DNA of 64,000 bases from Alicyclobacillus sp. GTDB taxonomy: Bacteria > Bacillota > Bacilli > Alicyclobacillales > Alicyclobacillaceae. The position numbers and the translations under genes are program-made. A model generated the notes under the pieces. It saw only the letters and a list, made by a program, of their open reading frames with translations, had not been told where the DNA came from and ran no database searches. The DNA is taken from assembly GCA_023511295.1 (NCBI GenBank), contig JAIMBT010000024.1:1-64000 (forward strand), in the 5' to 3' direction. Positions 1-64,000 of the stretch are shown here, piece after piece (the stretch's first letter is position 1; each line of letters starts with the position of its first letter).

Positions 1-7
1 CACCCAG

Positions 8-35
8 AAAAAAGGAGGCGCGCCAGTGGCGCGCC
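8..35 (-). terminator. Rho-independent terminator after flhP
   Basis: On the minus strand an 8-bp perfect stem (GGCGCGCC, loop ACT, GGCGCGCC) is followed closely by a run of six T. It lies just after the flhP stop codon and would end the mbl-flhO-flhP transcript. Confidence 0.85.
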
Positions 36-53
36 CCAGGTCGTCGCACAGGA

Positions 54-905
54 TTAGGTGTGGAGGTTGTTCGTCGCCTGGTTCATCGTGCTCGTCATCT
101 GCAGCGCTTCCGCGTTCAGGTCAAACATCCGCTGCGCCTGAATCATGTCCACCATCGCCTTCGTCATGTCGACGTTGCTCTGGGAGAGGAACCCTTCCGC
201 GATGGTCCCCGCTGCCTCGACCGCCGCTTGGGCGGCGGAGCCCGCAACATTGCCCACCCCCAGTGCTCCGCCGTTGACAACCCGCACCGGCACGCCCGGG
301 TTCGCGGCAAACAGGTTGTCGTTTAGCGCCGTGAGGTGGTCGGCCGGGTCTGTGACCTCCGCAATGGCAATCCGCTGCCCGAGCTGCACGCCGCCGACGG
401 TCACCGCCCCGTCCGGGGCGACGGACAGCTTACCCGTGTCCGTACCCGGCGCAACCTCAATCGGCTTGCCGGTGGTGTCGAGCACCGGATAGCCCTCGGG
501 TGTCGCGAGTGCGAAGCGGCCATTGCCCATCGCAGACCAGGTGAAGTCCCCGGCCTTCGTCAGCAGCCGCTGGCCGCCCGGGCCCGCAATCAGGAAGAAG
601 CCTTGGCCGTTGATGGCGAGATCTGTATTGACCCCGGTCTGTTCCAACTGCATCTGCGAAAAGTCCCGCTGGGCCGGTGCGGCGAGTACGCCCGTGCCAA
701 TCCACCACCCCGGCGGCGTCATGCGGCCCGCGACCGCCGTGCCACCGGTGGCAGAGGCGCTCAGTGCCGCCGTGAGCGTGTCCTGAAACGACACCTGCCC
801 CGCGGCGAAGCCGGGCGTGTTCACGTTGGCGAGGTTGTCTGCGACGGTATCGAGCCACGTCTGGCTCGCTTCCATGGCGTTCAGACTGGTCCCGGACGCT
901 TGCAT
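54..905 (-). CDS. flhP: Flagellar rod/hook-basal body protein FlhP (FlgG family)
   Basis: This is a structural protein of the flagellar rod and hook base, exported by the flagellar type III system. The N-terminal rod motif NLANVNTPGF lies at residues 24-33. The central FlgG-like D1 signature (DLAINGQGFF, then a TKAGDFTW segment) follows near residues 96-125. The C-terminal heptad-rich helix containing SNVDMTKAMVDMIQAQRMF is intact. At 283 aa it has normal length for the family. The ATG is preceded by GAGGAGG at a good distance. It follows flhO by 63 bp and, with mbl and spoIIID upstream, reproduces the spoIIID-mbl-flhO-flhP order of B. subtilis, which supports FlhP rather than FlgG. Confidence 0.9.
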   Translation of the reverse strand: MQASGTSLNAMEASQTWLDTVADNLANVNTPGFAAGQVSFQDTLTAALSASATGGTAVAGRMTPPGWWIGTGVLAAPAQRDFSQMQLEQTGVNTDLAINGQGFFLIAGPGGQRLLTKAGDFTWSAMGNGRFALATPEGYPVLDTTGKPIEVAPGTDTGKLSVAPDGAVTVGGVQLGQRIAIAEVTDPADHLTALNDNLFAANPGVPVRVVNGGALGVGNVAGSAAQAAVEAAGTIAEGFLSQSNVDMTKAMVDMIQAQRMFDLNAEALQMTSTMNQATNNLHT

Positions 906-968
906 CTTCGGATTCCTCCTCGTAACCGGCGCTGTGCGGCGTGCTCAGGCAGGCCCGTCTGCCGTGGG

Positions 969-2201
969 TTAGATATTGACCTTGCCCACGTCGGTGACGG
1001 CCTTCTCGACCTCCGCATCTTGCATGGAGAGCGCGTGCTGGTTGGCGGTGTAGTTCTGGACGGCCGCCATCATCTGCACCATCACGCTGGTGACGTCGAC
1101 GTTGCTCTCTTCCAGTGACCCGATGACCAAGCTGCCCGTTCCCGGTTGCAGGCTGGCGAGGACGGTCGGTGCGTTGAAAGATCCGCCGACCTGGTATTCG
1201 GTCTGCCCGAGCGGCTGCAACAGGCGCGGCTCGACGTTGACCGTGCCGAGACGCCCGCCGCCGACCACCGCGCCCGCGGCATTGACGATGAAAAAGGAAG
1301 GTTGGCCGTTGCCGTCGATGGCCGCACTTCCGTTCGCGTTGAACAGCGTCTGCCCCTGGTAGGCGGGGTTGATTCGGATGCGGTCGCCGGTCAGCGGTTG
1401 CCCGTTCAATCCGATGGGGAGCACGGGGTTGCCAGCGGCGTCGCGAAGGATGCCGTTCGCATCCTGACTGAAGTGGCCGTCGCGGGTGAGGGCGATGCCC
1501 TCTGTGCCGTCCTGTTGCCGCACGGCGACGGGAAAGAAACTATGCGGGCCGACGTCGTCCGCGTTCCCGACGAGCAACGCGGCACTTTGCCAAGCGGGAT
1601 TCGACGACGAGCCAATCACGGTCCCCTGCGCATTGGCGAATACATAAGAAGGGTTCCCAGCCGCATCGACGACCGGTTTGCCGTCCGCCCCGACCAGTTC
1701 CGTCCCGGTGTAGGCGGGGTTGCGCACAGCGTAGACGTTCGGGAGGGCAGCGCCGGATGCGTTCAGCACCGCCAGAGGCTGTCCGCCTATCTCGAGCCGC
1801 CCGCCCGCGCCAACGGCGATGGTGCCCCCAGCGACGCGCACAGCCGGCGCAGCACCCGCAGCACCGCCTGGGCCGGCCTGAACGGCTGCGTACGTGCCGG
1901 GTGGCACGTTGTCCTGGATGGCGACGTCGAGGCTCCGCCCGGTGGACTGAATCAGTCCCTGCGAGAACAGCGGGACCCCTTCCTGGAACAGGACACCGGT
2001 GCCCATGGTGCCGAGCTGCCGCGAAACCCCGCCGGTGTTGTAGTCGGACAGTTCAATCTGCTGCGTCGGGTACGCCATCTGTTCTGCGAACGACGCTTTG
2101 AACCCCGTGGTCTGGCTGTTCGCCAGGTTGTTGGCGAGGAGTTCCTGAATTCGTTCGTCCACCAACATCCCGGAAGCCGAAGTGGTGATTCCGCGCACCA
2201 C
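969..2201 (-). CDS. flhO: Flagellar rod/hook-basal body protein FlhO with two insertions
   Basis: This FlgF/FlgG-family rod protein has the N-terminal motif NNLANSQTTGF (residues 24-34) and a C-terminal helix containing SNVDVTSVMVQMMAAVQNY. At 410 aa it is about 130 residues longer than usual for the family. The extra length falls in two places. One block interrupts the LDVAIQ...FF core signature at roughly residues 97-220, and a shorter one lies near 277-325. Each block holds a copy of a repeat of about 40 residues beginning NPAY and containing GNPSYVFANAQG or GNGQPSFFIVNAAG. The GTG start at 2201 has GGGGGA 7 nt upstream, and a second in-frame GTG follows at once. It sits between mbl and flhP as in B. 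subtilis. Confidence 0.85.
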   Translation of the reverse strand: MVRGITTSASGMLVDERIQELLANNLANSQTTGFKASFAEQMAYPTQQIELSDYNTGGVSRQLGTMGTGVLFQEGVPLFSQGLIQSTGRSLDVAIQDNVPPGTYAAVQAGPGGAAGAAPAVRVAGGTIAVGAGGRLEIGGQPLAVLNASGAALPNVYAVRNPAYTGTELVGADGKPVVDAAGNPSYVFANAQGTVIGSSSNPAWQSAALLVGNADDVGPHSFFPVAVRQQDGTEGIALTRDGHFSQDANGILRDAAGNPVLPIGLNGQPLTGDRIRINPAYQGQTLFNANGSAAIDGNGQPSFFIVNAAGAVVGGGRLGTVNVEPRLLQPLGQTEYQVGGSFNAPTVLASLQPGTGSLVIGSLEESNVDVTSVMVQMMAAVQNYTANQHALSMQDAEVEKAVTDVGKVNI

Positions 2202-2437
2202 GCTTCATTCCCCCGTCCGTCAGAGCTTGTCCCAGTGGCCCGCGGCGGTCCCAGACGCCGAGCCGCCAAAGGCGTTCACGCGCAAAACCCGCCCTCCGTC
2301 TGACGACACACACCCGGGCGGCTTCAGAGGCCTCCGCCCAGCTGCAACGCCGGCCACCCGACCGGTCCACAGGCCCCCGCCGACCGCCCTCTGCTGGCGC
2401 CGACACCAAAGAGAAGTGCCGCGTACTGGCGCCCGTC

Positions 2438-3463
2438 CTACCTCGCGCGGCGGCGCTGACGCTGGCTCTGCTGGTGCAGCCGGTTGACGTGCGGGCTCTC
2501 CAGCATGATGCCGGTGCCGAGCACCACGCACTGCATCGGGTTCTCCGCCACATGCACCGGGACCTGGAGCTGCTCCACCATCAGCTTGTCCAGCCCATCG
2601 ACGAGCGCACCGCCACCCGTGAGGACGATGCCTTTGTCGAAGATGTCTGCCGATAACTCCGGCGGCGTGCGTTCGAGGACGCTCTTCGTCGCGAGGATGA
2701 TGCTCTCGACGCACTCCTTCAGCGCCTCCGACATCTCACCAGCATGAACCGTCACCGTTTTCGGCAAGCCGGATACCATGTCGCGGCCGCGGACGTCCAT
2801 CTCGCCCGTGCGGCTGTTCGGGTACACCGTCGCAAGGGAGATCTTCAAATCTTCCGCGGTCCGCTCGCCAATCAGCAGGTTGTACTGGCGCTTGATGTAT
2901 TTGACGATGGCTTCGTCGAGCTTGTCCCCCGCGACGCGGAGAGAAGTGGAGGTCACGACATCGCCGAGCGAGAGAACGGCGATGTCCGTGGTGCCTCCAC
3001 CGATGTCGACCACCATGCTGCCACTAGGTTCAAAAATATTCAGACCCGCGCCGATGGCGGCGGCTTTTGGTTCCTCAATGAGACCGACGTGCTTGATGCC
3101 GCACGCCTCGGCCGCTTCGCGCACCGCCTTTTGTTCGACCGACGTGATGCCGGCCGGCACGCAGATGAGGACGCGCGGGCGAATCATCGAGCTGCGGCCA
3201 ATCGCCTTGCGGATGAAGTGCCGCAGCATAATCTCCGTCACTTCAAAGTCTGCAATCACCCCGTCTCGCAGCGGACGGATGGCAACGATGTTGCCGGGCG
3301 TTCGCCCCAGCATCTGACGAGCTTCTTCTCCGACGGCGACCACCTGTTTTGTGACTTGATCAATCGCGACGACGGATGGTTCGTTTAGGACAACGCCCTG
3401 GCCGCGGACGTGGACCAAGACGTTCGCAGTGCCCAAATCTACTCCGATATCCTTGGATAACAT
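2438..3463 (-). CDS. mbl: MreB-like actin homologue Mbl
   Basis: Mbl is a cytoskeletal ATPase that guides lateral cell-wall synthesis in rods. The actin-fold nucleotide-binding motifs are intact: DIGVDLGTANVLVHVRG at residues 5-21, the phosphate-2 motif VVDIGGGTTDIAV near 160, and the adenosine motif LTGGGALVDGLD near 285. Length is 341 aa against about 333 in B. subtilis, with a short basic tail (HQQSQRQRRRAR) added. The ATG has GGAGG 11 nt upstream. It is downstream of spoIIID and upstream of flhO, the conserved Bacillus arrangement. Mbl is preferred over MreB because of this context. The 236 bp between mbl and flhO hold no obvious promoter or terminator. Confidence 0.93.
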   Translation of the reverse strand: MLSKDIGVDLGTANVLVHVRGQGVVLNEPSVVAIDQVTKQVVAVGEEARQMLGRTPGNIVAIRPLRDGVIADFEVTEIMLRHFIRKAIGRSSMIRPRVLICVPAGITSVEQKAVREAAEACGIKHVGLIEEPKAAAIGAGLNIFEPSGSMVVDIGGGTTDIAVLSLGDVVTSTSLRVAGDKLDEAIVKYIKRQYNLLIGERTAEDLKISLATVYPNSRTGEMDVRGRDMVSGLPKTVTVHAGEMSEALKECVESIILATKSVLERTPPELSADIFDKGIVLTGGGALVDGLDKLMVEQLQVPVHVAENPMQCVVLGTGIMLESPHVNRLHQQSQRQRRRAR

Positions 3464-3621
3464 TTACGACGAGTCCTCCCCAACTGAGCGTGCATCAGCG
3501 CATATTCGTTGCGATGGAGTTGCTGCGGAATGGCGTTGGAGTATGGGAAGTTGCACTGGACCCAGGAATCGACACAGGTACGATTCGACCAGTCACGGTT
3601 TGCAAGGTACCTTCTACAATT

Positions 3622-3939
3622 CTACAGACCGCTCGAAACTCCTTGCGGCTGATCAAACTTTTTCGACGCGGACCGCCCCGACTCGACACCCGGCTCCTTG
3701 TTGTACTTCAGCTTCGTCGCTTCGCCGCCGCGGAGGTGGCGGATGGACTTGTGATACTCCAAGATCTCCTTGACCCGGTTGGCCAGTTCCGGATTGATCT
3801 CCGGCAGGCGCTCGGTCAGGTCCTTGTGAACCGTGCTCTTCGAAACGCCGAATTCGTTCGCGATGGTCCGTACGGTGTTCCTTGTTTCTACAATATACTC
3901 CCCAATCTTCAACGTCCGCTCCTTGATATAGTCATGCAC
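3622..3939 (-). CDS. spoIIID: Sporulation transcription factor SpoIIID
   Basis: SpoIIID is a small DNA-binding regulator that acts in the mother cell after sigma-E and switches genes on and off before sigma-K. The 105-aa product starts (M)HDYIKERTLKIGEYIVE, matching the family start, and carries the helix-turn-helix EFGVSKSTVHKDL near residues 28-40, then YHKSIRHLRGGEATKLKY. The chosen start is the GTG at 3939, because the open frame upstream of it lacks family similarity and GGGAGG lies 8 nt before the GTG. The last 20 or so residues are unlike B. subtilis. It lies between spoIIQ and mbl. Confidence 0.93.
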   Translation of the reverse strand: MHDYIKERTLKIGEYIVETRNTVRTIANEFGVSKSTVHKDLTERLPEINPELANRVKEILEYHKSIRHLRGGEATKLKYNKEPGVESGRSASKKFDQPQGVSSGL

Positions 3940-3977
3940 TCCCCTCGCCTCCCCAGGTTTGCTCAGATGGTCTGATA

Positions 3978-4007
3978 CAGTATATGAGGGGGTGTACACC
4001 GTATGCC
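3978..4007 (-). promoter_or_regulatory. Candidate sigma-E promoter of spoIIID
   Basis: About 40 bp upstream of the spoIIID start, the minus strand has GGCATACG and then CATATACT with spacing compatible with sigma-E promoters (ATA-type -35, CATACANT-type -10). spoIIID is sigma-E dependent in B. subtilis. The match is imperfect. Confidence 0.45.
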
Positions 4008-4083
4008 TCGTCATACCTCGTAAGAGCTTGTCAGCTCTCGTTTTGACTCCATACCTCCGCCTTTCTCTCATTTCCTCTACGGG

Positions 4084-4121
4084 AAATAAAAAAGGTAGCC
4101 GCTTCGTAGGGAAGCGGCTAC
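4084..4121 (-). terminator. Rho-independent terminator after spoIIQ
   Basis: On the minus strand an 11-bp stem (GTAGCCGCTTC / GAAGCGGCTAC) with a 5-nt loop is followed by CTTTTTTATTT. It lies downstream of spoIIQ and upstream of spoIIID, so the two are separate transcription units. Confidence 0.9.
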
Positions 4122-4225
4122 ATAATCGGTCTTCGCGTCGACCTTGCCTGGGAAATACCGTGTGTCCACTGCGGCCCAGCCGCCGCAGCGTGTGTGCGGT
4201 GCCGAGGTTCGGCAGCGCGCGAGGC

Positions 4226-4933
4226 TTACAGCTTCGGCAGCACCGTTCCCGGGTCCACCGGGGCGCCATTCTTGTCAATCTCGAAGTACAAATGGTTGCC
4301 CTGCGACTGCTCCATCACCGAGGTCCCGCTGGTCCCGATGACCTGGCCCTGCCGGACGGTGTCCCCAACCTTCACGTTCACACTGCCGAGGGACTCGTAC
4401 TTGGTGACGTACCCGTTCGGGCTCGTGATCTCAATCACGTTGCCCATGAGCGGATCTTTCTTCGATCCGGTCATCACCGCGGTCACCTTCCCACTCAGCG
4501 CCGCCTGCACGTTGAAGGTGGACTTGTTGGCCGCCTGGATATCATACCCCTGGTGCGGGTAATATCCGTTGTCGTAGTAGATGAGAGCGGCGGCCTGTTC
4601 CTGCTGTGTCGCCTTGCTGGAGAAGAACCCGACGGTGACCTTCGGCTGAGCGCTCGCCGCCACCGGCCAAGCGAACGTCTCCGTCGTTGTCGTCGCGGTC
4701 TGGCCCTGCGTCACACCTTCGTCCACCGCGTTCGACGTCACCGGACTGGAGCCGGCCTGGCTCTTGAGGTACATCAGTCCGATGATGATAGCGGCCGCGC
4801 CCAAGTAGATGGCCGGGTACACCCAGCGCTTGGAGAAGATTCGACGCGAGTTCAGCGAAAGTCCCTTCGCCTTTGGCACCGGGCTCGCCTTTGTCTGTTC
4901 CTTCTGCTCTTGCGGATGGTTGTTTGCATCCAT
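4226..4933 (-). CDS. spoIIQ: Stage II sporulation protein SpoIIQ (LytM/M23-like)
   Basis: SpoIIQ is a forespore membrane protein that binds mother-cell SpoIIIAH across the intermembrane space and forms the feeding-tube or ratchet complex during engulfment. The 235-aa product has a basic, Lys/Gln-rich cytosolic N terminus, one membrane segment near residues 37-57 (WVYPAIYLGAAAIIIGLMYL) and a C-terminal M23/LytM fold. The zinc-site motif HQGYD is kept. The expected HxH motif reads HLY (GNHLYFEI), so one metal-ligand histidine is replaced by tyrosine and peptidase activity is doubtful. The ATG has GAGGTGA upstream. A sigma-F-type promoter lies just upstream, and spoIID precedes it as in Bacillus. 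Confidence 0.9.
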   Translation of the reverse strand: MDANNHPQEQKEQTKASPVPKAKGLSLNSRRIFSKRWVYPAIYLGAAAIIIGLMYLKSQAGSSPVTSNAVDEGVTQGQTATTTTETFAWPVAASAQPKVTVGFFSSKATQQEQAAALIYYDNGYYPHQGYDIQAANKSTFNVQAALSGKVTAVMTGSKKDPLMGNVIEITSPNGYVTKYESLGSVNVKVGDTVRQGQVIGTSGTSVMEQSQGNHLYFEIDKNGAPVDPGTVLPKL

Positions 4934-4952
4934 GTGGCTTCACCTCAGTAAC

Positions 4953-4983
4953 GAGTCTCGCCACGCGGACAACGATTTATACC
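4953..4983 (-). promoter_or_regulatory. sigma-F promoter of spoIIQ
   Basis: On the minus strand GGTATA is followed after 15 nt by GGCGAGACTC. The second element fits the sigma-F -10 pattern GGNNANANT at every fixed position, and the first fits the GTATA -35. It lies about 20 bp before the spoIIQ start codon. spoIIQ is transcribed by sigma-F in the B. subtilis forespore. Confidence 0.8.
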
Positions 4984-5120
4984 AACCCCTCCCACAAGAG
5001 TCGCGAAGTTTCACCGCCCGCCAATCTCGCGCCGGTGGCGCGTACAGGCCCCAAAGCCGGTGCGGCGGCCCAGCACGGACCGGCGGGCAGCGCCGTCGCG
5101 AGGTCCTGCAAGCACACAGC

Positions 5121-6170
5121 TCACGACGTGGTCGGCGGCAGGAAGGGTGCGTCCGGCCGCAGTGCGGTACCCGGGTAGAACCGCTCGAGAATCTGCGTCG
5201 CCGACTGGCCTTGCGAGGCGAGCGAGATGGCTTCGTGGATGCTGAGGCCGATGTCCCGGCCAATGCCGCTCGCAATGACCCCCAACCGCCCGCCTTGGAC
5301 GCGGAACTGCACATCGGCGGAGGACAACCCGAGAGCGCGAGCGAAGCCGTCGCCGGACCACTGCGCGTTCCCAGGCCCACGCACGACCTTCGCAAAGCCG
5401 GCGCCATCGCGCTCCGCGACCTGGAAAGCGGTCAGGTTGGCAGCCGTGATGTGTACCTTGAGTGCCGTCGAGAGGGCGGTGGGGGTGAACCAGCGGATCG
5501 GCTGCGCGGAAGTGGCCGCGTCGTCCGGACAGGGGACGGCGACGAGGTACGGAATGGACCGGCCGAACACTTCCGCCGCGGACCGGGTCTGGCCGGGCGA
5601 CAGCGCGAAGGTGAAGGCGAGGATGGGCTTGTCCTGATAGGTCAGAATCTCGCCGTCTGTCGCGAGAATCGCCGCCTGGTAGCGCGACTGCGCCCAGTTC
5701 GCCTGGCCGCCAAAGCGCGCCTCCTGGGCGGCTTCGGTCTCGAGCGGCAGGTCCAGTTGACTGCTGTCGGTCACGGCGGCGCCGTGCGCTGTGGCGAACG
5801 ACGCCGCGGTACGGTTGGATAGGGCGCGCACGGCGTAGGTGCGGGCGGCAATCGCGGCGGCCTGCAGCGCCGCCGGCGGCGCATCGGGTGGCAGTTCAGC
5901 CGCGAGCACGTCGGCGATGTACTCGCCGAGTGGGAGTTCAATCACGTGCCCCGTCTCCATCTGGTACATCGGCAGCAAGGTCTGCTCGTCCGCCGAGGTA
6001 ATCCACGCCTGCAGACTCGGCGCGGTGCTGCGTTGGCGCACGAGCAGGGCGGTCGCGGTCGGCAGCACGACGAGGCTGAGAAAGGCGAGAAACACCGCCA
6101 ACAGGACGATGACCCGCCAGTCGGCGTAGGTCTGCCACCACCGGCGCGGCAACGCAATCACAGTGGTCAC
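5121..6170 (-). CDS. spoIID: Divergent stage II sporulation protein SpoIID
   Basis: SpoIID is a membrane-anchored lytic transglycosylase that works with SpoIIM and SpoIIP to drive engulfment. A membrane segment (IVLLAVFLAFLSLVVLPTA) lies near the N terminus. It is followed by the family motif ETGHVIELPLGEYIADVLAAELPP and IAARTYAVRAL, which hold the conserved catalytic Glu region. Two later family motifs are eroded: the usual SxSGGxT stretch reads FTFALSPGQTRSAAEV, and the usual GHGVGMSQYGA reads GRDIGLSIHEAISLA. The GTG at 6170 gives 349 aa, the normal family length, and overlaps the stop of an upstream small frame (GTGA). A GTG at 6401 with a strong GGAGGAG would add an Arg-rich shadow-like extension and is considered less likely. 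The position between murA and spoIIQ is conserved. Confidence 0.8.
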   Translation of the reverse strand: MTTVIALPRRWWQTYADWRVIVLLAVFLAFLSLVVLPTATALLVRQRSTAPSLQAWITSADEQTLLPMYQMETGHVIELPLGEYIADVLAAELPPDAPPAALQAAAIAARTYAVRALSNRTAASFATAHGAAVTDSSQLDLPLETEAAQEARFGGQANWAQSRYQAAILATDGEILTYQDKPILAFTFALSPGQTRSAAEVFGRSIPYLVAVPCPDDAATSAQPIRWFTPTALSTALKVHITAANLTAFQVAERDGAGFAKVVRGPGNAQWSGDGFARALGLSSADVQFRVQGGRLGVIASGIGRDIGLSIHEAISLASQGQSATQILERFYPGTALRPDAPFLPPTTS

Positions 6171-6526
6171 AGCAGAGGCGCGGGCAGATCTGGGATGCGG
6201 ATGGGCCCGTTGGTCCTCGTCGGTGCGGACGGCGCGGATGGCGCGAAGGGCGCCGGCTGCCCGGACGACACGCGCCGCGACGAGTTGGCCCAGGGTGGTG
6301 TGCGCGCCGCGCCGGCGGCGGACGGAGCGATGGGCGCGGGGTCTTGTCCGATGGCCAGGCCGATGGGGGCGGCGCCTGTATGCCCGAGTCGAGTTGCGCA
6401 CATCGCATCTCCTCCAGTTCCGTCGAGTGCTGCCACCAGGATGGCGGCGAACACGCTCACTAGAGGACGTATGCGAAGCCTGTCCGGATTATGCTGAGGG
6501 GCGGGGCGTTCGGACGGATGGGACAA
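6167..6526 (-). CDS. Possible small membrane/secreted protein upstream of spoIID
   Basis: This is an unrecognised reading frame of up to 119 codons whose TGA overlaps the chosen spoIID GTG, suggesting translational coupling. From the TTG at 6526 it would have a hydrophobic stretch (LVSVFAAILVAALDG) and then an Ala/Pro/Ser-rich tail. That start has no visible ribosome binding site. The only strong site in the area (GGAGGAG) precedes ATG 6403, which would give a 78-aa Ala/Pro-rich peptide without the hydrophobic part. The composition is more protein-like than the Arg/His-rich frame overlapping it. It could equally be a non-coding leader. Confidence 0.3.
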   Translation of the reverse strand: MSHPSERPAPQHNPDRLRIRPLVSVFAAILVAALDGTGGDAMCATRLGHTGAAPIGLAIGQDPAPIAPSAAGAARTPPWANSSRRVSSGQPAPFAPSAPSAPTRTNGPIRIPDLPAPLL

Positions 6527-6589
6527 AGACGCAAAGGGCGCCCGAGCTCGTCGACAGCGGTCCGCTGTCCCCCACTCCTCGGCCTCCCG

Positions 6590-8500
6590 TTACACCAGAT
6601 ACGCACCGGCCCGATCTGTCATGAAGGCGACCACCGCCTCGACATCGAGCGGCCGGCACACGTAGTACCCCTGCACCTCGTTGCAGCGGTACTTGCGCAA
6701 AAACTCCAGTTGCGCGTAGGTCTCCACGCCCTCCGCCACGACCGTCATGTTCAGGGTGTGGGCCAGCTGGATGATGGTCTTTGCAATCGCTGCGTTTTCG
6801 TCACTCGTGAAGATGTCGCTGACAAAAGATCTGTCAATCTTCACGCAATCCATGCGGTACTGCTTCAGAAAGCCGATGGAGCTGTAGCCCGTCCCAAAGT
6901 CGTCAATGCTGATGGTCACGCCGAGGCGCCGCAGCGCGTCGAGCTTGCCAGAGACGTCCGGGTCGGCATTCATGAACATGTTCTCCGTAATCTCAATCTC
7001 CAGGTGCCGCGCCGGCAGGTTGTGCCGAGCCAGGCACTGGGACACCAGGTGGACGACGTCTTCGCGGAACTGCTTGCGGGAGAAGTTGACGGCGATGCGG
7101 TTGAACGGCACCCCAGCATCCAGCCAAGCGCGCGCCTGCTGGCAGGCGCGGTCCAACACCCACGCGCCAATCCACACAATCAGCCCGTTCTCTTCGCACT
7201 GGGGGATGAACGCACCCGGGGGCAGCAGGCCGTGCTGCGGGTGCCGCCAGCGAACCAGCGCCTCGCAGCAGTTGACGGACCCATCCACGAGCGACACCCG
7301 CGGCTGGTACTCGAGGAACAGCTCGTCGTTCGCGATGGCCCGCCGCAGTTCGCGCTGCATTTGCGCCCGCGCCATCCGGTGGTCCATCATCCACGGCTGG
7401 TGGTACAAGTACTGCCCCTTGCCGGATTTTTTGGCGCTCGTCATCGCCAACTCTGCGGCGCTCATCAACTCGTCGAGGGTGTTGCCGTCCTGTGGAAAGA
7501 CGGCAATTCCGGCCGTGACGGAGACGTCCACTTCGCGCCCGTACAGCGTAAACGGGTTCTGGAACACGCTGTACAAGGCGCTCATCGCCTGTTCCACACG
7601 ATCTCGCAGGTTGGACTCGCCAAACACCAGGCCGACGAACGTGTCCCCGCCGACCCGGACAATCTCGCCGCCGTAATGCCACACCTGGTTCACGTGCTCC
7701 ACCACCTGGCGCAGCAGGTCATCCGCCTGGAGGTGGCCCACATCCTGGTTGATGGTTTGGAAGTCGTCGAGATCAAAACAGCAGAGCGCGAATCCCGGCC
7801 CTCCGGCGGCGTCGTGGAGGTCAATCGCCCCGGCCACCGCCTGGCTCAGCCACCGCTGGTTCGCCGCACCGGTGAGCTGGTCGTGGTTGCGCATGAACTC
7901 CACGCCATCCATGAATTCGTCCCGCAGGACCAACAGGTTCAGCACCCTGCGGACGCGCTGCAGGTACAGGGTCCCTCGTTCGTCCATCTCGCTCTGATGC
8001 GGCGAGAACAGCACCAGCACACCGAGCGCAGGGCGACCCTCCTTGCCGAGTGGAAAGGTGTGGCACACCTCAAAGCGCTCCAGCCCAGGAACGCCCTGCA
8101 CCCCAGGACACACCCGGAGCAGCATCGACGCCTCCGAGACGATGGGCCCGGTTCCGAAGAGCGCCCCTGCTGCGTCCGCCAAGGCGTCCCCCGGCCCCGT
8201 GGCGAGGGACTCGAGCCCCGGTGACCACGCGCGGGCGACCCAGGGGGCAGGTCGGGCCGCGTCCACCCCTCTGGCATTCCGGGCCTTCCGAGGAAATGGG
8301 CCCTCGCGAGCTTCCGTCCGGCGGTCGACCGCCCGGGTGTAGATGGCCGCCTCGACCTCAGGGCAGAACGCATGGATGAGACCCGCGGCGAGTTGCATGC
8401 ACAGGTCCGTGTCTGCCGCCGCCAGGACGGCGTCCATCAGCGCCACCTGCCCTTCGTCAAAGCTGGCGAAGTGGGCTGCTTGCATCGCCGAGTGCTCCAT
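6590..8500 (-). CDS. Cyclic-di-GMP phosphodiesterase: GAF-like, degenerate GGDEF, EAL
   Basis: This is predicted to hydrolyse the second messenger c-di-GMP. The N-terminal region of about 185 residues could be a GAF-type sensor. The GGDEF domain begins with HDQLTGAANQ, but its signature reads GGDTF instead of GG(D/E)EF, so cyclase activity is doubtful. The C-terminal EAL domain keeps EALVRW, EITENMFM, DDFGTGYSS, KIDRSF, EGVE and QGYYVCRPL, so it looks catalytically complete. No membrane segment is apparent. The start at 8500 was chosen because AAGGGGGGG lies 6 nt upstream. The longer open frame would run through the riboswitch and terminator. The protein is 636 aa. A c-di-GMP riboswitch controls this gene. 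Confidence 0.92.
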   Translation of the reverse strand: MEHSAMQAAHFASFDEGQVALMDAVLAAADTDLCMQLAAGLIHAFCPEVEAAIYTRAVDRRTEAREGPFPRKARNARGVDAARPAPWVARAWSPGLESLATGPGDALADAAGALFGTGPIVSEASMLLRVCPGVQGVPGLERFEVCHTFPLGKEGRPALGVLVLFSPHQSEMDERGTLYLQRVRRVLNLLVLRDEFMDGVEFMRNHDQLTGAANQRWLSQAVAGAIDLHDAAGGPGFALCCFDLDDFQTINQDVGHLQADDLLRQVVEHVNQVWHYGGEIVRVGGDTFVGLVFGESNLRDRVEQAMSALYSVFQNPFTLYGREVDVSVTAGIAVFPQDGNTLDELMSAAELAMTSAKKSGKGQYLYHQPWMMDHRMARAQMQRELRRAIANDELFLEYQPRVSLVDGSVNCCEALVRWRHPQHGLLPPGAFIPQCEENGLIVWIGAWVLDRACQQARAWLDAGVPFNRIAVNFSRKQFREDVVHLVSQCLARHNLPARHLEIEITENMFMNADPDVSGKLDALRRLGVTISIDDFGTGYSSIGFLKQYRMDCVKIDRSFVSDIFTSDENAAIAKTIIQLAHTLNMTVVAEGVETYAQLEFLRKYRCNEVQGYYVCRPLDVEAVVAFMTDRAGAYLV

Positions 8501-8621
8501 GGAAGGCCCCCCCTTGTTTTGCGAGCCGGCGTGGTGTCTGATGTATCCGCTCTGGTGCAGGCTCGCCACTGCTGTCCCTTCATGTTTGCCGCTCGCGTCT
8601 CTGCAGGCAACCCACGGATTG

Positions 8622-8657
8622 AAGAAAAACGACTGCATCCGGATACCGGATGCAGTC
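8622..8657 (-). terminator. Riboswitch-linked intrinsic terminator
   Basis: On the minus strand a perfect 12-bp stem (GACTGCATCCGG / CCGGATGCAGTC, 3-nt loop) is followed by GTTTTTC. It lies between the c-di-GMP aptamer and the EAL gene, so it is most likely the expression platform of the riboswitch. Confidence 0.9.
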
Positions 8658-8667
8658 AGATTCCTGA

Positions 8668-8785
8668 TCTGCGCGGTAACTCGGCAGCTGGCTGGCATGC
8701 GGTCGCGCACTCCCGCGGGCGCGCTCCGTGTAGCCCCTGTAGCTTTGCGAACTCACCGCCGTTTCCGGCGGGTTGCCCTTAGACG
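8668..8785 (-). ncRNA. Cyclic-di-GMP class I (GEMM-I) riboswitch aptamer
   Basis: Reading the minus strand, the leader carries the hallmark order of GEMM-I. First comes GGGCAACC, then a stem capped by a GAAA-type tetraloop (CGCCGGAAACGGCG). The signature CGCAAAGCTACAGGGGCTA follows, then a second GC-rich hairpin, and finally GCCAGCTGCCGAGTTACCG as the closing tetraloop-receptor side. An intrinsic terminator and then a GGDEF/EAL gene follow directly, the classical context. Whether ligand turns the gene on or off cannot be read with confidence, because no clear antiterminator was identified. Confidence 0.87.
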
Positions 8786-8882
8786 CTTACAGCACACGTT
8801 TGTCGTTTTCAGTCCGGTGACGCCGGTCGCGCTGTGAACCAGACCATCCGTGGCCCATCGGCACGCGGCGTACATCACCTGA

Positions 8883-8911
8883 ATGTTAACACATCTGTGG
8901 ACATCCGACAA
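8883..8911 (-). promoter_or_regulatory. Weak sigma-A promoter candidate for the riboswitch leader
   Basis: The minus strand has TTGTCG, 17 nt, TAACAT, each 4 of 6 to consensus, about 90 nt upstream of the aptamer. The position is sensible but the match is only moderate. Confidence 0.35.
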
Positions 8912-9018
8912 GTTTTGACATCGTTCGACAGTCAACGCGATCCCTCAGCGCCCCACGATTTCCCATATTAAGCGTTCGCGAAGACGCACATCCTTACTGT
9001 CGGAAGGGAGGTCATACG

Positions 9019-9225
9019 ATGACGGTTGCAAGCCAGGTGAAACAGACGCTCGCCGGTTTGAAGAGTGCGCAGGCCAGCTTCGAGCAGTTCGCCCTTCAGA
9101 CACAGAACCAGCAGGCCAAGCAACTTTACCAGGACGCTGCCAAACAGACGCAGACCATTGTTACCTCGCTGGAAAGCCGCGTAGCCCAACTGGAGCAGGA
9201 AGAGCCACAGTACAAAGGGATGTAA
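9019..9225 (+). CDS. DUF1657 small protein
   Basis: This 68-aa helical, Gln-rich protein belongs to the DUF1657 family and has no known biochemical function. Its core (TLAGLKSAQASFEQFALQ ... AKQLYQDAAKQ) closely resembles the C-terminal tail of the next gene (TLATLKKAQADLESFCLE ... AKALYQSCAN), so the domain is duplicated across the pair. The ATG has GGGAGGT 6 nt upstream. The next gene starts 3 bp after the stop, so the two are co-transcribed. Family knowledge: DUF1657 genes often accompany DUF421 genes in spore-specific operons such as mobile spoVA clusters. A forespore role here is inference. Confidence 0.8.
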   Translation: MTVASQVKQTLAGLKSAQASFEQFALQTQNQQAKQLYQDAAKQTQTIVTSLESRVAQLEQEEPQYKGM

Positions 9226-9228
9226 CCG

Positions 9229-10107
9229 ATGATCACCATGGCGGACGGGCTGCGGGTCGTCATTCACAGCGTCCTGGCCTTTGTCGGACTGTTGGTGATG
9301 GCCCGCATCTTTGGCCAGAAATGGCTGACGTTGGCCGGGTTTGGCTTGGCAGCCATGGCAGGTGTCGCCTCCTTGCAGAGCCGCAGTCCTTGGACGCTGT
9401 GGGGATTGGGGGCCCTAACCTGGACGGTGCTGGGGCTCGTGGTGCAGTGGTTGACGATACACTCCACCGGGTTTGCGAAGGTGATTGCCAAACAGCCGAC
9501 CCCCCTGGTCCAGGGCGGGAAAGTGCTGGAGGACAACCTGCGAAGGTCCCAGGTCCCCGTGAGTCAGCTGCTGTCGATGCTCCGCCAGAAGGACGCCTTT
9601 TCGGTCGCGGACGTAGAGATGGGCGTGTTGGAGCCGGACGGTCAACTGAGTGTGTTGCTCAAAGACGAGGTACAGCCTGTCACGCCGAAGACGCTGTCGA
9701 TCCCGGTGGAAAACCAAGCCGCACCGGTCACCCTGGTGACCGACGGCCAGGTTCAACCCAAGGCGTTCGGCGCAATCGGCCGCAACCGCGGCTGGCTGAT
9801 GGACGAACTGCGGCGCCGCGGGGTGACGGACACCGGCGGCGTACCGGACCTTCAGCAGGTGGTGCTGGCACAGGTGGACGGGTCTGGCAACCTCACGCTC
9901 GATTTGACGGACGACGCGGGTCATGCCCCCGTCACGAGCGCGCCTTCGCGGCCCGGAACATTGGCGACCTTGAAGAAGGCTCAAGCGGATTTGGAATCGT
10001 TCTGTCTCGAAACGGAAAATCCCGACGCCAAGGCGCTGTATCAGTCCTGCGCCAACAGCCTGCAGGAGGTCATCCGCCGTACGGAGCAGCATCTGAAGCC
10101 TTTGTAG
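9229..10107 (+). CDS. DUF421 membrane protein with C-terminal DUF1657 domain
   Basis: This 292-aa protein starts with membrane segments (about residues 9-75) typical of DUF421/YetF proteins. A cytosolic DUF421 domain follows, with GKVLEDNLRRSQV and MLRQKDAFSVADVEMGVLEPDG, then a second half with IGRNRGWLMDELRRRGV. The last 50 residues are a DUF1657 domain paralogous to the 68-aa upstream protein. The function is unknown. DUF421-DUF1657 proteins occur in spore membrane operons, including mobile spoVA elements that affect spore heat resistance. No spoVA genes are present here. The pair interrupts the murA-spoIID order of Bacillus and is divergent from the riboswitch-controlled EAL gene. Confidence 0.82.
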   Translation: MITMADGLRVVIHSVLAFVGLLVMARIFGQKWLTLAGFGLAAMAGVASLQSRSPWTLWGLGALTWTVLGLVVQWLTIHSTGFAKVIAKQPTPLVQGGKVLEDNLRRSQVPVSQLLSMLRQKDAFSVADVEMGVLEPDGQLSVLLKDEVQPVTPKTLSIPVENQAAPVTLVTDGQVQPKAFGAIGRNRGWLMDELRRRGVTDTGGVPDLQQVVLAQVDGSGNLTLDLTDDAGHAPVTSAPSRPGTLATLKKAQADLESFCLETENPDAKALYQSCANSLQEVIRRTEQHLKPL

Positions 10108-10170
10108 CGGAGCCCCTGCCATGCCGCCCCTGCGACACGCAGCACATGCGACACGCAGCCCCGCGACGCG

Positions 10171-10205
10171 AACAGGCCCCTGTTACCTCAGGGGCCTGTT
10201 CGGTT
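10171..10205 (+). terminator. Terminator after the DUF421 gene
   Basis: A 12-bp perfect stem (AACAGGCCCCTG / CAGGGGCCTGTT) lies about 65 bp after the DUF421 stop. The trailing T run is weak (CGGTTT), so termination efficiency is uncertain. Confidence 0.65.
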
Positions 10206-10415
10206 TGGAACACATTCGGTGTGGGAAGGTCGGTATGGAGTATGTAAGGCGACGAATGAGTACGTAGGAGCGACATGTCCGGTCCGCCCGGTCCGTCCGG
10301 TCCGCATGGTGCCAGTGCGTAACGGATCAAGTGCGTCATGGTGCAAGTGAAGTGCGTTCCGACGGGGCCGCCTCCACTCGGCCGTGATTGGCATTGGTGG
10401 CAAGCCCCTGGATTG
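10206..10415. other. Intergenic DNA between convergent genes
   Basis: No gene or clear terminator for murA is visible here. A short CGGTCCG-type simple repeat occurs near 10280-10305. Confidence 0.5.
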
Positions 10416-11720
10416 TCACACCACTGCAACCGAGCTTGATCGCGGTACGCGATCTTGTTCGATGCGCCGAATCCTCGCGCCCAACGCCTGGAACTTGCCC
10501 ACCAGGTTCTCGTAGCCCCGGTCGATGTGATGCAGCCCGCTCACGGTGGTCAGGCCGTCCGCGACCAAGCCGGCAATGACCAAGGCAGCACCGGCGCGCA
10601 GGTCGGTCGCCGTCACTTCGGCGCCGGATAGACGCTCGATGCCCTCGACAATCGCCGTCCGCCCTTCGATGTGGATCTCCGCGCCCATCCGCTGCAGTTC
10701 ACCGGCGTGCTTGAAGCGGTTTTCGAACACCGTCTCGGTGATGGTGCTGGTCCCCTCTGCGACACAGAGCGCGGCCATCATCGGCGCCTGCAGGTCCGTC
10801 GGATACGCCGGGTGGTAGTGGGTCTTCACGTCCAAGGCGCGGATGCGGCGGGTTGGAATGGGCCAGATGTGGATACCGCGAACGTCGTCGACAATCTCCG
10901 CCCCCGCCTCCTCCAGTTTCGCCAGCAGCGAACTGAGGTGCTGCGACACCGCGTTCTCGACGTACACCCCGTCCCCTGCCACGGCGCCGGCAATCAGGAA
11001 CGTGCCCGCCTCAATGCGGTCTGGAATCACACTATGGTTCGCCCCGTGCAACTCACGCACGCCCTCGATACGGATGGTGTCCGTCCCAGCGCCGCGAACG
11101 CGGGCGCCCATCGCGTTGAGGTAATTGGCGAGATCTACGTTCTCCGGTTCCTTGGCCGCGTTCTCAATCACGGTTTGCCCCCGTGCCAGACACGCCGCCA
11201 TCATGATGTTCTGCGTCGCGCCGACGCTCGGGATGTCGAGGTAGATGCGCGCTCCGTGCAACCCGCCCTTCGGCGCCACGAAATGCACGCAGCCGTTCTC
11301 AATGCGAGCCTGCGCGCCCATCGCTTCCAAACCTTTGATGTGCAAGTCGACCGGCCGCGGCCCGATGTTGCAGCCACCCGGCATGGCAATCACGGCTTCG
11401 CCCGTACGCGCCAGCAGCGGCCCAGCCACAACGAAGGAGGCCCGCATCTGCCTTACAAGCTCGTGCGGCGGTTCCACCTCGCGGAGATTGGTGGCGTTGA
11501 CCATCACCTGGCCTGGTTTACGGCGAACGTCAGCGCCGAGGGACGCAATGGTTGCCGCCATGTATTCGGCGTCCAACAGGGAAGGAACTTCTTCAATCAC
11601 GCTCGTACCAGACGAAGCGAGGATGCTCGCGGCGAGAATCGGGAGCACGGCGTTCTTTGCACCGCCGATACGTACGGTGCCATGCAGGCGGTGCCCGCCT
11701 TCGATGATGATCTTGGCCAT
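10416..11720 (-). CDS. murA: UDP-N-acetylglucosamine 1-carboxyvinyltransferase MurA
   Basis: MurA catalyses the first committed step of peptidoglycan synthesis, transfer of enolpyruvate from PEP to UDP-GlcNAc in the cytosol. The N-terminal RIGGAKNAVLPILAA holds the conserved Lys-Asn pair. The active-site loop MPGGCNIGPRPVDLH carries the catalytic cysteine targeted by fosfomycin. The length of 434 aa is normal. Late signatures (MMAALCVAEGTSTITETVFENRF and the C-terminal HIDRGYENL) are present. It lies downstream of ywmB, as murAA does in B. subtilis, with 113 bp between them. This murAA-type copy is in the atp-spoIID neighbourhood. No murAB-type copy occurs beside fsa/glpX. Confidence 0.95.
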   Translation of the reverse strand: MAKIIIEGGHRLHGTVRIGGAKNAVLPILAASILASSGTSVIEEVPSLLDAEYMAATIASLGADVRRKPGQVMVNATNLREVEPPHELVRQMRASFVVAGPLLARTGEAVIAMPGGCNIGPRPVDLHIKGLEAMGAQARIENGCVHFVAPKGGLHGARIYLDIPSVGATQNIMMAACLARGQTVIENAAKEPENVDLANYLNAMGARVRGAGTDTIRIEGVRELHGANHSVIPDRIEAGTFLIAGAVAGDGVYVENAVSQHLSSLLAKLEEAGAEIVDDVRGIHIWPIPTRRIRALDVKTHYHPAYPTDLQAPMMAALCVAEGTSTITETVFENRFKHAGELQRMGAEIHIEGRTAIVEGIERLSGAEVTATDLRAGAALVIAGLVADGLTTVSGLHHIDRGYENLVGKFQALGARIRRIEQDRVPRSSSVAVV

Positions 11721-11833
11721 TGCGTCAACTCCTAGCCACGGGTCCGCGGCGCTCCGGTGTCCAGGTGTCGGTTTCGCGACATCTGAGTCGGTCCCTCGGC
11801 TTCATCCCCGCAGCACTCGCTCGGCAGGCCAAG

Positions 11834-12823
11834 CTAGTACGTCACGGTGATGACAGGGGTGCCGACCACCACATTCGTCCGGTTGCGCGCGACATCGTTA
11901 TGGATTCCTATCTGTATGTTCATTTTCTGCCCGCGGGTGAGGATGTACTGTGGCATTTCGGTGGAATATCCGGAAATACTGACTAGGCCTGACGTCTGCA
12001 CGCCTTCCACCGATTTCGCCTCGACGGACTGAAAGGCGTGTCGGATGACCGCTTCCGCTTGCCCGCCACTCATCATAGCACCGCGCGATCCTTCGATACA
12101 AGCACGAATTTCCGGCTGTAACCCGACACCTTGAAGTGCCGACTGCACCGTGGCAATCTCCCGCTCGTACTGCTTCAGGTCGTGCCCCGTACTTGCGGCA
12201 GAGATGACCAGCAGCGTTTCCGCCTGCTGATTCGTAAACCGGAACGAACTGACCGTCGCAGACACACGGGTCTCATCCGCCCAGGCTCCATAGACTTCGG
12301 CGATGGACTCAGCGGCATGACCGTCGCCGCCGCTTTGACGCGATATTTTTTTCGCGTTTTGGATCCCTAATTCCTGCACAACCTTGTCGAGTAATTGTCC
12401 GATTTGTCGATCTGTCTCGTACGTCGCACTCACCTGCGACCAGGTGTTCACCGCGTAACCGCTCACCTCTGCACCCGTCGCGGTGAACGCTTGCTCGGTG
12501 AACCGCGCAATCGCCCGGCTTTCCGGCGGGATGGAGACAGCCATCGGTCCGGCGGAACCGCTCGGCGAACCGACCTTCGCGGACGCGCTGGCGCCAGATC
12601 TCCCAGTCGCGACCGTTTGCGGGGCACCTTTTGCAGCCGCGGCGGTGGTGCCCGCGGTGGCCATGGGGGCGCCCGCGGTGGTGGCGCCCGCGGTGGTGGT
12701 GCCCGCGGTGGTGGTGCCCGCGGCGGCCATGGGGGCGCCTGAAATCAACGCATGTCCTCCCGCAAGGATAAACGCACAGCCAACCCCCAGCGTTACAAGC
12801 CTGCCAGTGACCCGATGTTTCAT
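11834..12823 (-). CDS. ywmB: YwmB-family sporulation-associated secreted protein
   Basis: The C-terminal 210 residues match the YwmB family (TATA-box-binding-like fold). The family is conserved in spore formers upstream of murAA and its role is unknown. An N-terminal hydrophobic segment (LVTLGVGCAFILAGGHALI) indicates a signal or anchor. It is followed by an insert of about 80 residues of low-complexity Ala/Thr/Gly repeats (AGTTTAGTTTAGATTAG), encoded by a GC-rich minisatellite. The family C terminus is intact (NVVVGTPVITVTY). At 329 aa it is longer than the B. subtilis protein, mostly because of that insert. The ATG has GGGGAGGAG upstream. Confidence 0.8.
   Translation of the reverse strand: MKHRVTGRLVTLGVGCAFILAGGHALISGAPMAAAGTTTAGTTTAGATTAGAPMATAGTTAAAAKGAPQTVATGRSGASASAKVGSPSGSAGPMAVSIPPESRAIARFTEQAFTATGAEVSGYAVNTWSQVSATYETDRQIGQLLDKVVQELGIQNAKKISRQSGGDGHAAESIAEVYGAWADETRVSATVSSFRFTNQQAETLLVISAASTGHDLKQYEREIATVQSALQGVGLQPEIRACIEGSRGAMMSGGQAEAVIRHAFQSVEAKSVEGVQTSGLVSISGYSTEMPQYILTRGQKMNIQIGIHNDVARNRTNVVVGTPVITVTY
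12639..12729. repeat. 15-bp minisatellite inside ywmB
   Basis: Tandem in-frame copies of a 15-nt unit (GTGGTGGTGCCCGCG on the plus strand, with variants) encode the Thr/Ala/Gly-rich linker near the YwmB N terminus. It ends about 200 bp from the large 125-bp array. Confidence 0.8.
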
Positions 12824-12929
12824 CTATACTCCTCCCCTGCTCCGCGATGCTCTATACATGGCAGTCTGGACCAGATAGGAGGCATTTATACGAAACTCTC
12901 AGGCTGAATTGGTAGAGTCGCGTGCGTTG

Positions 12930-14085
12930 CGGCCGCCCGCGCGTGGGACCCCCGTTTGACCCAGCCGAGACGCGAACAAGGGAACGGTTGACCCAGCCGA
13001 GACGCGTACAAGGGAACGCCAGTCCGCTATCCGCGCCGGACGGGGGGCCGGATCGACCCATAGCGGAACCGCGTTCCCTTGTGCGACCCGTCGCCGCCCG
13101 CGCGACCCCGTTTTCCTCGGCCGAGACGCGAACAGGGGAACGGTTGGCCCAGCCGAGACGCGGACAGGGGAACGGTTGGCCCAGCCGAGACGCGGACAGG
13201 GGAACGCCAGTCCGCTATCCGCGCCGGACGGGGCGCCATGTCCACCCATAGCGGAACCGCGTTCCCTTGTGCGACCCGTGGCCGCCCACGACGGCCCCGT
13301 TTACCCCAGCCGAGACGCGAACAAGAGAACGCCGGTCCGCTATCCGCGCCGGACGGGGGGCCGGATCGACCCATAGCGGAACCACGTTCCCTTGTGCGAC
13401 CCGTCGCCGCCCGTGGGACCCCCGTTTGGCCCAGCCGAGACGCAGACAAGAGAACGCCAGTCCGCTATCCGCGGCGAACGGGGGGCCGGATCGACCCATA
13501 GCGGAACCGCGTTCCCTTGTGCGACCCGTCGCCGCCCACGACGGCCCCGTTTACCCCAGCCGAGACGCGGACAAGGGAACGTCGGTCCGCTATCCGCGCC
13601 GGACGGGGCGCCATGTCCACCCATAGCGGAACCGCGTTCCCTTGTACGACCCGTGGCCGCCCGTGACGGCCCCGTTTACCCCAGCCGAGACGCGAACAAG
13701 GGAACGCCAGTCCGCTATCCGCGCCGGACGGGGGGCCGGATCGACCCATAGCGGAACCGCGTTCCCTTGTTCGACCCGTCGCCGCCCGTGGGACCCCCGT
13801 TTGGCCCAGCCGAGACGCGGACAGGGGAACGGTTGGCCCAGCCGAGACGCGAACAAGGGAACACCGGTCCGCTATCCGCGGCGAACGGGGGGCCGGATCG
13901 ACCCATAGCGGAACCGCGTTCCCTTGTGCGACCCGTGGCCGCCGCGACGGCCCCGTATACCTCGGCCGAGACGCGGACAAGGGAACGCCAGTCCGCTATC
14001 CGCGCCGGACGGGGCGCCATGTCGACCCGACCCGTCGCCGCCCGTGGGACCCCCGTGACGGCCGCCCGCGACGGCCCGCCCCCCA
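12930..14085. repeat. Tandem array of 125-bp units with long inverted arms
   Basis: Eight copies of a conserved unit can be anchored on GTCCGCTATCCGCG at 13022, 13210, 13335, 13460, 13585, 13710, 13867 and 13991. The spacings are 188, 125, 125, 125, 125, 157 and 124 bp. The longer gaps contain extra copies of a 31-bp sub-repeat (CCCAGCCGAGACGCG plus ACAGGGGAACGGTTGG). In each full unit the left arm ACAAGGGAACG + GTCCGCTAT is the near reverse complement of the right arm ATAGCGGAAC + CGTTCCCTTGT, about 30 bp away, so each unit can fold into a hairpin with arms of about 23 bp. The period is not a multiple of three, and all frames are open only because of composition. No coding role is supported. 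Confidence 0.95.
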
Positions 14086-14093
14086 ATCCACCG

Positions 14094-14363
14094 CTAGCCA
14101 AACAACATCCGCAGGGCCTGGCCCGCCAATAGATACGCGACCGCGATGAGCCCGACGATGAAACCGCCGACCATCGCCACAAGGAAGCGGAGGAGGCGGG
14201 CTTGGGGGCCGAACGGATCCATCACGAACTTGTCCCAACGCAGAATCCCAAGTGCCCGCCACGCGTAGTAGGTGCCGACCAGAAACCCGACGATGAAGAT
14301 AAACCCATCCGCTGCAATCATCGCAGCGTGTGCCGTGATTGCGTCTGTGACGCCGTTGCCCAT
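14094..14363 (-). CDS. DUF1146 (YwzB-family) membrane protein
   Basis: This 89-aa protein has two predicted membrane helices (IAADGFIFIVGFLVGTYYAW and LLRFLVAMVGGFIVGLIAVA) separated by the family core LRWDKFVMDPFGPQARLL. Together they match the small DUF1146/YwzB family of Firmicutes, whose function is unknown. In B. subtilis ywzB lies near the atp and ywm genes, and here it lies near ywmB. It is the last gene downstream of the nuo operon on the same strand, separated from nuoN by 209 bp containing a long hairpin, so it may have its own promoter. Confidence 0.75.
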   Translation of the reverse strand: MGNGVTDAITAHAAMIAADGFIFIVGFLVGTYYAWRALGILRWDKFVMDPFGPQARLLRFLVAMVGGFIVGLIAVAYLLAGQALRMLFG

Positions 14364-14448
14364 CCCTATCCGCGCTCCTCTTCCGATCCGCTGACGACCA
14401 CCCCGGTCCGCGGGAGGGAGACGTCAGCGCGACTGCCACGATTGTAGC

Positions 14449-14487
14449 AGACAGCCTGCCGACGCGACGTGCGCCGACAGGCTGTCT
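14449..14487. repeat. Inverted repeat downstream of nuoN
   Basis: The 10-bp arms AGACAGCCTG / CAGGCTGTCT are perfect, with a 19-nt GC-rich loop. There is no T run on either side, so it may be a weak terminator or mRNA 3'-end structure for the nuo transcript rather than a classical terminator. Confidence 0.5.
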
Positions 14488-14572
14488 CCCGCGACTGTCT
14501 GGGCGGGTGGGCAGTGGACCGGGCCTCACCCCGGGCCTCACCCCGGCCCCCCCTGCAAACCGCTCCCATCGC

Positions 14573-16162
14573 TCAGTAGAACCACTGCAAGGTGCCGAGC
14601 GGATGCAACAGGATGGCGGGCACGATGCCAAGCGCAAGGGTCCCAATCACACACAGCGCAATCAGCACGTGCATGACAGGGCTCACCGCGAGGCTGCCGC
14701 CCGAACCACCATCGGCAGCTGACCCTGCCACTCCAGCCTCGCTGCGTGCAGGCCCTTGACCTGGCCCCACCGGAGCCCCGGCAGCAGCCGCCACCTCCGC
14801 CACCGCCCACTCGGCCGCCCCTGTGGGCAGTGGCTGAAACACCTTTCGCAGCCACCCGATGTAATAGTAGAAGGACACCACACTCGTCGCGAACAGCACG
14901 ATGCCGAGCCATAGGGCGTGCATGTGCACCGTGTCCGCGAAGATGTAGAACTTCCCGAGGAAGCCGGCGGTCAGCGGCATCCCCGCGAGCGACAGGACGA
15001 ACACGGACAGCGCCACGGCGAGCCACGGCGACTGCCGGTACAACCCCACCAGGGCATCGGACTCGACGGACTGCTTCGCGCGCTCCACGATGTGCAAGAT
15101 GGCGAAGGCGCCGATGGTCATGAAGGTGTACGCGAACAGGTAAAACGAAATGCTGTCGAACAGCCCGGGCCACTGGTTCATCTGCGAGGAGCCAAACAGT
15201 GCAAACGGGACCAGCGTATACCCCGCCTGCGCGACACTCGAGAAGCCGAGCAGCCGCTTCATGTTGCGTTGCGGCAGCGCGGCGAAGTTCCCGACAATCA
15301 TCGTGATGGCGGCGATGATGCCCGCCCAGTAGAAGAGCGGCCCTGTGGACTGGTTGAAGATGAACACCAACAACCGCAACAACATCCCGAACGCCGCCAC
15401 CTTCGACAGCGTGGCGAGAAACGACGAGATGGCGGTGGGCGCACCGTCGTAGACGTCCGGCGTCCACATGTGGAACGGCACCAGGCTGAGCTTGAAACCC
15501 ATGCCGATGAGCATGAACAGGAAGCCGATCACGGTGATGGCCGGGTACCCACTCAGCATCACCGCGCCTTGGGTACTCAGTTGCAGCACGTTCGTGGTGC
15601 CGGCGAGGCCGTAGATGAACGACATGCCGTAGAGCAGGACGGCGGATCCAATCGCGCCCATCAGGAGGTACTTGATACCGCCCTCGACGGAGCGGATGGA
15701 CCTTTTCCGCACCGCCACCAACACGTAACTTGCGACCGACAAGAGCTCAAGCCCGACGTAGAGTGTGACCAAATCTGTGGCGGTCGCCATCGCCAACGCG
15801 CCGACCACGCCGAACAGGATGAGGTACGTGTGCTCCGCGGGCAGCCGCTCGCGACCGCGGTAGTCGAGCGTGAGCAGCAGGACGAGGAACGCGGAAATCA
15901 GGATGAGAACCGAGAACACCGACGAAAAGCTGTCGAGCATCACGGTGTTCTGAAGCAGCCCCTGATGGCCGGTACCCCAGTTGGCGAAAGCCACCACGAG
16001 CGCGACCAAGACGCCGAGGGCGGACAGGGCAGCCAGCCACCGCCGGTCGCCTCGGCGAAAGACAAACTCCAAGATCATCACCACAAAGCCTGCGACGGCC
16101 ACGACAATCATGGGGCCCATGGTGCTCCAGTACGGCTGATGCAGCATATCCAAGTTTGCCAT
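14573..16162 (-). CDS. nuoN: NADH-quinone oxidoreductase subunit N
   Basis: NuoN is an antiporter-like, proton-pumping membrane subunit of complex I. The 529-aa protein has about 14 hydrophobic segments and typical motifs such as YVGLELLSVASYVLVA, SVEGGIKYLLMGAIGSA and FHMWTPDVYDGAPT, which contain the conserved Glu and Lys of the half-channels. A Gly/Ala-rich loop replaces part of the late region (AAAGAPVGPGQGPARSEAG, near residues 470-490). It is the last gene of the operon and starts 4 bp after nuoM ends. Confidence 0.95.
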   Translation of the reverse strand: MANLDMLHQPYWSTMGPMIVVAVAGFVVMILEFVFRRGDRRWLAALSALGVLVALVVAFANWGTGHQGLLQNTVMLDSFSSVFSVLILISAFLVLLLTLDYRGRERLPAEHTYLILFGVVGALAMATATDLVTLYVGLELLSVASYVLVAVRKRSIRSVEGGIKYLLMGAIGSAVLLYGMSFIYGLAGTTNVLQLSTQGAVMLSGYPAITVIGFLFMLIGMGFKLSLVPFHMWTPDVYDGAPTAISSFLATLSKVAAFGMLLRLLVFIFNQSTGPLFYWAGIIAAITMIVGNFAALPQRNMKRLLGFSSVAQAGYTLVPFALFGSSQMNQWPGLFDSISFYLFAYTFMTIGAFAILHIVERAKQSVESDALVGLYRQSPWLAVALSVFVLSLAGMPLTAGFLGKFYIFADTVHMHALWLGIVLFATSVVSFYYYIGWLRKVFQPLPTGAAEWAVAEVAAAAGAPVGPGQGPARSEAGVAGSAADGGSGGSLAVSPVMHVLIALCVIGTLALGIVPAILLHPLGTLQWFY

Positions 16163-16166
16163 GGCC

Positions 16167-17762
16167 TTACCCCCCTATCCCCAGCAAACCTTGCACGGAC
16201 AGGCCGAAGAGGTGGCCGAGCAGGTTTGGATAGATGCCAATCAACAACACGAACAGCGTCATCAGGACCGTCGGCAGGTACTCGGGCGGCGTCGCGTCGA
16301 GGGACCCGTCCCGCCCGCCCCCGGCCGCAAAGCCAGGGCCACCGTCCACCGCCGTGCGCAGCGGGCCGAAGGTCGTCTTCTGAATGGCGTACAGCAGGTA
16401 CACCGCCGAGAGTATCAGCCCGACGACCCCGACGAACGACAGTGCGGGGAAGCGGTCGAAGCCGCCGATGAACGCCTGAATCTCGCTGATGAATCCGCTC
16501 GTGAGCGGGAGCCCCAGCGAGCCGAGCGCCGCGACCAACAGGAATCCGGAGAGCATGGGCATCCGCTTCGACAGGCCGCCGAGCTGCGCCATGTCCAGAG
16601 TCTGCGTGCGAGACTCAATCGCCCCCGTCAGGTAGAACAACAGCGCGGTGAGGAGTCCGGAAGAGATGATCATGAACATCGCGCCCTGCAACCCCGCCGC
16701 GGTCATCGAGGCGATGCCGAGCAGGACGATTCCCATGTGGCTGATGCTGCCGAAGGCGACCAAGGTCCGCCAATTCTTCTGAGCCCAAGCGGCGAACGCC
16801 CCGTAGAGGATGTTGATGACGCCGAACACGGCGATGAGGGTGCCGTACCGGTGCACCTGGTCCGGCAACATCCCGACGCCAAACCGCAACAGGACGTACG
16901 CCCCTGTCTTCGTGAGCAGCCCGCCAATCAGCATGTTGGTCGGCGTATCGGCGTAGGCGTGCGTCGTCGGCAACCAGGTGTGGAACGGGACAAACGCCTC
17001 CTCGATGAACACCGCCAACAGCAACACCAGGAACAACGCCCCCCGGTAGTAGGCGGGGAACTGCGCCGCCGAGGCGTGGCTGACCGTGCCGAGGAGTTGT
17101 GGGATGGAGAAGGTGATGGCCGTCGGAGAAGCAGATCCGAAGTAGCCTGCCGCCCCGTAGGCGATGCCGACGAGCGCGACCAGCATCGCCACCGTGGCGA
17201 ACCCGCGGTAGATGAGAAACTTCGTCGCCGCGCGGTTGCTGCCCCGCTTGCCGAACAGTTGAATCAGGAAGAAGCTGCTGAACAGGGTCACCTCCAGCGC
17301 CACGAAAAAGGTGAAGATGTCGAGCGCGGAAAACACGCCGAGGATGCCTGCAGCCGCCATCGAGATCCAGAAGAAATACGACCGCGGATGGGCCACCCGC
17401 GGGTCCAACCCATCACCCGCTTCCTCGGCACGGCCACGCGCGCCGAACACAGCGAGGCAGACGACAAACGCCGTCAACGCGGCCAACGGCAGGGACAACC
17501 CGTCAAACCCAAACGCCAAGTTCACCGTCAGGCTCGTGCTCTGCCAGAACGCCGGCAGGGAGAACCAGGTGACGGACGACGCATCCGCGAACAGGGACGG
17601 CGTGCCGGGGAACCCAATCCACGCGGCCAGGACGAGCACCAGCGACACCAGCCCGCCCAAGAGCGCCAACACCTTCGCCGCCGTGAAACGCACCTTTGGC
17701 AGCAGCAAGATCAACAGCGCGGCAATCAATGGCGCCGTCACGACCCAGAACGCGAGGCTCAT
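16167..17762 (-). CDS. nuoM: NADH-quinone oxidoreductase subunit M
   Basis: NuoM is the second antiporter-like pump subunit. The 531-aa product contains FVALEVTLFSSFFLIQLFG (conserved Glu), the FVPFHTWLPTTHAYADTPTN motif near residues 235-255, and GGLSKRMPMLSGFLLVAALGSLGLPLTSGF. The start is the ATG at 17762 (MSLAFWVVTAPL), which overlaps the nuoL stop (ATGA). The longer frame upstream is not coding. Confidence 0.95.
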   Translation of the reverse strand: MSLAFWVVTAPLIAALLILLLPKVRFTAAKVLALLGGLVSLVLVLAAWIGFPGTPSLFADASSVTWFSLPAFWQSTSLTVNLAFGFDGLSLPLAALTAFVVCLAVFGARGRAEEAGDGLDPRVAHPRSYFFWISMAAAGILGVFSALDIFTFFVALEVTLFSSFFLIQLFGKRGSNRAATKFLIYRGFATVAMLVALVGIAYGAAGYFGSASPTAITFSIPQLLGTVSHASAAQFPAYYRGALFLVLLLAVFIEEAFVPFHTWLPTTHAYADTPTNMLIGGLLTKTGAYVLLRFGVGMLPDQVHRYGTLIAVFGVINILYGAFAAWAQKNWRTLVAFGSISHMGIVLLGIASMTAAGLQGAMFMIISSGLLTALLFYLTGAIESRTQTLDMAQLGGLSKRMPMLSGFLLVAALGSLGLPLTSGFISEIQAFIGGFDRFPALSFVGVVGLILSAVYLLYAIQKTTFGPLRTAVDGGPGFAAGGGRDGSLDATPPEYLPTVLMTLFVLLIGIYPNLLGHLFGLSVQGLLGIGG

Positions 17763-19696
17763 CCGAACACACCCCCAATCCGGAACACGGCGATGGCGAC
17801 GAATACCAACAGGCCGACCGTCGCCCACGCGGAGTACGTTTGAATCTGGCCGGTCTGGGAGAACCGGAGCAGCCGGCCTCCGACCGACCCCAGCCGGCCG
17901 AGCAGTTGTACCAAGCCGTCCAGCACGTACACGTCAAACCAGCGCACCAGCGCCGCAAGGCGCTTGCCCCCACCGACGAAGAACCACTCGTACGCTTCGT
18001 CCACGAAGAACTTGTGGAACGACACCTGGTACGGGAGGCTGAACATCCGAGCCGCGCGCTCTGCTCCCTTGCCCGGTCGCCAGTAGAACAAAGCGGCAAC
18101 CAGGATGCCGAACAGGCCCACCGCGACGCTCACGGCCATCAGGCCGATGTTCTCCGGGTACGTCTGGCCGATTGTCGCGACGACATCCGTTCCTGCCGCG
18201 CTGTGCGGAGCTGCGTAGTCGGCGAACAGGTACCGCTCGAGCCCATGATGGTTCAGCGGCGTGTTGAAGAAACCAGCCAGCGTGGCGAACGCGGCCAGAA
18301 TCACGAGCGGAACCGCCATCACCCAGCCGCCTTCGTGCGCGTGCTCGTACTTCGCTTCGTCGCGCGGCTGTCCGGTGAAGGCGAGGAAGAACACGCGGAA
18401 GATGTAGAAGGCGGTGCAGAACGCCGCCAGCAGCCCGAACGCGTACAGGACCGGGTGACCGCTCGCGAGGGTCGCGCCCAGGATGTCGTCCTTCGACCAG
18501 AACCCGGCGAAGGGGACGATGCCCGCCAAGGCCAGCGCACCGGCCAGGAAGGTGTACGTGGTCAGCGGCATCTTCCTGCGCAGACCCCCCATCTCAAACA
18601 GGTCCTGCGTGTCCAAGGCATGGATGACCGAACCCGCCGCCAAGAACAGCAACGCCTTGAAGAAGGCGTGGGTCATCAAGTGAAACACGCCGTACGCGTA
18701 CGCACCCACACCGAGCGCCATCATCATGTAGCCGAGCTGCGAGACAGTGGAGTACGCAATCACTCGCTTGATGTCCCGCTGTGTCAACGCAATCAACGAG
18801 GCCAGCAAGGCGGTGATGCCGCCAATCCAGGCCACCGTGTGCAGCGCCGCAGGAGCCGAGACGAAGAGCGGGTAGGCGCGCGCCACCAAGTACACGCCCG
18901 CCGCCACCATCGTCGCCGCGTGGATGAGGGCGGACACCGGCGTCGGGCCCTCCATCGCGTCCGGCAACCAAATGTGCAGCGGGAACTGCGCCGACTTCCC
19001 AACCGCGCCCATGAAAATGAGCAGAGCGGCAACCGTGGCCACCGTCCCGCTGCTCATGCCGTGAAAGCTGAGCGTCCCGGCCGTCGCGGCGGAGAAGATG
19101 GTCGAGTAATCGAACGATCCGCTCGCCAAAAACAGCAAGATGATGCCTGCGAACATGCCCGTATCGCCGATGCGCGTGACGATGAACGACTTCTTCGCCG
19201 CCAGCGCAGCCTCCGGCTTGAAGTACCAGAAACCGACCAGGAGGTACGAGCACAGGCCGACCATTTCCCAGAAAATGTAGAGCTGAAGGAGATTGGGTGA
19301 CAGCACCAAGGCGAGCATGGAGAACACGAACAAGTTGAGGTACTGGTAGAATACCGGAAACCGCTCGTCGCGGTGCATGTACCCCTTCGAGAAGAGCAGC
19401 ACCAACGCGCTGACCAAGGTCACGATGACGAGCATCAGTGCGTTCAAATGCGTCACTTGGAAGCCGACATCGAAGTTGCGGCTGCCCACGGTGAGCCAGT
19501 GAAAGACGTACGTGTCGTTGCCGTTCGGGTGGCTCCCCACCGCCTGGAACACGAACAGACTGATGACAAACGAGATGGCCGTCAGGACCACGGACACACC
19601 GGCCACGATACCCTCCGGCGCCTTCCTGCCGAGAAACAGCAGGAACACGTACGCCACCAGCGGCAGGAGTGGAACCAGCCATGCGTACTGAACCAT
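17759..19696 (-). CDS. nuoL: NADH-quinone oxidoreductase subunit L
   Basis: NuoL is the distal antiporter-like subunit with the long lateral amphipathic helix. The 645-aa protein holds WEMVGLCSYLLVGFW (conserved Glu), MGAVGKSAQFPLHIWLPDAM near residue 225 and IALTQRDIKRVIAYSTVSQLGYM near 300. The C-terminal part (FFVDEAYEWFFVGGGKRLA) forms the lateral helix and anchor. The ATG at 19696 is preceded by GAGGGAG. It overlaps nuoM by 4 bp and follows nuoK by 23 bp. Confidence 0.95.
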   Translation of the reverse strand: MVQYAWLVPLLPLVAYVFLLFLGRKAPEGIVAGVSVVLTAISFVISLFVFQAVGSHPNGNDTYVFHWLTVGSRNFDVGFQVTHLNALMLVIVTLVSALVLLFSKGYMHRDERFPVFYQYLNLFVFSMLALVLSPNLLQLYIFWEMVGLCSYLLVGFWYFKPEAALAAKKSFIVTRIGDTGMFAGIILLFLASGSFDYSTIFSAATAGTLSFHGMSSGTVATVAALLIFMGAVGKSAQFPLHIWLPDAMEGPTPVSALIHAATMVAAGVYLVARAYPLFVSAPAALHTVAWIGGITALLASLIALTQRDIKRVIAYSTVSQLGYMMMALGVGAYAYGVFHLMTHAFFKALLFLAAGSVIHALDTQDLFEMGGLRRKMPLTTYTFLAGALALAGIVPFAGFWSKDDILGATLASGHPVLYAFGLLAAFCTAFYIFRVFFLAFTGQPRDEAKYEHAHEGGWVMAVPLVILAAFATLAGFFNTPLNHHGLERYLFADYAAPHSAAGTDVVATIGQTYPENIGLMAVSVAVGLFGILVAALFYWRPGKGAERAARMFSLPYQVSFHKFFVDEAYEWFFVGGGKRLAALVRWFDVYVLDGLVQLLGRLGSVGGRLLRFSQTGQIQTYSAWATVGLLVFVAIAVFRIGGVFG

Positions 19697-19719
19697 AAAC
19701 TCCCTCCTCTGAGGTTGTC

Positions 19720-20046
19720 CTACCACTTGTGGACGTTCAGGTCCTGAACCTCGCTGGTCCGCCGCAGGCGGAACACCGCAATCAAGAGCGCCAGGCCGAC
19801 GGCAATCTCTGCCGCGGCCACCGTGATGGTGAACAGAGAGAACACCTGCCCAGAGAGACTCGGTGCAACCCCGAGCCGGGAGAACGTCACCAGGTTGATG
19901 TTCGCCGCGTTCAGCATCAGTTCAATCGACACCAGGACGATGATGAGGTTTCGCTTCGTCAGCGCCCCGTACAGGCCGATGCAGAACAGCAGGACGCCGA
20001 GTGCGAGGAGAGATCCCGTCGGGATAGGAAAATTCGCAGGTGCCAT
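19720..20046 (-). CDS. nuoK: NADH-quinone oxidoreductase subunit K
   Basis: NuoK is a small three-helix membrane subunit in the proton path of complex I. At 108 aa it contains the conserved glutamates in [18 protein letters not shown] and [18 protein letters not shown]. It starts 1 bp after the nuoJ stop and is followed by nuoL. Confidence 0.95.
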
Positions 20047-20047
20047 G

Positions 20048-20569
20048 TCACTCGTCCTCCTTTCGATCCTGCGCCAAGATCACCGCACCGACCAGCGCGA
20101 CAATCAACAGGACGGATACCAGTTCAAACGGGATGGTGTACTGTTTGAACAGCATCAGCCCGATGACAATCGGGTTGGTGTTGCCGCCGTTGATGTCCGT
20201 GGTCGCACCGCCCCCTGGCCAGTTCGTGCTGCGCACAGCCAACAGCAGAACGACGGCCAAAAGCACACAGCCGACTGCGCTCGCGACGTTCTTCAAGTTC
20301 CAGGAGAGCGGCGGTTCGGCCGCCTCGTGGTTGGTCAGCATGATGGCGAACATGATGAGAATCGTGATGGCGCCGGCGTAGATGAGGATCTGCGCCACCC
20401 CGACGAAGTCCGCCCCGAGCAGGAAGTACACCGCGGCGCAGCCGACAAACACGCCGCCGATGGTCAACGCCATGTAGATCACCTTGCGAAACGAGAGCAT
20501 CAACACCGCGCAGCACAGCGTGAGCAGGGCAATCACGTAGAAGATGACGAGCGGCCAGCTGATGCTCAC
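20048..20569 (-). CDS. nuoJ: NADH-quinone oxidoreductase subunit J
   Basis: NuoJ is a five-helix membrane subunit. The 173-aa product contains the family core [24 protein letters not shown] near residues 50-75 and ends in a short charged tail (QDRKEDE). It overlaps nuoI by 4 bp, indicating translational coupling. Confidence 0.93.
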
Positions 20570-21033
20570 TGCGGTTCACCTGCCGTTTCCGTCGCCTCGT
20601 TGCCCTCCGCGTCCTTTTGAAAGCGCTCCGGGTGGTTGCGCTCGTACCGCAGTTCGTTGTCGTGCAGCCAGTGCATGTCGAGGTACAGGTTGTCGCGGCT
20701 GTACTGCGCCATCTCAAACGTGTCCGACATCAGGATGGCTTCCGTCGGACAGACCTCGGTGCAAAGGTCACAGAGGATACACGTGTCGAAGTTGATGTCG
20801 AACGTGTCCAGCCGAATCTTCTTGTCTTCCCCGCGCGTCCCCGACAGCGAGATGCAGTCCGTCGGGCAGATGCGCGCACACTGGTTGCAGACGATGCACT
20901 CGTCGACGAGCAGCCTGTGCACGCCGCGGAACCGTTCCGGCCACTCCGGACGGACGTCCGGGTACTGCAAGGTCACCTTGTGCTTTGGCAGTTCGCGCAG
21001 TGTGACGCCGAGCCCCTTCAGGAACCCAAACAT
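20566..21033 (-). CDS. nuoI: NADH-quinone oxidoreductase subunit I (2x[4Fe-4S])
   Basis: NuoI is the peripheral-arm ferredoxin-like subunit carrying clusters N6a and N6b. Both four-cysteine motifs are present (CNQCARICPTDC near residue 48 and CILCDLCTEVCP near residue 91). The length of 155 aa is normal. It is separated from nuoH by 96 bp, the widest gap in the operon. Confidence 0.95.
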   Translation of the reverse strand: MFGFLKGLGVTLRELPKHKVTLQYPDVRPEWPERFRGVHRLLVDECIVCNQCARICPTDCISLSGTRGEDKKIRLDTFDINFDTCILCDLCTEVCPTEAILMSDTFEMAQYSRDNLYLDMHWLHDNELRYERNHPERFQKDAEGNEATETAGEPQ

Positions 21034-21129
21034 GCTGTCCTCACCTCAATTCGCATCGGCACTGGCGACATTCCCGCAGCCTTGCCGCGGCCAGTCCGTT
21101 GGTTTCGCCTGGTACGACCACCGCCCAAC

Positions 21130-22116
21130 TCAAACCACCGCCTTCAGCACAGCCGTAATCACCAAGTTGAAGAGGGCAAGCGGCAAGAGGACCTTCCAAC
21201 TGAAGGTCATCAACTGGTCGACCCGCATGCGCGGCATCGTCGCCTGAATCCAGAACTGGATGCTGATGTACAGGAAGACCTTGAGCGCAAACCACAGCCA
21301 GCCCGGCAGGAACGGCCCGCTCCAGCCGCCGAGGAACAAGGTCGCAAACAAGCCGGCCATGGCAAACAGGTACACGTACTCGGTGAGCATGAAGAACGCA
21401 AACCGAAAGCCGGTGTACTCCGTGTGGTAGCCAGCCACCAACTCCGACTCCGCTTCCGGAAGGTCGAATGGCGTGCGGTTCAGCTCGGCCGTCGAAGCAA
21501 TCATGAACACGATGAAGCCCAAGATTTGCGGAATGAAGTACCAGATGCTCCGGCTCTGTGCAATCACGATGTCGTTCAGGTTGATGGATCCCGCCATCAG
21601 CACGACGCCGACCACCGACATCCCGAGCGGGATCTCGTAGCTCAACATCTGCGCCGCCGACCGCATCCCCCCAATCAGCGCGTACTTGTTGTTCGACGCC
21701 CAGCCGCCGAGCATCACGCCGTGGATGGTGATGGCGGACAGGGCGAGGTAGAACAGCGCGCCGATGGAAACGTTCGCCGTGAAGACGTGGTGCTGGGACA
21801 TCGGAATGACGGCCAATACCGTGAACGCCGGGACAAACGCGAGAATGGGCGCAATCAAGAACAGGACCCGGTCCGCTTTGCTCGGAATCACGTCCTCTTT
21901 GATGAGCAACTTGAGCACGTCGGCTGCGGTCTGAAACAACCCAAACGGACCGACGCGATTCGGCCCGATGCGCAGCTGAATCCATCCAATCAACTTGCGC
22001 TGCCAGTAGATGGAGTACATCACAACCAGCAGCGTGAGCAGCAGGATGACGACGGCGCCAATCACCATGCCGAGGAACGACAGTCCGCTGATGGGGTGGG
22101 TGGCCCAGTTCCACAT
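21130..22116 (-). CDS. nuoH: NADH-quinone oxidoreductase subunit H
   Basis: NuoH is the membrane subunit that forms the quinone entry site with NuoB and NuoD. It has eight predicted helices in 328 aa. The signatures RIGPNRVGPFGLFQTAAD and TAELNRTPFDLPEAESELV, with the conserved acidic cluster, are intact. Its ATG overlaps the nuoD stop by 1 bp (TGATG). Confidence 0.95.
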   Translation of the reverse strand: MWNWATHPISGLSFLGMVIGAVVILLLTLLVVMYSIYWQRKLIGWIQLRIGPNRVGPFGLFQTAADVLKLLIKEDVIPSKADRVLFLIAPILAFVPAFTVLAVIPMSQHHVFTANVSIGALFYLALSAITIHGVMLGGWASNNKYALIGGMRSAAQMLSYEIPLGMSVVGVVLMAGSINLNDIVIAQSRSIWYFIPQILGFIVFMIASTAELNRTPFDLPEAESELVAGYHTEYTGFRFAFFMLTEYVYLFAMAGLFATLFLGGWSGPFLPGWLWFALKVFLYISIQFWIQATMPRMRVDQLMTFSWKVLLPLALFNLVITAVLKAVV

Positions 22117-23237
22117 CAGGCGTCCACCTCCCCGAGGACGATGTCGACGGCGCCGAGGATAGCAATCAGATCTGCCATGTTGCGGCCCCGCAGCAGGTCT
22201 GGCAGCAGTTGCAGGTTGACGAACGACGGCTTGCGGATTTTCAAGCGGTACGGTTTGTCCTTGCCGTCGCTCACGATATAGAAGCCGAGTTCTCCTCTCG
22301 CCCCTTCAATCCCGCTGTAGTACTCCCCGGCCGGAACCCGGATGATCTTCGGCACCTTGCCGAGGGTCGGCCCGTCCGGGATACCGTCGAGGGCCTGTTC
22401 GACAATGCGCAGCGACTGTTTCATCTCGAGCAGGTGAAGGTAGTACCGGTCGTAACAGTCGCCGTGCTCCCCGACCGGCACGTCGAACTCGAAGCGGTCG
22501 TAGATGCTGTACGGCCGATTCTTGCGGAGATCCCAGCGAAAGCCGGTGCTCCGCAGGTTGATGCCGCTCATGCCGAAGGCGAGGGCGGTCTCCGTATCGA
22601 AGACGCCGATGCCGCGAACGCGTCGCAGGAAGATCTCGTTTCCGGTGATGAGGTCGTCGTACATCTGAATCCGCTCGTACATGAACGGGATAAACGCGCG
22701 CACCTTGTCGAGCCAACCGGGCGGTGCGTCGTACTTGACGCCGCCGACGCGGACATAGTTGTAGGTCAGGCGAGCCCCGCAGATCTCGTTGAACAGCTGC
22801 ACAATCCGCTCCCGCTCCTGGAACACGTAGAGGAAGGGGCTCATGGCACCGAGATCAAGCAGGTAGGTCCCGATGAACAGCAGGTGCGAGGCAATCCGCT
22901 GCAGCTCCATGACAATCACGCGGAGGTACTCCGCGCGTTCGGGGACCTCCAGGCCCAACGCCTCCTCCACGGTGTGGCAGAGGGCGTAGTTGTTCAGCAT
23001 CGACGCGAGGTAGTCGAGGCGGTCGGTGTACGGGATGATTTGGTTGTACTGCAGGTCCTCGGCGAGCTTCTCCGTGCCGCGGTGCAGGTACCCGATGACG
23101 GGCTCGGCGTCCAGCACCGTCTCGCCGCTGATCTTGACGACCAGCCGGAACACCCCGTGCGTACTCGGGTGTTGCGGTCCGACGTTGAGCAGCATCTCCT
23201 CTGTGCGGATGGGCTGCTGCTGGTCAGTCAGTGCCAT
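22116..23237 (-). CDS. nuoD: NADH-quinone oxidoreductase subunit D
   Basis: NuoD is the 49-kDa-type subunit lining the quinone pocket. QHPSTHGVFRLV near residue 20 holds the quinone-binding His, and MELQRIASHLLFIGTYLLDLGA and GARLTYNYVRVGG follow. The ATG at 23237 with AAAGGAGG upstream gives 373 aa. The longer upstream frame is a shadow of nuoC, with which the gene overlaps by 14 bp. NuoC and NuoD are separate proteins here, not fused. Confidence 0.95.
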   Translation of the reverse strand: MALTDQQQPIRTEEMLLNVGPQHPSTHGVFRLVVKISGETVLDAEPVIGYLHRGTEKLAEDLQYNQIIPYTDRLDYLASMLNNYALCHTVEEALGLEVPERAEYLRVIVMELQRIASHLLFIGTYLLDLGAMSPFLYVFQERERIVQLFNEICGARLTYNYVRVGGVKYDAPPGWLDKVRAFIPFMYERIQMYDDLITGNEIFLRRVRGIGVFDTETALAFGMSGINLRSTGFRWDLRKNRPYSIYDRFEFDVPVGEHGDCYDRYYLHLLEMKQSLRIVEQALDGIPDGPTLGKVPKIIRVPAGEYYSGIEGARGELGFYIVSDGKDKPYRLKIRKPSFVNLQLLPDLLRGRNMADLIAILGAVDIVLGEVDA

Positions 23238-24054
23238 CGGTATCCTCCTTTGCTGCCCAGACGTTGTAGTCCTTGCGGAGCGGATGGCCCTCAAACCCGT
23301 CCCACATCATGATGCGCCGCAGGTCCGGATGTCCCGTGAAGGTGACGCCGAGCAGGTCGTAGATCTCGCGCTCCTCCCAGTTCACGCCGGGGTGAACGGA
23401 GACCAAGGACGGAATCTCCGCGTTCTCACGCGGTGTCCGGGTCTTCAGACAGACGAAGTGCCCGAGCGCCGTCGACTGAATGTACACCACCACTTCGATG
23501 TAGTTTGGATAGTCTGTCCCGGCCATCAGTTCGAGGTAGTTGAGCTTCCAGTCGTCGTGGCGCTTGAGCAGGTCCACCGTTTCAACCCAGGACTCCCGCC
23601 GCACCCGCACCATCGGCGTGTGGTGGGCCGCCCCCACCTCTTCGACGGCCTCCTGCCCGAGACTGGCCGCAATCACGTCGCGAATCTGTTCCGCCACCGC
23701 CTTGGCGGCCTCCACCCGTGGGTCCGGCGGTGGCGGCGCTTTCTTGGCCGGCGCTGGGCGGGCGGCCGCTGCAGCAGCGGGTTTCGTCCCGGCCGAGGGC
23801 GCAGGCTTCGCGGCGGCCGCTGGCTTGGCTTCCTCCGCTGACTTCTCCTGCGCCGGCGTTGCGGCGGCCGGTTTTCCGTCCGCAGGCTTCTCGTCCGCCG
23901 CAGGCTTCTCGTCCGCCGCAGGCTTCTCGTCCGCCGCAGGCTTCTCGTCGGCCACCGCTTTCGCCTCAGCGTCGGCTTTCTCGCCACTCGGCGGCGCGGA
24001 GGCCGAGGACGGCACCGCCGATGCATTCGGCCGATCTTGGGTCTCCTTGCTCAT
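23224..24054 (-). CDS. nuoC: NADH-quinone oxidoreductase subunit C with repeat extension
   Basis: NuoC is the 30-kDa-type peripheral subunit. The C-terminal half carries the family signature [27 protein letters not shown] and ends with [10 protein letters not shown]. The first 115 or so residues are a low-complexity Ala/Pro/Lys/Glu extension that includes four copies of ADEKPA. Long charged N-terminal extensions of NuoC are known in Bacilli. The start at 24054 overlaps the nuoB stop (ATGA), giving 276 aa. The longer open frame reads through nuoB. Confidence 0.92.
23877..23953. repeat. 18-bp minisatellite inside nuoC
   Basis: On the plus strand about four tandem copies of TCCGCCGCAGGCTTCTCG encode the ADEKPA repeats of the NuoC extension. 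The unit is a multiple of three, so copy-number change would keep the frame. Confidence 0.85.
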
Positions 24055-24593
24055 GCCTGCACCTTCCTTCCCCGGGCCTCCATGCGGATCTTCTCCTGCA
24101 GGAGGTTCAAACCGTAGATGAGGGCAGGCGGGGACGGCGGGCAACCGGGAATGTAGACGTCGACGGGCACCACCTGGTCCACCCCCTTGAGGACGGAGTA
24201 ACTGTTCAGGTAGGGTCCGCCGGCTGTCGCGCAGACGCCCATCGCGACAACCCACTTCGGCTCGGCCATCTGGTCGTACAGGCGACGCAGCAAGGGTGCC
24301 ATCTTTTTGGTCACCGTGCCCGCCACAATCATCACGTCAGACTGTCGCGGGGAGGCGCGGAAGATGATGCCGAAGCGGTCGAGGTCGTAGTGGGAGGCAC
24401 CGGTTCCCATCATCTCAATCGCGCAACAGGCCAGGCCGAACGTCATCGGCCACAGGCTGTTGCTGCGCGCCCACGCCTTCAGGTTCTCGAGCGGCTGCAC
24501 CAAGGCACTGCGGCGAAGCAGCGCGTTTTCCTCCGGGCTGAACCCCTCATACTCGATGACGGGCAACTGCCGGCCTGCGGGTGTCAGTTCCAT
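24051..24593 (-). CDS. nuoB: NADH-quinone oxidoreductase subunit B
   Basis: NuoB carries the terminal [4Fe-4S] cluster N2 that reduces quinone. The cysteine ligands are visible as [21 protein letters not shown] and [12 protein letters not shown]. The length of 180 aa is normal. It overlaps nuoA by 10 bp and nuoC by 4 bp. Confidence 0.95.
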
Positions 24594-24952
24594 TCCAGCA
24601 CCTTCTTTCTCCAGGCGTACACAAGGCCGATGACGAGCATGAAGAGGAAGATCAACATTTCGACGAGTGCAAACAGGCCGAGCTTGTGGAAACTCGCCGC
24701 CCAGGGGTAGAGGAACAGCGTCTCCACGTCGAAGACGACGAACAGCAGGGCGAACAGGTAGTACCGCGCGTTGTACCGGACGTGCGCGTCGCCGATTGGA
24801 TCGACACCGCTTTCGTAGGTCGTCTGTTTGGCGGCGGACGGCTTGTTCGGTCGCAGGATGGGGCCAATCACCCAGATGGAAGATACGGGCAAGAAGACCC
24901 CGAGGACGACGAAGATGGCCACCAACAGGTACGGATTCCAGTACTGGAACAT
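24584..24952 (-). CDS. nuoA: NADH-quinone oxidoreductase subunit A
   Basis: NuoA is a three-helix membrane subunit and the first gene of the operon. It contains [21 protein letters not shown], the conserved loop of the family, and the acidic helix [19 protein letters not shown]. Length is 122 aa. The ATG lies about 30 nt after the predicted transcription start of a strong sigma-A promoter. Confidence 0.95.
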
Positions 24953-24990
24953 CGCGTTCCCCCCACTGTTGACGGAATTAAACCTTCAAT

Positions 24991-25019
24991 AGTATAACAA
25001 ACGGAAAATTGGGTGTAAA
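24991..25019 (-). promoter_or_regulatory. sigma-A promoter of the nuo operon
   Basis: On the minus strand TTTACA, 17 nt, TATACT: each hexamer is 5 of 6 to consensus at optimal spacing, about 40 bp before the nuoA ATG. Confidence 0.85.
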
Positions 25020-25110
25020 ACGGGGGCCCAGAGGGACAAAGAGTGGAAATTTGTTCGTAGGTCATTTCCGAAGGGACACGTGAAAGAGGCCTGCTGCTTC
25101 TCATATTTCC

Positions 25111-25140
25111 TGAAAGCAAATGTATGCGTTCACGATACTG
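25111..25140 (+). promoter_or_regulatory. Candidate sigma-G promoter of the ger operon
   Basis: TGAAAG is followed after 17 nt by GATACTG, resembling the sigma-G elements TGAATA and CATACTA. Germinant receptor operons are transcribed in the forespore by sigma-G in B. subtilis. It lies about 47 bp before the chosen start. Confidence 0.5.
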
Positions 25141-25186
25141 GGAGAGAATACGGACACCCCGCCATGGCTTTCGGGAGGTGCACCTT

Positions 25187-26680
25187 GTGGCCGGAACAAC
25201 AAATCGATGGTCTCCATCTCATCGCAGACGGCAGAGAGTTGAAGAACTTAAACAGAGGTTACTGCCGTGCCCAGACTTGCGTCAACAAACGCTCTGTCGG
25301 GGAAGTCAGGTGACAGAGCTGATGTGGATGGAAGGATTGGTCGACGAGGCACGTCTCCAGTCTGCGGTTGAGGCCTGGACCGAGGAACCTTCTGATATAC
25401 GTCCGGATGCCGCCTCCGCCAGTACACATACGGCTCCGGGAGTCGCTGTTCGGTTGTTGATGGATCTTGCAGAGACCGTCAAGGCCCTGCTTGACGGCAA
25501 TGCCGTGCTGATCTCTGGCGATGAGATGTGGGGCACCGCTTGGAACATCAGCAAGCAAGCTGGTCGCGACGTTGACAAGCCAGAAAATGAACCGACCTTG
25601 CAAGGGCCTCAAGAAGCGTTTGTGGAGAATCTGCAGCAGAATCTGGCGCTCTTACGAAAACGGTGCCGCACCAGTGACTTCAAGGTGGAGACCATTCACG
25701 TCGGCGTTCGCGCACCTGTGCTCGTCGCACTCATCTACATGAACGAAGTCACCCCTTTCTCGTTGGTGAATGAGGTCCGGCAAAGAATCGAGCAGATACA
25801 GGTGGACGCCCCCGTCGATGCAAACGTGATCAGAGAGTTCATTACAGACGCTCCCTTCACACTCTTTCCGATGATTGAACAGACAGAGCGGCCGGAACGG
25901 GTCGTTTCCAGCCTGCTACAGGGACGAATGGGCGTCATGATGGACGGAGCACCGAACTGCATGGTCATGCCCGCGACGTTCACCATGTTCCTGAGCTCTC
26001 CGGAAGATTATTACACACACTTCGCGCTGGCGTTACCCCTCCGGCTGTTGCGCCACGTGATGTTCTGGGCTGCGGTCCTCGTGCCATCGATGTACGTGGC
26101 ATTGCTGACCCACAATCAGGATCTCATTCCCATGCCACTGCTGGTAAGCGTCGCTGCACAACACGCGGGCATCCCGTTTCCGACCAGCATGGAAGCATTG
26201 GGAATGATGGTCGCGTTTGAGGCTCTACGAGAAGCGGGGACGCGCTTGCCCAGGGCTGTCGGACAGTCCGTCAGTATTGTTGGGACACTTGTCATTGGAG
26301 ACGCCGCCGTACGGGCAGGGTTGGTCTCAGCCGGAATGGTGATTGTGGTGGCGTCCACGGGGGTTGCGTCGTTTACACTTCCAGCCCTTGGACTCGTCCA
26401 GGCTGCTCGACTCTTACAGTTTCCCTTCGTCATTGTGGCATCCGTTAGCGGTCTGTACGGAGTCATTCTTCTGGGGGTGGTTTTACTCGGACACATGAGC
26501 TCTTTGGAGAGCTTCGGCGTGCCGTACTTGTCTCCGGTCGCCCCGACTGTTCGAAACGACCTGAAGGATGCGTTGATTCGGGCGCCGTGGTGGGCCATGA
26601 CGCGCCGCCCTCTTCAATTCCATGCAACAGACAGCGTTCGCGCCGACAGGGCTCGGGCGGCGCAGCGGCGAGGTCGGTAG
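25187..26680 (+). CDS. GerA-family spore germination protein, A subunit
   Basis: This is the A subunit of a spore inner-membrane germinant receptor. The hydrophilic N-terminal domain (about 240 residues) contains QRLLPCPDLRQQTL, EGLVDEARLQ and the family segment GPQEAFVENLQQNLALLRKR. Next come AVLISGDE in the earlier part and FVENLQQN further along, then a membrane domain of 5-6 helices with IPFPTSMEALGMMVAFEALREAG and QSVSIVGTLVIGDAAV. The start at GTG 25187 has GGGAGG 8 nt upstream. An ATG 63 bp earlier has no ribosome site. Length is 497 aa. It is the first gene of an A-C-D-B operon. The ligand cannot be predicted. Confidence 0.9.
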   Translation: MAGTTNRWSPSHRRRQRVEELKQRLLPCPDLRQQTLCRGSQVTELMWMEGLVDEARLQSAVEAWTEEPSDIRPDAASASTHTAPGVAVRLLMDLAETVKALLDGNAVLISGDEMWGTAWNISKQAGRDVDKPENEPTLQGPQEAFVENLQQNLALLRKRCRTSDFKVETIHVGVRAPVLVALIYMNEVTPFSLVNEVRQRIEQIQVDAPVDANVIREFITDAPFTLFPMIEQTERPERVVSSLLQGRMGVMMDGAPNCMVMPATFTMFLSSPEDYYTHFALALPLRLLRHVMFWAAVLVPSMYVALLTHNQDLIPMPLLVSVAAQHAGIPFPTSMEALGMMVAFEALREAGTRLPRAVGQSVSIVGTLVIGDAAVRAGLVSAGMVIVVASTGVASFTLPALGLVQAARLLQFPFVIVASVSGLYGVILLGVVLLGHMSSLESFGVPYLSPVAPTVRNDLKDALIRAPWWAMTRRPLQFHATDSVRADRARAAQRRGR

Positions 26681-26686
26681 CAGCAG

Positions 26687-27949
26687 ATGGAGGGCAGGTT
26701 TCGGCGCTGGTGTTGCCTGGTGGTGGGCATCCTCGCATTATGGCCCATATCGGGATGTGCAGATTACGCAGAGGTCGACGACCTCTTGGTCGTCTCAGGA
26801 ATGTCAATTGATTTCGACCACAATTCATCCTATGTGGTAACTTGCGACATTGTAAATCCTGAACAGGGGACGTCGCAGGAGTCTCGTGGCACCGGTAACC
26901 GCGTCGAGGACATCATTGTATCGGGGCAGGGGCCGACCATGGAATCAGCCATTGATCAAATACAACGGCAGCTCCCACATCGGCTGTATTTCGCACACAA
27001 CGTTCTAGTGGTCTTCCGGGATACTGCGTTACGGGACCGTTTTCCAGAAATGATGGACTATCTGGAACGAAACCTTTCCATGCGGCGCAGTCAATGGTGG
27101 GCTGTTACCACAGCATCGGCGACAAACATCTGGAAAGGCAGCAGTGAGGCCCAACAGGCTAAGGCTGTTCGCATCCGCGAAATATTGGAGCGCTCAGCCG
27201 CACACGCATCCGTTTTCCGAAGTGACCAACTGGAAGTCGCAAAGTCCCTCGCCATGGCCAGTGAAACCGGACACGTCGCGTGGATTGAGCCGTCCTTCGC
27301 TGCGGCCTGCGTCGTCAAGGGCATCGCTGGGGTGAGTCTGGGTGGGCGTGTCGCTCGTTTCAACACGGAGGAGGACCCTTCGATGCTGTGGTGGGCACGC
27401 AGCACCCATGACATTCTGCAAGACCTTCGCATAGACGATGCGCATACGACAACTTCAAGCGCCAGTCCGACCGCGCGACGGGGTGTAGGGAGTGCTACGT
27501 CGGAGGTGCGCCGCACGGCAGCAATCCGATGGTCACAAACGGAATGCCTGATCAAATGGGCAGGCACCGCCGACCACCCAGTCTTTCGCGTCGATTGGTA
27601 CGGAGTGGGAACGATTGAACGATGGGTGCCGGGGACACCCCTCAACGCACAGGCGCTGCGTTTGGTGGAAACCAGCGCTCAGCGTGAGCTGCCAAGGCAG
27701 ATGTTGAGAGGGTGGAGGGAATCGGTTCGTAAGGATATGGACGTGTTAGGGTTGGAAAACGTCGCCTACCAATCCAATCCGCGGGCGTATCGAGTTTTAC
27801 ACCGGCAACCCGATTGGTGGCACCGGGCGGAGATTCAGATTCACGTTCACCCACGTATCCTCCGAACAGGGCTGTCTGCAACATCACCGACGGACGTGTA
27901 CAGCGCACCGCAGGGACAAGCAGAACCGCAGGGGGGTCATGCCAGTTGA
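26687..27949 (+). CDS. GerC-family germination lipoprotein, C subunit
   Basis: This is the lipoprotein subunit of a germinant receptor, attached to the outer face of the spore inner membrane. A signal peptide ends in the lipobox PISGC (Cys near residue 24), followed by ADYAEVDDLLVVSGMSID, the usual family start. Then come RLYFAHNVLVVF and the C-terminal domain with DMDVLGLENVAYQSNPRAY. Its 420 aa is somewhat longer than usual, with a Thr/Ser-rich insertion near residues 260-280 and a polar tail. It starts 6 bp after the A gene. Its stop overlaps the TTG of the next small gene. Confidence 0.88.
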   Translation: MEGRFRRWCCLVVGILALWPISGCADYAEVDDLLVVSGMSIDFDHNSSYVVTCDIVNPEQGTSQESRGTGNRVEDIIVSGQGPTMESAIDQIQRQLPHRLYFAHNVLVVFRDTALRDRFPEMMDYLERNLSMRRSQWWAVTTASATNIWKGSSEAQQAKAVRIREILERSAAHASVFRSDQLEVAKSLAMASETGHVAWIEPSFAAACVVKGIAGVSLGGRVARFNTEEDPSMLWWARSTHDILQDLRIDDAHTTTSSASPTARRGVGSATSEVRRTAAIRWSQTECLIKWAGTADHPVFRVDWYGVGTIERWVPGTPLNAQALRLVETSAQRELPRQMLRGWRESVRKDMDVLGLENVAYQSNPRAYRVLHRQPDWWHRAEIQIHVHPRILRTGLSATSPTDVYSAPQGQAEPQGGHAS

Positions 27950-28188
27950 TTTGGGTGGCGATTGCAGGTGTAACAATCAGCGGGGCCTTCGACTTGTGGC
28001 GAACGATGCGGTCCGGTGGCCGATACAGCACGCGCTTCGTCGTATGCTGGCTGACATTGGCCCTTGGCGCCGTGTTTTCGTCCGGTGCCGTCGCACACCA
28101 TTGGTGGCCAGCGCTACATCCCTTGTATTGGTTAGATGCCCTGTTTGGTACGAGCACAATGTGGATGTATGGAGGTGAAGCGCCGTGA
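27946..28188 (+). CDS. Small two-helix membrane protein, candidate germinant receptor D subunit
   Basis: This 80-aa protein is predicted from the TTG at 27946, which overlaps the C-subunit stop (TTGA) and has AGGGGGG 9 nt upstream. It has two hydrophobic segments (LIWVAIAGVTISGAFDLW and FVVCWLTLALGAVFSSGAVA) and a Trp/Tyr-rich C terminus (WLDALFGTSTMWMYGG). Its TGA overlaps the GTG of the B subunit (GTGA). Small two-helix D subunits are known from some ger operons of Bacilli and Clostridia. Assignment rests on size, topology and position, not on sequence identity. Confidence 0.72.
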   Translation: MIWVAIAGVTISGAFDLWRTMRSGGRYSTRFVVCWLTLALGAVFSSGAVAHHWWPALHPLYWLDALFGTSTMWMYGGEAP

Positions 28189-29267
28189 GGCCAATCACGC
28201 GGTATCAAGTGATGCTCATTCTGACGTGGACGGTTCTAGGAACGGGCATTCTCACGATGCCATCCACCATGGCTCGGTTCGCACCCCAAGACATGTGGAT
28301 GTCCTGCGCTGGTTTGCTGGTAGGCGGCGCCATTTCCTCCGGCGTCGCGTGGCTGCATGTACGGATGTTCCCGAACCACTCTCTCACCGACGCCCTCAAG
28401 CTGGCACTTGGTCCTTGGGCCGGCACGCTGGCCGCCGCATGGGTGGTGGTGTGTCTCGTTATCGCTACAGCGACCATTGGAAGAGAGTTCAGTGCATTCA
28501 CGACGACAGTTGCTCTGCCGAACACGGCGGAATTCGTGGCCGCGGCACTTGCCACAGGAACGGCGGCCTACCTGGCACACCTCGGGCTTCATATACTGGG
28601 GCGAGTCAATGAATTCCTGGTTCCCATCTTCTGCATTGCCTTCCCTGTGCTGTTCTTTTTGTCATTAGGTCTGTTTGACTGGTCTCCCTTCAAACCCGTT
28701 CTAGCCAGCGGATGGGTACCTGTTTGGCGGTCTAGCATCGTGCCGCTCTTCGTGTATGGACTGGAGTTCACGCTTGCCTTACAGTGGGTCCCGTCTCTTG
28801 AACAGCCGCGCAAACTTCCTATCGACATTCTGATAGCGGCTCTCGCGTCTACATTCCTTTTGGCAGGCATCGTGTTTGTGTCCATCGGGGCGTTGGGTGG
28901 AGCCCTGTCCTATCTCAATTATCCGGCCTTGGAAGTGGCGCGGGCTATTCGGCTAGGGAAGTTTATAGAACGCCTGGACACGTTGTATGGAATGGGCGTG
29001 GTTACCATCTTGGTCATCAAGTTAGCTAGTTTTGAGACGGCACTGACGGAAGGATTTCGCTCGCTCTGCAACACTGGTGAAGCCCGCCGGTATGTTTGGC
29101 CCAGCGCATGTTTTGTGTGGTCTCTCAGCTACTTCCTATTCCGGGACAATGCTGAGGTCGCTGAAGTAACGTTGTACACGCTCCCCACCTACTTCGCTTT
29201 TACCTTCGTGTTGCTGCCCCTCAGTGCGTACCTGGCCATGAAACTTCGGTTTCCGAAGACGTCGTAG
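28185..29267 (+). CDS. GerB-family spore germination permease, B subunit
   Basis: This is the B subunit of the germinant receptor, a ten-helix membrane protein of the APC-related endospore germination permease family, thought to form the germinant site. The 360-aa product begins ITRYQVMLILTWTVLGTGILTMP, typical for the family, and contains GRVNEFLVPIF and SFETALTEGF. The GTG start overlaps the preceding small gene by 4 bp and has GGAGGTG 7 nt upstream. No A/C/B copy is found elsewhere in the window. Confidence 0.9.
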   Translation: MRPITRYQVMLILTWTVLGTGILTMPSTMARFAPQDMWMSCAGLLVGGAISSGVAWLHVRMFPNHSLTDALKLALGPWAGTLAAAWVVVCLVIATATIGREFSAFTTTVALPNTAEFVAAALATGTAAYLAHLGLHILGRVNEFLVPIFCIAFPVLFFLSLGLFDWSPFKPVLASGWVPVWRSSIVPLFVYGLEFTLALQWVPSLEQPRKLPIDILIAALASTFLLAGIVFVSIGALGGALSYLNYPALEVARAIRLGKFIERLDTLYGMGVVTILVIKLASFETALTEGFRSLCNTGEARRYVWPSACFVWSLSYFLFRDNAEVAEVTLYTLPTYFAFTFVLLPLSAYLAMKLRFPKTS

Positions 29268-29296
29268 TCCACGGGCGAGCACGCAGCGAATCTCGA

Positions 29297-29326
29297 TGAA
29301 TATCCTGGCCTGATGTGGGGAAATCG
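29297..29326 (+). promoter_or_regulatory. Weak candidate promoter of hsp20
   Basis: GAATA followed after 14 nt by GGGGAAATC resembles a sigma-F-type promoter (GGNNANANT, one mismatch), about 35 bp before hsp20. It is weakly supported, and no CIRCE element is visible. Confidence 0.25.
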
Positions 29327-29358
29327 TTTAAGCAGAATCGAATGGAGGTGTATCTCGC

Positions 29359-29793
29359 ATGCCGCTGGTCCCGTATGATCCGTTTCAGATGATGCGCCGC
29401 GAGTTCGGCAGCCTACCGCGCCTGTTCGATGACGAGTGGTTTGAGACGCCGTGGCATCGCATGCCGCACGTCCGTGTGGATGTGCGAGAGACGGCTTCGG
29501 AGGTCGTCGTCTCCGCGGAGATCCCCGGCCTCGCGAAGAAAGACGACGTCCAAATCACCGTCCACGACAACCACCTACACCTGACCGGCAAAGTGGAAAG
29601 ATCCGCCGAGCAGGCGGGCGAAAACGTCCACCGCACCGAGCGGTTCTACGGCCAGTTCTCGCGGACCGTTCCGCTGCCTGCGGACGTCGACGACTCGTCC
29701 GCAAAAGCCACCTACCACAACGGGGTGCTCGAGGTCCGGCTGCAGAAGACGGAGCGCCGGAGCGGCCACCGGATTGACGTGGAGTTCCACTGA
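29359..29793 (+). CDS. Hsp20/alpha-crystallin small heat-shock protein
   Basis: This is an ATP-independent holdase chaperone of 144 aa. The alpha-crystallin domain spans about residues 36-130 (VRVDVRETASEVVVSAEIPGL through the family motif TYHNGVLEVRLQK), preceded by a short Arg/Phe-rich N-terminal arm. The usual C-terminal IxI motif is not obvious: the end reads HRIDVEFH, with IDV as the nearest match. GGAGGTG precedes the ATG. It sits alone between the ger operon and an MMPL transporter. Confidence 0.93.
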   Translation: MPLVPYDPFQMMRREFGSLPRLFDDEWFETPWHRMPHVRVDVRETASEVVVSAEIPGLAKKDDVQITVHDNHLHLTGKVERSAEQAGENVHRTERFYGQFSRTVPLPADVDDSSAKATYHNGVLEVRLQKTERRSGHRIDVEFH

Positions 29794-29825
29794 GGAGCGG
29801 ATGTGAGAACTGGAGGAGGGAATCC

Positions 29826-29853
29826 GTAGGCGGGCGTTCGGCGTCCCGCCTAC
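29826..29853 (+). terminator. Hairpin after hsp20
   Basis: The perfect 9-bp arms GTAGGCGGG / CCCGCCTAC lie 33 bp after the hsp20 stop. There is no T run, so it is a weak or Rho-assisted terminator at best. Confidence 0.45.
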
Positions 29854-29869
29854 AGGTCGTCTCCAAATT

Positions 29870-29906
29870 TCATCTGGACTATATTAACCATCTGGTATAT
29901 ATAATT
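29870..29906 (+). promoter_or_regulatory. A+T-rich promoter/operator region of the MMPL gene
   Basis: An unusually A+T-rich stretch has a perfect TATAAT at 29900-29905. CATCTGG occurs twice, 19 bp apart, and an imperfect dyad (ATATTAACC ATCT GGTATATAT) covers the -10. The -35 is poor. It could be the binding site of a repressor encoded elsewhere. Confidence 0.45.
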
Positions 29907-29987
29907 CTTTGTACGATCCGTCGCCGACTCGAAACCAACCGTCTGCGGCATGAACCGCACCGGACACAGAGAGGAAGGAAACCAGTG

Positions 29988-32219
29988 ATGAAACGGTCGT
30001 TCTTTGCAGCGTGGGGCCGCATCGTGGCGGGGCCGAAGACGCGCTGGGTGACACTCGCCCTGTGGGTGGTCGTCGCCGCCGTCCTGTCCGCACTCGCGCC
30101 GTCGGTCAACAAAGAAGAGAACAACGCGGCGGCCAACCTCCCATCCTCCAGCCCGTCGGTGGTCGCAACCCGGCACCTGAATCAGGCGTTCCCGGACGCG
30201 AACGCAACGTCCGCGTTGCTGGTGTGGTACGACCAATCGGGTCTCTCAGCGACCGACTTGAGCGACATCCAGCACGCGGCGAAGGTGCTCGATGAACATC
30301 CCGTGGCGGGTCAACGCTCTATCCCGCCGGTCTACAACCTCCCGCCCGCCGCCTTGAAAGGGTTTGAGTCGAAGGACGGCACGACGTTTGTGCTGCCGGT
30401 CAGCTTCCAGAGTGGCGTATCGGCCGATACACTGCAGGGCTCGCTCGCGACGTTGGAACAGCGCGTCAGCTCCGCCATCGGCCAAGATCCGTTTCAAGGC
30501 ACGTCGGTCACGGCGCCCGGCCTGCACGCGCGCGTGACGGGTCCGGCCGGCATCATGGCGGACGCTCAGGGGCTGTTCAAGCACGCCGACTTCGCGCTGC
30601 TTGGGGCGACGACCTTACTCGTCCTCGTCCTTCTGATTCTCATCTACCGCTCGCCCATCCTCGCATTTCTCCCACTGGTCGCAGTTGGGTTCGCGTACGG
30701 GGTCATCAGCCCCGTGTTGGGCCTGCTCGCGAAAGCGGGCGTCATCACCGTCGACGCGCAGGCGGTGTCCATCATGACGGTGTTGCTGTTCGGCGCCGGT
30801 ACGGACTACTGCCTGTTTCTCGTCGCACGGTACCGAGAGCGGCTGTACGCGGTGGAAAATCACCTCACGGCGCTGCGTGACGCGGTGAGCGGCGCAGCGG
30901 GCGCGGTCGCGATGAGCGGCTTGACGGTGGTCCTGTCGCTCATCACCCTGCTGGTGGCGAAGGTGGGGTCGGAACACCGCTTCGCCGTACCCTTCAGTGT
31001 TGCGATTCTGGTCATGGCCCTGGCGGGTGTCACCCTGGTGCCGGCGCTCCTCGCCATCCTCGGGCGCGCTTCGTTCTTCCCGTTCGTCCCACGTACGAAG
31101 GACATGCGGAGGGCCCGCGAAGCGCAGCGGGGAAGCGAGCGCAGCCGTCGCGGCAGCGACGGGCAACCAGGACGGTTCAGCCGCGCCATCGGTCAGGCCG
31201 TGTCTCGACGACCGTGGGCGGTATTGAGCGTCAGCGTCGTCGTCCTCGCCATTCTCGCAGTTTTCGCGGCGCAAATCCGCACCACGTACAGCCTCCTCGG
31301 CGCCCTCCCAGCGGACACACCCTCTCGGCAGGGGTATGAGCTGCTCGCAGAGCATTTTCCGAAGGGGGCGTTGGCACCGGTTGAAGTCGTGGTGGACCAG
31401 GGAGATGCGGCGGCCGTGCAGACGCGAGTGGCGCAACTACCGGAGGTGGCATCCGCAGCGGCACCGGTGCATAGCCAGGACGTGCCCGGTGTCTCGCAGA
31501 TACAGGTGACGCTGAAGGCGGACCCGTACTCGAACGAGGCGCTCTCCGCCATCGCGCCCATCCGTCAGGCGGCGGAACAGGCGCTCGCTCAGAGCGGTGT
31601 GCAGAGCCCCGGCCAGCACGTCTGGATTGCCGGAGAAACGGCGACCCAACTGGATACGCAGCAGCTCACAGCGCGGGATACGCGTGCGGTGATCCCGCTC
31701 GTCATCGCCATCATCGCGGTCTTGTTGCTCGTCTACCTTCGCTCGGTCGTCGCGATGGTGTACCTGATTGCCACCGTGCTGTTGTCGTACTTCTCCGCAC
31801 TCGGCACCGGCTGGCTGGTGCTGCACGACCTGATGGGCTTCACCGAAATTCAAGGGGCTATCCCACTCTACGCCTTCGTGTTCCTCGTCGCACTCGGTGA
31901 GGATTACAACATCTTCATGGTCTCGCGCATCTGGCAGGCGCGCCGACACATGGGACTCCGCGACGCGGTCCGTGAGGGCGTGACCCGCACGAGCGGCGTC
32001 ATCACGTCCGCGGGCCTGATTCTCGCGGGAACCTTCGCTGTACTGACCAGCCTGCCGATTCAGGTCCTCGTTCAGTTCGGCGTCATCACCGCCATCGGCG
32101 TGCTGCTCGACACGTTCGTGGTCCGCCCGTTCGTCGTCCCCGCCATCACGGTTCTGCTCGGGCGTGCCGCGTTCTGGCCAGGCAAGGTCCCGGAGGCCGT
32201 GCCGACGGCCGCGGAGTAG
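29988..32219 (+). CDS. MMPL-family (RND superfamily) membrane transporter
   Basis: This is a large proton-driven exporter of lipids or hydrophobic compounds, of the YdfJ/YdgH type in Firmicutes. The 743-aa protein has two repeats, each with one helix, a periplasmic-type domain of about 150 residues and a five-helix bundle. The proton-relay motif GAGTDYCLFLVARYRE lies in repeat one (near 260), and GEDYNIFMVSRI in repeat two (near 640). A basic linker rich in Arg (near 365-390) joins the repeats. The ATG at 29988 has AGGAAGG upstream, and a GTG just before it is possible. It is monocistronic, facing the atp operon. The substrate is unknown. Confidence 0.88.
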   Translation: MKRSFFAAWGRIVAGPKTRWVTLALWVVVAAVLSALAPSVNKEENNAAANLPSSSPSVVATRHLNQAFPDANATSALLVWYDQSGLSATDLSDIQHAAKVLDEHPVAGQRSIPPVYNLPPAALKGFESKDGTTFVLPVSFQSGVSADTLQGSLATLEQRVSSAIGQDPFQGTSVTAPGLHARVTGPAGIMADAQGLFKHADFALLGATTLLVLVLLILIYRSPILAFLPLVAVGFAYGVISPVLGLLAKAGVITVDAQAVSIMTVLLFGAGTDYCLFLVARYRERLYAVENHLTALRDAVSGAAGAVAMSGLTVVLSLITLLVAKVGSEHRFAVPFSVAILVMALAGVTLVPALLAILGRASFFPFVPRTKDMRRAREAQRGSERSRRGSDGQPGRFSRAIGQAVSRRPWAVLSVSVVVLAILAVFAAQIRTTYSLLGALPADTPSRQGYELLAEHFPKGALAPVEVVVDQGDAAAVQTRVAQLPEVASAAAPVHSQDVPGVSQIQVTLKADPYSNEALSAIAPIRQAAEQALAQSGVQSPGQHVWIAGETATQLDTQQLTARDTRAVIPLVIAIIAVLLLVYLRSVVAMVYLIATVLLSYFSALGTGWLVLHDLMGFTEIQGAIPLYAFVFLVALGEDYNIFMVSRIWQARRHMGLRDAVREGVTRTSGVITSAGLILAGTFAVLTSLPIQVLVQFGVITAIGVLLDTFVVRPFVVPAITVLLGRAAFWPGKVPEAVPTAAE

Positions 32220-32231
32220 AACACGTCGTCC

Positions 32232-32268
32232 GAAAAAAGCCTGGGCATCGCGCACGCGCTGCCCAGGC
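32232..32268 (-). terminator. Distal of two tandem terminators of the atp operon
   Basis: On the minus strand the stem GCCTGGGCA / TGCCCAGGC is followed by TTTTTT. It also lies just after the convergent MMPL gene and may act weakly in that direction (GTCTTTC). Confidence 0.9.
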
Positions 32269-32303
32269 TGTGCGTCTTTCGGGTGACTCTGTGCAGTCGT
32301 CCG

Positions 32304-32340
32304 AAAAAACGGCTGGGCACCGCTCACGCGATACCCAGCC
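32304..32340 (-). terminator. Proximal terminator of the atp operon
   Basis: On the minus strand the stem GGCTGGG / CCCAGCC is followed by GTTTTTTC, 50 bp after the atpC stop. Stem, loop and flanking CGTCCGAAAAAA resemble the neighbouring terminator, suggesting a local duplication. Confidence 0.9.
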
Positions 32341-32389
32341 TGTACGGTTCGATTCGGCTATCCGAAACAGGGCCGACCGCCCATTCCCG

Positions 32390-32824
32390 TTACGACGGAC
32401 GGTGCAGCACGTTCCCCGCATTTCGCGTCCGTTCCACAACTTCGAGCCGCGCCAACGCCCGGCGCAGAGCCGCTTCCGCCCGGTCCACATCGGTCCCCGA
32501 GTCGTGCTGGTTCAAGCGCTGCTCGGCGCGCTGGCGCGCCGCCTCTGCCCGCTCGACGTCGATGTCTTCCGGCAGCTCCGCGACGTTCGCCAGCACCGTC
32601 ACCCGCTCCGGCAAGACCTCCAGGAAACCTGCGCCGACGTGGATGTATCCTTCGCCACCCGCGACCTTCACCCGGACGATGCACGGCTTGACCGTTCCTG
32701 CGAGCGGCGCGTGCTTCGGCAGGATGCCGAGCTCGCCGCCCCCCGTCTTGATGGACACCATGTTGACCTCGCCCGAATAGACAATCCGCTCCGGGGTCAC
32801 CACTTCCAACAGCGTCGTGCTCAA
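32390..32824 (-). CDS. atpC: ATP synthase F1 epsilon subunit
   Basis: AtpC is the central-stalk regulatory subunit of F1. The N-terminal beta-barrel (VVTPERIVYSGEVNMVSIKT, GELGILPKHAPLAG) is followed by a two-helix C-terminal domain rich in Arg/Ala (residues 88-130). At 144 aa it is slightly longer than usual because of the tail. It is the last gene of the operon. Confidence 0.95.
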   Translation of the reverse strand: MSTTLLEVVTPERIVYSGEVNMVSIKTGGGELGILPKHAPLAGTVKPCIVRVKVAGGEGYIHVGAGFLEVLPERVTVLANVAELPEDIDVERAEAARQRAEQRLNQHDSGTDVDRAEAALRRALARLEVVERTRNAGNVLHRPS

Positions 32825-32883
32825 GACGTTCTCACCTCCCTGACAGAGGGGGTCCCAATCGGCCCCCCTGTGCCGTCCAATCG

Positions 32884-34314
<1,431 letters not shown>

Positions 34315-34350
34315 TCATTCCTGCGAAAGGTCCCCGATACGTCGGGCAAC

Positions 34351-35211
34351 CTATTTGAGCGCTTCTGCACCGCCCACAATCTCGACAATCTGCGTCGTGA
34401 TGGCGGCCTGCCGGGCGCGGTTGAGCGCCAACGTCAGGGAGTCAATCATCTCGAGTGCGACGTCGGTCGCGTTGCCCATGGCCGTCATGCGGGCGCCGTG
34501 TTCGCTCGCCTTGGCGTCGAGGACGGCCTGGTAGACCAGGGTCTCCGCGTACCGCGGCAGCAACTGTGCGAACACCGTCTCTGCGTCCGGTTCAAACAGG
34601 TATTGCGGCGCGGGACCGTCCGCGCGCGTCGCGACGTCCGCGAGCGGCAACACCTTCTTCGTCACGGGCCGCTGCGTCACGGCGTTGATGAACTCGTTGT
34701 AAACCAGGTACAGCTCGTCAAACTCCTCCGCCGCATACGCTTCGACAATCTGTTCGGCGAGGGCCCCGATGTTCTGATACGTGGGTGAGTCCGGAAGACC
34801 GATGACCTCGCCCCCGAGCGGGTACCCATTGCGGACGAAGAAATCCCGGCCACGGCGGCCCACCGCGTAGACCGTGTACGTGGACTTCTCCTTGTGGCGG
34901 AACTCTCCGAGCGCTTGGCGGATGACCTGCGCGTTGTACGGGCCGGCCAGTCCGCGGTCCGAGGTGATGACCAAGTATCCGGTACGGCGAACGGGTCGCT
35001 GCGCCAACAGCGGGTGCTTCACCCACCGGGCGGATTGGGAGATGCCGCCCAACATCTCGACCATCTTGGCGAGATACGGCTTCGACAGTTGGACCGCCTC
35101 CTGCACGCGACGCAACTTCGCGGCAGAGACCATCTCCATTGCCTTCGTGATCTGCGCCGTCTTCTTGCGGCTGCTAATCATCCGTTTGATATCGCGAGCA
35201 CTTTGTGGCAC
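34351..35211 (-). CDS. atpG: ATP synthase F1 gamma subunit
   Basis: AtpG is the rotating central stalk. The start was set at GTG 35211 because the family begins (M)PQSARDIKRMI, and AAGGTGG lies 8 nt upstream. A TTG 30 bp earlier is less likely. Signature regions are TKAMEMVSAAKLRRVQ near residue 25, the LVITSDRGLAGPYN core, and the C-terminal ALEMIDSLTLALNRARQAAIT. It is 286 aa, the usual length. Confidence 0.95.
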   Translation of the reverse strand: MPQSARDIKRMISSRKKTAQITKAMEMVSAAKLRRVQEAVQLSKPYLAKMVEMLGGISQSARWVKHPLLAQRPVRRTGYLVITSDRGLAGPYNAQVIRQALGEFRHKEKSTYTVYAVGRRGRDFFVRNGYPLGGEVIGLPDSPTYQNIGALAEQIVEAYAAEEFDELYLVYNEFINAVTQRPVTKKVLPLADVATRADGPAPQYLFEPDAETVFAQLLPRYAETLVYQAVLDAKASEHGARMTAMGNATDVALEMIDSLTLALNRARQAAITTQIVEIVGGAEALK

Positions 35212-35292
35212 TGACTTCACCACCTTCAGAGCGAAGCTCAAGACTCAGCGAACGCCGCACGGTGCGGGCTCGTTGGAACGGGCGGTTTGCCT

Positions 35293-37354
<2,062 letters not shown>

Positions 37355-37361
<7 letters not shown>

Positions 37362-37840
37362 ACGAGTTCACCCAACCGCTTTTCGGCCTTCGCCAGCATC
37401 TCTTCCTGAACCTGTGCGGTGACGTGCTCCGCGAGCAGCTTGGTCGTCAACTCTACGGTCAGGTTCGCCACGCGGCTCAGCACTTCGTTCATCGCTTCCG
37501 CGCGCTCGCGCTCAATCAACGCGCGGCCGTCCTCGAGAATCCGAGCCGACTCGGCCTGCGCCTCCTGGAGGATGGTACGCGCCTGCTCTTCGGCACGGAC
37601 GCGCGCCGCTTCCAGAATCGCCTTGGCCTCTTTCCGCGACTCCTCGAGCACACGCTGCTGTTCCGCCAGGATGCGCTCCGCTTCCTCGCGACTCTTTTCT
37701 GCTTCTTCAATCTGAGATGTGACATGCACTCGCCGCTGTTCCAGCATCTTCGCAATCGGCTTAAACCCGACTGCCGAGACAATCCAGAACATCAGCAGGA
37801 ACGCGACAATCGAGAAGATAAACGTACCGAGCTCGAACAA
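37355..37840 (-). CDS. atpF: ATP synthase F0 b subunit
   Basis: AtpF is the membrane-anchored peripheral stalk. One N-terminal helix (FIFSIVAFLLMFWIVSAVGF) is followed by a long charged coiled coil rich in Glu/Arg/Ala to the C terminus. Length is 161 aa. It follows atpE by 46 bp. Confidence 0.95.
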
Positions 37841-37886
37841 CTACGCCACTCCCTTCTGCCACACACGCCGAGCGCGGGTTGGCGGC

Positions 37887-38150
<264 letters not shown>

Positions 38151-38282
38151 TCAATGTGTGAGTACAGTAGCGGGACGCCCGTCACGGGGCACTGTCCTGC
38201 GCTTACCCGGCTGAGCGGGGTTGTCCGCCGAAACCGCAAGGTTCCCTGCGGCCTGCTGCGGATGCCGTCCACCGCCGCCTCA

Positions 38283-39047
38283 TCAGGCGTGGTGCTCGTG
38301 CCCCTCGAACGACTTGTTGCCGATGTAGAGGCAGAGCAGCACAGAGAAGACGTAGGCCTGAACCGTTGCCACAAACCCTGCATACAGCAGCCACAGCAAG
38401 ATGAGCGGCAGCGTCCAGGGGATCCACCCGAGCGCGAATGGCGCCTGGAGCATCACCGTGAGCAGCGCCTCACCCGCGAAGATGTTGCCGAAAAGACGCA
38501 TGCCGTGCGTGAGCGGGTTGGTGATCTCCTCCAGCAAGCCAAGCGGGGATGGCGAGAAGAAGTGGCGGAACCACAGCTTCGGGTGCCGCAACCCGCGCGC
38601 GTGGCTGATGAGCCAGACGAGCACGGCTAAGCCGAGTGCACAGCTCATGTTCGCGGTTGGCGAGTCAAAGAAGATGACCGAGCCCTTCGTGGAGGCGAGC
38701 TTTGCGGCCGTCAGCCCCAAGGCCGGGATGGGGTGACCCAGCTTGACGCTGATGGTCATGATGAGCCCGAGCCAGTTGGCGATGAACAGGAAAAACAGCG
38801 TAAAGAACGCCAGGGGCAGCACAAAGCGCACCGCGGTCTCTGTCGGCATGGTGTCGCGCGCGATGCCGGCAGTGAAGTCAATCGCCCACTCCACGAAGTT
38901 CTGCACGCCCCGTGGACGCCGGACGTCCATCTTACTCACGGCCACCCGCATCACAATCAGGACCACAAGGCCCGTCAAGATGATGGTTCCGATGACCACG
39001 AGGTTGATGGGGAACGTGTCCGGAAACAGCACAGGGAAGTTCGGCAC
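38283..39047 (-). CDS. atpB: ATP synthase F0 a subunit
   Basis: AtpB is the stator half-channel subunit beside the c ring. In 254 aa it has five to six helices. NPLTHGMRLFGNIFAGEALL carries the essential arginine near residue 180. It follows atpI by 17 bp and precedes atpE by 147 bp. Confidence 0.95.
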   Translation of the reverse strand: MPNFPVLFPDTFPINLVVIGTIILTGLVVLIVMRVAVSKMDVRRPRGVQNFVEWAIDFTAGIARDTMPTETAVRFVLPLAFFTLFFLFIANWLGLIMTISVKLGHPIPALGLTAAKLASTKGSVIFFDSPTANMSCALGLAVLVWLISHARGLRHPKLWFRHFFSPSPLGLLEEITNPLTHGMRLFGNIFAGEALLTVMLQAPFALGWIPWTLPLILLWLLYAGFVATVQAYVFSVLLCLYIGNKSFEGHEHHA

Positions 39048-39064
39048 TTTCTCACCCTCTCCTC

Positions 39065-39457
39065 TCAGGAATCAGTGTGGCGGTTCCGGGCAAGCCCGTA
39101 GAGACCCACGAAAACGAGCACAAATCCCAGCAGATAACCGATGAGTGCGGTATACGGATTGAAGCAGTGCCGCCAGTGCTCGGCGATGACCATGACCGCA
39201 ACCAGCGCGAGGATACGGGTGAACAGGCCCACCATCCCGGAGGTGAACAGCGCGATACCCTGCATGTCGTCGTCGCGATGGCCCTGCGAGATGAGGCTGA
39301 CCACCACGTAGGCTCCGCCCAACTCGCCGAGCAACAGCCCCCCGGTCAGCGGCCGCCACGCGCCCACCGCCGCCCAGACGACAGCGGTCGCGGCGAAGAT
39401 GGCGACTCCCCACCACTTGATTGCGCGCAACCTGGCGTTCAATCGTTCTTGACTCAT
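39065..39457 (-). CDS. atpI: ATP synthase subunit I (AtpI)
   Basis: AtpI is a four-helix membrane protein linked to c-ring assembly and divalent cation handling in Bacilli. The start at ATG 39457 (MSQERLNARLRAIKWWG) overlaps the atpZ stop (ATGA) and gives 130 aa. The longer frame is a shadow. Hydrophobic segments lie at about 19-35, 42-58, 72-90 and 98-118. Sequence conservation in this family is low, so position is the main support. Confidence 0.85.
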   Translation of the reverse strand: MSQERLNARLRAIKWWGVAIFAATAVVWAAVGAWRPLTGGLLLGELGGAYVVVSLISQGHRDDDMQGIALFTSGMVGLFTRILALVAVMVIAEHWRHCFNPYTALIGYLLGFVLVFVGLYGLARNRHTDS

Positions 39458-39654
39458 GGCTTGTCTCCCAGAATCTGTTTGGCAAGAAACGCGAGGCCCG
39501 AGACACCCACGATGACCCCGAACGCGACTCCTGCTATCGTGGGCCAGAGCCGGTGCATGTGGACGGACAGGCGGTGACCGAGATACCCAAACACGGCCAT
39601 GCAGACCGCAAATTGAAGCATCGCACCGAAATAAACTGCAAACGTTTTCCACAT
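39454..39654 (-). CDS. atpZ: AtpZ/AtpI-family small membrane protein
   Basis: This two-helix protein (AVYFGAMLQFAVCMAVFGYLG and WPTIAGVAFGVIVGVSGLAFLA) sits at the head of the atp operon, matching the AtpZ (F0F1-ATPase subunit) family in size and position. The ATG at 39654 gives 66 aa but has no clear ribosome site. In-frame starts at 39708 or 39816 would add a hydrophilic N terminus. AtpZ/AtpI are proposed to form a magnesium/calcium channel or assembly factor. Confidence 0.75.
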   Translation of the reverse strand: MWKTFAVYFGAMLQFAVCMAVFGYLGHRLSVHMHRLWPTIAGVAFGVIVGVSGLAFLAKQILGDKP

Positions 39655-40036
39655 GTTCGGGCCAGACGGGGGATTGTCTCTCTCTACGACTTTGTACACC
39701 CCCAACATGTAGAGGCGCTGGATACGAAACAACCGCCAGGTGCGGCCGTTTCCCGGCTGCCTCCAAGGAAGGTACAACTCGTGCCATCGCGGCGTGTTCC
39801 CGGGCGCATCGCGCATTCCCAGTACGCTTTCATCCTGCCCTTTTCCAAGTGTCCCTAATCCAGAGGCATCCAGATATTCCGGGCAAAACCCTGCGTTTCC
39901 ACCGAATCCCCATCAGACAATGAAGAGGATTTTGGCGAAACCCCTCGTTTTGTTTCACACAACGAGACAGGAGTACCTCACAGTGAAATGCCGGAACCCT
40001 CCCGTATCGTATCGAACAAACCCAGAGCTGTCAACG
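39655..40036. other. Upstream region of the atp operon
   Basis: No convincing sigma-A hexamer pair was found in this 380-bp stretch, although the atp promoter should lie here. An open frame continues upstream of atpZ to 39816 without a ribosome site. Nothing else was recognised. Confidence 0.4.
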
Positions 40037-40077
40037 AAAACGCGCCCTTCCGGCAGCCTCCGCAAGGGCGCGTTTTT
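40037..40077. terminator. Bidirectional-looking terminator after the thiolase gene
   Basis: The perfect stem AAAACGCGCCCTT / AAGGGCGCGTTTT is flanked by a T run on both strands (TTTTT plus, TTTT minus). On the minus strand it ends the thiolase transcript 65 bp after the stop and insulates the atp operon. Confidence 0.88.
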
Positions 40078-40141
40078 GGCTTTGTCACAAAATTGCCGCC
40101 TGCTGCCACAACCGGTTTGGCCACACCAGTCCGGCAACCGG

Positions 40142-41326
<1,185 letters not shown>

Positions 41327-41465
41327 TTGCACACCCTCTCCCCAGGGATTTGTGACCGCGGCCGTCCCAGTCACAGCTTGACAAGACAGTTCCGAAATCC
41401 GCTACACCAAGTGTATGGCAACCCATCCGCTGCATCCAGGCCTTGCCGAGGCCGCCCCTAGAGTA

Positions 41466-42632
41466 TCACTGCCGACGCGAATGTGCCTGGTAGACGAACG
41501 GTTCCGGCCGGGGGCCCCTGCCAAAGGCATGAAGGATGGCGGCCACAATCCGCTCGGATGCGCGTCCGTCCCCGTACGGATTCTTCCGCCCGGCCATATC
41601 CTCGTAGGCCGCCGCGTCCGTCAGCAGCCGGTGCCCCGCCTCGAAGATCTCGGCCTCACTCGTACCCACCAGCTTCAGCGTCCCCGCCTCGATGCCCTCC
41701 GGGCGCTCCGTGGTATCGCGCATCACCAGCACAGGCACGCCGAGCGAGGGCGCCTCCTCCTGAATCCCGCCGGAATCCGTGAGGATGAGCGTCGCGCGTG
41801 CCATGAAGTTGTGGTTGTCCACCACGCCGAGCGGGTCTATCAGGGAGATTCGGTCGTGGCCGCCGAGCACGTCGAACACCGTCTCCCGGACGCTCGGATT
41901 GAGGTGCACCGGGTAGACCAGGTACACGTCCGGGTGCGCTTCGACCAATCGCCGTGCCGCACGGCAGATGTTCGCCAGCGGGTCACCCAAGTTTTCGCGC
42001 CGGTGCGACGTCATGTAGATCAACCGCGCACCTTCAGGCACAGCGTCCAGCACCGGGTGACGGTAGTCCTGGCGGACCGTGGTCGCCATGGCGTCTACCA
42101 CCGTATTGCCCGTGACGAACGTCCGCTCCGGCGACTTGCCCTCGTTCCACAGGTTCTGCGCCGCCCAGGTGGTCGGCGCGAAGTACAGGTCGGACAGTAC
42201 ATCTGCCACCTGCCGGTTCATCTCCTCCGGGAATGGGCTGTACTTGTCGTACGTCCGGAGCCCCGCCTCCACATGGCCAATCTTGACCTGGTGGTAGAAC
42301 GCGGCGAGCGCAGCCACCATGGTGGTCGTCGTATCGCCGTGGACGAGGACGATGTCCGGCTGGCGCTCGCCGATGACCGTTTCCAGCCCCGCCAGCGCCT
42401 TTCTCGTGATGGTGCCAAGGGACTGGCTCGGCTCCATGATGTCCAAGTCGTCATCCGGGTGGATGTCGAACACGTCGAGCACCTGATCTAACATCTCGCG
42501 GTGCTGCGCGGTGACGCACACCAGCGACTCAATCCCGCTGGTCTGCTCGAGCACTTTCACCAGCGGTGCCATCTTGACTGCTTCCGGACGCGTACCGAAC
42601 ACGGTCATTACGCGAATTGTGCGACGGCTCAA
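41466..42632 (-). CDS. mnaA: UDP-N-acetylglucosamine 2-epimerase (non-hydrolysing)
   Basis: This enzyme interconverts UDP-GlcNAc and UDP-ManNAc, a precursor for teichoic acid linkage units or other cell-surface glycans. Motifs: FGTRPEAVKMAPLVK at the start, VHGDTTTTMVAALAAFY near 95, HVEAGLRTYDKYSPFPEEMNR, and the late LTDSGGIQEEAPSLGVPVLVMR. Length is 388 aa. It lies 60 bp downstream of upp on the same strand, a common arrangement in GC-rich Bacilli. No start-site ambiguity. Confidence 0.94.
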   Translation of the reverse strand: MSRRTIRVMTVFGTRPEAVKMAPLVKVLEQTSGIESLVCVTAQHREMLDQVLDVFDIHPDDDLDIMEPSQSLGTITRKALAGLETVIGERQPDIVLVHGDTTTTMVAALAAFYHQVKIGHVEAGLRTYDKYSPFPEEMNRQVADVLSDLYFAPTTWAAQNLWNEGKSPERTFVTGNTVVDAMATTVRQDYRHPVLDAVPEGARLIYMTSHRRENLGDPLANICRAARRLVEAHPDVYLVYPVHLNPSVRETVFDVLGGHDRISLIDPLGVVDNHNFMARATLILTDSGGIQEEAPSLGVPVLVMRDTTERPEGIEAGTLKLVGTSEAEIFEAGHRLLTDAAAYEDMAGRKNPYGDGRASERIVAAILHAFGRGPRPEPFVYQAHSRRQ

Positions 42633-42692
42633 CGCCCACTCCTCCTGTCCGCTGTTTGTTCGTCGATGTGCAGATGTCGGGCGGAGATTCCG

Positions 42693-43322
42693 TCAACGCG
42701 TACCAAACAGCCGATCTCCCGCGTCCCCCAACCCCGGCACAATATACCCGTGCGCGTTCAGGCCCTGGTCGACCGCAGCGACGTAGATGTCGACATCCGG
42801 ATGACCCGTACGGACCTTGTCGATCCCTTCCGGCGCGGCGACGAGGCACATCAATTTGATGGACGTCGCGCCCCGTTCTTTCACCGCGCGGATGGCCGCC
42901 ACCGCAGAACCGCCGGTGGCGAGCATGGGATCTACCACAATCACATCCCGCACCTCCATGTGCGGCGGGAGTTTGCAGTAGTACTCGACCGGTTGCAGCG
43001 TATCTGGATCTCGATACAAGCCGACATGGCCGACCTTGGCGTTCGGGATCATCGCCAGGATACCGTCGAGCATCCCGAGTCCAGCCCGCAACACGGCCAC
43101 CAACGCCAGGGTCTTGCCTTCAATCACGCGCGTCCGCGCAGGTGCCACGGGCGTCTCAATCTCCACGTCCACGAGCGGAAGGTCGCGCGTGATTTCGTAG
43201 GCCATCAACATCGCGACCTCCTGAACCAGGCTCCGGAACTCTTTGGTGCCCGTGTGCTTGTCCCGGATGTGCGTCAGTTTATGTTGGATTAACGGGTGAT
43301 CTAGCACGTGGACTGCTCCCAA
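42693..43322 (-). CDS. upp: Uracil phosphoribosyltransferase
   Basis: Upp salvages uracil to UMP using PRPP. The PRPP loop [12 protein letters not shown] lies near residue 130 and the uracil-binding [12 protein letters not shown] near the C terminus. The start at TTG 43322 has AAGGAG 8 nt upstream and gives (M)[15 protein letters not shown], which aligns with the family start. It is 209 aa. It follows the glyA group in Bacillus, but here an MFS gene separates them. Confidence 0.95.
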
Positions 43323-43363
43323 CCATCCCACTCCTTCGCAAAAAGGGGCCAACCTTGGCTTGT

Positions 43364-43373
43364 ATTATACCAG
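43364..43373 (-). promoter_or_regulatory. Extended -10 promoter of upp
   Basis: On the minus strand TGGTATAAT is a perfect extended -10 (TGNTATAAT) about 40 bp before the upp start. No good -35 is present at normal spacing. Confidence 0.65.
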
Positions 43374-43534
43374 AACCGGCGGGTTCCACCCCGCCAACGG
43401 ACTCCGCGGGTCGCGAGGGTCGCCGTGTCGCCCGGGGAGCGTCGGTCAGGTTTCGCCGACAGGCGGATCGGACACAATGACACTGGAAGTGGGCGCATTC
43501 GCGGGTCCATCCACTCCAGAGGAAGTGTGCAAGT

Positions 43535-45151
43535 GTGCATGTAAGACGGTGGTTTCGCCTCCCTGTCAAGCTCCGAAAGTGGCTGGAACCGGAGCTGTTT
43601 CAGCCGTTCGTGCTCGGTTTGTTCATCGCCCTGTCGATGTCAGAGTTCGTGCGCGGCGCGCTCGTCCTCTCGATGCTGCCCACATATGGACGGACGGTGC
43701 TTGGATTTGCAGTCGAATACACCGCCCTCGCCTTGTCTGTCAACTACCTGACGGACAACTTGCTGCGGGCGCCGGCGGGGTGGTTGGCGGACCGGATCGG
43801 CCAGCGCTTCGTCCTGCTCATCGGCTTCTCGGTGATGACGGGCGCCATCCTGTGGATGATGCACGCGCGCACGGTGGGCACGTTCATCCTCAGCCTGGCC
43901 CTGTACGGCGTGGGCCTCACTCCGGTCTGGCCTGCGGCCATTTCCGGTCTCGGGCGGGCGACGCCAGACACCAAGCGCGGCGTGTTCATGAGCTACCTGA
44001 ATATCTTCTGGCTGATGGGGTCGGGCCTTGGGCCGGTGGTCATCAACCTGGTGATTGGGCGAAGCTACCGCCCCGCGTTCTGGCTGCTGCTCGCGATGGA
44101 ACTAGCCGGTCTGGCCACGGCTTTCCTGTTGGTGCACAGGCCGCGGCGAGAGTACAATCCGGCGTTCGCAGACGGAGTCGGTGGCGCGGCGACGGCGGAA
44201 GTGGCAGCCGAGATGACGCCGACGGCCGGTACGATTGCGCCGGCGAGTGCCCTGGCCGCAACGGCGGAAGGGGCGACAAGACCCCGGGACGGCGAGGCCG
44301 TCCGGTGGGCGCATCGGATCCACCGACCTCGCCCGGACCTCCACGCGCTGTGGCACAACGTACGCGAGGTGGCGTTCCTGTTTCCCGGCATGTTCGCCCA
44401 GACGTTCGCGACCTCCTCGCTCATCCCGATTCTGTCGCTGTATGCGAAGGTCGTGTTGCATCTGAGCGGATCGATGTACAGCGCGGTACTCGTGGCGGGC
44501 GGCGCGATTACGGTGCTGCTCCTCATCCCGACGGGGAAGCTGGTGGACCGGCTGGGTCCACGGATCCCGCTGGTCGCCGGGTTCCTCATCGCCGGTGTCG
44601 GTTTGGGGACATACCCGTTCTTCCACACGTTGGCGCTGACGTACGCGATGGTCTGTACCTTCGGGCTGTGCTACGCGTTTATTCTACCGGCGTGGAATGC
44701 GGTGTTGGATCGGTCGATTGACAAGGACAAGAAGGGCGCACTGTGGGGCGTGTTCATGACGGTGGAGGGCCTGGGCTCCGCAGCAGGTCCGTACATCGGT
44801 GGATTGGTGTGGGATCACATCAGCCCGTCGGCGCCATTCTGGGTCAGCGCGATGGTGATTGTGGTGATGGGGCTGCTGTACACGGTTCTGCCGATTGACC
44901 GGCGGCACCGCGCGGCTGCGGCTGCGGCTGCGGCTGCGGCTGCGGCTGCGGCTGCGGCTGCGGGCGCGGGCGCGGGTTCGGGCGCGGGTTCGGGCGCGGG
45001 TTCGGATGCGGGTTCGGATGCGGGTTCGGGCGCGGGCGCCGATGTGCGGGGTCAGGGAGAGGACCGGAGCAGCCGGGGCCATGTGGGCGATGAACGACGG
45101 GGACCAGCCCGACCGAGGACATGGGGGCGACGCCCGGGAAGAGGCCGGTGA
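43535..45151 (+). CDS. MFS transporter with low-complexity C-terminal tail
   Basis: This major facilitator has about 12 helices over residues 24-455. The loop 2-3 motif GWLADRIGQRFVLLIG (near 86-101) and its second-half counterpart GKLVDRLGPRIPLVAG are present. A cytosolic loop rich in Ala/Thr (near 215-270) links the halves. After the last helix the protein ends in about 85 residues of poly-Ala, Gly/Ser/Ala and Arg-rich low complexity, encoded by a GCGGCT microsatellite, so the tail is probably dispensable. The GTG at 43535 has GAGGAA about 10 nt upstream. It is divergent from upp. The substrate is unknown. Confidence 0.85.
   Translation: MHVRRWFRLPVKLRKWLEPELFQPFVLGLFIALSMSEFVRGALVLSMLPTYGRTVLGFAVEYTALALSVNYLTDNLLRAPAGWLADRIGQRFVLLIGFSVMTGAILWMMHARTVGTFILSLALYGVGLTPVWPAAISGLGRATPDTKRGVFMSYLNIFWLMGSGLGPVVINLVIGRSYRPAFWLLLAMELAGLATAFLLVHRPRREYNPAFADGVGGAATAEVAAEMTPTAGTIAPASALAATAEGATRPRDGEAVRWAHRIHRPRPDLHALWHNVREVAFLFPGMFAQTFATSSLIPILSLYAKVVLHLSGSMYSAVLVAGGAITVLLLIPTGKLVDRLGPRIPLVAGFLIAGVGLGTYPFFHTLALTYAMVCTFGLCYAFILPAWNAVLDRSIDKDKKGALWGVFMTVEGLGSAAGPYIGGLVWDHISPSAPFWVSAMVIVVMGLLYTVLPIDRRHRAAAAAAAAAAAAAAAAAGAGAGSGAGSGAGSDAGSDAGSGAGADVRGQGEDRSSRGHVGDERRGPARPRTWGRRPGRGR
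44912..45035. repeat. Hexanucleotide microsatellite in the MFS gene
   Basis: There are eight perfect tandem copies of GCGGCT at 44912-44959, followed by GCGGGC, GCGGGTTCG and GCGGGTTCGGAT variants to about 45035. It encodes 16 alanines and then Gly/Ala/Ser/Asp. Unit length keeps the frame. Confidence 0.93.
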
Positions 45152-45212
45152 AGGTGCCGGCGCGGTGGGCGCGGTGGGGAGGCCAGCCCGTACGCCGACC
45201 CCCTGCCCCCAA

Positions 45213-45300
45213 CAGCGGAACGCCGTTCCCTTGTCCGAGCCACACCCGCCACCCACAGGCGCAACAAGGGAACCGCGTTCCCCTGTCGGCCGGGCGCAGA
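45213..45300. repeat. Single degenerate copy of the array core motif
   Basis: The sequence AGCGGAACGCCGTTCCCTTGT-like (split as AGCGGAACG + CCGTTCCCTTGT) is followed 30-35 bp later by AACAAGGGAACCGCG and GTTCCCCTGT. These are the same core blocks as in the arrays near 13 and 56 kb. It lies in the 239 bp between the convergent MFS and glyA genes, where no terminator or gene was recognised. Confidence 0.75.
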
Positions 45301-45390
45301 GACCACACCGTTCCAGCCTGCGCCAACCTGCGCCACACCGCGCCAGCCCGCGCTCCAGCCCCTGCACCCCGGCCCTGCTCCATCCCGCCT

Positions 45391-46644
45391 CTATCCGACG
45401 TACGTCAGGCCCCGGTACAGCGGGAACCGCTCCGCCAGGCTGTGCACCATGCGACGCGCTTCGGACATCTCGGCATCGCCGAAGTCCGTCCGTAGCGCAA
45501 GCCGGAAGATCTCCGCAATCTCATCCATCGACGCCGCGTCGAAGCCGCGGGTCGTGACGGCCGCCGTGCCCACGCGGATGCCGCTCGTGACCATGGGTTT
45601 GGCGGGATCGAACGGGATCGCGTTCTTGTTCACCGTCACGCCAATCTCGTCGAGCCTCCGTTCCGCCTCCTTGCCGGTGATGTCACAGTTGCGGACGTCT
45701 ATCAGAATCAAATGGTTGTCGGTGCCGCCGGAGACGAGGGTGAACCCGCGGGCCTTCAGCGCCTCGGCGAGGGTACGAGCGTTTTCCACCACCTGCTCCG
45801 AGTACGTCCGGAACGACGGCTGCAGCGCCTCGCCAAACGCCACGGCCTTGGCGGCAATCACGTGCATCAGCGGGCCGCCCTGGACGCCTGGGAAGACAGA
45901 CTTGTCGATGTCCTTCGCCCGTTCCGCGTCGGTGAAGATGAGCCCGCCGCGGGGTCCGCGCAGGGTCTTGTGGGTCGTCGTCGTGGTGTAGTGCGCGTGC
46001 GGAATCGGCGTCGGGTGCAGGCCGGTCGCGACCAGTCCGGCGATGTGCGCCATGTCCACGAACAGCAGGGCGCCGACCTCGTCCGCAATCTCCCGCATCC
46101 GCCGGAAGTCGATGATGCGCGGGTAGGCGCTCGCGCCGGCGACAATCATCTTCGGCCGGTGCTCCTTCGCGATGGCGAGCACGTTGTCGTAGTCGATGGT
46201 CTGCGTTTCTGGATGCACCCCGTACGCGACGATGTTGTACAGCTTGCCGGAGAAGTTGACCGGGCTGCCGTGCGTCAGGTGCCCACCGTGCGCCAAATTC
46301 ATGCCGAGTACCGTGTCTCCGGGCTGCAGGGCTGCGAAGTATACCGCCATGTTCGCCTGAGCGCCGGAGTGCGGCTGGACGTTCACGTGCTCGGCGCCGA
46401 ACAGCCGCTTCGCCCGGTCGCGCGCGATGTTCTCGACGATGTCCACGTACTCACAGCCGCCGTAGTAGCGCCGACCGGGGTACCCTTCCGCGTACTTATT
46501 CGTCAGGACGCTGCCCATCGCATCCATGACCGCCTGGCTCACGAAGTTCTCGGACGCAATCAGTTCAATCTTGTCCTGTTGGCGGTGTAGCTCCTGCTCC
46601 AGCGCCTCCGCAATCTCCTTGTCCCAGTCGTGCAACAGCGTCAT
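45391..46644 (-). CDS. glyA: Serine hydroxymethyltransferase
   Basis: GlyA is a PLP enzyme converting serine and tetrahydrofolate to glycine and 5,10-methylene-THF. The PLP lysine is in [14 protein letters not shown] near residue 228. Other signatures are [28 protein letters not shown] and [13 protein letters not shown]. The ATG at 46644 overlaps the ywlG stop (ATGA) and gives 417 aa. The longer frame is a shadow. It is the last gene of ywlE-rpiB-ywlG-glyA. Confidence 0.96.
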
Positions 46645-47288
46645 GACCGTGTCCCCTCTCCTCGCGCGGATTCGCTTCGATTCGTGCCGATCCGCTCCTG
46701 ATACACACTCCAATCATAGACCGCCCGGCTGCCGCCAATGAGCGGCGGACGCGTGCGCGCCATGACGACGTGCGCTTGACCCACCTGGTTGCGCCGCCCG
46801 CGCACCGGCACCGCCACCCGCTTCAGGTGCATGCCAATCAGCGTGTCGCCGATGTCCACCCCAGCGTCCGCCGCCAGCGACTCGACCAAACAGGCATCGG
46901 AAATCCGTCCAAACGCCACCGCTGGGGCCGCTCCGCCGGCACCGGGGACCGGGATGGCCGAGACCGGTTGCCACCCGCGCACACGCGCCAGCTCCGCCGA
47001 CACCACCAGCGCCCGGTTCAGGTGCTCGCAACACTGGAAGGCGACGTGGCAGGCGACGGTGTCCGCAAACGCGAGCACCGTGTCGACCACGGCCGCGCCC
47101 ACCTCGAGCGACGTGTGCGTGCCGATGCGCTCGCCGAAAATCTCGCTGGTCGACACGCCCACCACCAACACTTGCGAGGGCCCGAGCTGTGCGGCCGCCT
47201 GCAGGTCGTCCAGGCAGTCGCGGAGAGCGGCTCGGATCTCCGCCAGATTGATCTCGCTGCCACCCGCGACACCCTTCTGCGGGTTCAC
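46641..47288 (-). CDS. ywlG: TIGR01440/DUF436 family protein YwlG
   Basis: This conserved protein of unknown function is typical of Firmicutes between rpiB and glyA. The 215-aa product begins [21 protein letters not shown] and contains [20 protein letters not shown] and [16 protein letters not shown], both highly characteristic. The GTG start overlaps the rpiB stop region, giving tight coupling. The last 15 or so residues are polar and extend past the usual family end. Confidence 0.9.
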
Positions 47289-47731
47289 GACTCCAGCGCC
47301 CCCGCGGACTCAATCTTGTCCACGCGCCGCTGGTGACGACCCCCTTCAAACGGGGTGTCCAGCCAGACCCGCAGGACCTCCTCCGCCAATCCCGGCCCAA
47401 TCACCCGCTCGCCCATCGTGAGCACGTTGGCGTCGTTATGCGCCCGCGACATCCGGGCGGAGAACACGTCGTGCGCTGTGACCGCCCGGATGCCCGGGGT
47501 CTTGTTGGCCGTGATGGCCATACCGAGACCGGTGCCGCAGACGAGGACCCCACGGTCGAACTGGCCGGCCGCCACCGCCTCCGCGACCTTGCGCCCGTAA
47601 TCGGGATAATCGACCGACTGCTCGTCGAACGTCCCCAGGTCTTCGAACGCCACGCCCCACGCCTGCAGCGCCGCCGTCAGGTGCTGCTTCAAGTGAAAGC
47701 CAGCATGGTCACTCGCGATGGCCACTTTCAC
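47285..47731 (-). CDS. rpiB: Ribose-5-phosphate isomerase B
   Basis: RpiB interconverts ribose-5-P and ribulose-5-P. The N terminus (M)KVAIASDHAGFHLK, the active-site cysteine region VLVCGTGLGMAITANK near residue 65 and RAHNDANVLTMGERVIG are intact. The GTG at 47731 with GGAGGG upstream gives 148 aa, the usual length. The longer frame overlaps ywlE and is not expected to be translated. It overlaps ywlE by 23 bp. Confidence 0.95.
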   Translation of the reverse strand: MKVAIASDHAGFHLKQHLTAALQAWGVAFEDLGTFDEQSVDYPDYGRKVAEAVAAGQFDRGVLVCGTGLGMAITANKTPGIRAVTAHDVFSARMSRAHNDANVLTMGERVIGPGLAEEVLRVWLDTPFEGGRHQRRVDKIESAGALES

Positions 47732-48212
47732 TCTGCAATCCCTCCAATCGGTCCAGCAGCGCGCGCACCGCCGCTTCAATCTGCGCCGCAGCCGTTTCGT
47801 ACGCTTCGTCAGTTCCACCGAACGGGTCTACAATATCACATCCGAAGGGCGATGCGCCGGCCGAGCCGATCCCGTTGCCCACCCGGTACGCCCCCAGCAC
47901 CTCGACCTTGTCCGCAGCCTCTGGGAAGCGCCGCCTGACCTCGGCCGCGTGGCCCTCCGTCATGCACAGAATGCGGTCAGATGCAGCCACCAATTCCGGC
48001 GAGATTGGCTGCGAGCGGTGCGGCGCCAGCGGAATCTGTCGGCGTGTCAACGCCTGCGCCGCTCCCGCGGACATCGGTTCTCCCGCAGACGCAAACAGGC
48101 CTGCCGAAACGGCACGCCACGGCAGACCTCGCGTTTGGATGATGTCGTTGGCGATGGCGGCCGCCATCGGGCTGCGGCAGGTGTTCCCGGTGCACACGAA
48201 GAGGAGCTGCAC
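47709..48212 (-). CDS. ywlE: Low-molecular-weight phosphatase, probable protein-arginine phosphatase YwlE
   Basis: YwlE removes phosphate from phospho-arginine in proteins marked by McsB. The P-loop CTGNTCRSPMAAA (Cys near residue 7) has Thr after the Cys, the residue linked to arginine-phosphate specificity in YwlE rather than tyrosine phosphatase activity. The acid loop DIVDPFGGTDEAY is intact. The GTG start at 48212 has AGGAGG 9 nt upstream. Length is 167 aa. It is the first gene of the rpiB-ywlG-glyA operon. Confidence 0.92.
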   Translation of the reverse strand: MQLLFVCTGNTCRSPMAAAIANDIIQTRGLPWRAVSAGLFASAGEPMSAGAAQALTRRQIPLAPHRSQPISPELVAASDRILCMTEGHAAEVRRRFPEAADKVEVLGAYRVGNGIGSAGASPFGCDIVDPFGGTDEAYETAAAQIEAAVRALLDRLEGLQSESGHRE

Positions 48213-48267
48213 GAGAACACGCCTCCTGTCGTTGCAATTTCACGCGTTCCCAGGATGTACAGCCTCA

Positions 48268-48296
48268 GTATATCCTCGGGCCACTCCCGCATGCAA
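48268..48296 (-). promoter_or_regulatory. Candidate sigma-A promoter of the ywlE operon
   Basis: On the minus strand TTGCAT, 17 nt, then ATATAC, or 18 nt to TATACT. The -10 is 5 of 6, the -35 is weak. It lies about 55 bp before the ywlE start and overlaps the mntP-ywlE gap. Confidence 0.4.
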
Positions 48297-48310
48297 CGAC
48301 GCCCGCCGCC

Positions 48311-48868
48311 CTAGGCCACCAGGAAATGCACGCCGTAGCCAAGGAGGATACAGGCTCCGAAGATCTCGCCGAACCGGCCCGTCCAGCCTCCGAGCCGCTT
48401 GCCGATGCCAAGGCCAACGCCGCAGAGCACACACGACGCAACCCCGAAGGTGAGCGCAGCGACCAGGCCGTACGCGGTGCTGCGCAGGCCGAGGCTGAAG
48501 CCGACGGACAGAGAATCCAGGGACACGCTGAGTGAGAACAGCGTGAGCCGCAAGGCCTGATCTGCCAAGCGCACATCCTCGCGCGACCCGAACAGGCTGC
48601 TGTACATCATATGCAGTCCGAGCCCAAACAGCAGGAAGGCGCCAAGCCATTTGGCCAGGTGTCCGAGCACACCCTGCAGAAGCATGCCCGTGTAGATGCC
48701 GAGGATGGTGAGCACGACGTGACAGAGCCCAATCAGGAGGCAAACGACCCAGGCTCGCCGACGCGTAATCCCTTTCAGCCCAACCCCAATGGCCAGCGAA
48801 AACGCGTCCATCCCAAGGGCAACGGCCATCATGCAGATCTCTGCCACGTCTCGCATCTTGTCTGCCAA
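48311..48868 (-). CDS. mntP: Manganese efflux pump MntP (YwlD)
   Basis: MntP exports Mn(II) across the membrane. The 185-aa protein has six helices in two homologous halves, each with the acidic motif: ALGMDAFSLAIGVG near residue 20 and SVSLDSLSVGFSLG near 110. The start is TTG 48868, with AGAGGGGG 7 nt upstream, and an ATG 12 bp further on is possible. A yybP-ykoY riboswitch, common before mntP genes, was not recognised upstream. It precedes ywlE as in B. subtilis. Confidence 0.9.
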   Translation of the reverse strand: MADKMRDVAEICMMAVALGMDAFSLAIGVGLKGITRRRAWVVCLLIGLCHVVLTILGIYTGMLLQGVLGHLAKWLGAFLLFGLGLHMMYSSLFGSREDVRLADQALRLTLFSLSVSLDSLSVGFSLGLRSTAYGLVAALTFGVASCVLCGVGLGIGKRLGGWTGRFGEIFGACILLGYGVHFLVA

Positions 48869-49043
48869 TCCCGTTCCCCCTCTGTACCTCCGCTCAGCCC
48901 GAATACACCGACGTCCGCGCTGAACCGGGACCATCGCGTCTACGGTCACTGTATGCGCTCGTCCGAATGGACATGATTGGAGATGGCGAGGCGTCTGCTT
49001 TACCTCGTAAAATAGAGAAAAGAGGAGGCAGGGAGGTGCCGTC

Positions 49044-50855
49044 ATGGACCGACGTCCGAAAGGAACCCGCACCCGGTGGCGCGCCATGGTGCGATACGCG
49101 CGCCGTACCCTTCCCCTGGTGGCCCTGCCTGTACTGACCGTGACGAGCGCCGTGATCCTTGTATGGCGCCTGCCGCACGCCCAAGTCCCGGCGGCGTTTC
49201 AGGTGTCCGCGACCGACGCGGCCACCCGACCACGCTCGACCGTGATCTCCAACGGCACGGACGCGCTGGGCACGTCGAGTTCCTCCCAGGCCCCAACAGG
49301 CGGTGGGCATCCGGCCCACGGCGCACCGTCCCCCGGCCATTCGAACGGCGCCGGTCGGAACGATTTCGGCGGCGCGACAGGGGACGCCAGCCAGGCCAAC
49401 AGCCCCCATGCCCCCGGCCAGCGTGCGGCAGAGACACGGTACGTCGCGCTCGGCGACTCCATCACCTTCGGCTACGGCCTGCCCGGGTCGACCGCGACTG
49501 CGCCGTCCCACGACGCCTACCCATTCCTCGTCGGCCAACAGGAGGGCTGGGCCGTCACAGATCTCGGCGTGCCGGGCTGGACGTCACAAAACCTGCTCCA
49601 GGCCCTCGCCACGCCGAAGTTCCAGCACGCGCTCCAGCATGCGGATGTGGTCACCATCGATATCGGCAGCAACGACCTGCTGCACGCCAGCTACAACCTG
49701 CTGTCGCCACAGGCGGCACTGCCGCCGAAAGACGCCGTGACCGACAGTGCGCTGCTGCAAGCGGCACTGTCCGGATATGCAACACGTCTACCGGAAATCC
49801 TTGCCAAGGTACAATCTCTGACCAAGGCGCCGATTGTCCTCATCGACCTGTATGATCCGTTCCCGGACGCGAGTTCCCTGCACAATGTGGGCGAGCAGCT
49901 GATTGGAGCCGCAAACGAGATTTTGTGGCAGACCGCCGCGAAAGAAGGGATCCCGGTGGTGGACGCCCACGCAGCCTTCAACCACCACCAGCAGACGGAC
50001 GTCCGGCTCGACAGCCTCGATATCCACCCAACCGTGACAGGACAGCAGGTGCTCGCGCGGCTGGTGGAAGCCGCCATCGCCAATCCGCTGGCGCACCAAC
50101 CAGCAATCTTTGCCGTCTCGCCGGCAGGCACCCTGGTGTACAGTCAGACCGCACCCGGCCCATTCGCCATTGGCTGGCTGCACGGCGACATGGCTGCGAC
50201 CGTCACGGGACAGAGCGGCGACCACCTGAAGGTCCTTCTGCCCAATGGCCAAACCGGATACGTTTCGGACACCGCGGTGAAACTGCTGATTCGGCCGTTC
50301 CCGGATGTTGTGTTCTCGCCCATCCAGACCGCGGTCGGGATTGGGACACTCGAAGGCGGGGACGAGGCCAAGGGAGGTACCGCCGGCGCAGCCGCGGCAG
50401 GTACGAGCGGATTGGGCGTAGCTAGCAGAACGAGTGGTGCGAGCGGGGGGACGACCGGATGGATTCGCTGCTTCTCCGACCACGGCACGGTCTACGCGCC
50501 GCTCTCGTGGTTCGCCCAAGTGACGGGCGGAACGGTGCAGGAGGAGACGGACCAGCGCGTCCTCACCCTGTCCACGCCGCTGCACAGCGGGCTCGTACAG
50601 AACGGATGGGACGAACAGGGCAGCGCACCCCCGCAATCGTGGCACTACGCACCCACTCCGTCCCAGCAGTCCGTGGAGCTGGAGACCAACGGATGGGTGT
50701 TGGAAGTGGACGGAGAGCCGGTGGACTTGACACACCCGGTGGTCGAGTGGGACGGCACTTGGTACGCACCTGCGGCGGAACTCTGGGAGTACCTGGGCGG
50801 GGACGTCACACGCGGTACAGGCGGCCTTCTGACGCTTTCTGCAGGCGGTTCATAA
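49044..50855 (+). CDS. Secreted SGNH/GDSL hydrolase with SH3-like and copper amine oxidase N-like domains
   Basis: An N-terminal membrane or signal segment (LVALPVLTVTSAVILVW) is followed by a Ser/Gly/His-rich linker to about residue 130. An SGNH esterase domain follows (about 131-355). It has block I GDSITFGYG with the catalytic Ser, block III DIGSNDLL and block V DIHPT with the Asp/His. An SH3-like segment (about 365-420, IGWLHGDMAATVTGQSGDH) and a C-terminal domain resembling copper amine oxidase N-domain repeats (about 465-600, VYAPLSWFAQVTGG and TWYAPAAELWEYLGG) follow. It probably deacylates cell-wall or extracellular polymers. It is 603 aa, convergent with ywlC and overlaps it by 50 bp. 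Confidence 0.82.
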   Translation: MDRRPKGTRTRWRAMVRYARRTLPLVALPVLTVTSAVILVWRLPHAQVPAAFQVSATDAATRPRSTVISNGTDALGTSSSSQAPTGGGHPAHGAPSPGHSNGAGRNDFGGATGDASQANSPHAPGQRAAETRYVALGDSITFGYGLPGSTATAPSHDAYPFLVGQQEGWAVTDLGVPGWTSQNLLQALATPKFQHALQHADVVTIDIGSNDLLHASYNLLSPQAALPPKDAVTDSALLQAALSGYATRLPEILAKVQSLTKAPIVLIDLYDPFPDASSLHNVGEQLIGAANEILWQTAAKEGIPVVDAHAAFNHHQQTDVRLDSLDIHPTVTGQQVLARLVEAAIANPLAHQPAIFAVSPAGTLVYSQTAPGPFAIGWLHGDMAATVTGQSGDHLKVLLPNGQTGYVSDTAVKLLIRPFPDVVFSPIQTAVGIGTLEGGDEAKGGTAGAAAAGTSGLGVASRTSGASGGTTGWIRCFSDHGTVYAPLSWFAQVTGGTVQEETDQRVLTLSTPLHSGLVQNGWDEQGSAPPQSWHYAPTPSQQSVELETNGWVLEVDGEPVDLTHPVVEWDGTWYAPAAELWEYLGGDVTRGTGGLLTLSAGGS

Positions 50856-51858
50856 GCGCGAGGCCGCGGCCAGACGGACGGGTCCCCACGATACAGATGT
50901 CGGTCGCACCGGCGGTATCCCCCTCGCGCAGCAGGTGATACAAGGCGTGGCTGAGCGCCTCGTCGTACGGAGTGGCTGGGTCCGGGCTCCAGCGCCAGAC
51001 GGCGTTTGGAAGGTCGGGGAAATCTGCAGGCAGGACGTACGCAGGGCGTATTCCGGGGTTGTCCATGACAAAGCGGCGAATCGCCGTGAGAACCGCCAGT
51101 GGCCGGTCTCCCCACCACACGTGCACCCGAGCATCCGGCGCGTAGTGGCGGTACTTCATACCCGGCGCCTTGGGAGCTTCCTCCGCGCCGAGCAGGTGGG
51201 GATCTAACGAGAACGGTACACCGGAGACAGCAGACAGTTGTTCCGGCGTGATCCAACCCGGCCGGTAAACGGTTCCGGACGATTCCGTAACGGCGACGAC
51301 CGTCGACTCCAGCCCGACGTCGCAGGGCCCGCCGTCAATCACACCGTCAATCCGCCCTTCAAGGTCGTCCACCACGGCCGCAGCGGTCGTTGGGCTCGGG
51401 CGGCCCGACGAGTTCGCGCTCGGCGCGGCGAGCGGGCAGCCGGCCTGGCGAATCAGCGCGCGTGCCACGGGGTGGCTCGGCATGCGGACGCCGACGGTCT
51501 CCCCACCAGGGCGGACACTCGGCGCAATCTGCGGGTGTGCAGGCAGGATGATGGTCAAGGGCCCGGGCCAGAAGGCGTCCAGGAGACGCACGAGGGGGGA
51601 TGGCAGACAATCCGCCGCGGACGTGACACCCGCAAGCTCGTTTCGGTCTGCGATGTGGACAATCAGGGGGTTGTCGGCGGGACGGCCCTTCGCCGCGAAG
51701 ATCTTGCGACACGCCGCATCGTCCCAGGCGTTCCCGCCGAGGCCGTAGACGGTCTCTGTTGGAAACGCCACGACACCGCCCGCCCGCAGCCGCTGCGCCG
51801 GCTCCTGTAGGACCTCCGTCCAGTTCCCGTCGGAAAGGTCCACTGACCACACCTTCAT
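50806..51858 (-). CDS. ywlC: L-threonylcarbamoyladenylate synthase (Sua5/YwlC)
   Basis: This enzyme makes threonylcarbamoyl-AMP for t6A37 in tRNA. The YrdC domain (residues 1-210) has FPTETVYGLGGNAWDD and KGRPADNPLIVHIADRNEL, and SHPVARALIRQAGCPLAAPSAN follows. A C-terminal Sua5 domain (about 240-350) makes it the long form. The ATG at 51858 with GGGGAGG upstream gives 350 aa. The longer frame runs through spoIIR. Its 3' end overlaps the convergent SGNH gene. Confidence 0.94.
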   Translation of the reverse strand: MKVWSVDLSDGNWTEVLQEPAQRLRAGGVVAFPTETVYGLGGNAWDDAACRKIFAAKGRPADNPLIVHIADRNELAGVTSAADCLPSPLVRLLDAFWPGPLTIILPAHPQIAPSVRPGGETVGVRMPSHPVARALIRQAGCPLAAPSANSSGRPSPTTAAAVVDDLEGRIDGVIDGGPCDVGLESTVVAVTESSGTVYRPGWITPEQLSAVSGVPFSLDPHLLGAEEAPKAPGMKYRHYAPDARVHVWWGDRPLAVLTAIRRFVMDNPGIRPAYVLPADFPDLPNAVWRWSPDPATPYDEALSHALYHLLREGDTAGATDICIVGTRPSGRGLALMNRLQKASEGRLYRV

Positions 51859-51890
51859 CGCGCGTCCTCCCCTTCGTTCTCGCCTGCCGC

Positions 51891-52655
51891 TCACATTTGG
51901 AACCAGTGCTTCAGGGCTTTCCACGCCTCTTCCCCGTAGTCGAGCGCCGCCAGGCGTACCTGAACCGGTTGCACAGTGCCGTCCGGCCCTGGCAGGTTCA
52001 GTGTCTCGAGCGGCGGCAGGTCCGGGAAGCCGGCCGTGTTCGGCACGGCGTCCCCGTCTGCGATATCGATGAAACAGAGTGGAGGGAACAGCACGCACCA
52101 CCAGTTTTGTCCCTGACCTCGGCCGAGCGTGATCACCAGTGCCTGGTAGTCACCGGCTGGGTACACCTGGTTCCCGTAGAGTTTCGTCGGAAACGGTTCC
52201 TCCCCCACCACTCCGCGAACGGCGTAGTGTGCGCCCCGAGCTTGCGTCACCTGCCGAGCGGTGGCGAGGAGCTGCGGCAAGGCTCGGGTGACTATCTCCT
52301 GCGCCTGCTGTTCGCTCTTCGCGTTCTGCACCAACTGAGCCACCTGCATAACGATGGCGTCGCGGACCGCACGCTTCGTGTCCTGGTCCACCGTCGAGTC
52401 GCTGTTGGCGATGATGCGCAGGCGCAGTGCGTCCGTCGGGATGGGCGTGTCGTGCGGCGTCGCGATGTCCAAGGCGGTGCCAGCCGCAGTTCCCGTCGAA
52501 CTGGTTGACGGTGCTGCCGCTTGCGTTTGGTGTCCAACGGATGGACCAGCCATCTCTTCCGCACCGCCGGCGCTGATACCGAGCACCGCCCGTCCGATGG
52601 CCGTCACCGCCGCCACCCCAAGTGCGAACATCGCCAAGCGCTTCACCGTACCCAT
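51891..52655 (-). CDS. spoIIR: Stage II sporulation protein R
   Basis: SpoIIR is a secreted forespore signal that triggers SpoIIGA to process pro-sigma-E. The 254-aa protein has an N-terminal hydrophobic export segment and a Ser/Thr/Ala linker, then the family core LRLRIIANSDSTVDQDTK near residue 77. Later come FPTKLYGNQVYPAGDYQALV and the diagnostic NWWCVLFPPLCFIDI near 186-200. The ATG has AGGAGGGG upstream. It is expected to be sigma-F dependent, but no clear sigma-F promoter was recognised. It sits between prmC and ywlC as in B. subtilis. Confidence 0.95.
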   Translation of the reverse strand: MGTVKRLAMFALGVAAVTAIGRAVLGISAGGAEEMAGPSVGHQTQAAAPSTSSTGTAAGTALDIATPHDTPIPTDALRLRIIANSDSTVDQDTKRAVRDAIVMQVAQLVQNAKSEQQAQEIVTRALPQLLATARQVTQARGAHYAVRGVVGEEPFPTKLYGNQVYPAGDYQALVITLGRGQGQNWWCVLFPPLCFIDIADGDAVPNTAGFPDLPPLETLNLPGPDGTVQPVQVRLAALDYGEEAWKALKHWFQM

Positions 52656-52780
52656 CGGCGTCCCCTCCTACCATGTCTAGTAGAAGTGTGGACAGCCGAT
52701 GCTAGGATTAAACGTGGGAGGGCGTCTTGATGGTGGAGAACAACGGGTGGCAGGCGCCCCCCGCCTTCCGGCTCAGCGCC

Positions 52781-53695
52781 CTATTCCCACACGCCTTGCA
52801 CGACGCGTCCGATGCCCCGCAGGTCGGGCACAATCTGCCACGTCCAGCCGAGCCAACGGGTGCGGAACAGCTCTGCCACGGCAGGCGCCTGCCCTGCTCC
52901 GACTTCCAACAATACAGCGGCCGATCTCGGCGCGAACGCAGCGTATCCGACCTCCGCCAGGCGCCGGTAAAAGTTCAGCCCGTCGGGTCCGCCGTCGAGC
53001 GCCAGCGCAGGCTCGTGCGCGCGCACCTCCGCCGCCAAGTCACCGAGATGACCCGTTGGGATGTACGGCGGATTGGCGACCAGCAGGTGCAGGCCTGCGT
53101 CGCCGGAGCGCATCGGCCACTGCTTCAGCCACTCCACGCCGTCCGCGTGCACCCACCTCACATCCGCCTCCAGCCGATGCCCATTCTCGCGCGCCACGGC
53201 GAGCGCCACCTCGGAGATGTCGACGCCGGTGACGCACAGCTGCGGGCACTCCAGCTTCAGCGTGACGGCGATGGCGCCACTGCCCGTGCCGAGGTCTGCA
53301 CAGGCACCCTGCCACCTGTGCGCCTGCGCGAGCCGCACCGCCGCTTCGACGAGGATCTCCGTCTCCGGCCGCGGGATGAGGCAACCCGGCCGCACGACAA
53401 AGGTGCGTCCAAAAAAGCCCGCCGCACCCACGATGTACTGCAACGGCTCGCCGGCGGCGCGGCGAGAGACGGCCTCCGACAGCTGATCTGCCGCATCGAC
53501 CGGCAGCGGATCAGCCCAGTGCAAGAGCATCTCTGCCCGCGTCCATCCGGTTGCCCAGCGCAGGAGTTGTTCGGCCTCTGCCTCGGCCCGCCGCCGCTGT
53601 TCGTCCGCAGACAAACCCGCCGCCGGATGGAGAGGTGGCAGGCTGGCAGCGAGATCTGCCCCCGCACGACGGAGCCACTGGGCCACAGAGCCCAT
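52781..53695 (-). CDS. prmC: Peptide chain release factor N5-glutamine methyltransferase PrmC
   Basis: PrmC methylates the Gln of the GGQ motif of release factors using SAM. The SAM motif ADLGTGSGAIAVTLKLECP lies near residue 133, and the substrate motif NPPYIPTGHLGDLAAEVRAHEP near 205. An N-terminal helical domain precedes them. The start is ATG 53695 (304 aa), with GGAGGG 8 nt upstream. An alternative TTG is 9 bp earlier. It follows its substrate gene prfA by 5 bp. Confidence 0.94.
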   Translation of the reverse strand: MGSVAQWLRRAGADLAASLPPLHPAAGLSADEQRRRAEAEAEQLLRWATGWTRAEMLLHWADPLPVDAADQLSEAVSRRAAGEPLQYIVGAAGFFGRTFVVRPGCLIPRPETEILVEAAVRLAQAHRWQGACADLGTGSGAIAVTLKLECPQLCVTGVDISEVALAVARENGHRLEADVRWVHADGVEWLKQWPMRSGDAGLHLLVANPPYIPTGHLGDLAAEVRAHEPALALDGGPDGLNFYRRLAEVGYAAFAPRSAAVLLEVGAGQAPAVAELFRTRWLGWTWQIVPDLRGIGRVVQGVWE

Positions 53696-53700
53696 CGGTA

Positions 53701-54771
53701 TCAACCCTCCGCTGCCGCCAGCAGTTCGGCGCGCGCCGCCACGTTCAGGTGGTGGATGATCTCGTCGAGATCTCCGTCCAGCACCTCGTTCAGGCGGTGT
53801 GTTGTGAAGCCAATGCGGTGATCTGTCACCCGACTCTGCGGAAAGTTGTACGTCCGAATCCGCTCACTCCGGTCCCCGGTGCCGACCTGGCTCTTGCGGT
53901 TTGCGTCGAGCGCCTGTTTCTGCTCCATCTCATACTTCTCGTACAGCCGCGCACGCAGGACCTTCATCGCCTTGTCGCGGTTTTTCAACTGCGACTTCTC
54001 ATCCTGACATGACACGACAATCCCCGTCGGCAAGTGCGTGATGCGCACGGCGGACTGCGTCGTGTTCACACTCTGGCCGCCCGGGCCCGTCGCGCAAAAC
54101 GTATCGATGCGGATATCCTTGTCAAGAATCTCGACCTCAATATCCTCCACCTCTGGCAACACCGCAACTGTCGCCGTCGACGTGTGGATGCGCCCGCCGG
54201 ACTCCGTCACCGGTACGCGCTGAACCCGGTGCGTGCCGCTTTCGTACTTCAGCTTGCTGTATGCGCCGTGGCCCATGATGGACATGGTGACCTGGCGAAA
54301 CCCGTCAATGTCGGTGTAGTTTGCATCGATGATCTCGGTCTTCCAACGGTTGCGCTCGGCGAACCGGGTGTACATCCGCAGCAGTTCGGCGGCGAACAGC
54401 GCCGCCTCCTCGCCGCCCGCCGCAGCTCGGATTTCGAGAAAGACGTTTTTGTCGTCGTTCGGATCTTTCGGCAGCAGCAAGACCTGCAGTTCGTGTTCCA
54501 GGTTGTGCAGCTGCGCCGTCAGTTCCTCCATCTCGGCCTTCACGAACTCGCGCATGTCTTCGTCCAGCTTCTCCTGCAGCATCTGCTTGGCCGCCGCGAG
54601 GTCGGCCTCCGCTTGCCTGTACTGCCGGTACGCCGCAACCGTGTCCGCGAGGTCCGACTGTTCCTTGGAGTATTTGCGCAACTTCTCCGGATCACTCACC
54701 ACGGCTGGATCACACAGCCACTCACCGAGCTGAATATACCGCTGCTCGATGGCTTCCAATCGGTCGAACAT
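53701..54771 (-). CDS. prfA: Peptide chain release factor 1
   Basis: RF1 recognises UAA and UAG and triggers peptide release. The catalytic loop [19 protein letters not shown] (GGQ near residue 231) is present, with Ser where His is usual after GGQ. The tripeptide anticodon region is in [20 protein letters not shown]. The ATG at 54771 with GGAGG upstream gives 356 aa, the normal length. It forms an operon with prmC. Confidence 0.95.
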
Positions 54772-54926
54772 GGTCGAACCTCCGATTCGCACCGCCGACC
54801 AGACCTCCAGCCCTTTCATCTGGTCGTGGTGAATTCCGACCCCCGCTTGAGCGTGCAGTCGCCCGTTTGCCGCCGGGAGCGTGGGTGCCGTGCCCGGGGC
54901 ATGCGTCGCTGCCCGCGCGGGTTTGG

Positions 54927-55050
54927 GGCGCCTGTCCGCCGCTTGCGGCGCTGCACGCGAGGGCTTGGGGCGCCTGTCCGTCGCTTCCGACGCTGCACGC
55001 GAGGGCTTGGGGCGCCTGTCCGCCGCTTGCGGCGCTGCACGCCCGGGTGC
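54927..55050. repeat. 42-bp tandem repeat between rpmE and prfA
   Basis: Three copies start with CGCCTGTCCG at 54929, 54971 and 55013. Each contains a short perfect hairpin: CGCCG CTTG CGGCG in copies 1 and 3, CGTCG CTTC CGACG in copy 2. The middle copy differs by a paired C-to-T and G-to-A change that keeps the stem. It lies in the 433-bp prfA-rpmE gap, which holds no supported gene. Confidence 0.88.
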
Positions 55051-55133
55051 GGACTGCCCCAGTATGAGTATGAGCCCGCTGCGTGGGAACCGTACGGACC
55101 GCGCAGCGGTGGTTGTCCGGGCAACGTGAAACG

Positions 55134-55184
55134 AGAGGCCGCCCTGCCGATGTCGTCAACCCGACACCGCCTCAAGCGGCCTCT
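55134..55184 (-). terminator. Possible terminator of rpmE
   Basis: The 9-bp arms AGAGGCCGC / GCGGCCTCT have a long 33-nt loop. On the minus strand they are followed by CGTTTCACG. It lies 20 bp after the rpmE stop. The T run is poor. Confidence 0.4.
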
Positions 55185-55204
55185 GCCCTGCTGTGATAAC
55201 GTCC

Positions 55205-55417
55205 TTACGCCTGGTTGGACTTGATCCCGTACTTCTTGTTGAACTTTTCCACACGGCCGCCGGCATCGACAAACTTCTGTTTGCCGGTAAAGAACGGATG
55301 GCAGTTGGAGCAAATTTCAACGCGAAGGTTTTCCTTCACGGACCCGGTCTCATAAGTCGCACCACAAGCGCAGGTGATGGTCGTCGCATGGTACTCCGGA
55401 TGGATTCCGGTCTTCAT
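55205..55417 (-). CDS. rpmE: 50S ribosomal protein bL31 (zinc form)
   Basis: This large-subunit ribosomal protein bridges the subunits. The 70-aa product starts [19 protein letters not shown] and keeps the paired cysteines (TCAC, then CSNC) of the zinc-binding C+ form. The end is [12 protein letters not shown]. The ATG at 55417 has GAGGTG 6 nt upstream. It lies between rho and prfA, as in B. subtilis. Confidence 0.95.
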
Positions 55418-55457
55418 GGGATTCACCTCGATTCATTGGCATGAGACACTGCGAGCT

Positions 55458-55486
55458 ATTATAACACACACCCTGTGCGTTGTCAC
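55458..55486 (-). promoter_or_regulatory. sigma-A promoter of rpmE
   Basis: On the minus strand GTGACA, 17 nt, TATAAT: 5 of 6 and 6 of 6 to consensus, 40 bp before the start codon. Confidence 0.88.
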
Positions 55487-55574
55487 TCTATTGTTATCAC
55501 CTGGGGCGATGTTGGCGGAAGGGCAGCGTGAACGGGAAGTTTACCTCGGGTGTGCAGCCACGGCCACGGTGGAT

Positions 55575-56290
55575 GAGCGGAACCGCCGTCCACTATCCCG
55601 GCCCGGCCGCCGCAAATCGCCCCGATTTGGAGCAGCGCGCGGGCCAACAAGGGAATGCCGTTCCCTTATGCGCCGCAACGCACCCGCAACGCGGCCCGAT
55701 AGTGGAACCGCCGTCCGCTATCCCGGCCTGGCCGCCCCAAATCACCCCGATTTGGAGCAGCGCGCGGGCCAACAAGGGAATGCCGTTCCCTTATGCGCCC
55801 CAACGCGCCCGCATCGCGGCCCGATAGCGGAACCGCCGTCCGCTATCCCGGCCTGGCCGCCCCAAATCACCCCGATTTGGGGCAGCGCGCGGGCCAACAA
55901 GGGAATGCCGTTCCCTTATGCGCCGCAACGCACCCACACCCGCGCCCGCATCGCGGCCCGATAGCGGAACCGCCGTCCGCTATCCCCGCCCGGCCGCCCC
56001 AAATCACCCCGATTTGGAGCAGCGCGCGGGCCAACAAGGGAATGCCGTTCCCTTATGCGCCGCAACGCACCCACACCCGCGCCCACATCGCGGCCCGATA
56101 GCGGAACCGCCGTCCGCTCTCCCGGCCTGGCCGCCCCAAATCACCCCGATTTGGAGCAGCGCGCGGGCCAACAAGGGAATGCCGTTCCCTTATGCACCGC
56201 AACGCGCCCACACCCGCGCCCACACCCGCACCCACACCCGCACCCGCATCGCGGCCCGATAGCGGAACCGCCGTCCGCTCTCCAACCCGA
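55575..56290. repeat. Second tandem array, 125/137-bp units, related to the array near 13 kb
   Basis: Five units are anchored on AACAAGGGAATGCCG at 55646, 55771, 55896, 56033 and 56170, with spacings of 125, 125, 137 and 137 bp. The longer units carry an extra 12-bp CCCACACCCGCG-type insert. Each unit has three local palindromes: ACAAGGGAATG/CGTTCCCTTAT, ATAGCGGAAC/GTCCGCTAT and CCAAATC/GATTTGG. The first two use the same half-sites as the array at 12.9-14.1 kb, but paired next to each other instead of across a 30-bp loop. It lies between the divergently oriented rpmE and a small plus-strand frame. No coding role is supported. Confidence 0.95.
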
Positions 56291-56456
56291 GCCCACCGAA
56301 CCTACCCGCCACATTTACAAAACGACATGCAAAATTCTCCCTGCGTCATGGAGTCCGCGCCCCTCGCGGGCTATGCTGAACCTGTGTCCGGGATACCCCC
56401 GGTTCGGCCGGCGGGAACACCGGACACAGCACCCCATCTTTCAGGAGGTGAGAAGG

Positions 56457-56594
56457 TTGCGTCGACGTATCACTGCATTTCTCGTTAGCTTGTCGTTTGT
56501 CGCGAGTGCGTTGACACTGGTGGCGGCTGCACCGCAGGTCGTTGAATGGCCGCCGTGGATGGATTCGCCCACGAGCACGACATCCGTCAGTTGA
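56457..56594 (+). CDS. Possible small secreted peptide
   Basis: This 45-codon frame from TTG 56457 has AGGAGG 8 nt upstream. The product has an Arg-rich start (RRRITAFLV), a hydrophobic core and a signal-peptidase-like end (ALTLVAAAP). This would release a mature peptide of about 20 residues containing VVEWPPWMDS and a Thr/Ser tail. No family was recognised. It follows the second array directly. The same frame stays open for about 160 codons after the TGA, so a longer gene broken by a stop is also possible. Confidence 0.45.
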   Translation: MRRRITAFLVSLSFVASALTLVAAAPQVVEWPPWMDSPTSTTSVS

Positions 56595-57110
56595 CCACCC
56601 TCGCCAGCGTCCGCACCAGAAGCCGGTTCAGAGGGGATGCCCGCCTGCCACTGCACTGGCTCGCGGTTACTGCTGTACGTGCCGTCGGTCAACGTGCGCC
56701 CGTTCTGCCGCACAGGCCCGAGGTGGCCGCAGGTGGTATCACGCCGTCAGCCCGCGCGTTCCTTCAGCCATCGCGCGGGCCCCTGGCGGCAGCTTGACCG
56801 ACGCGTCGGCGGATGCCCCGCCGGCAGATGGGAAGCGCGCATGGTGTCGTTCCGCCGGATTGCTGGGCCCTATGCCCCGACCGTCACGAGGTTGCACGGT
56901 TGCACACTCATTCACCGTGTACCACGGCAGTCACACCGAACGCGGCGCGTCACGCAGAGCCCGCAACCTCTGACCGCGGCGCGCCACGCGGTCGTCCAGC
57001 GCGTCAAACAGCGAGCGGTCCCAGCGGCAACACAGGCAACGGCATATCGGATGGAAATCGGAAACGAATGAGGTGAGGTGTAAACCGAACGGTGTCGGTC
57101 TACGGAAAAA
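56595..57110. other. Stretch without a supported gene, 3' of rho
   Basis: Frames are open on both strands (for example a 90-codon minus-strand frame, 56441-56713), but none has a ribosome site plus a recognisable domain. The rho transcript ends here without a visible intrinsic terminator. Confidence 0.5.
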
Positions 57111-58364
57111 TCAGGCCTTCTTTTCTCTCTGCAGTTCCAGACCCGCGAGGAATTCTGCATTCGTCTTGTAGTGACGGAATTTCCGAATGAACATCTCGGT
57201 GAAGTCCTGGTTATCTCCCATCGACTTGCGGATAGCCCAAACGCGGTCCAACGTCTCCTTCGGCAACAACAGCTCCTCGCGGCGCGTGCCAGAACGGCGG
57301 ATGTCGAGCGCCGGGAAGACGCGTTTCTCGGCGAGTCGCCGATCTAAGTGCAGTTCCATGTTGCCCGTACCCTTGAACTCTTCGTAGATGACGTCGTCCA
57401 TCCGAGATCCAGTGTCAATCAACGCCGTGGCGAGGATGGTCAGACTACCGCCTTCCTCGACCTTTCGAGCCGCGCCGAAAAACCGCTTCGGGCGATGGAA
57501 CGCTGCCGGGTCAATACCACCGGACAGGGTTCGCCCGCTGGGTGGGACGACGAGGTTGTAAGCGCGGGCCAAACGCGTGATGCTGTCCAGTAGAATGACG
57601 ACGTCGCGCTTGTGCTCCACGAGGCGCAGCGCACGCTCGAGGACCAGTTCTGCCACCTTGATGTGGTTCTCCGGCAACTCGTCGAACGTCGAAGCAATGA
57701 CTTCGCCGTTGACAGACCGCTGCATATCGGTGACCTCTTCCGGACGCTCGTCAATCAACAGGACAATCAGCTTCGTGTCTGGGTAGTTCGTTGAGATACT
57801 GTTGGCAATCTCCTGCAACAACACCGTCTTGCCGGCCTTTGGCGGCGCCACAATCAATCCGCGCTGGCCGAATCCAACCGGTGCGAACAGGTCAATCAAC
57901 CGCGCTGCCAACTTATTCGGTGTTGTCTCCATGACGATGTGTTCTTGAGGGAAAAGTGGTGTAAGTGCGGGAAAGTGAAGGCGTTCCGACGCTTCCTGTG
58001 GGCTGACACCGTTGACAGCTTCGACGTGCAGCAACCCAAAGTACCGCTCGTTCTCTTTCGGAGGTCTCACTTTTCCGGAAACCAAGTCACCCGTTCGCAA
58101 GTCGAAGCGCCGAATCTGCGAAGCTGCGACGTAGATGTCCTCTGCGCTGGGAAGGTACCCAACGGGCCTCAGGAACCCGTAACCGTCCTGCATAATCTCG
58201 AGGACACCCTCGGCGAACATCAGTCCGTCCTTCTCAGCCTGAGCCTTCAGTATCGCAAAGATGAGTTCCCGTTTCTTCATGTTGCCGTAGTACGGAATCT
58301 GGAACTCCTTCGCGTACTGGTACAGCTCCGTCAGCTTCTTCGATTCTAGTTCCTTCATGTCCAA
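57111..58364 (-). CDS. rho: Transcription termination factor Rho
   Basis: Rho is a hexameric RNA helicase that terminates transcription and limits antisense RNA. It has an N-terminal Rho_N helical domain ([16 protein letters not shown]), a cold-shock-like RNA-binding fold ([21 protein letters not shown] near 54-74) and the ATPase core. P-loop [15 protein letters not shown] lies near 173, Walker [17 protein letters not shown] near 255, and the R-loop/Q-loop region ([23 protein letters not shown]) follows. Length is 417 aa. The start is TTG 58364, with GGGGGA 6 nt upstream. An ATG two codons later is spaced less well. Confidence 0.96.
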
Positions 58365-58433
58365 TAGGCGTCCCCCACATTCTGCTCAACCCGGCTGTCC
58401 GAAAGAAGTGAACGGTGCGCCGGCGACGGCCGG

Positions 58434-58492
58434 ATGGATATACAATCTTGTGCCCAATATTCCAGGACAGATTCGTAGGATTGCATATCCAT
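58434..58492 (-). promoter_or_regulatory. Long hairpin in the rho leader
   Basis: ATGGATAT(A)CAATC and GATTG(C)ATATCCAT form 14-bp arms with one mismatch around a 31-nt loop, within a leader of about 180 nt between the rho promoter and start codon. rho is autoregulated through its leader in other bacteria, and this structure could contribute. Confidence 0.5.
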
Positions 58493-58547
58493 TCACCCGC
58501 CAGCCGCCGCGCCAACACCCTCCGTAGACGGCCGTAAAATCGTTTGC

Positions 58548-58556
58548 ATTATATCA
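58548..58556 (-). promoter_or_regulatory. Extended -10 promoter of rho
   Basis: On the minus strand TGATATAAT is a perfect TGNTATAAT. The -35 at normal spacing (TAGGAA) is poor. It implies a leader of about 180 nt. Confidence 0.65.
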
Positions 58557-58641
58557 TGTTTACCCGGACATTCCTATTTTAGAATCGCCCAGGCCGCGTT
58601 GTGACGATGGCGTTGTGACGATGGCGTGGCGCAGAGAACGC

Positions 58642-59610
58642 TCAATTCGGCCAAGATAGCGGCTTGCGCGAGAGGTCGTGGACCGCGTCGACAAACCGGA
58701 CCGTGCCTGTCTTCGCGCGCATCACCAGCGAGTGGGTTCGGGCTCGAGACTTTCCAATCTGCCGAACGCCGCGCAGCAGTTCCCCATCCGTCACGCCGGT
58801 GGCAGCGAAGATGGCGTCGTCGCCGCGAACGAGATCATCGAGCGTCAACACCCGGGAGACATCCCGAATCCCCATCTGTTCGCAGCGCGCGCGCTGAGCC
58901 TCGTCCTCCGGGCACAGGCGGCCCTGCAGATCTCCGCCGAGGCACTTCAGCGCCGCTGCGGCCAGCACGCCCTCCGGCGCCCCGCCGATGCCAAACAGGA
59001 TGTCCACGCCGGTATCATCAAACGCGGTGTTCAGGGCCGCCGCAACGTCTCCGTCGCTGATGAGTCGGATGCGCGCGCCTGCCGCCCGTACCTCTTCGAT
59101 GATTTTCGCGTGGCGCGGCCGGTCCAAGATCACCGCCACCACGTCGGACACATCTTTGTCCGTCGCTTCCGCCACAGCCGCCAGGTTCTCCGCCACGGTG
59201 GCGTCGAGGTGAACCCGGCCTTTCGCCCGCGGCCCGACGGCAATCTTCTCCATGTACATGTCCGGCGCGTGTAGGAGGGAGCCGCGCGGCGCCACCGCGA
59301 CAACCGCCATCGCATTCCACGTGCCTTTGGCGAGGATGTTCGTGCCTTCGAGCGGATCGACCGCCACATCCACCTTCGGGTCGGACCCCGTGCCGAGCCG
59401 CTCGCCGATGTACAACATCGGCGCTTCGTCCATCTCCCCTTCGCCAATCACGACAACCCCGTCCATATTCACGGTGTCAAACATCCGGCGCATGGCGGTC
59501 GTCGCGGCGTCGTCCGCTTCCATCTTCCGCCCGCGTCCCATCCAACGGGCGCAGCTGAGCGCCGCCATCTCGGTGACGCGCACAATCTCCAGCGCGAGTT
59601 CTCGTTCCAT
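58642..59610 (-). CDS. glpX: Fructose-1,6-bisphosphatase class II (GlpX)
   Basis: GlpX hydrolyses fructose-1,6-bisphosphate in gluconeogenesis. Metal and phosphate motifs are present: [18 protein letters not shown] near 54, [17 protein letters not shown] near 82 and [11 protein letters not shown] near 185. [21 protein letters not shown] follows. The ATG at 59610 has GAGGAG 8 nt upstream, giving 322 aa. It lies upstream of rho as in B. subtilis. The promoter is divergent from patA. Confidence 0.94.
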
Positions 59611-59656
59611 CCCCGTCACTCCTCAGAATCGGCCAGGCAGCCCACACGGTCCGCCG

Positions 59657-59690
59657 ACACCCTCGCGCATCGCTCCAGGTGCGAGGGTGT
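59657..59690. repeat. Inverted repeat in the glpX leader
   Basis: The perfect 10-bp arms ACACCCTCGC / GCGAGGGTGT have a 14-nt loop, between the glpX promoter and start. There is no T run in the glpX direction. It is possibly a leader structure. Confidence 0.5.
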
Positions 59691-59712
59691 TTGGTATGTC
59701 ACAATCACGAAT

Positions 59713-59740
59713 AGTATATCACGGTAGAGAGTGGTGTGAC
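59713..59740 (-). promoter_or_regulatory. Promoter of glpX
   Basis: On the minus strand GTCACA, 16 nt, TATACT, with an upstream TGA making an extended -10 (TGATATACT). It is paired head to head with the patA promoter. Confidence 0.65.
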
Positions 59741-59757
59741 CGCTGGACCTCGAGGCG

Positions 59758-59766
59758 TGATATGAT
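59758..59766 (+). promoter_or_regulatory. Extended -10 promoter of patA
   Basis: TGATATGAT lies 47 bp before the patA TTG and has no good -35. With the glpX -10 it forms near inverted copies of CGTGATATNNT about 40 bp apart. Confidence 0.5.
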
Positions 59767-59813
59767 CTCGGCATCGGCCCGAACGGCCCAGACCATCGCA
59801 AGGAGCGATTCCC

Positions 59814-60983
59814 TTGATAGAACCCACGCTGCGAGCGCGGCTCAACCCGGACGTGCAAGGCATCCAGATCTCCGGCATCCGCCGGCTGTACAACTTGCTT
59901 CCGAAGTACCCTGGCGCCATCTCGCTCACCATCGGCCAACCGGACTTCCCGACGCCGCTGCACGTCAAAGAGGCCGCGAAGCGCGCGATTGATGCCGACT
60001 TCACGACGTACACACACAACGCAGGAACCCTGGAACTGCGCACCGCCGCCTGTGCATTCTTGAAGGAGAAGTACGGGCTCGTGTACCGGCCGGAGGACGA
60101 GGTAATCACCACCAACGGTGTCAGCGAAGCCATCGACATCGTCCTGCGCGCCATCCTCGAACCCGGGTGCGAAGTCGTGTTGCCGGGTCCGGTCTACCCT
60201 GCGTACGAGCCGTTGATCCGCTTGGCCCAATGCACCCCGGTCTACATCGACACGCGGGAGAGCGGCTTCGTGCTCACCGCCGCACAGGTAGAACGGGCGC
60301 TCACACCACGCACCCGCTGCGTCATCCTGCCCTACCCCTCCAACCCGACGGGATGCGTGATGTCCCAAGCGCAGCTGGAGGAAGTGGCTGCTGTCCTACG
60401 CGGTCGCCCACTCTTCGTCATCTCCGACGAGATCTACAGCGAACTCGTCTACGACGGCGCACACCACTCCATCGCAACCCTGCCCGGGATGCGCGAGCAG
60501 ACCATTGTCGTGAACGGCCTGTCCAAGTCGCACGCGATGACGGGCTGGCGGATTGGATTCACGTTCGCCCCGCCGCACCTGACGGAGCAGATGCTGAAGG
60601 TCCACCAGTACAACGCCACCTGCGCGAGCAGCGTCAGCCAGGCCGCAGCGCTGGAGGCACTCGTGAACGGAATCGACGATGCAGCGCCGATGCGCGACGC
60701 GTACCGTGCGCGACGCGACTACGTCTGCGACCGGCTGGAGAAGATGGGACTCCCCATGACACGCCCGAGTGGGGCGTTTTACGTCTTCCCGTCCATCGCC
60801 CAGTTTGGCATCCCTTCGTTCGACTTCGCGGTCAAGATGCTCGACGAAGCGCGCGTCGCTGTCGTGCCGGGCGACGCGTTCTGCCCACTCGGCGAAGGCT
60901 ATGTCCGAATCTCTTACGCGGCGTCCATGGACGCGTTGCGCGAGGGCCTCGACCGGATGGAGCGGTTCGTCCGCACGCTGTGA
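59814..60983 (+). CDS. patA: Aminotransferase, probable N-acetyl-LL-diaminopimelate aminotransferase PatA
   Basis: This class I/II PLP aminotransferase has 389 aa. The PLP lysine is in NGLSKSHAMTGWRIGF near residue 240. LTIGQPDFPTP, TYTHNAGTLELRTA, PYPSNPTG and ISDEIYSELVYDG complete the fold. Specificity is inferred from context: dapL and dapH of the acetylase branch of lysine/diaminopimelate synthesis are the next two genes, on the opposite strand. The TTG start has AAGGAGC 7 nt upstream. An alternative is another aromatic or aspartate aminotransferase. Confidence 0.85.
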   Translation: MIEPTLRARLNPDVQGIQISGIRRLYNLLPKYPGAISLTIGQPDFPTPLHVKEAAKRAIDADFTTYTHNAGTLELRTAACAFLKEKYGLVYRPEDEVITTNGVSEAIDIVLRAILEPGCEVVLPGPVYPAYEPLIRLAQCTPVYIDTRESGFVLTAAQVERALTPRTRCVILPYPSNPTGCVMSQAQLEEVAAVLRGRPLFVISDEIYSELVYDGAHHSIATLPGMREQTIVVNGLSKSHAMTGWRIGFTFAPPHLTEQMLKVHQYNATCASSVSQAAALEALVNGIDDAAPMRDAYRARRDYVCDRLEKMGLPMTRPSGAFYVFPSIAQFGIPSFDFAVKMLDEARVAVVPGDAFCPLGEGYVRISYAASMDALREGLDRMERFVRTL

Positions 60984-61090
60984 CCTGGGCCGGCCGGGCA
61001 ACCCGGCCGCAGGGCCGCCGCCGACACCGCGTCGGACCTGCCGGCGTCCGCGCGGCCCGGGCCCATCGATTTACCACAGTCCCGGTTTGC

Positions 61091-62218
61091 TCACAGTTGC
61101 GCCAGGTAGGCCGTCACCGTGCGGACTCCGACTTCGATAGCCGCCTCGTTCGGGCTCATCCGTGCGTGGTGCAGCCCGAACGGGGTGCCAACCCCGAGCC
61201 AGAACATGAACCCGGGAATCTCCGAGAGAAAATAGCCGAAATCCTCACCCGTCATCGCCGGTCCGCACTCGACGAGCTGCGCTGTGCCGCTCGACTCGAC
61301 AAAGGACATGAACTGCCGCGTCAGCGCCTCGTCATTCCAGACCTGGAAGTAGTTCGCGCCGTAGTCAATCTCCGCCGTACACTCGAACCCCGCCTCCACC
61401 CCGCGCACCAGGGCTTCAATGCGGGCCTTGACCGCCGCCATCGCGGGCTGCGAGAGCGTGCGGATGGTCCCCTCGAGGCGCGACCGCTCGGCGATGATGT
61501 TCTGCTTGGTACCGCCGGTGAGCTTGCCGATGGTGACCACCGCGGAGTCGAGCGGATCAACATTGCGTGCGACGACCGTCTGCAGCTGCGTGATGAGGTG
61601 CGCCGCCGCGACCACCATATCGCGAGTTCGGTGTGGGTACGCAGCGTGGCCACCTTGGCCGACGAGATCGATAAACAGCTCGGAGGTATTCGCGAACAGC
61701 AAGCCCGGCCGCGTCGCGATGGTTCCAACGGGGTACTCGGGCGCCACGTGCAGGGCCAGCATCTGGTCGGGCCGCCAGGCGTTGAACGCCGCGCTGCGCA
61801 GCATCGGAAGCGCGCCACCCGGGCCCTCCTCCGCCGGCTGGAAGACGAACAGGAGGTCGTGCTGCGGCGGTTGGTCCGCGAAGTGCGCCAAGACGCCGAG
61901 CGCGATGGTCATGTGCAGGTCATGGCCGCACGCGTGCATCCAACCCGGATGCTCAGAGGCGAAGGGCAGCCCCGTCTCTTCGGGAATCGGCAACCCGTCG
62001 ATGTCCGTGCGGTAGCCGATACACCGCCGCGGCTCCGTGCCGGTTCCATTGACGCGCACGAGCAGACCGGTCTCCCACTCCTCGATGGCGAGGTGCGCTG
62101 GCGGCAGGTGCGCGATGATTTCGCGCAGCGCCTGTTGCGTTTCAAACTCGGCGAACCCCGCCTCCGGAATGCGGTGCAGGGTTCGGCGGATGTCGATGAG
62201 TTCCGCAGTGGTGAGCAT
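61091..62218 (-). CDS. dapL: N-acetyldiaminopimelate deacetylase
   Basis: This M20-family metallohydrolase removes acetyl from N-acetyl-LL-diaminopimelate (YkuR in B. subtilis). Metal-site motifs are [10 protein letters not shown] near residue 95, PAEEGPGGA near 128 and [25 protein letters not shown] marks the dimerisation domain, and [21 protein letters not shown] lies near the C terminus. It is 375 aa. Its ATG overlaps the dapH stop by 1 bp. Annotation as YkuR rather than a general amidohydrolase rests on dapH being the partner. Confidence 0.9.
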
Positions 62219-62919
62219 CAGAGCTGCCTCAGTTCCTGTTTAATCTCGACCTTCGCCTGTGTACGGCTGTCAATCTGCTTGATCACCCGCGCCGGAACCC
62301 CGGCGACGACGGTGTAGGGCGGGACATCCTCAATCACGATGGCGCCGGCGGCCACGACCGATCCGGTCCCGACGCGCACACCCTCCAATAGCACCGCGTT
62401 GGCGCCGACCAGCACGTTGTCCTCGACCACCACCGGTTTGGCCGACGGCGGTTCCACGACGCCCGCGACCACTGCGCCCGCGCCGATATGGCAGTTCTTC
62501 CCGATGATGCCACGGCCGCCGACGACGGCGTTCATGTCAATCATGGTCCCCGCTCCAATCACCGCGCCGATGTTGATGGTCGCCCCCATCATGATGACGG
62601 CGTTGTCGCCAATCTCTACCTGGTCCCGGATGACGGCGCCTGGTTCAATTCGGGCGTGCAGGTTCTTCGTGTCCAGCAGCGGAATGGCCGAGTTGCGGCG
62701 GTCACTTTCCACCACCATATCGTCAATCTTCGCCGCGTGGGCTTCGAGGATTGGCTGCAGTTGGCTCCACTCGCCGAACACCACCCCGACCTGGTCTGTG
62801 ACGAACGCGTGGATGTCCGGCCCGAACGGAATCTCGCCGAGACGCCCTTTCAGATACACCTTGACGGGGGTTTTCTTCTGGCTGCTGCGGATAAACTCGA
62901 TGATCTGTTCGGCGTCCAT
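62218..62919 (-). CDS. dapH: Tetrahydrodipicolinate N-acetyltransferase DapH
   Basis: DapH acetylates tetrahydrodipicolinate with acetyl-CoA (YkuQ in B. subtilis). An N-terminal helical domain with [17 protein letters not shown] is followed by a left-handed beta helix of hexapeptide repeats from about residue 90 to 190 ([40 protein letters not shown]). [10 protein letters not shown] caps the helix. Length is 233 aa. It precedes dapL. The gene upstream (the fsa fusion) ends 4 bp before it. Confidence 0.94.
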
Positions 62920-63485
62920 CGACTCACCTCTTCTCGACTTTGCTCCAGTCCGCGAGGAACCGCTCGATGCCCTGGTCTGTCAAAGGATGTTTGACCATGC
63001 GGTCAATCACGGCGAACGGACAGGTGGCGATGTGCGCGCCAGCCAGCGCCGCCTCGGTGACGTGTACCGGGTGGCGGATGCTCGCGGCGATGATCTCCGT
63101 ATCGATGTCGTGCATCTGGAAAATATTGCTGATGGTTTGCACAAGCTCGACGCCGTTGAAGCTGATGTCGTCGAGCCGTCCGATGAACGGGCTGACGAAG
63201 GAGGCTCCGGCTCGGGCCGCCAACAGTGCTTGGTTGGCGCTGAAGATGAGCGTGACGTTCGTCTTGATGCCCTCTTTGGCGAAACGATGCACCGCCTTCA
63301 GGCCTTCGGCGGTCAGCGGCACTTTGATGACGATGTTCTTATGCAACTCCGCCAGCGGCAGCCCTTCTTTCACCATGCTGTCCGCATCCAGGCTCACCAC
63401 TTCGGCGCTGATGGGACCATCCACCAGGGTCGTAATTTCTTTGAGCACCTCGATGAAGTCCCGTCCCTCTTTCGCGACCAACGAC

Positions 63486-63775
63486 GGATTGGTCGTCACG
63501 CCCAGCATCCGTTTCGCCTGTTCGTAATACGGGGCCAGCTCCGACTGCCAGTCGGTGATGTGCGCCCACTGGGGGTCGTCGTAGAAGGGCTGAGGCGGCT
63601 CGTAGAGCGTGTTCGCGTAGTTGAGCGAGCCTCCGCCCACTCCCGCGCCCGCCAGGATCATCACGTGCGGAAGCCGATGGATGCGCTGCACGCCGTAGCA
63701 CCCGAGCATCGGCGCCCAGAGGTAGCGGCGAAGATTCCAGCTCGTCTTCGCGAAGTCGTCATCCTCGAAGCGACG
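63486..63775 (-). pseudogene. GMC oxidoreductase internal fragment
   Basis: About 97 codons of a GMC (cholesterol oxidase-like) flavoprotein are in frame with the aldolase. The N-terminal FAD-binding GxGxxG strand and everything after RMLGVTTNP are absent. The right end runs into a nitroreductase-like piece on the opposite strand within about 20 bp of shared sequence. Confidence 0.75.
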
Positions 63776-63826
63776 GCACTGGGTTTGTCCACATGCTGGG
63801 TTGGAGGGCTGTTCCGGCCCGAAGCC
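63755..63826 (+). pseudogene. Nitroreductase-like fragment, opposite strand
   Basis: The plus-strand reading [18 protein letters not shown] and LFRPEA fits the conserved C-terminal core of nitroreductase-family (TM1586-type) proteins. No upstream or downstream nitroreductase sequence follows. It overlaps the GMC fragment on the other strand by about 20 bp. The match is short, so identity is tentative. Confidence 0.5.
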
Positions 63827-63841
63827 GGGTGGCACTGGCGC

Positions 63842-64000
63842 TTAGGCGACTGGCTCCAAGGGAGACGGCCAGCGGCCTGCAGGCGCTTCTGCTGCTGTCG
63901 GGTAGGCCTCTGGTATCTTGCCGGTATATGGTGTTTTCCGTAAATACTTCTCGATTTGATTCATAAAGTAGCTGACGGCCCGGGGATCACCAATCAACGC
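63842..64000 (-). CDS. C-terminal end of an unrecognised gene, cut by the window edge
   Basis: A 52-codon minus-strand frame is open to the window end and stops with TAA at 63842. Its protein-like sequence (SYFMNQIEKYLRKTPYTGKI, then a Pro/Ala-rich tail) was not assigned to a family. Its third-position bases are less GC-rich than nearby genes by eye. Confidence 0.5.
   Translation of the reverse strand, partial: ALIGDPRAVSYFMNQIEKYLRKTPYTGKIPEAYPTAAEAPAGRWPSPLEPVA

What the first reader, a model, noticed from the sequence alone, without database searches (positions are those of the whole stretch)
55575..56290. A second array with the same 125-bp period and the same half-sites, but re-paired
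Forty-one kilobases away, five units of 125 or 137 bp use the blocks AACAAGGGAA, GTTCCCTT, ATAGCGGAAC and GTCCGCTAT again. In the first array the order is B C loop C' B'. Here it is B B' spacer C' C, giving adjacent small palindromes. Sharing both period and half-sites while changing arrangement suggests a family of modular repeats whose unit length is constrained, which I do not recognise from known bacterial repeats.
Basis: seen in the sequence. Interest (0 to 1): 0.75.

Follow-up and report, generated by a model that had tools for sequence, protein, structure and literature searches.

The report
Helically phased palindrome arrays between genes
The two repeat arrays are members of a genome-wide family in which one 21-base palindrome recurs between genes at spacings of whole turns of the DNA helix (5, 6, 7 or 9 turns), which suggests docking sites for an unknown protein that assembles along one face of the DNA.

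Summary
Palindrome centres alternate 52 and 73 bp apart (sum 125) at 28 places in this 3.43-Mb genome; some are probably two sides of one assembly break. Alicyclobacillus ferrooxydans has long 51/52-bp arrays. Gordonibacillus, Cohnella and Paenibacillus carry symmetric quartets, 51-62-51 or 51-73-51. Among 103 spacings other than 52, 90% lie within 1.5 bp of a multiple of 10.4 bp. The same core found in other phyla in the same scan shows no such phasing (p=2e-12). Spacers diverge while their length stays fixed. Strong elements almost never occur alone. The variable positions do not covary as a hairpin would. No Rfam family, REP transposase (in this genome), target-site duplication, extra ParB or origin bias was found. 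Best reading: obligately cooperative, helically phased binding sites for an unidentified dimeric DNA-binding protein, probably architectural. The protein and function are unknown, and I found no published description in the library searched.

The parts
55575..56280 (.). Array 2: 11 palindromes (21-bp cores starting at 55575, 55648, 55700, 55773, 55825, 55898, 55962, 56035, 56099, 56172, 56260), spacings 73/52 alternating, with 64 and 88 where 12-bp simple-repeat copies were inserted
12956..14030 (.). Array 1: 15 palindromes between 13009 and 13998 with 52/73 spacings (136 and 105 where extra 32-bp half-units lie)
45213..45285 (.). Minimal unit: one pair of palindromes 52 bp apart, between an MFS gene (+) and glyA (-)
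55940..55951 (.). Approximate place of the first 12-bp (CACCCACACCCG-type) insertion that turns a 52-bp spacing into 64; the second is near 56077-56088 and three copies lie at 56203-56248
   Evidence: direct comparison of units; the exact phase of the insertion is arbitrary
55205..55426 (-). rpmE-like gene (ribosomal protein L31), left neighbour of array 2
   Evidence: translation; homologues at 68-88% identity in 8 genomes
57111..58364 (-). rho gene, right neighbour of array 2
   Evidence: Rho_N, Rho_RNA_bind, ATP-synt_ab

Best explanation
Shown by sequence: one palindrome (TARNGGAAC-NNN-GTTCCNYTA) is deployed in groups. Neighbours within a group are a whole number of B-DNA turns apart: 5 (50-52 bp), 6 (61-63), 7 (71-74), 9 (92-95). 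The sequence between them is largely free to change but its length is kept. The groups sit between genes and are rare between divergent genes. Inferred: each palindrome is a double-stranded binding site for a dimeric DNA-binding protein. Dimers on the same face of the helix contact each other, so one site alone is of no use and phase must be kept. The product is a small nucleoprotein patch that bends, wraps or bridges DNA (an architectural or roadblock role) rather than the operator of a particular gene. The groups have been gained and lost between lineages by an unidentified route, and within a lineage they grow by tandem duplication.
For: Spacing classes. Control from other phyla in the same scan: 29 of 91 spacings on-turn against 50 of 56 here, Fisher p=2.4e-12, and flanks 3% against 89%. 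Spacer identity 57% and 73% beside element identity 92% and 93% without length change. Within arrays, element positions differ 12% against 22% for spacers. Clustered against isolated strong elements: 208 to 2 here, 169 to 1 in three related genomes. No mirror covariation at the variable half-site positions. Intergenic; 23 convergent against 4 divergent settings.
Against: No binding protein was identified; no shared neighbouring gene and no extra ParB in the own family. Spacings within one genome are related by descent, so the 103 values are not independent; counting each value once per genome group leaves 13 of 25 on-turn (p=0.012). Some spacings are off-phase (60, 64, 77, 79, 88), so the constraint is not absolute. 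Two MAGs (L045, L106) have GGAACNNNGTTCC arrays at 68 bp, off-phase.
Confidence: 0.6

Rival explanations
1. REP/BIME-type palindromes spread by a single-strand (Y1/HUH) transposase of the RAYT kind and recognised as ssDNA or RNA hairpins.
For: Intergenic, palindromic, many copies, clustered, rare between divergent genes.
Against: No Y1_Tnp in this genome, in A. ferrooxydans with 299 pairs, or in 9 of 12 array genomes in all. Variable positions do not covary; at one position in this genome left and right bases match instead of pairing (z=-5). Helical phasing of the double strand is not expected for hairpins.
Confidence: 0.12
2. A structured non-coding RNA or string of transcription terminators: the palindromes act as hairpins in the transcript at gene ends.
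For: Perfect palindromes can fold; convergent and tandem gene-end placement.
Against: No Rfam match, no compensatory changes, spacing locked to helical turns rather than free, no U-tract logic in a palindromic element that is the same on both strands.
Confidence: 0.08
3. Non-autonomous transposons (MITEs) or recombinase sites: the quartet is a mobile unit whose ends are palindromes bound by a transposase or resolvase, and phasing serves the synaptic complex.
For: In G. kamchatkensis similarity between copies ends at the outermost palindromes; quartets are symmetric; array 2 is absent from the orthologous gap in 8 relatives.
Against: No target-site duplication; C. lubricantis copies share about 20 bp beyond the first palindrome; arrays in this genome and A. 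ferrooxydans are open-ended tandem forms; palindromes stay conserved while spacers diverge, unlike decaying transposon copies.
Confidence: 0.12
4. Founder effect: all arrays descend from one ancestral array and the spacing simply has not changed, with no selection on phase.
For: Some spacers keep residual similarity between arrays (up to 68-74%); spacing within one genome is strongly alike.
Against: The classes 51/52, 62, 73 and 94 recur across two orders with almost nothing between; palindromes are 92-93% conserved beside 57-73% spacers of unchanged length; strong isolated elements are almost absent.
Confidence: 0.08

Closest known systems
REP elements and BIMEs (Escherichia, Pseudomonas, Stenotrophomonas, Xanthomonas)
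   Same: Short palindromes, intergenic, dozens to hundreds per genome, in regularly spaced clusters (PMC2817692).
   Different: No Y1/RAYT nuclease in this genome or most array genomes; different sequence, no GTAG; no hairpin covariation; spacing set by helical turns; solitary elements almost absent.
F-plasmid sopC and other tandem centromere sites (from general knowledge)
   Same: Tandem units each carrying a small inverted repeat that binds a dimer cooperatively; a possible way of working.
   Different: Dispersed over the chromosome at about 25 places, not one site; no origin bias; no extra ParB beyond the two found in all relatives; 52/73 or 51/62 bp spacing instead of 43 bp.
ERIC, RU-1/2/3 and other short intergenic repeats (about 103-168 bp; PMC2759123)
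   Same: Similar unit size, intergenic, palindromic.
   Different: Those are sequence-conserved along their length (general knowledge); here only the palindromes and the distances are conserved.

Membership tests
REP/BIME | Many intergenic palindromes in regularly spaced clusters | tested here: met
REP/BIME | Associated Y1 (RAYT) transposase in the genome | tested here: not met
   absent in the own genome and in 9 of 12 array genomes
REP/BIME | GTAG-type 5' motif and imperfect hairpin maintained by pairing | tested here: not met
   consensus lacks it and there is no mirror covariation; RAYT-linked REPs listed in PMC2817692 mostly begin (T)GTAG or GTGG
REP/BIME | Binding of gyrase, IHF or DNA polymerase I | not testable with these tools
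   needs biochemistry
MITE | Target-site duplication at the ends | tested here: not met
   no duplication in 32 quartets of two genomes apart from one 5-bp match
ParB-parS type centromere | Cognate extra ParB and position near the origin | tested here: not met
   two ParB-like genes as in all relatives tested; array and control regions equally far from the origin, p=0.98
Structured RNA families of Rfam 15 | Match above gathering score | tested here: not met
CRISPR | Identical repeats with unique spacers | tested here: not met
   spacers repeat from unit to unit and units are about 84-95% alike; cas genes were not searched

The most novel reading that the evidence does not exclude
A new kind of bacterial chromosome module: a four-palindrome (5-6-5 or 5-7-5 turn) or open-ended phased array that nucleates a specific protein-DNA wrap or filament at dozens of intergenic sites, a sequence-directed architectural unit with its own unknown protein, in Alicyclobacillaceae and Paenibacillales.
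Probability: 0.3. Interest if true: 0.88.

Novelty: new variant of a known kind. Interest (0 to 1): 0.72.

Why it matters
Bacterial intergenic palindromes are usually explained as hairpins or transposon relics. Here the conserved quantities are the palindrome and the helical phase, not the sequence between, which points to a double-strand nucleoprotein assembly. Spacing classes at 5, 6, 7 and 9 turns over many diverged spacers give a ready-made set of variants for testing cooperativity and DNA geometry, and a four-site probe gives a handle for fishing out the protein.

Tried and rejected
Hairpin/RNA reading: no covariation at the variable positions, no Rfam match. RAYT/REP spread: no Y1_Tnp in this genome or most array genomes. 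MITE: no target-site duplication. A shared neighbouring gene that could encode the binder: an all-against-all comparison of ORFs around the arrays gave no recurrent array-linked family. Extra ParB: none in the own family. Origin-proximal clustering, suggested by this window and by one Paenibacillus chromosome: rejected by mapping 15 array and 9 control regions on a relative. Orthologous location of array 2: absent from the rho-rpmE gap of 8 relatives. Plasmid or phage origin: no plasmid hit; of three viral-contig hits, one has the length and array sequence of a G. kamchatkensis contig, the other two were not pursued. Literature: no description found.

Full report
What is there. The window holds three members of one repeat family: array 1 (12956-14030), a single pair (45213-45285) and array 2 (55575-56280). 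A scan for the half-sites shows that all are made of one palindrome of 21-23 bp, AYARSGGAAC-NNN-GTTCCSYTRT in this genome, almost always with a 3-base centre. Every combination of left and right flavour occurs in other arrays, so 're-paired' is correct but is one case of free combination. Centres alternate 52 and 73 bp; 125 is their sum. The 137-bp units of array 2 are 125 plus a 12-bp simple-repeat insertion in the 52-bp spacer, and the final 161 has three such insertions.

Beyond chance. GTTCCCTTNT occurs 104 times in the genome against 13 for the reversed control. Pairs of cores exactly 52 bp apart occur 72 times against none. In the stretches read (about 0.84 Mb, made of array flanks, control stretches and this window) there are 28 array or pair places, most showing 52 and 73; several lie at contig ends and are probably two sides of one array.

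Relatives. A scan of named genomes found the same palindrome with the same flanks in Alicyclobacillus ferrooxydans and in Paenibacillus, Cohnella and Gordonibacillus species. In A. ferrooxydans (genome G019, identified by its contig lengths; 299 strict pairs) arrays run at 51/52 bp. In Paenibacillales the usual unit is a quartet with symmetric spacing 51-62-51, sometimes 51-73-51. Strict pairs occur in 2 of 41 genomes of the own family, 14 of 105 of the Gordonibacillus family, and only in the own genome in a sample of 400 Bacilli, so the distribution is patchy.

Helical phasing. Scans that accepted all spacings of 39-69 and 53-83 bp in 11-13 genomes, and of 48-63 bp in 105 genomes, listed essentially only 50-52, 61-63 and 71-73 (long lists were cut off by the tool). 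Over 95 loci, 103 spacings outside the 52 class lie within 1.5 bp of multiples of 10.4 bp in 90% of cases, against 29% expected. These values are not all independent; counting each value once per genome group leaves 13 of 25 (p=0.012). A natural control comes from the same database scan: the same core in other phyla (Chloroflexota, Bacteroidota, Streptomyces and others) has evenly spread spacings and lacks the flanks; Fisher p=2.4e-12.

What is constrained. In quartets of G. kamchatkensis, element identity is 92% and spacer identity 57% at identical length; in C. lubricantis 93% and 73% (the quartets compared were those of one spacing class, but nearly all others differ by 1 bp or by one turn). 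In this genome the spacers of most arrays are close to shuffled expectation, with a few residual similarities. Inside arrays, element positions differ half as often as spacers. At score 17 or more, elements in clusters number 208 against 2 isolated here, and 169 against 1 in three related genomes (array 1 is counted twice because two stretches overlap, and the related stretches were chosen for holding arrays). A lone site therefore appears not to be kept. The variable positions of the palindrome show no compensatory change; at one position in this genome left and right fail to pair more often than chance (z=-5), the opposite of a hairpin, although elements within an array are not independent.

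Context. Arrays are intergenic; 23 lie between convergent and 4 between divergent genes by a simple ORF caller. Array 2 lies between rho and rpmE in a glpX-rho-rpmE-prfA run (rpmE named from its sequence). The same gap in eight relatives has no array, so it is not a conserved regulator of these genes. Array loci show no bias towards the origin.

Mechanism. Shown: the element, the phasing, the clustering, spacers free in sequence but fixed in length, and no sign of hairpin selection. Inferred: a dimeric protein on double-stranded DNA, side-by-side contacts, an architectural role. The symmetric 5-6-5 quartet would be a closed four-dimer assembly; the 52/73 and 51/52 arrays would be open-ended versions. 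Not known: the protein, the consequence, the route of spread. Excluded or weakened: Rfam families, a Y1 transposase in this genome and most array genomes, target-site duplication, an extra ParB in the own family.

Comparison. It resembles REP/BIME elements in place and clustering, and phased operator or sopC arrays in design, but fails tested defining features of each. No description was found in the open literature held; subscription papers could not be searched. I therefore file it as a new variant of the dispersed intergenic palindrome kind, with a fair chance that it is a new kind of DNA-architecture module.

Noticed in passing
8680-8787 (-): c-di-GMP-I riboswitch (Rfam RF01051, 42.8 bits).
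   Followed up: no
12956-13018, 13120-13206, 13801-13862: A 32-bp tandem mini-unit in array 1 (CCCAGCCGAGACGCGRACARGGGAACGGTTGG) carries only one half-site and pushes the next full element out of the 73-bp spacing.
   Followed up: partly
54902-55042: A separate 42-bp GC-rich tandem repeat (3.4 copies) between prfA and rpmE, unrelated to the palindrome arrays.
   Followed up: no
44912-45036: A 6-bp tandem repeat (GCGGGT, about 21 copies) inside the MFS transporter ORF next to the element pair.
   Followed up: no
56459-56593 (+): A possible small gene right of array 2: AGGAGG, TTG start, signal-peptide-like N terminus; no other evidence.
   Followed up: no
L160-L172 (G. kamchatkensis quartets): One 51-bp spacer of most quartets holds direct repeats of CGGGAAAT 10-11 bp apart, again one helical turn; half of it resembles the Noc site ATTTCCCGGGAAAT (Noc site from memory).
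   Followed up: partly
L045, L106 (Paenibacillaceae MAGs SIG286, SIG288): GGAACNNNGTTCC arrays at 68 bp, which is off-phase; perhaps another family.
   Followed up: no
L020 941 and L098 1847-2588: In gene neighbourhoods shared by this genome and A. ferrooxydans, the former has one weak element and the latter a 15-element array near the end of the same gene.
   Followed up: partly
G097 C1 6.456, 6.523, 6.561 Mb and G044 C7 125, 184, 224 kb: Two Paenibacillus genomes have array clusters with similar mutual distances, so some positions may be orthologous there.
   Followed up: partly
L209 (relative G018), 1163-1249 and 1890-2113: Other short tandem repeats (11 and 13 bp) flank rpmE in this relative, which has no palindrome array there.
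   Followed up: no
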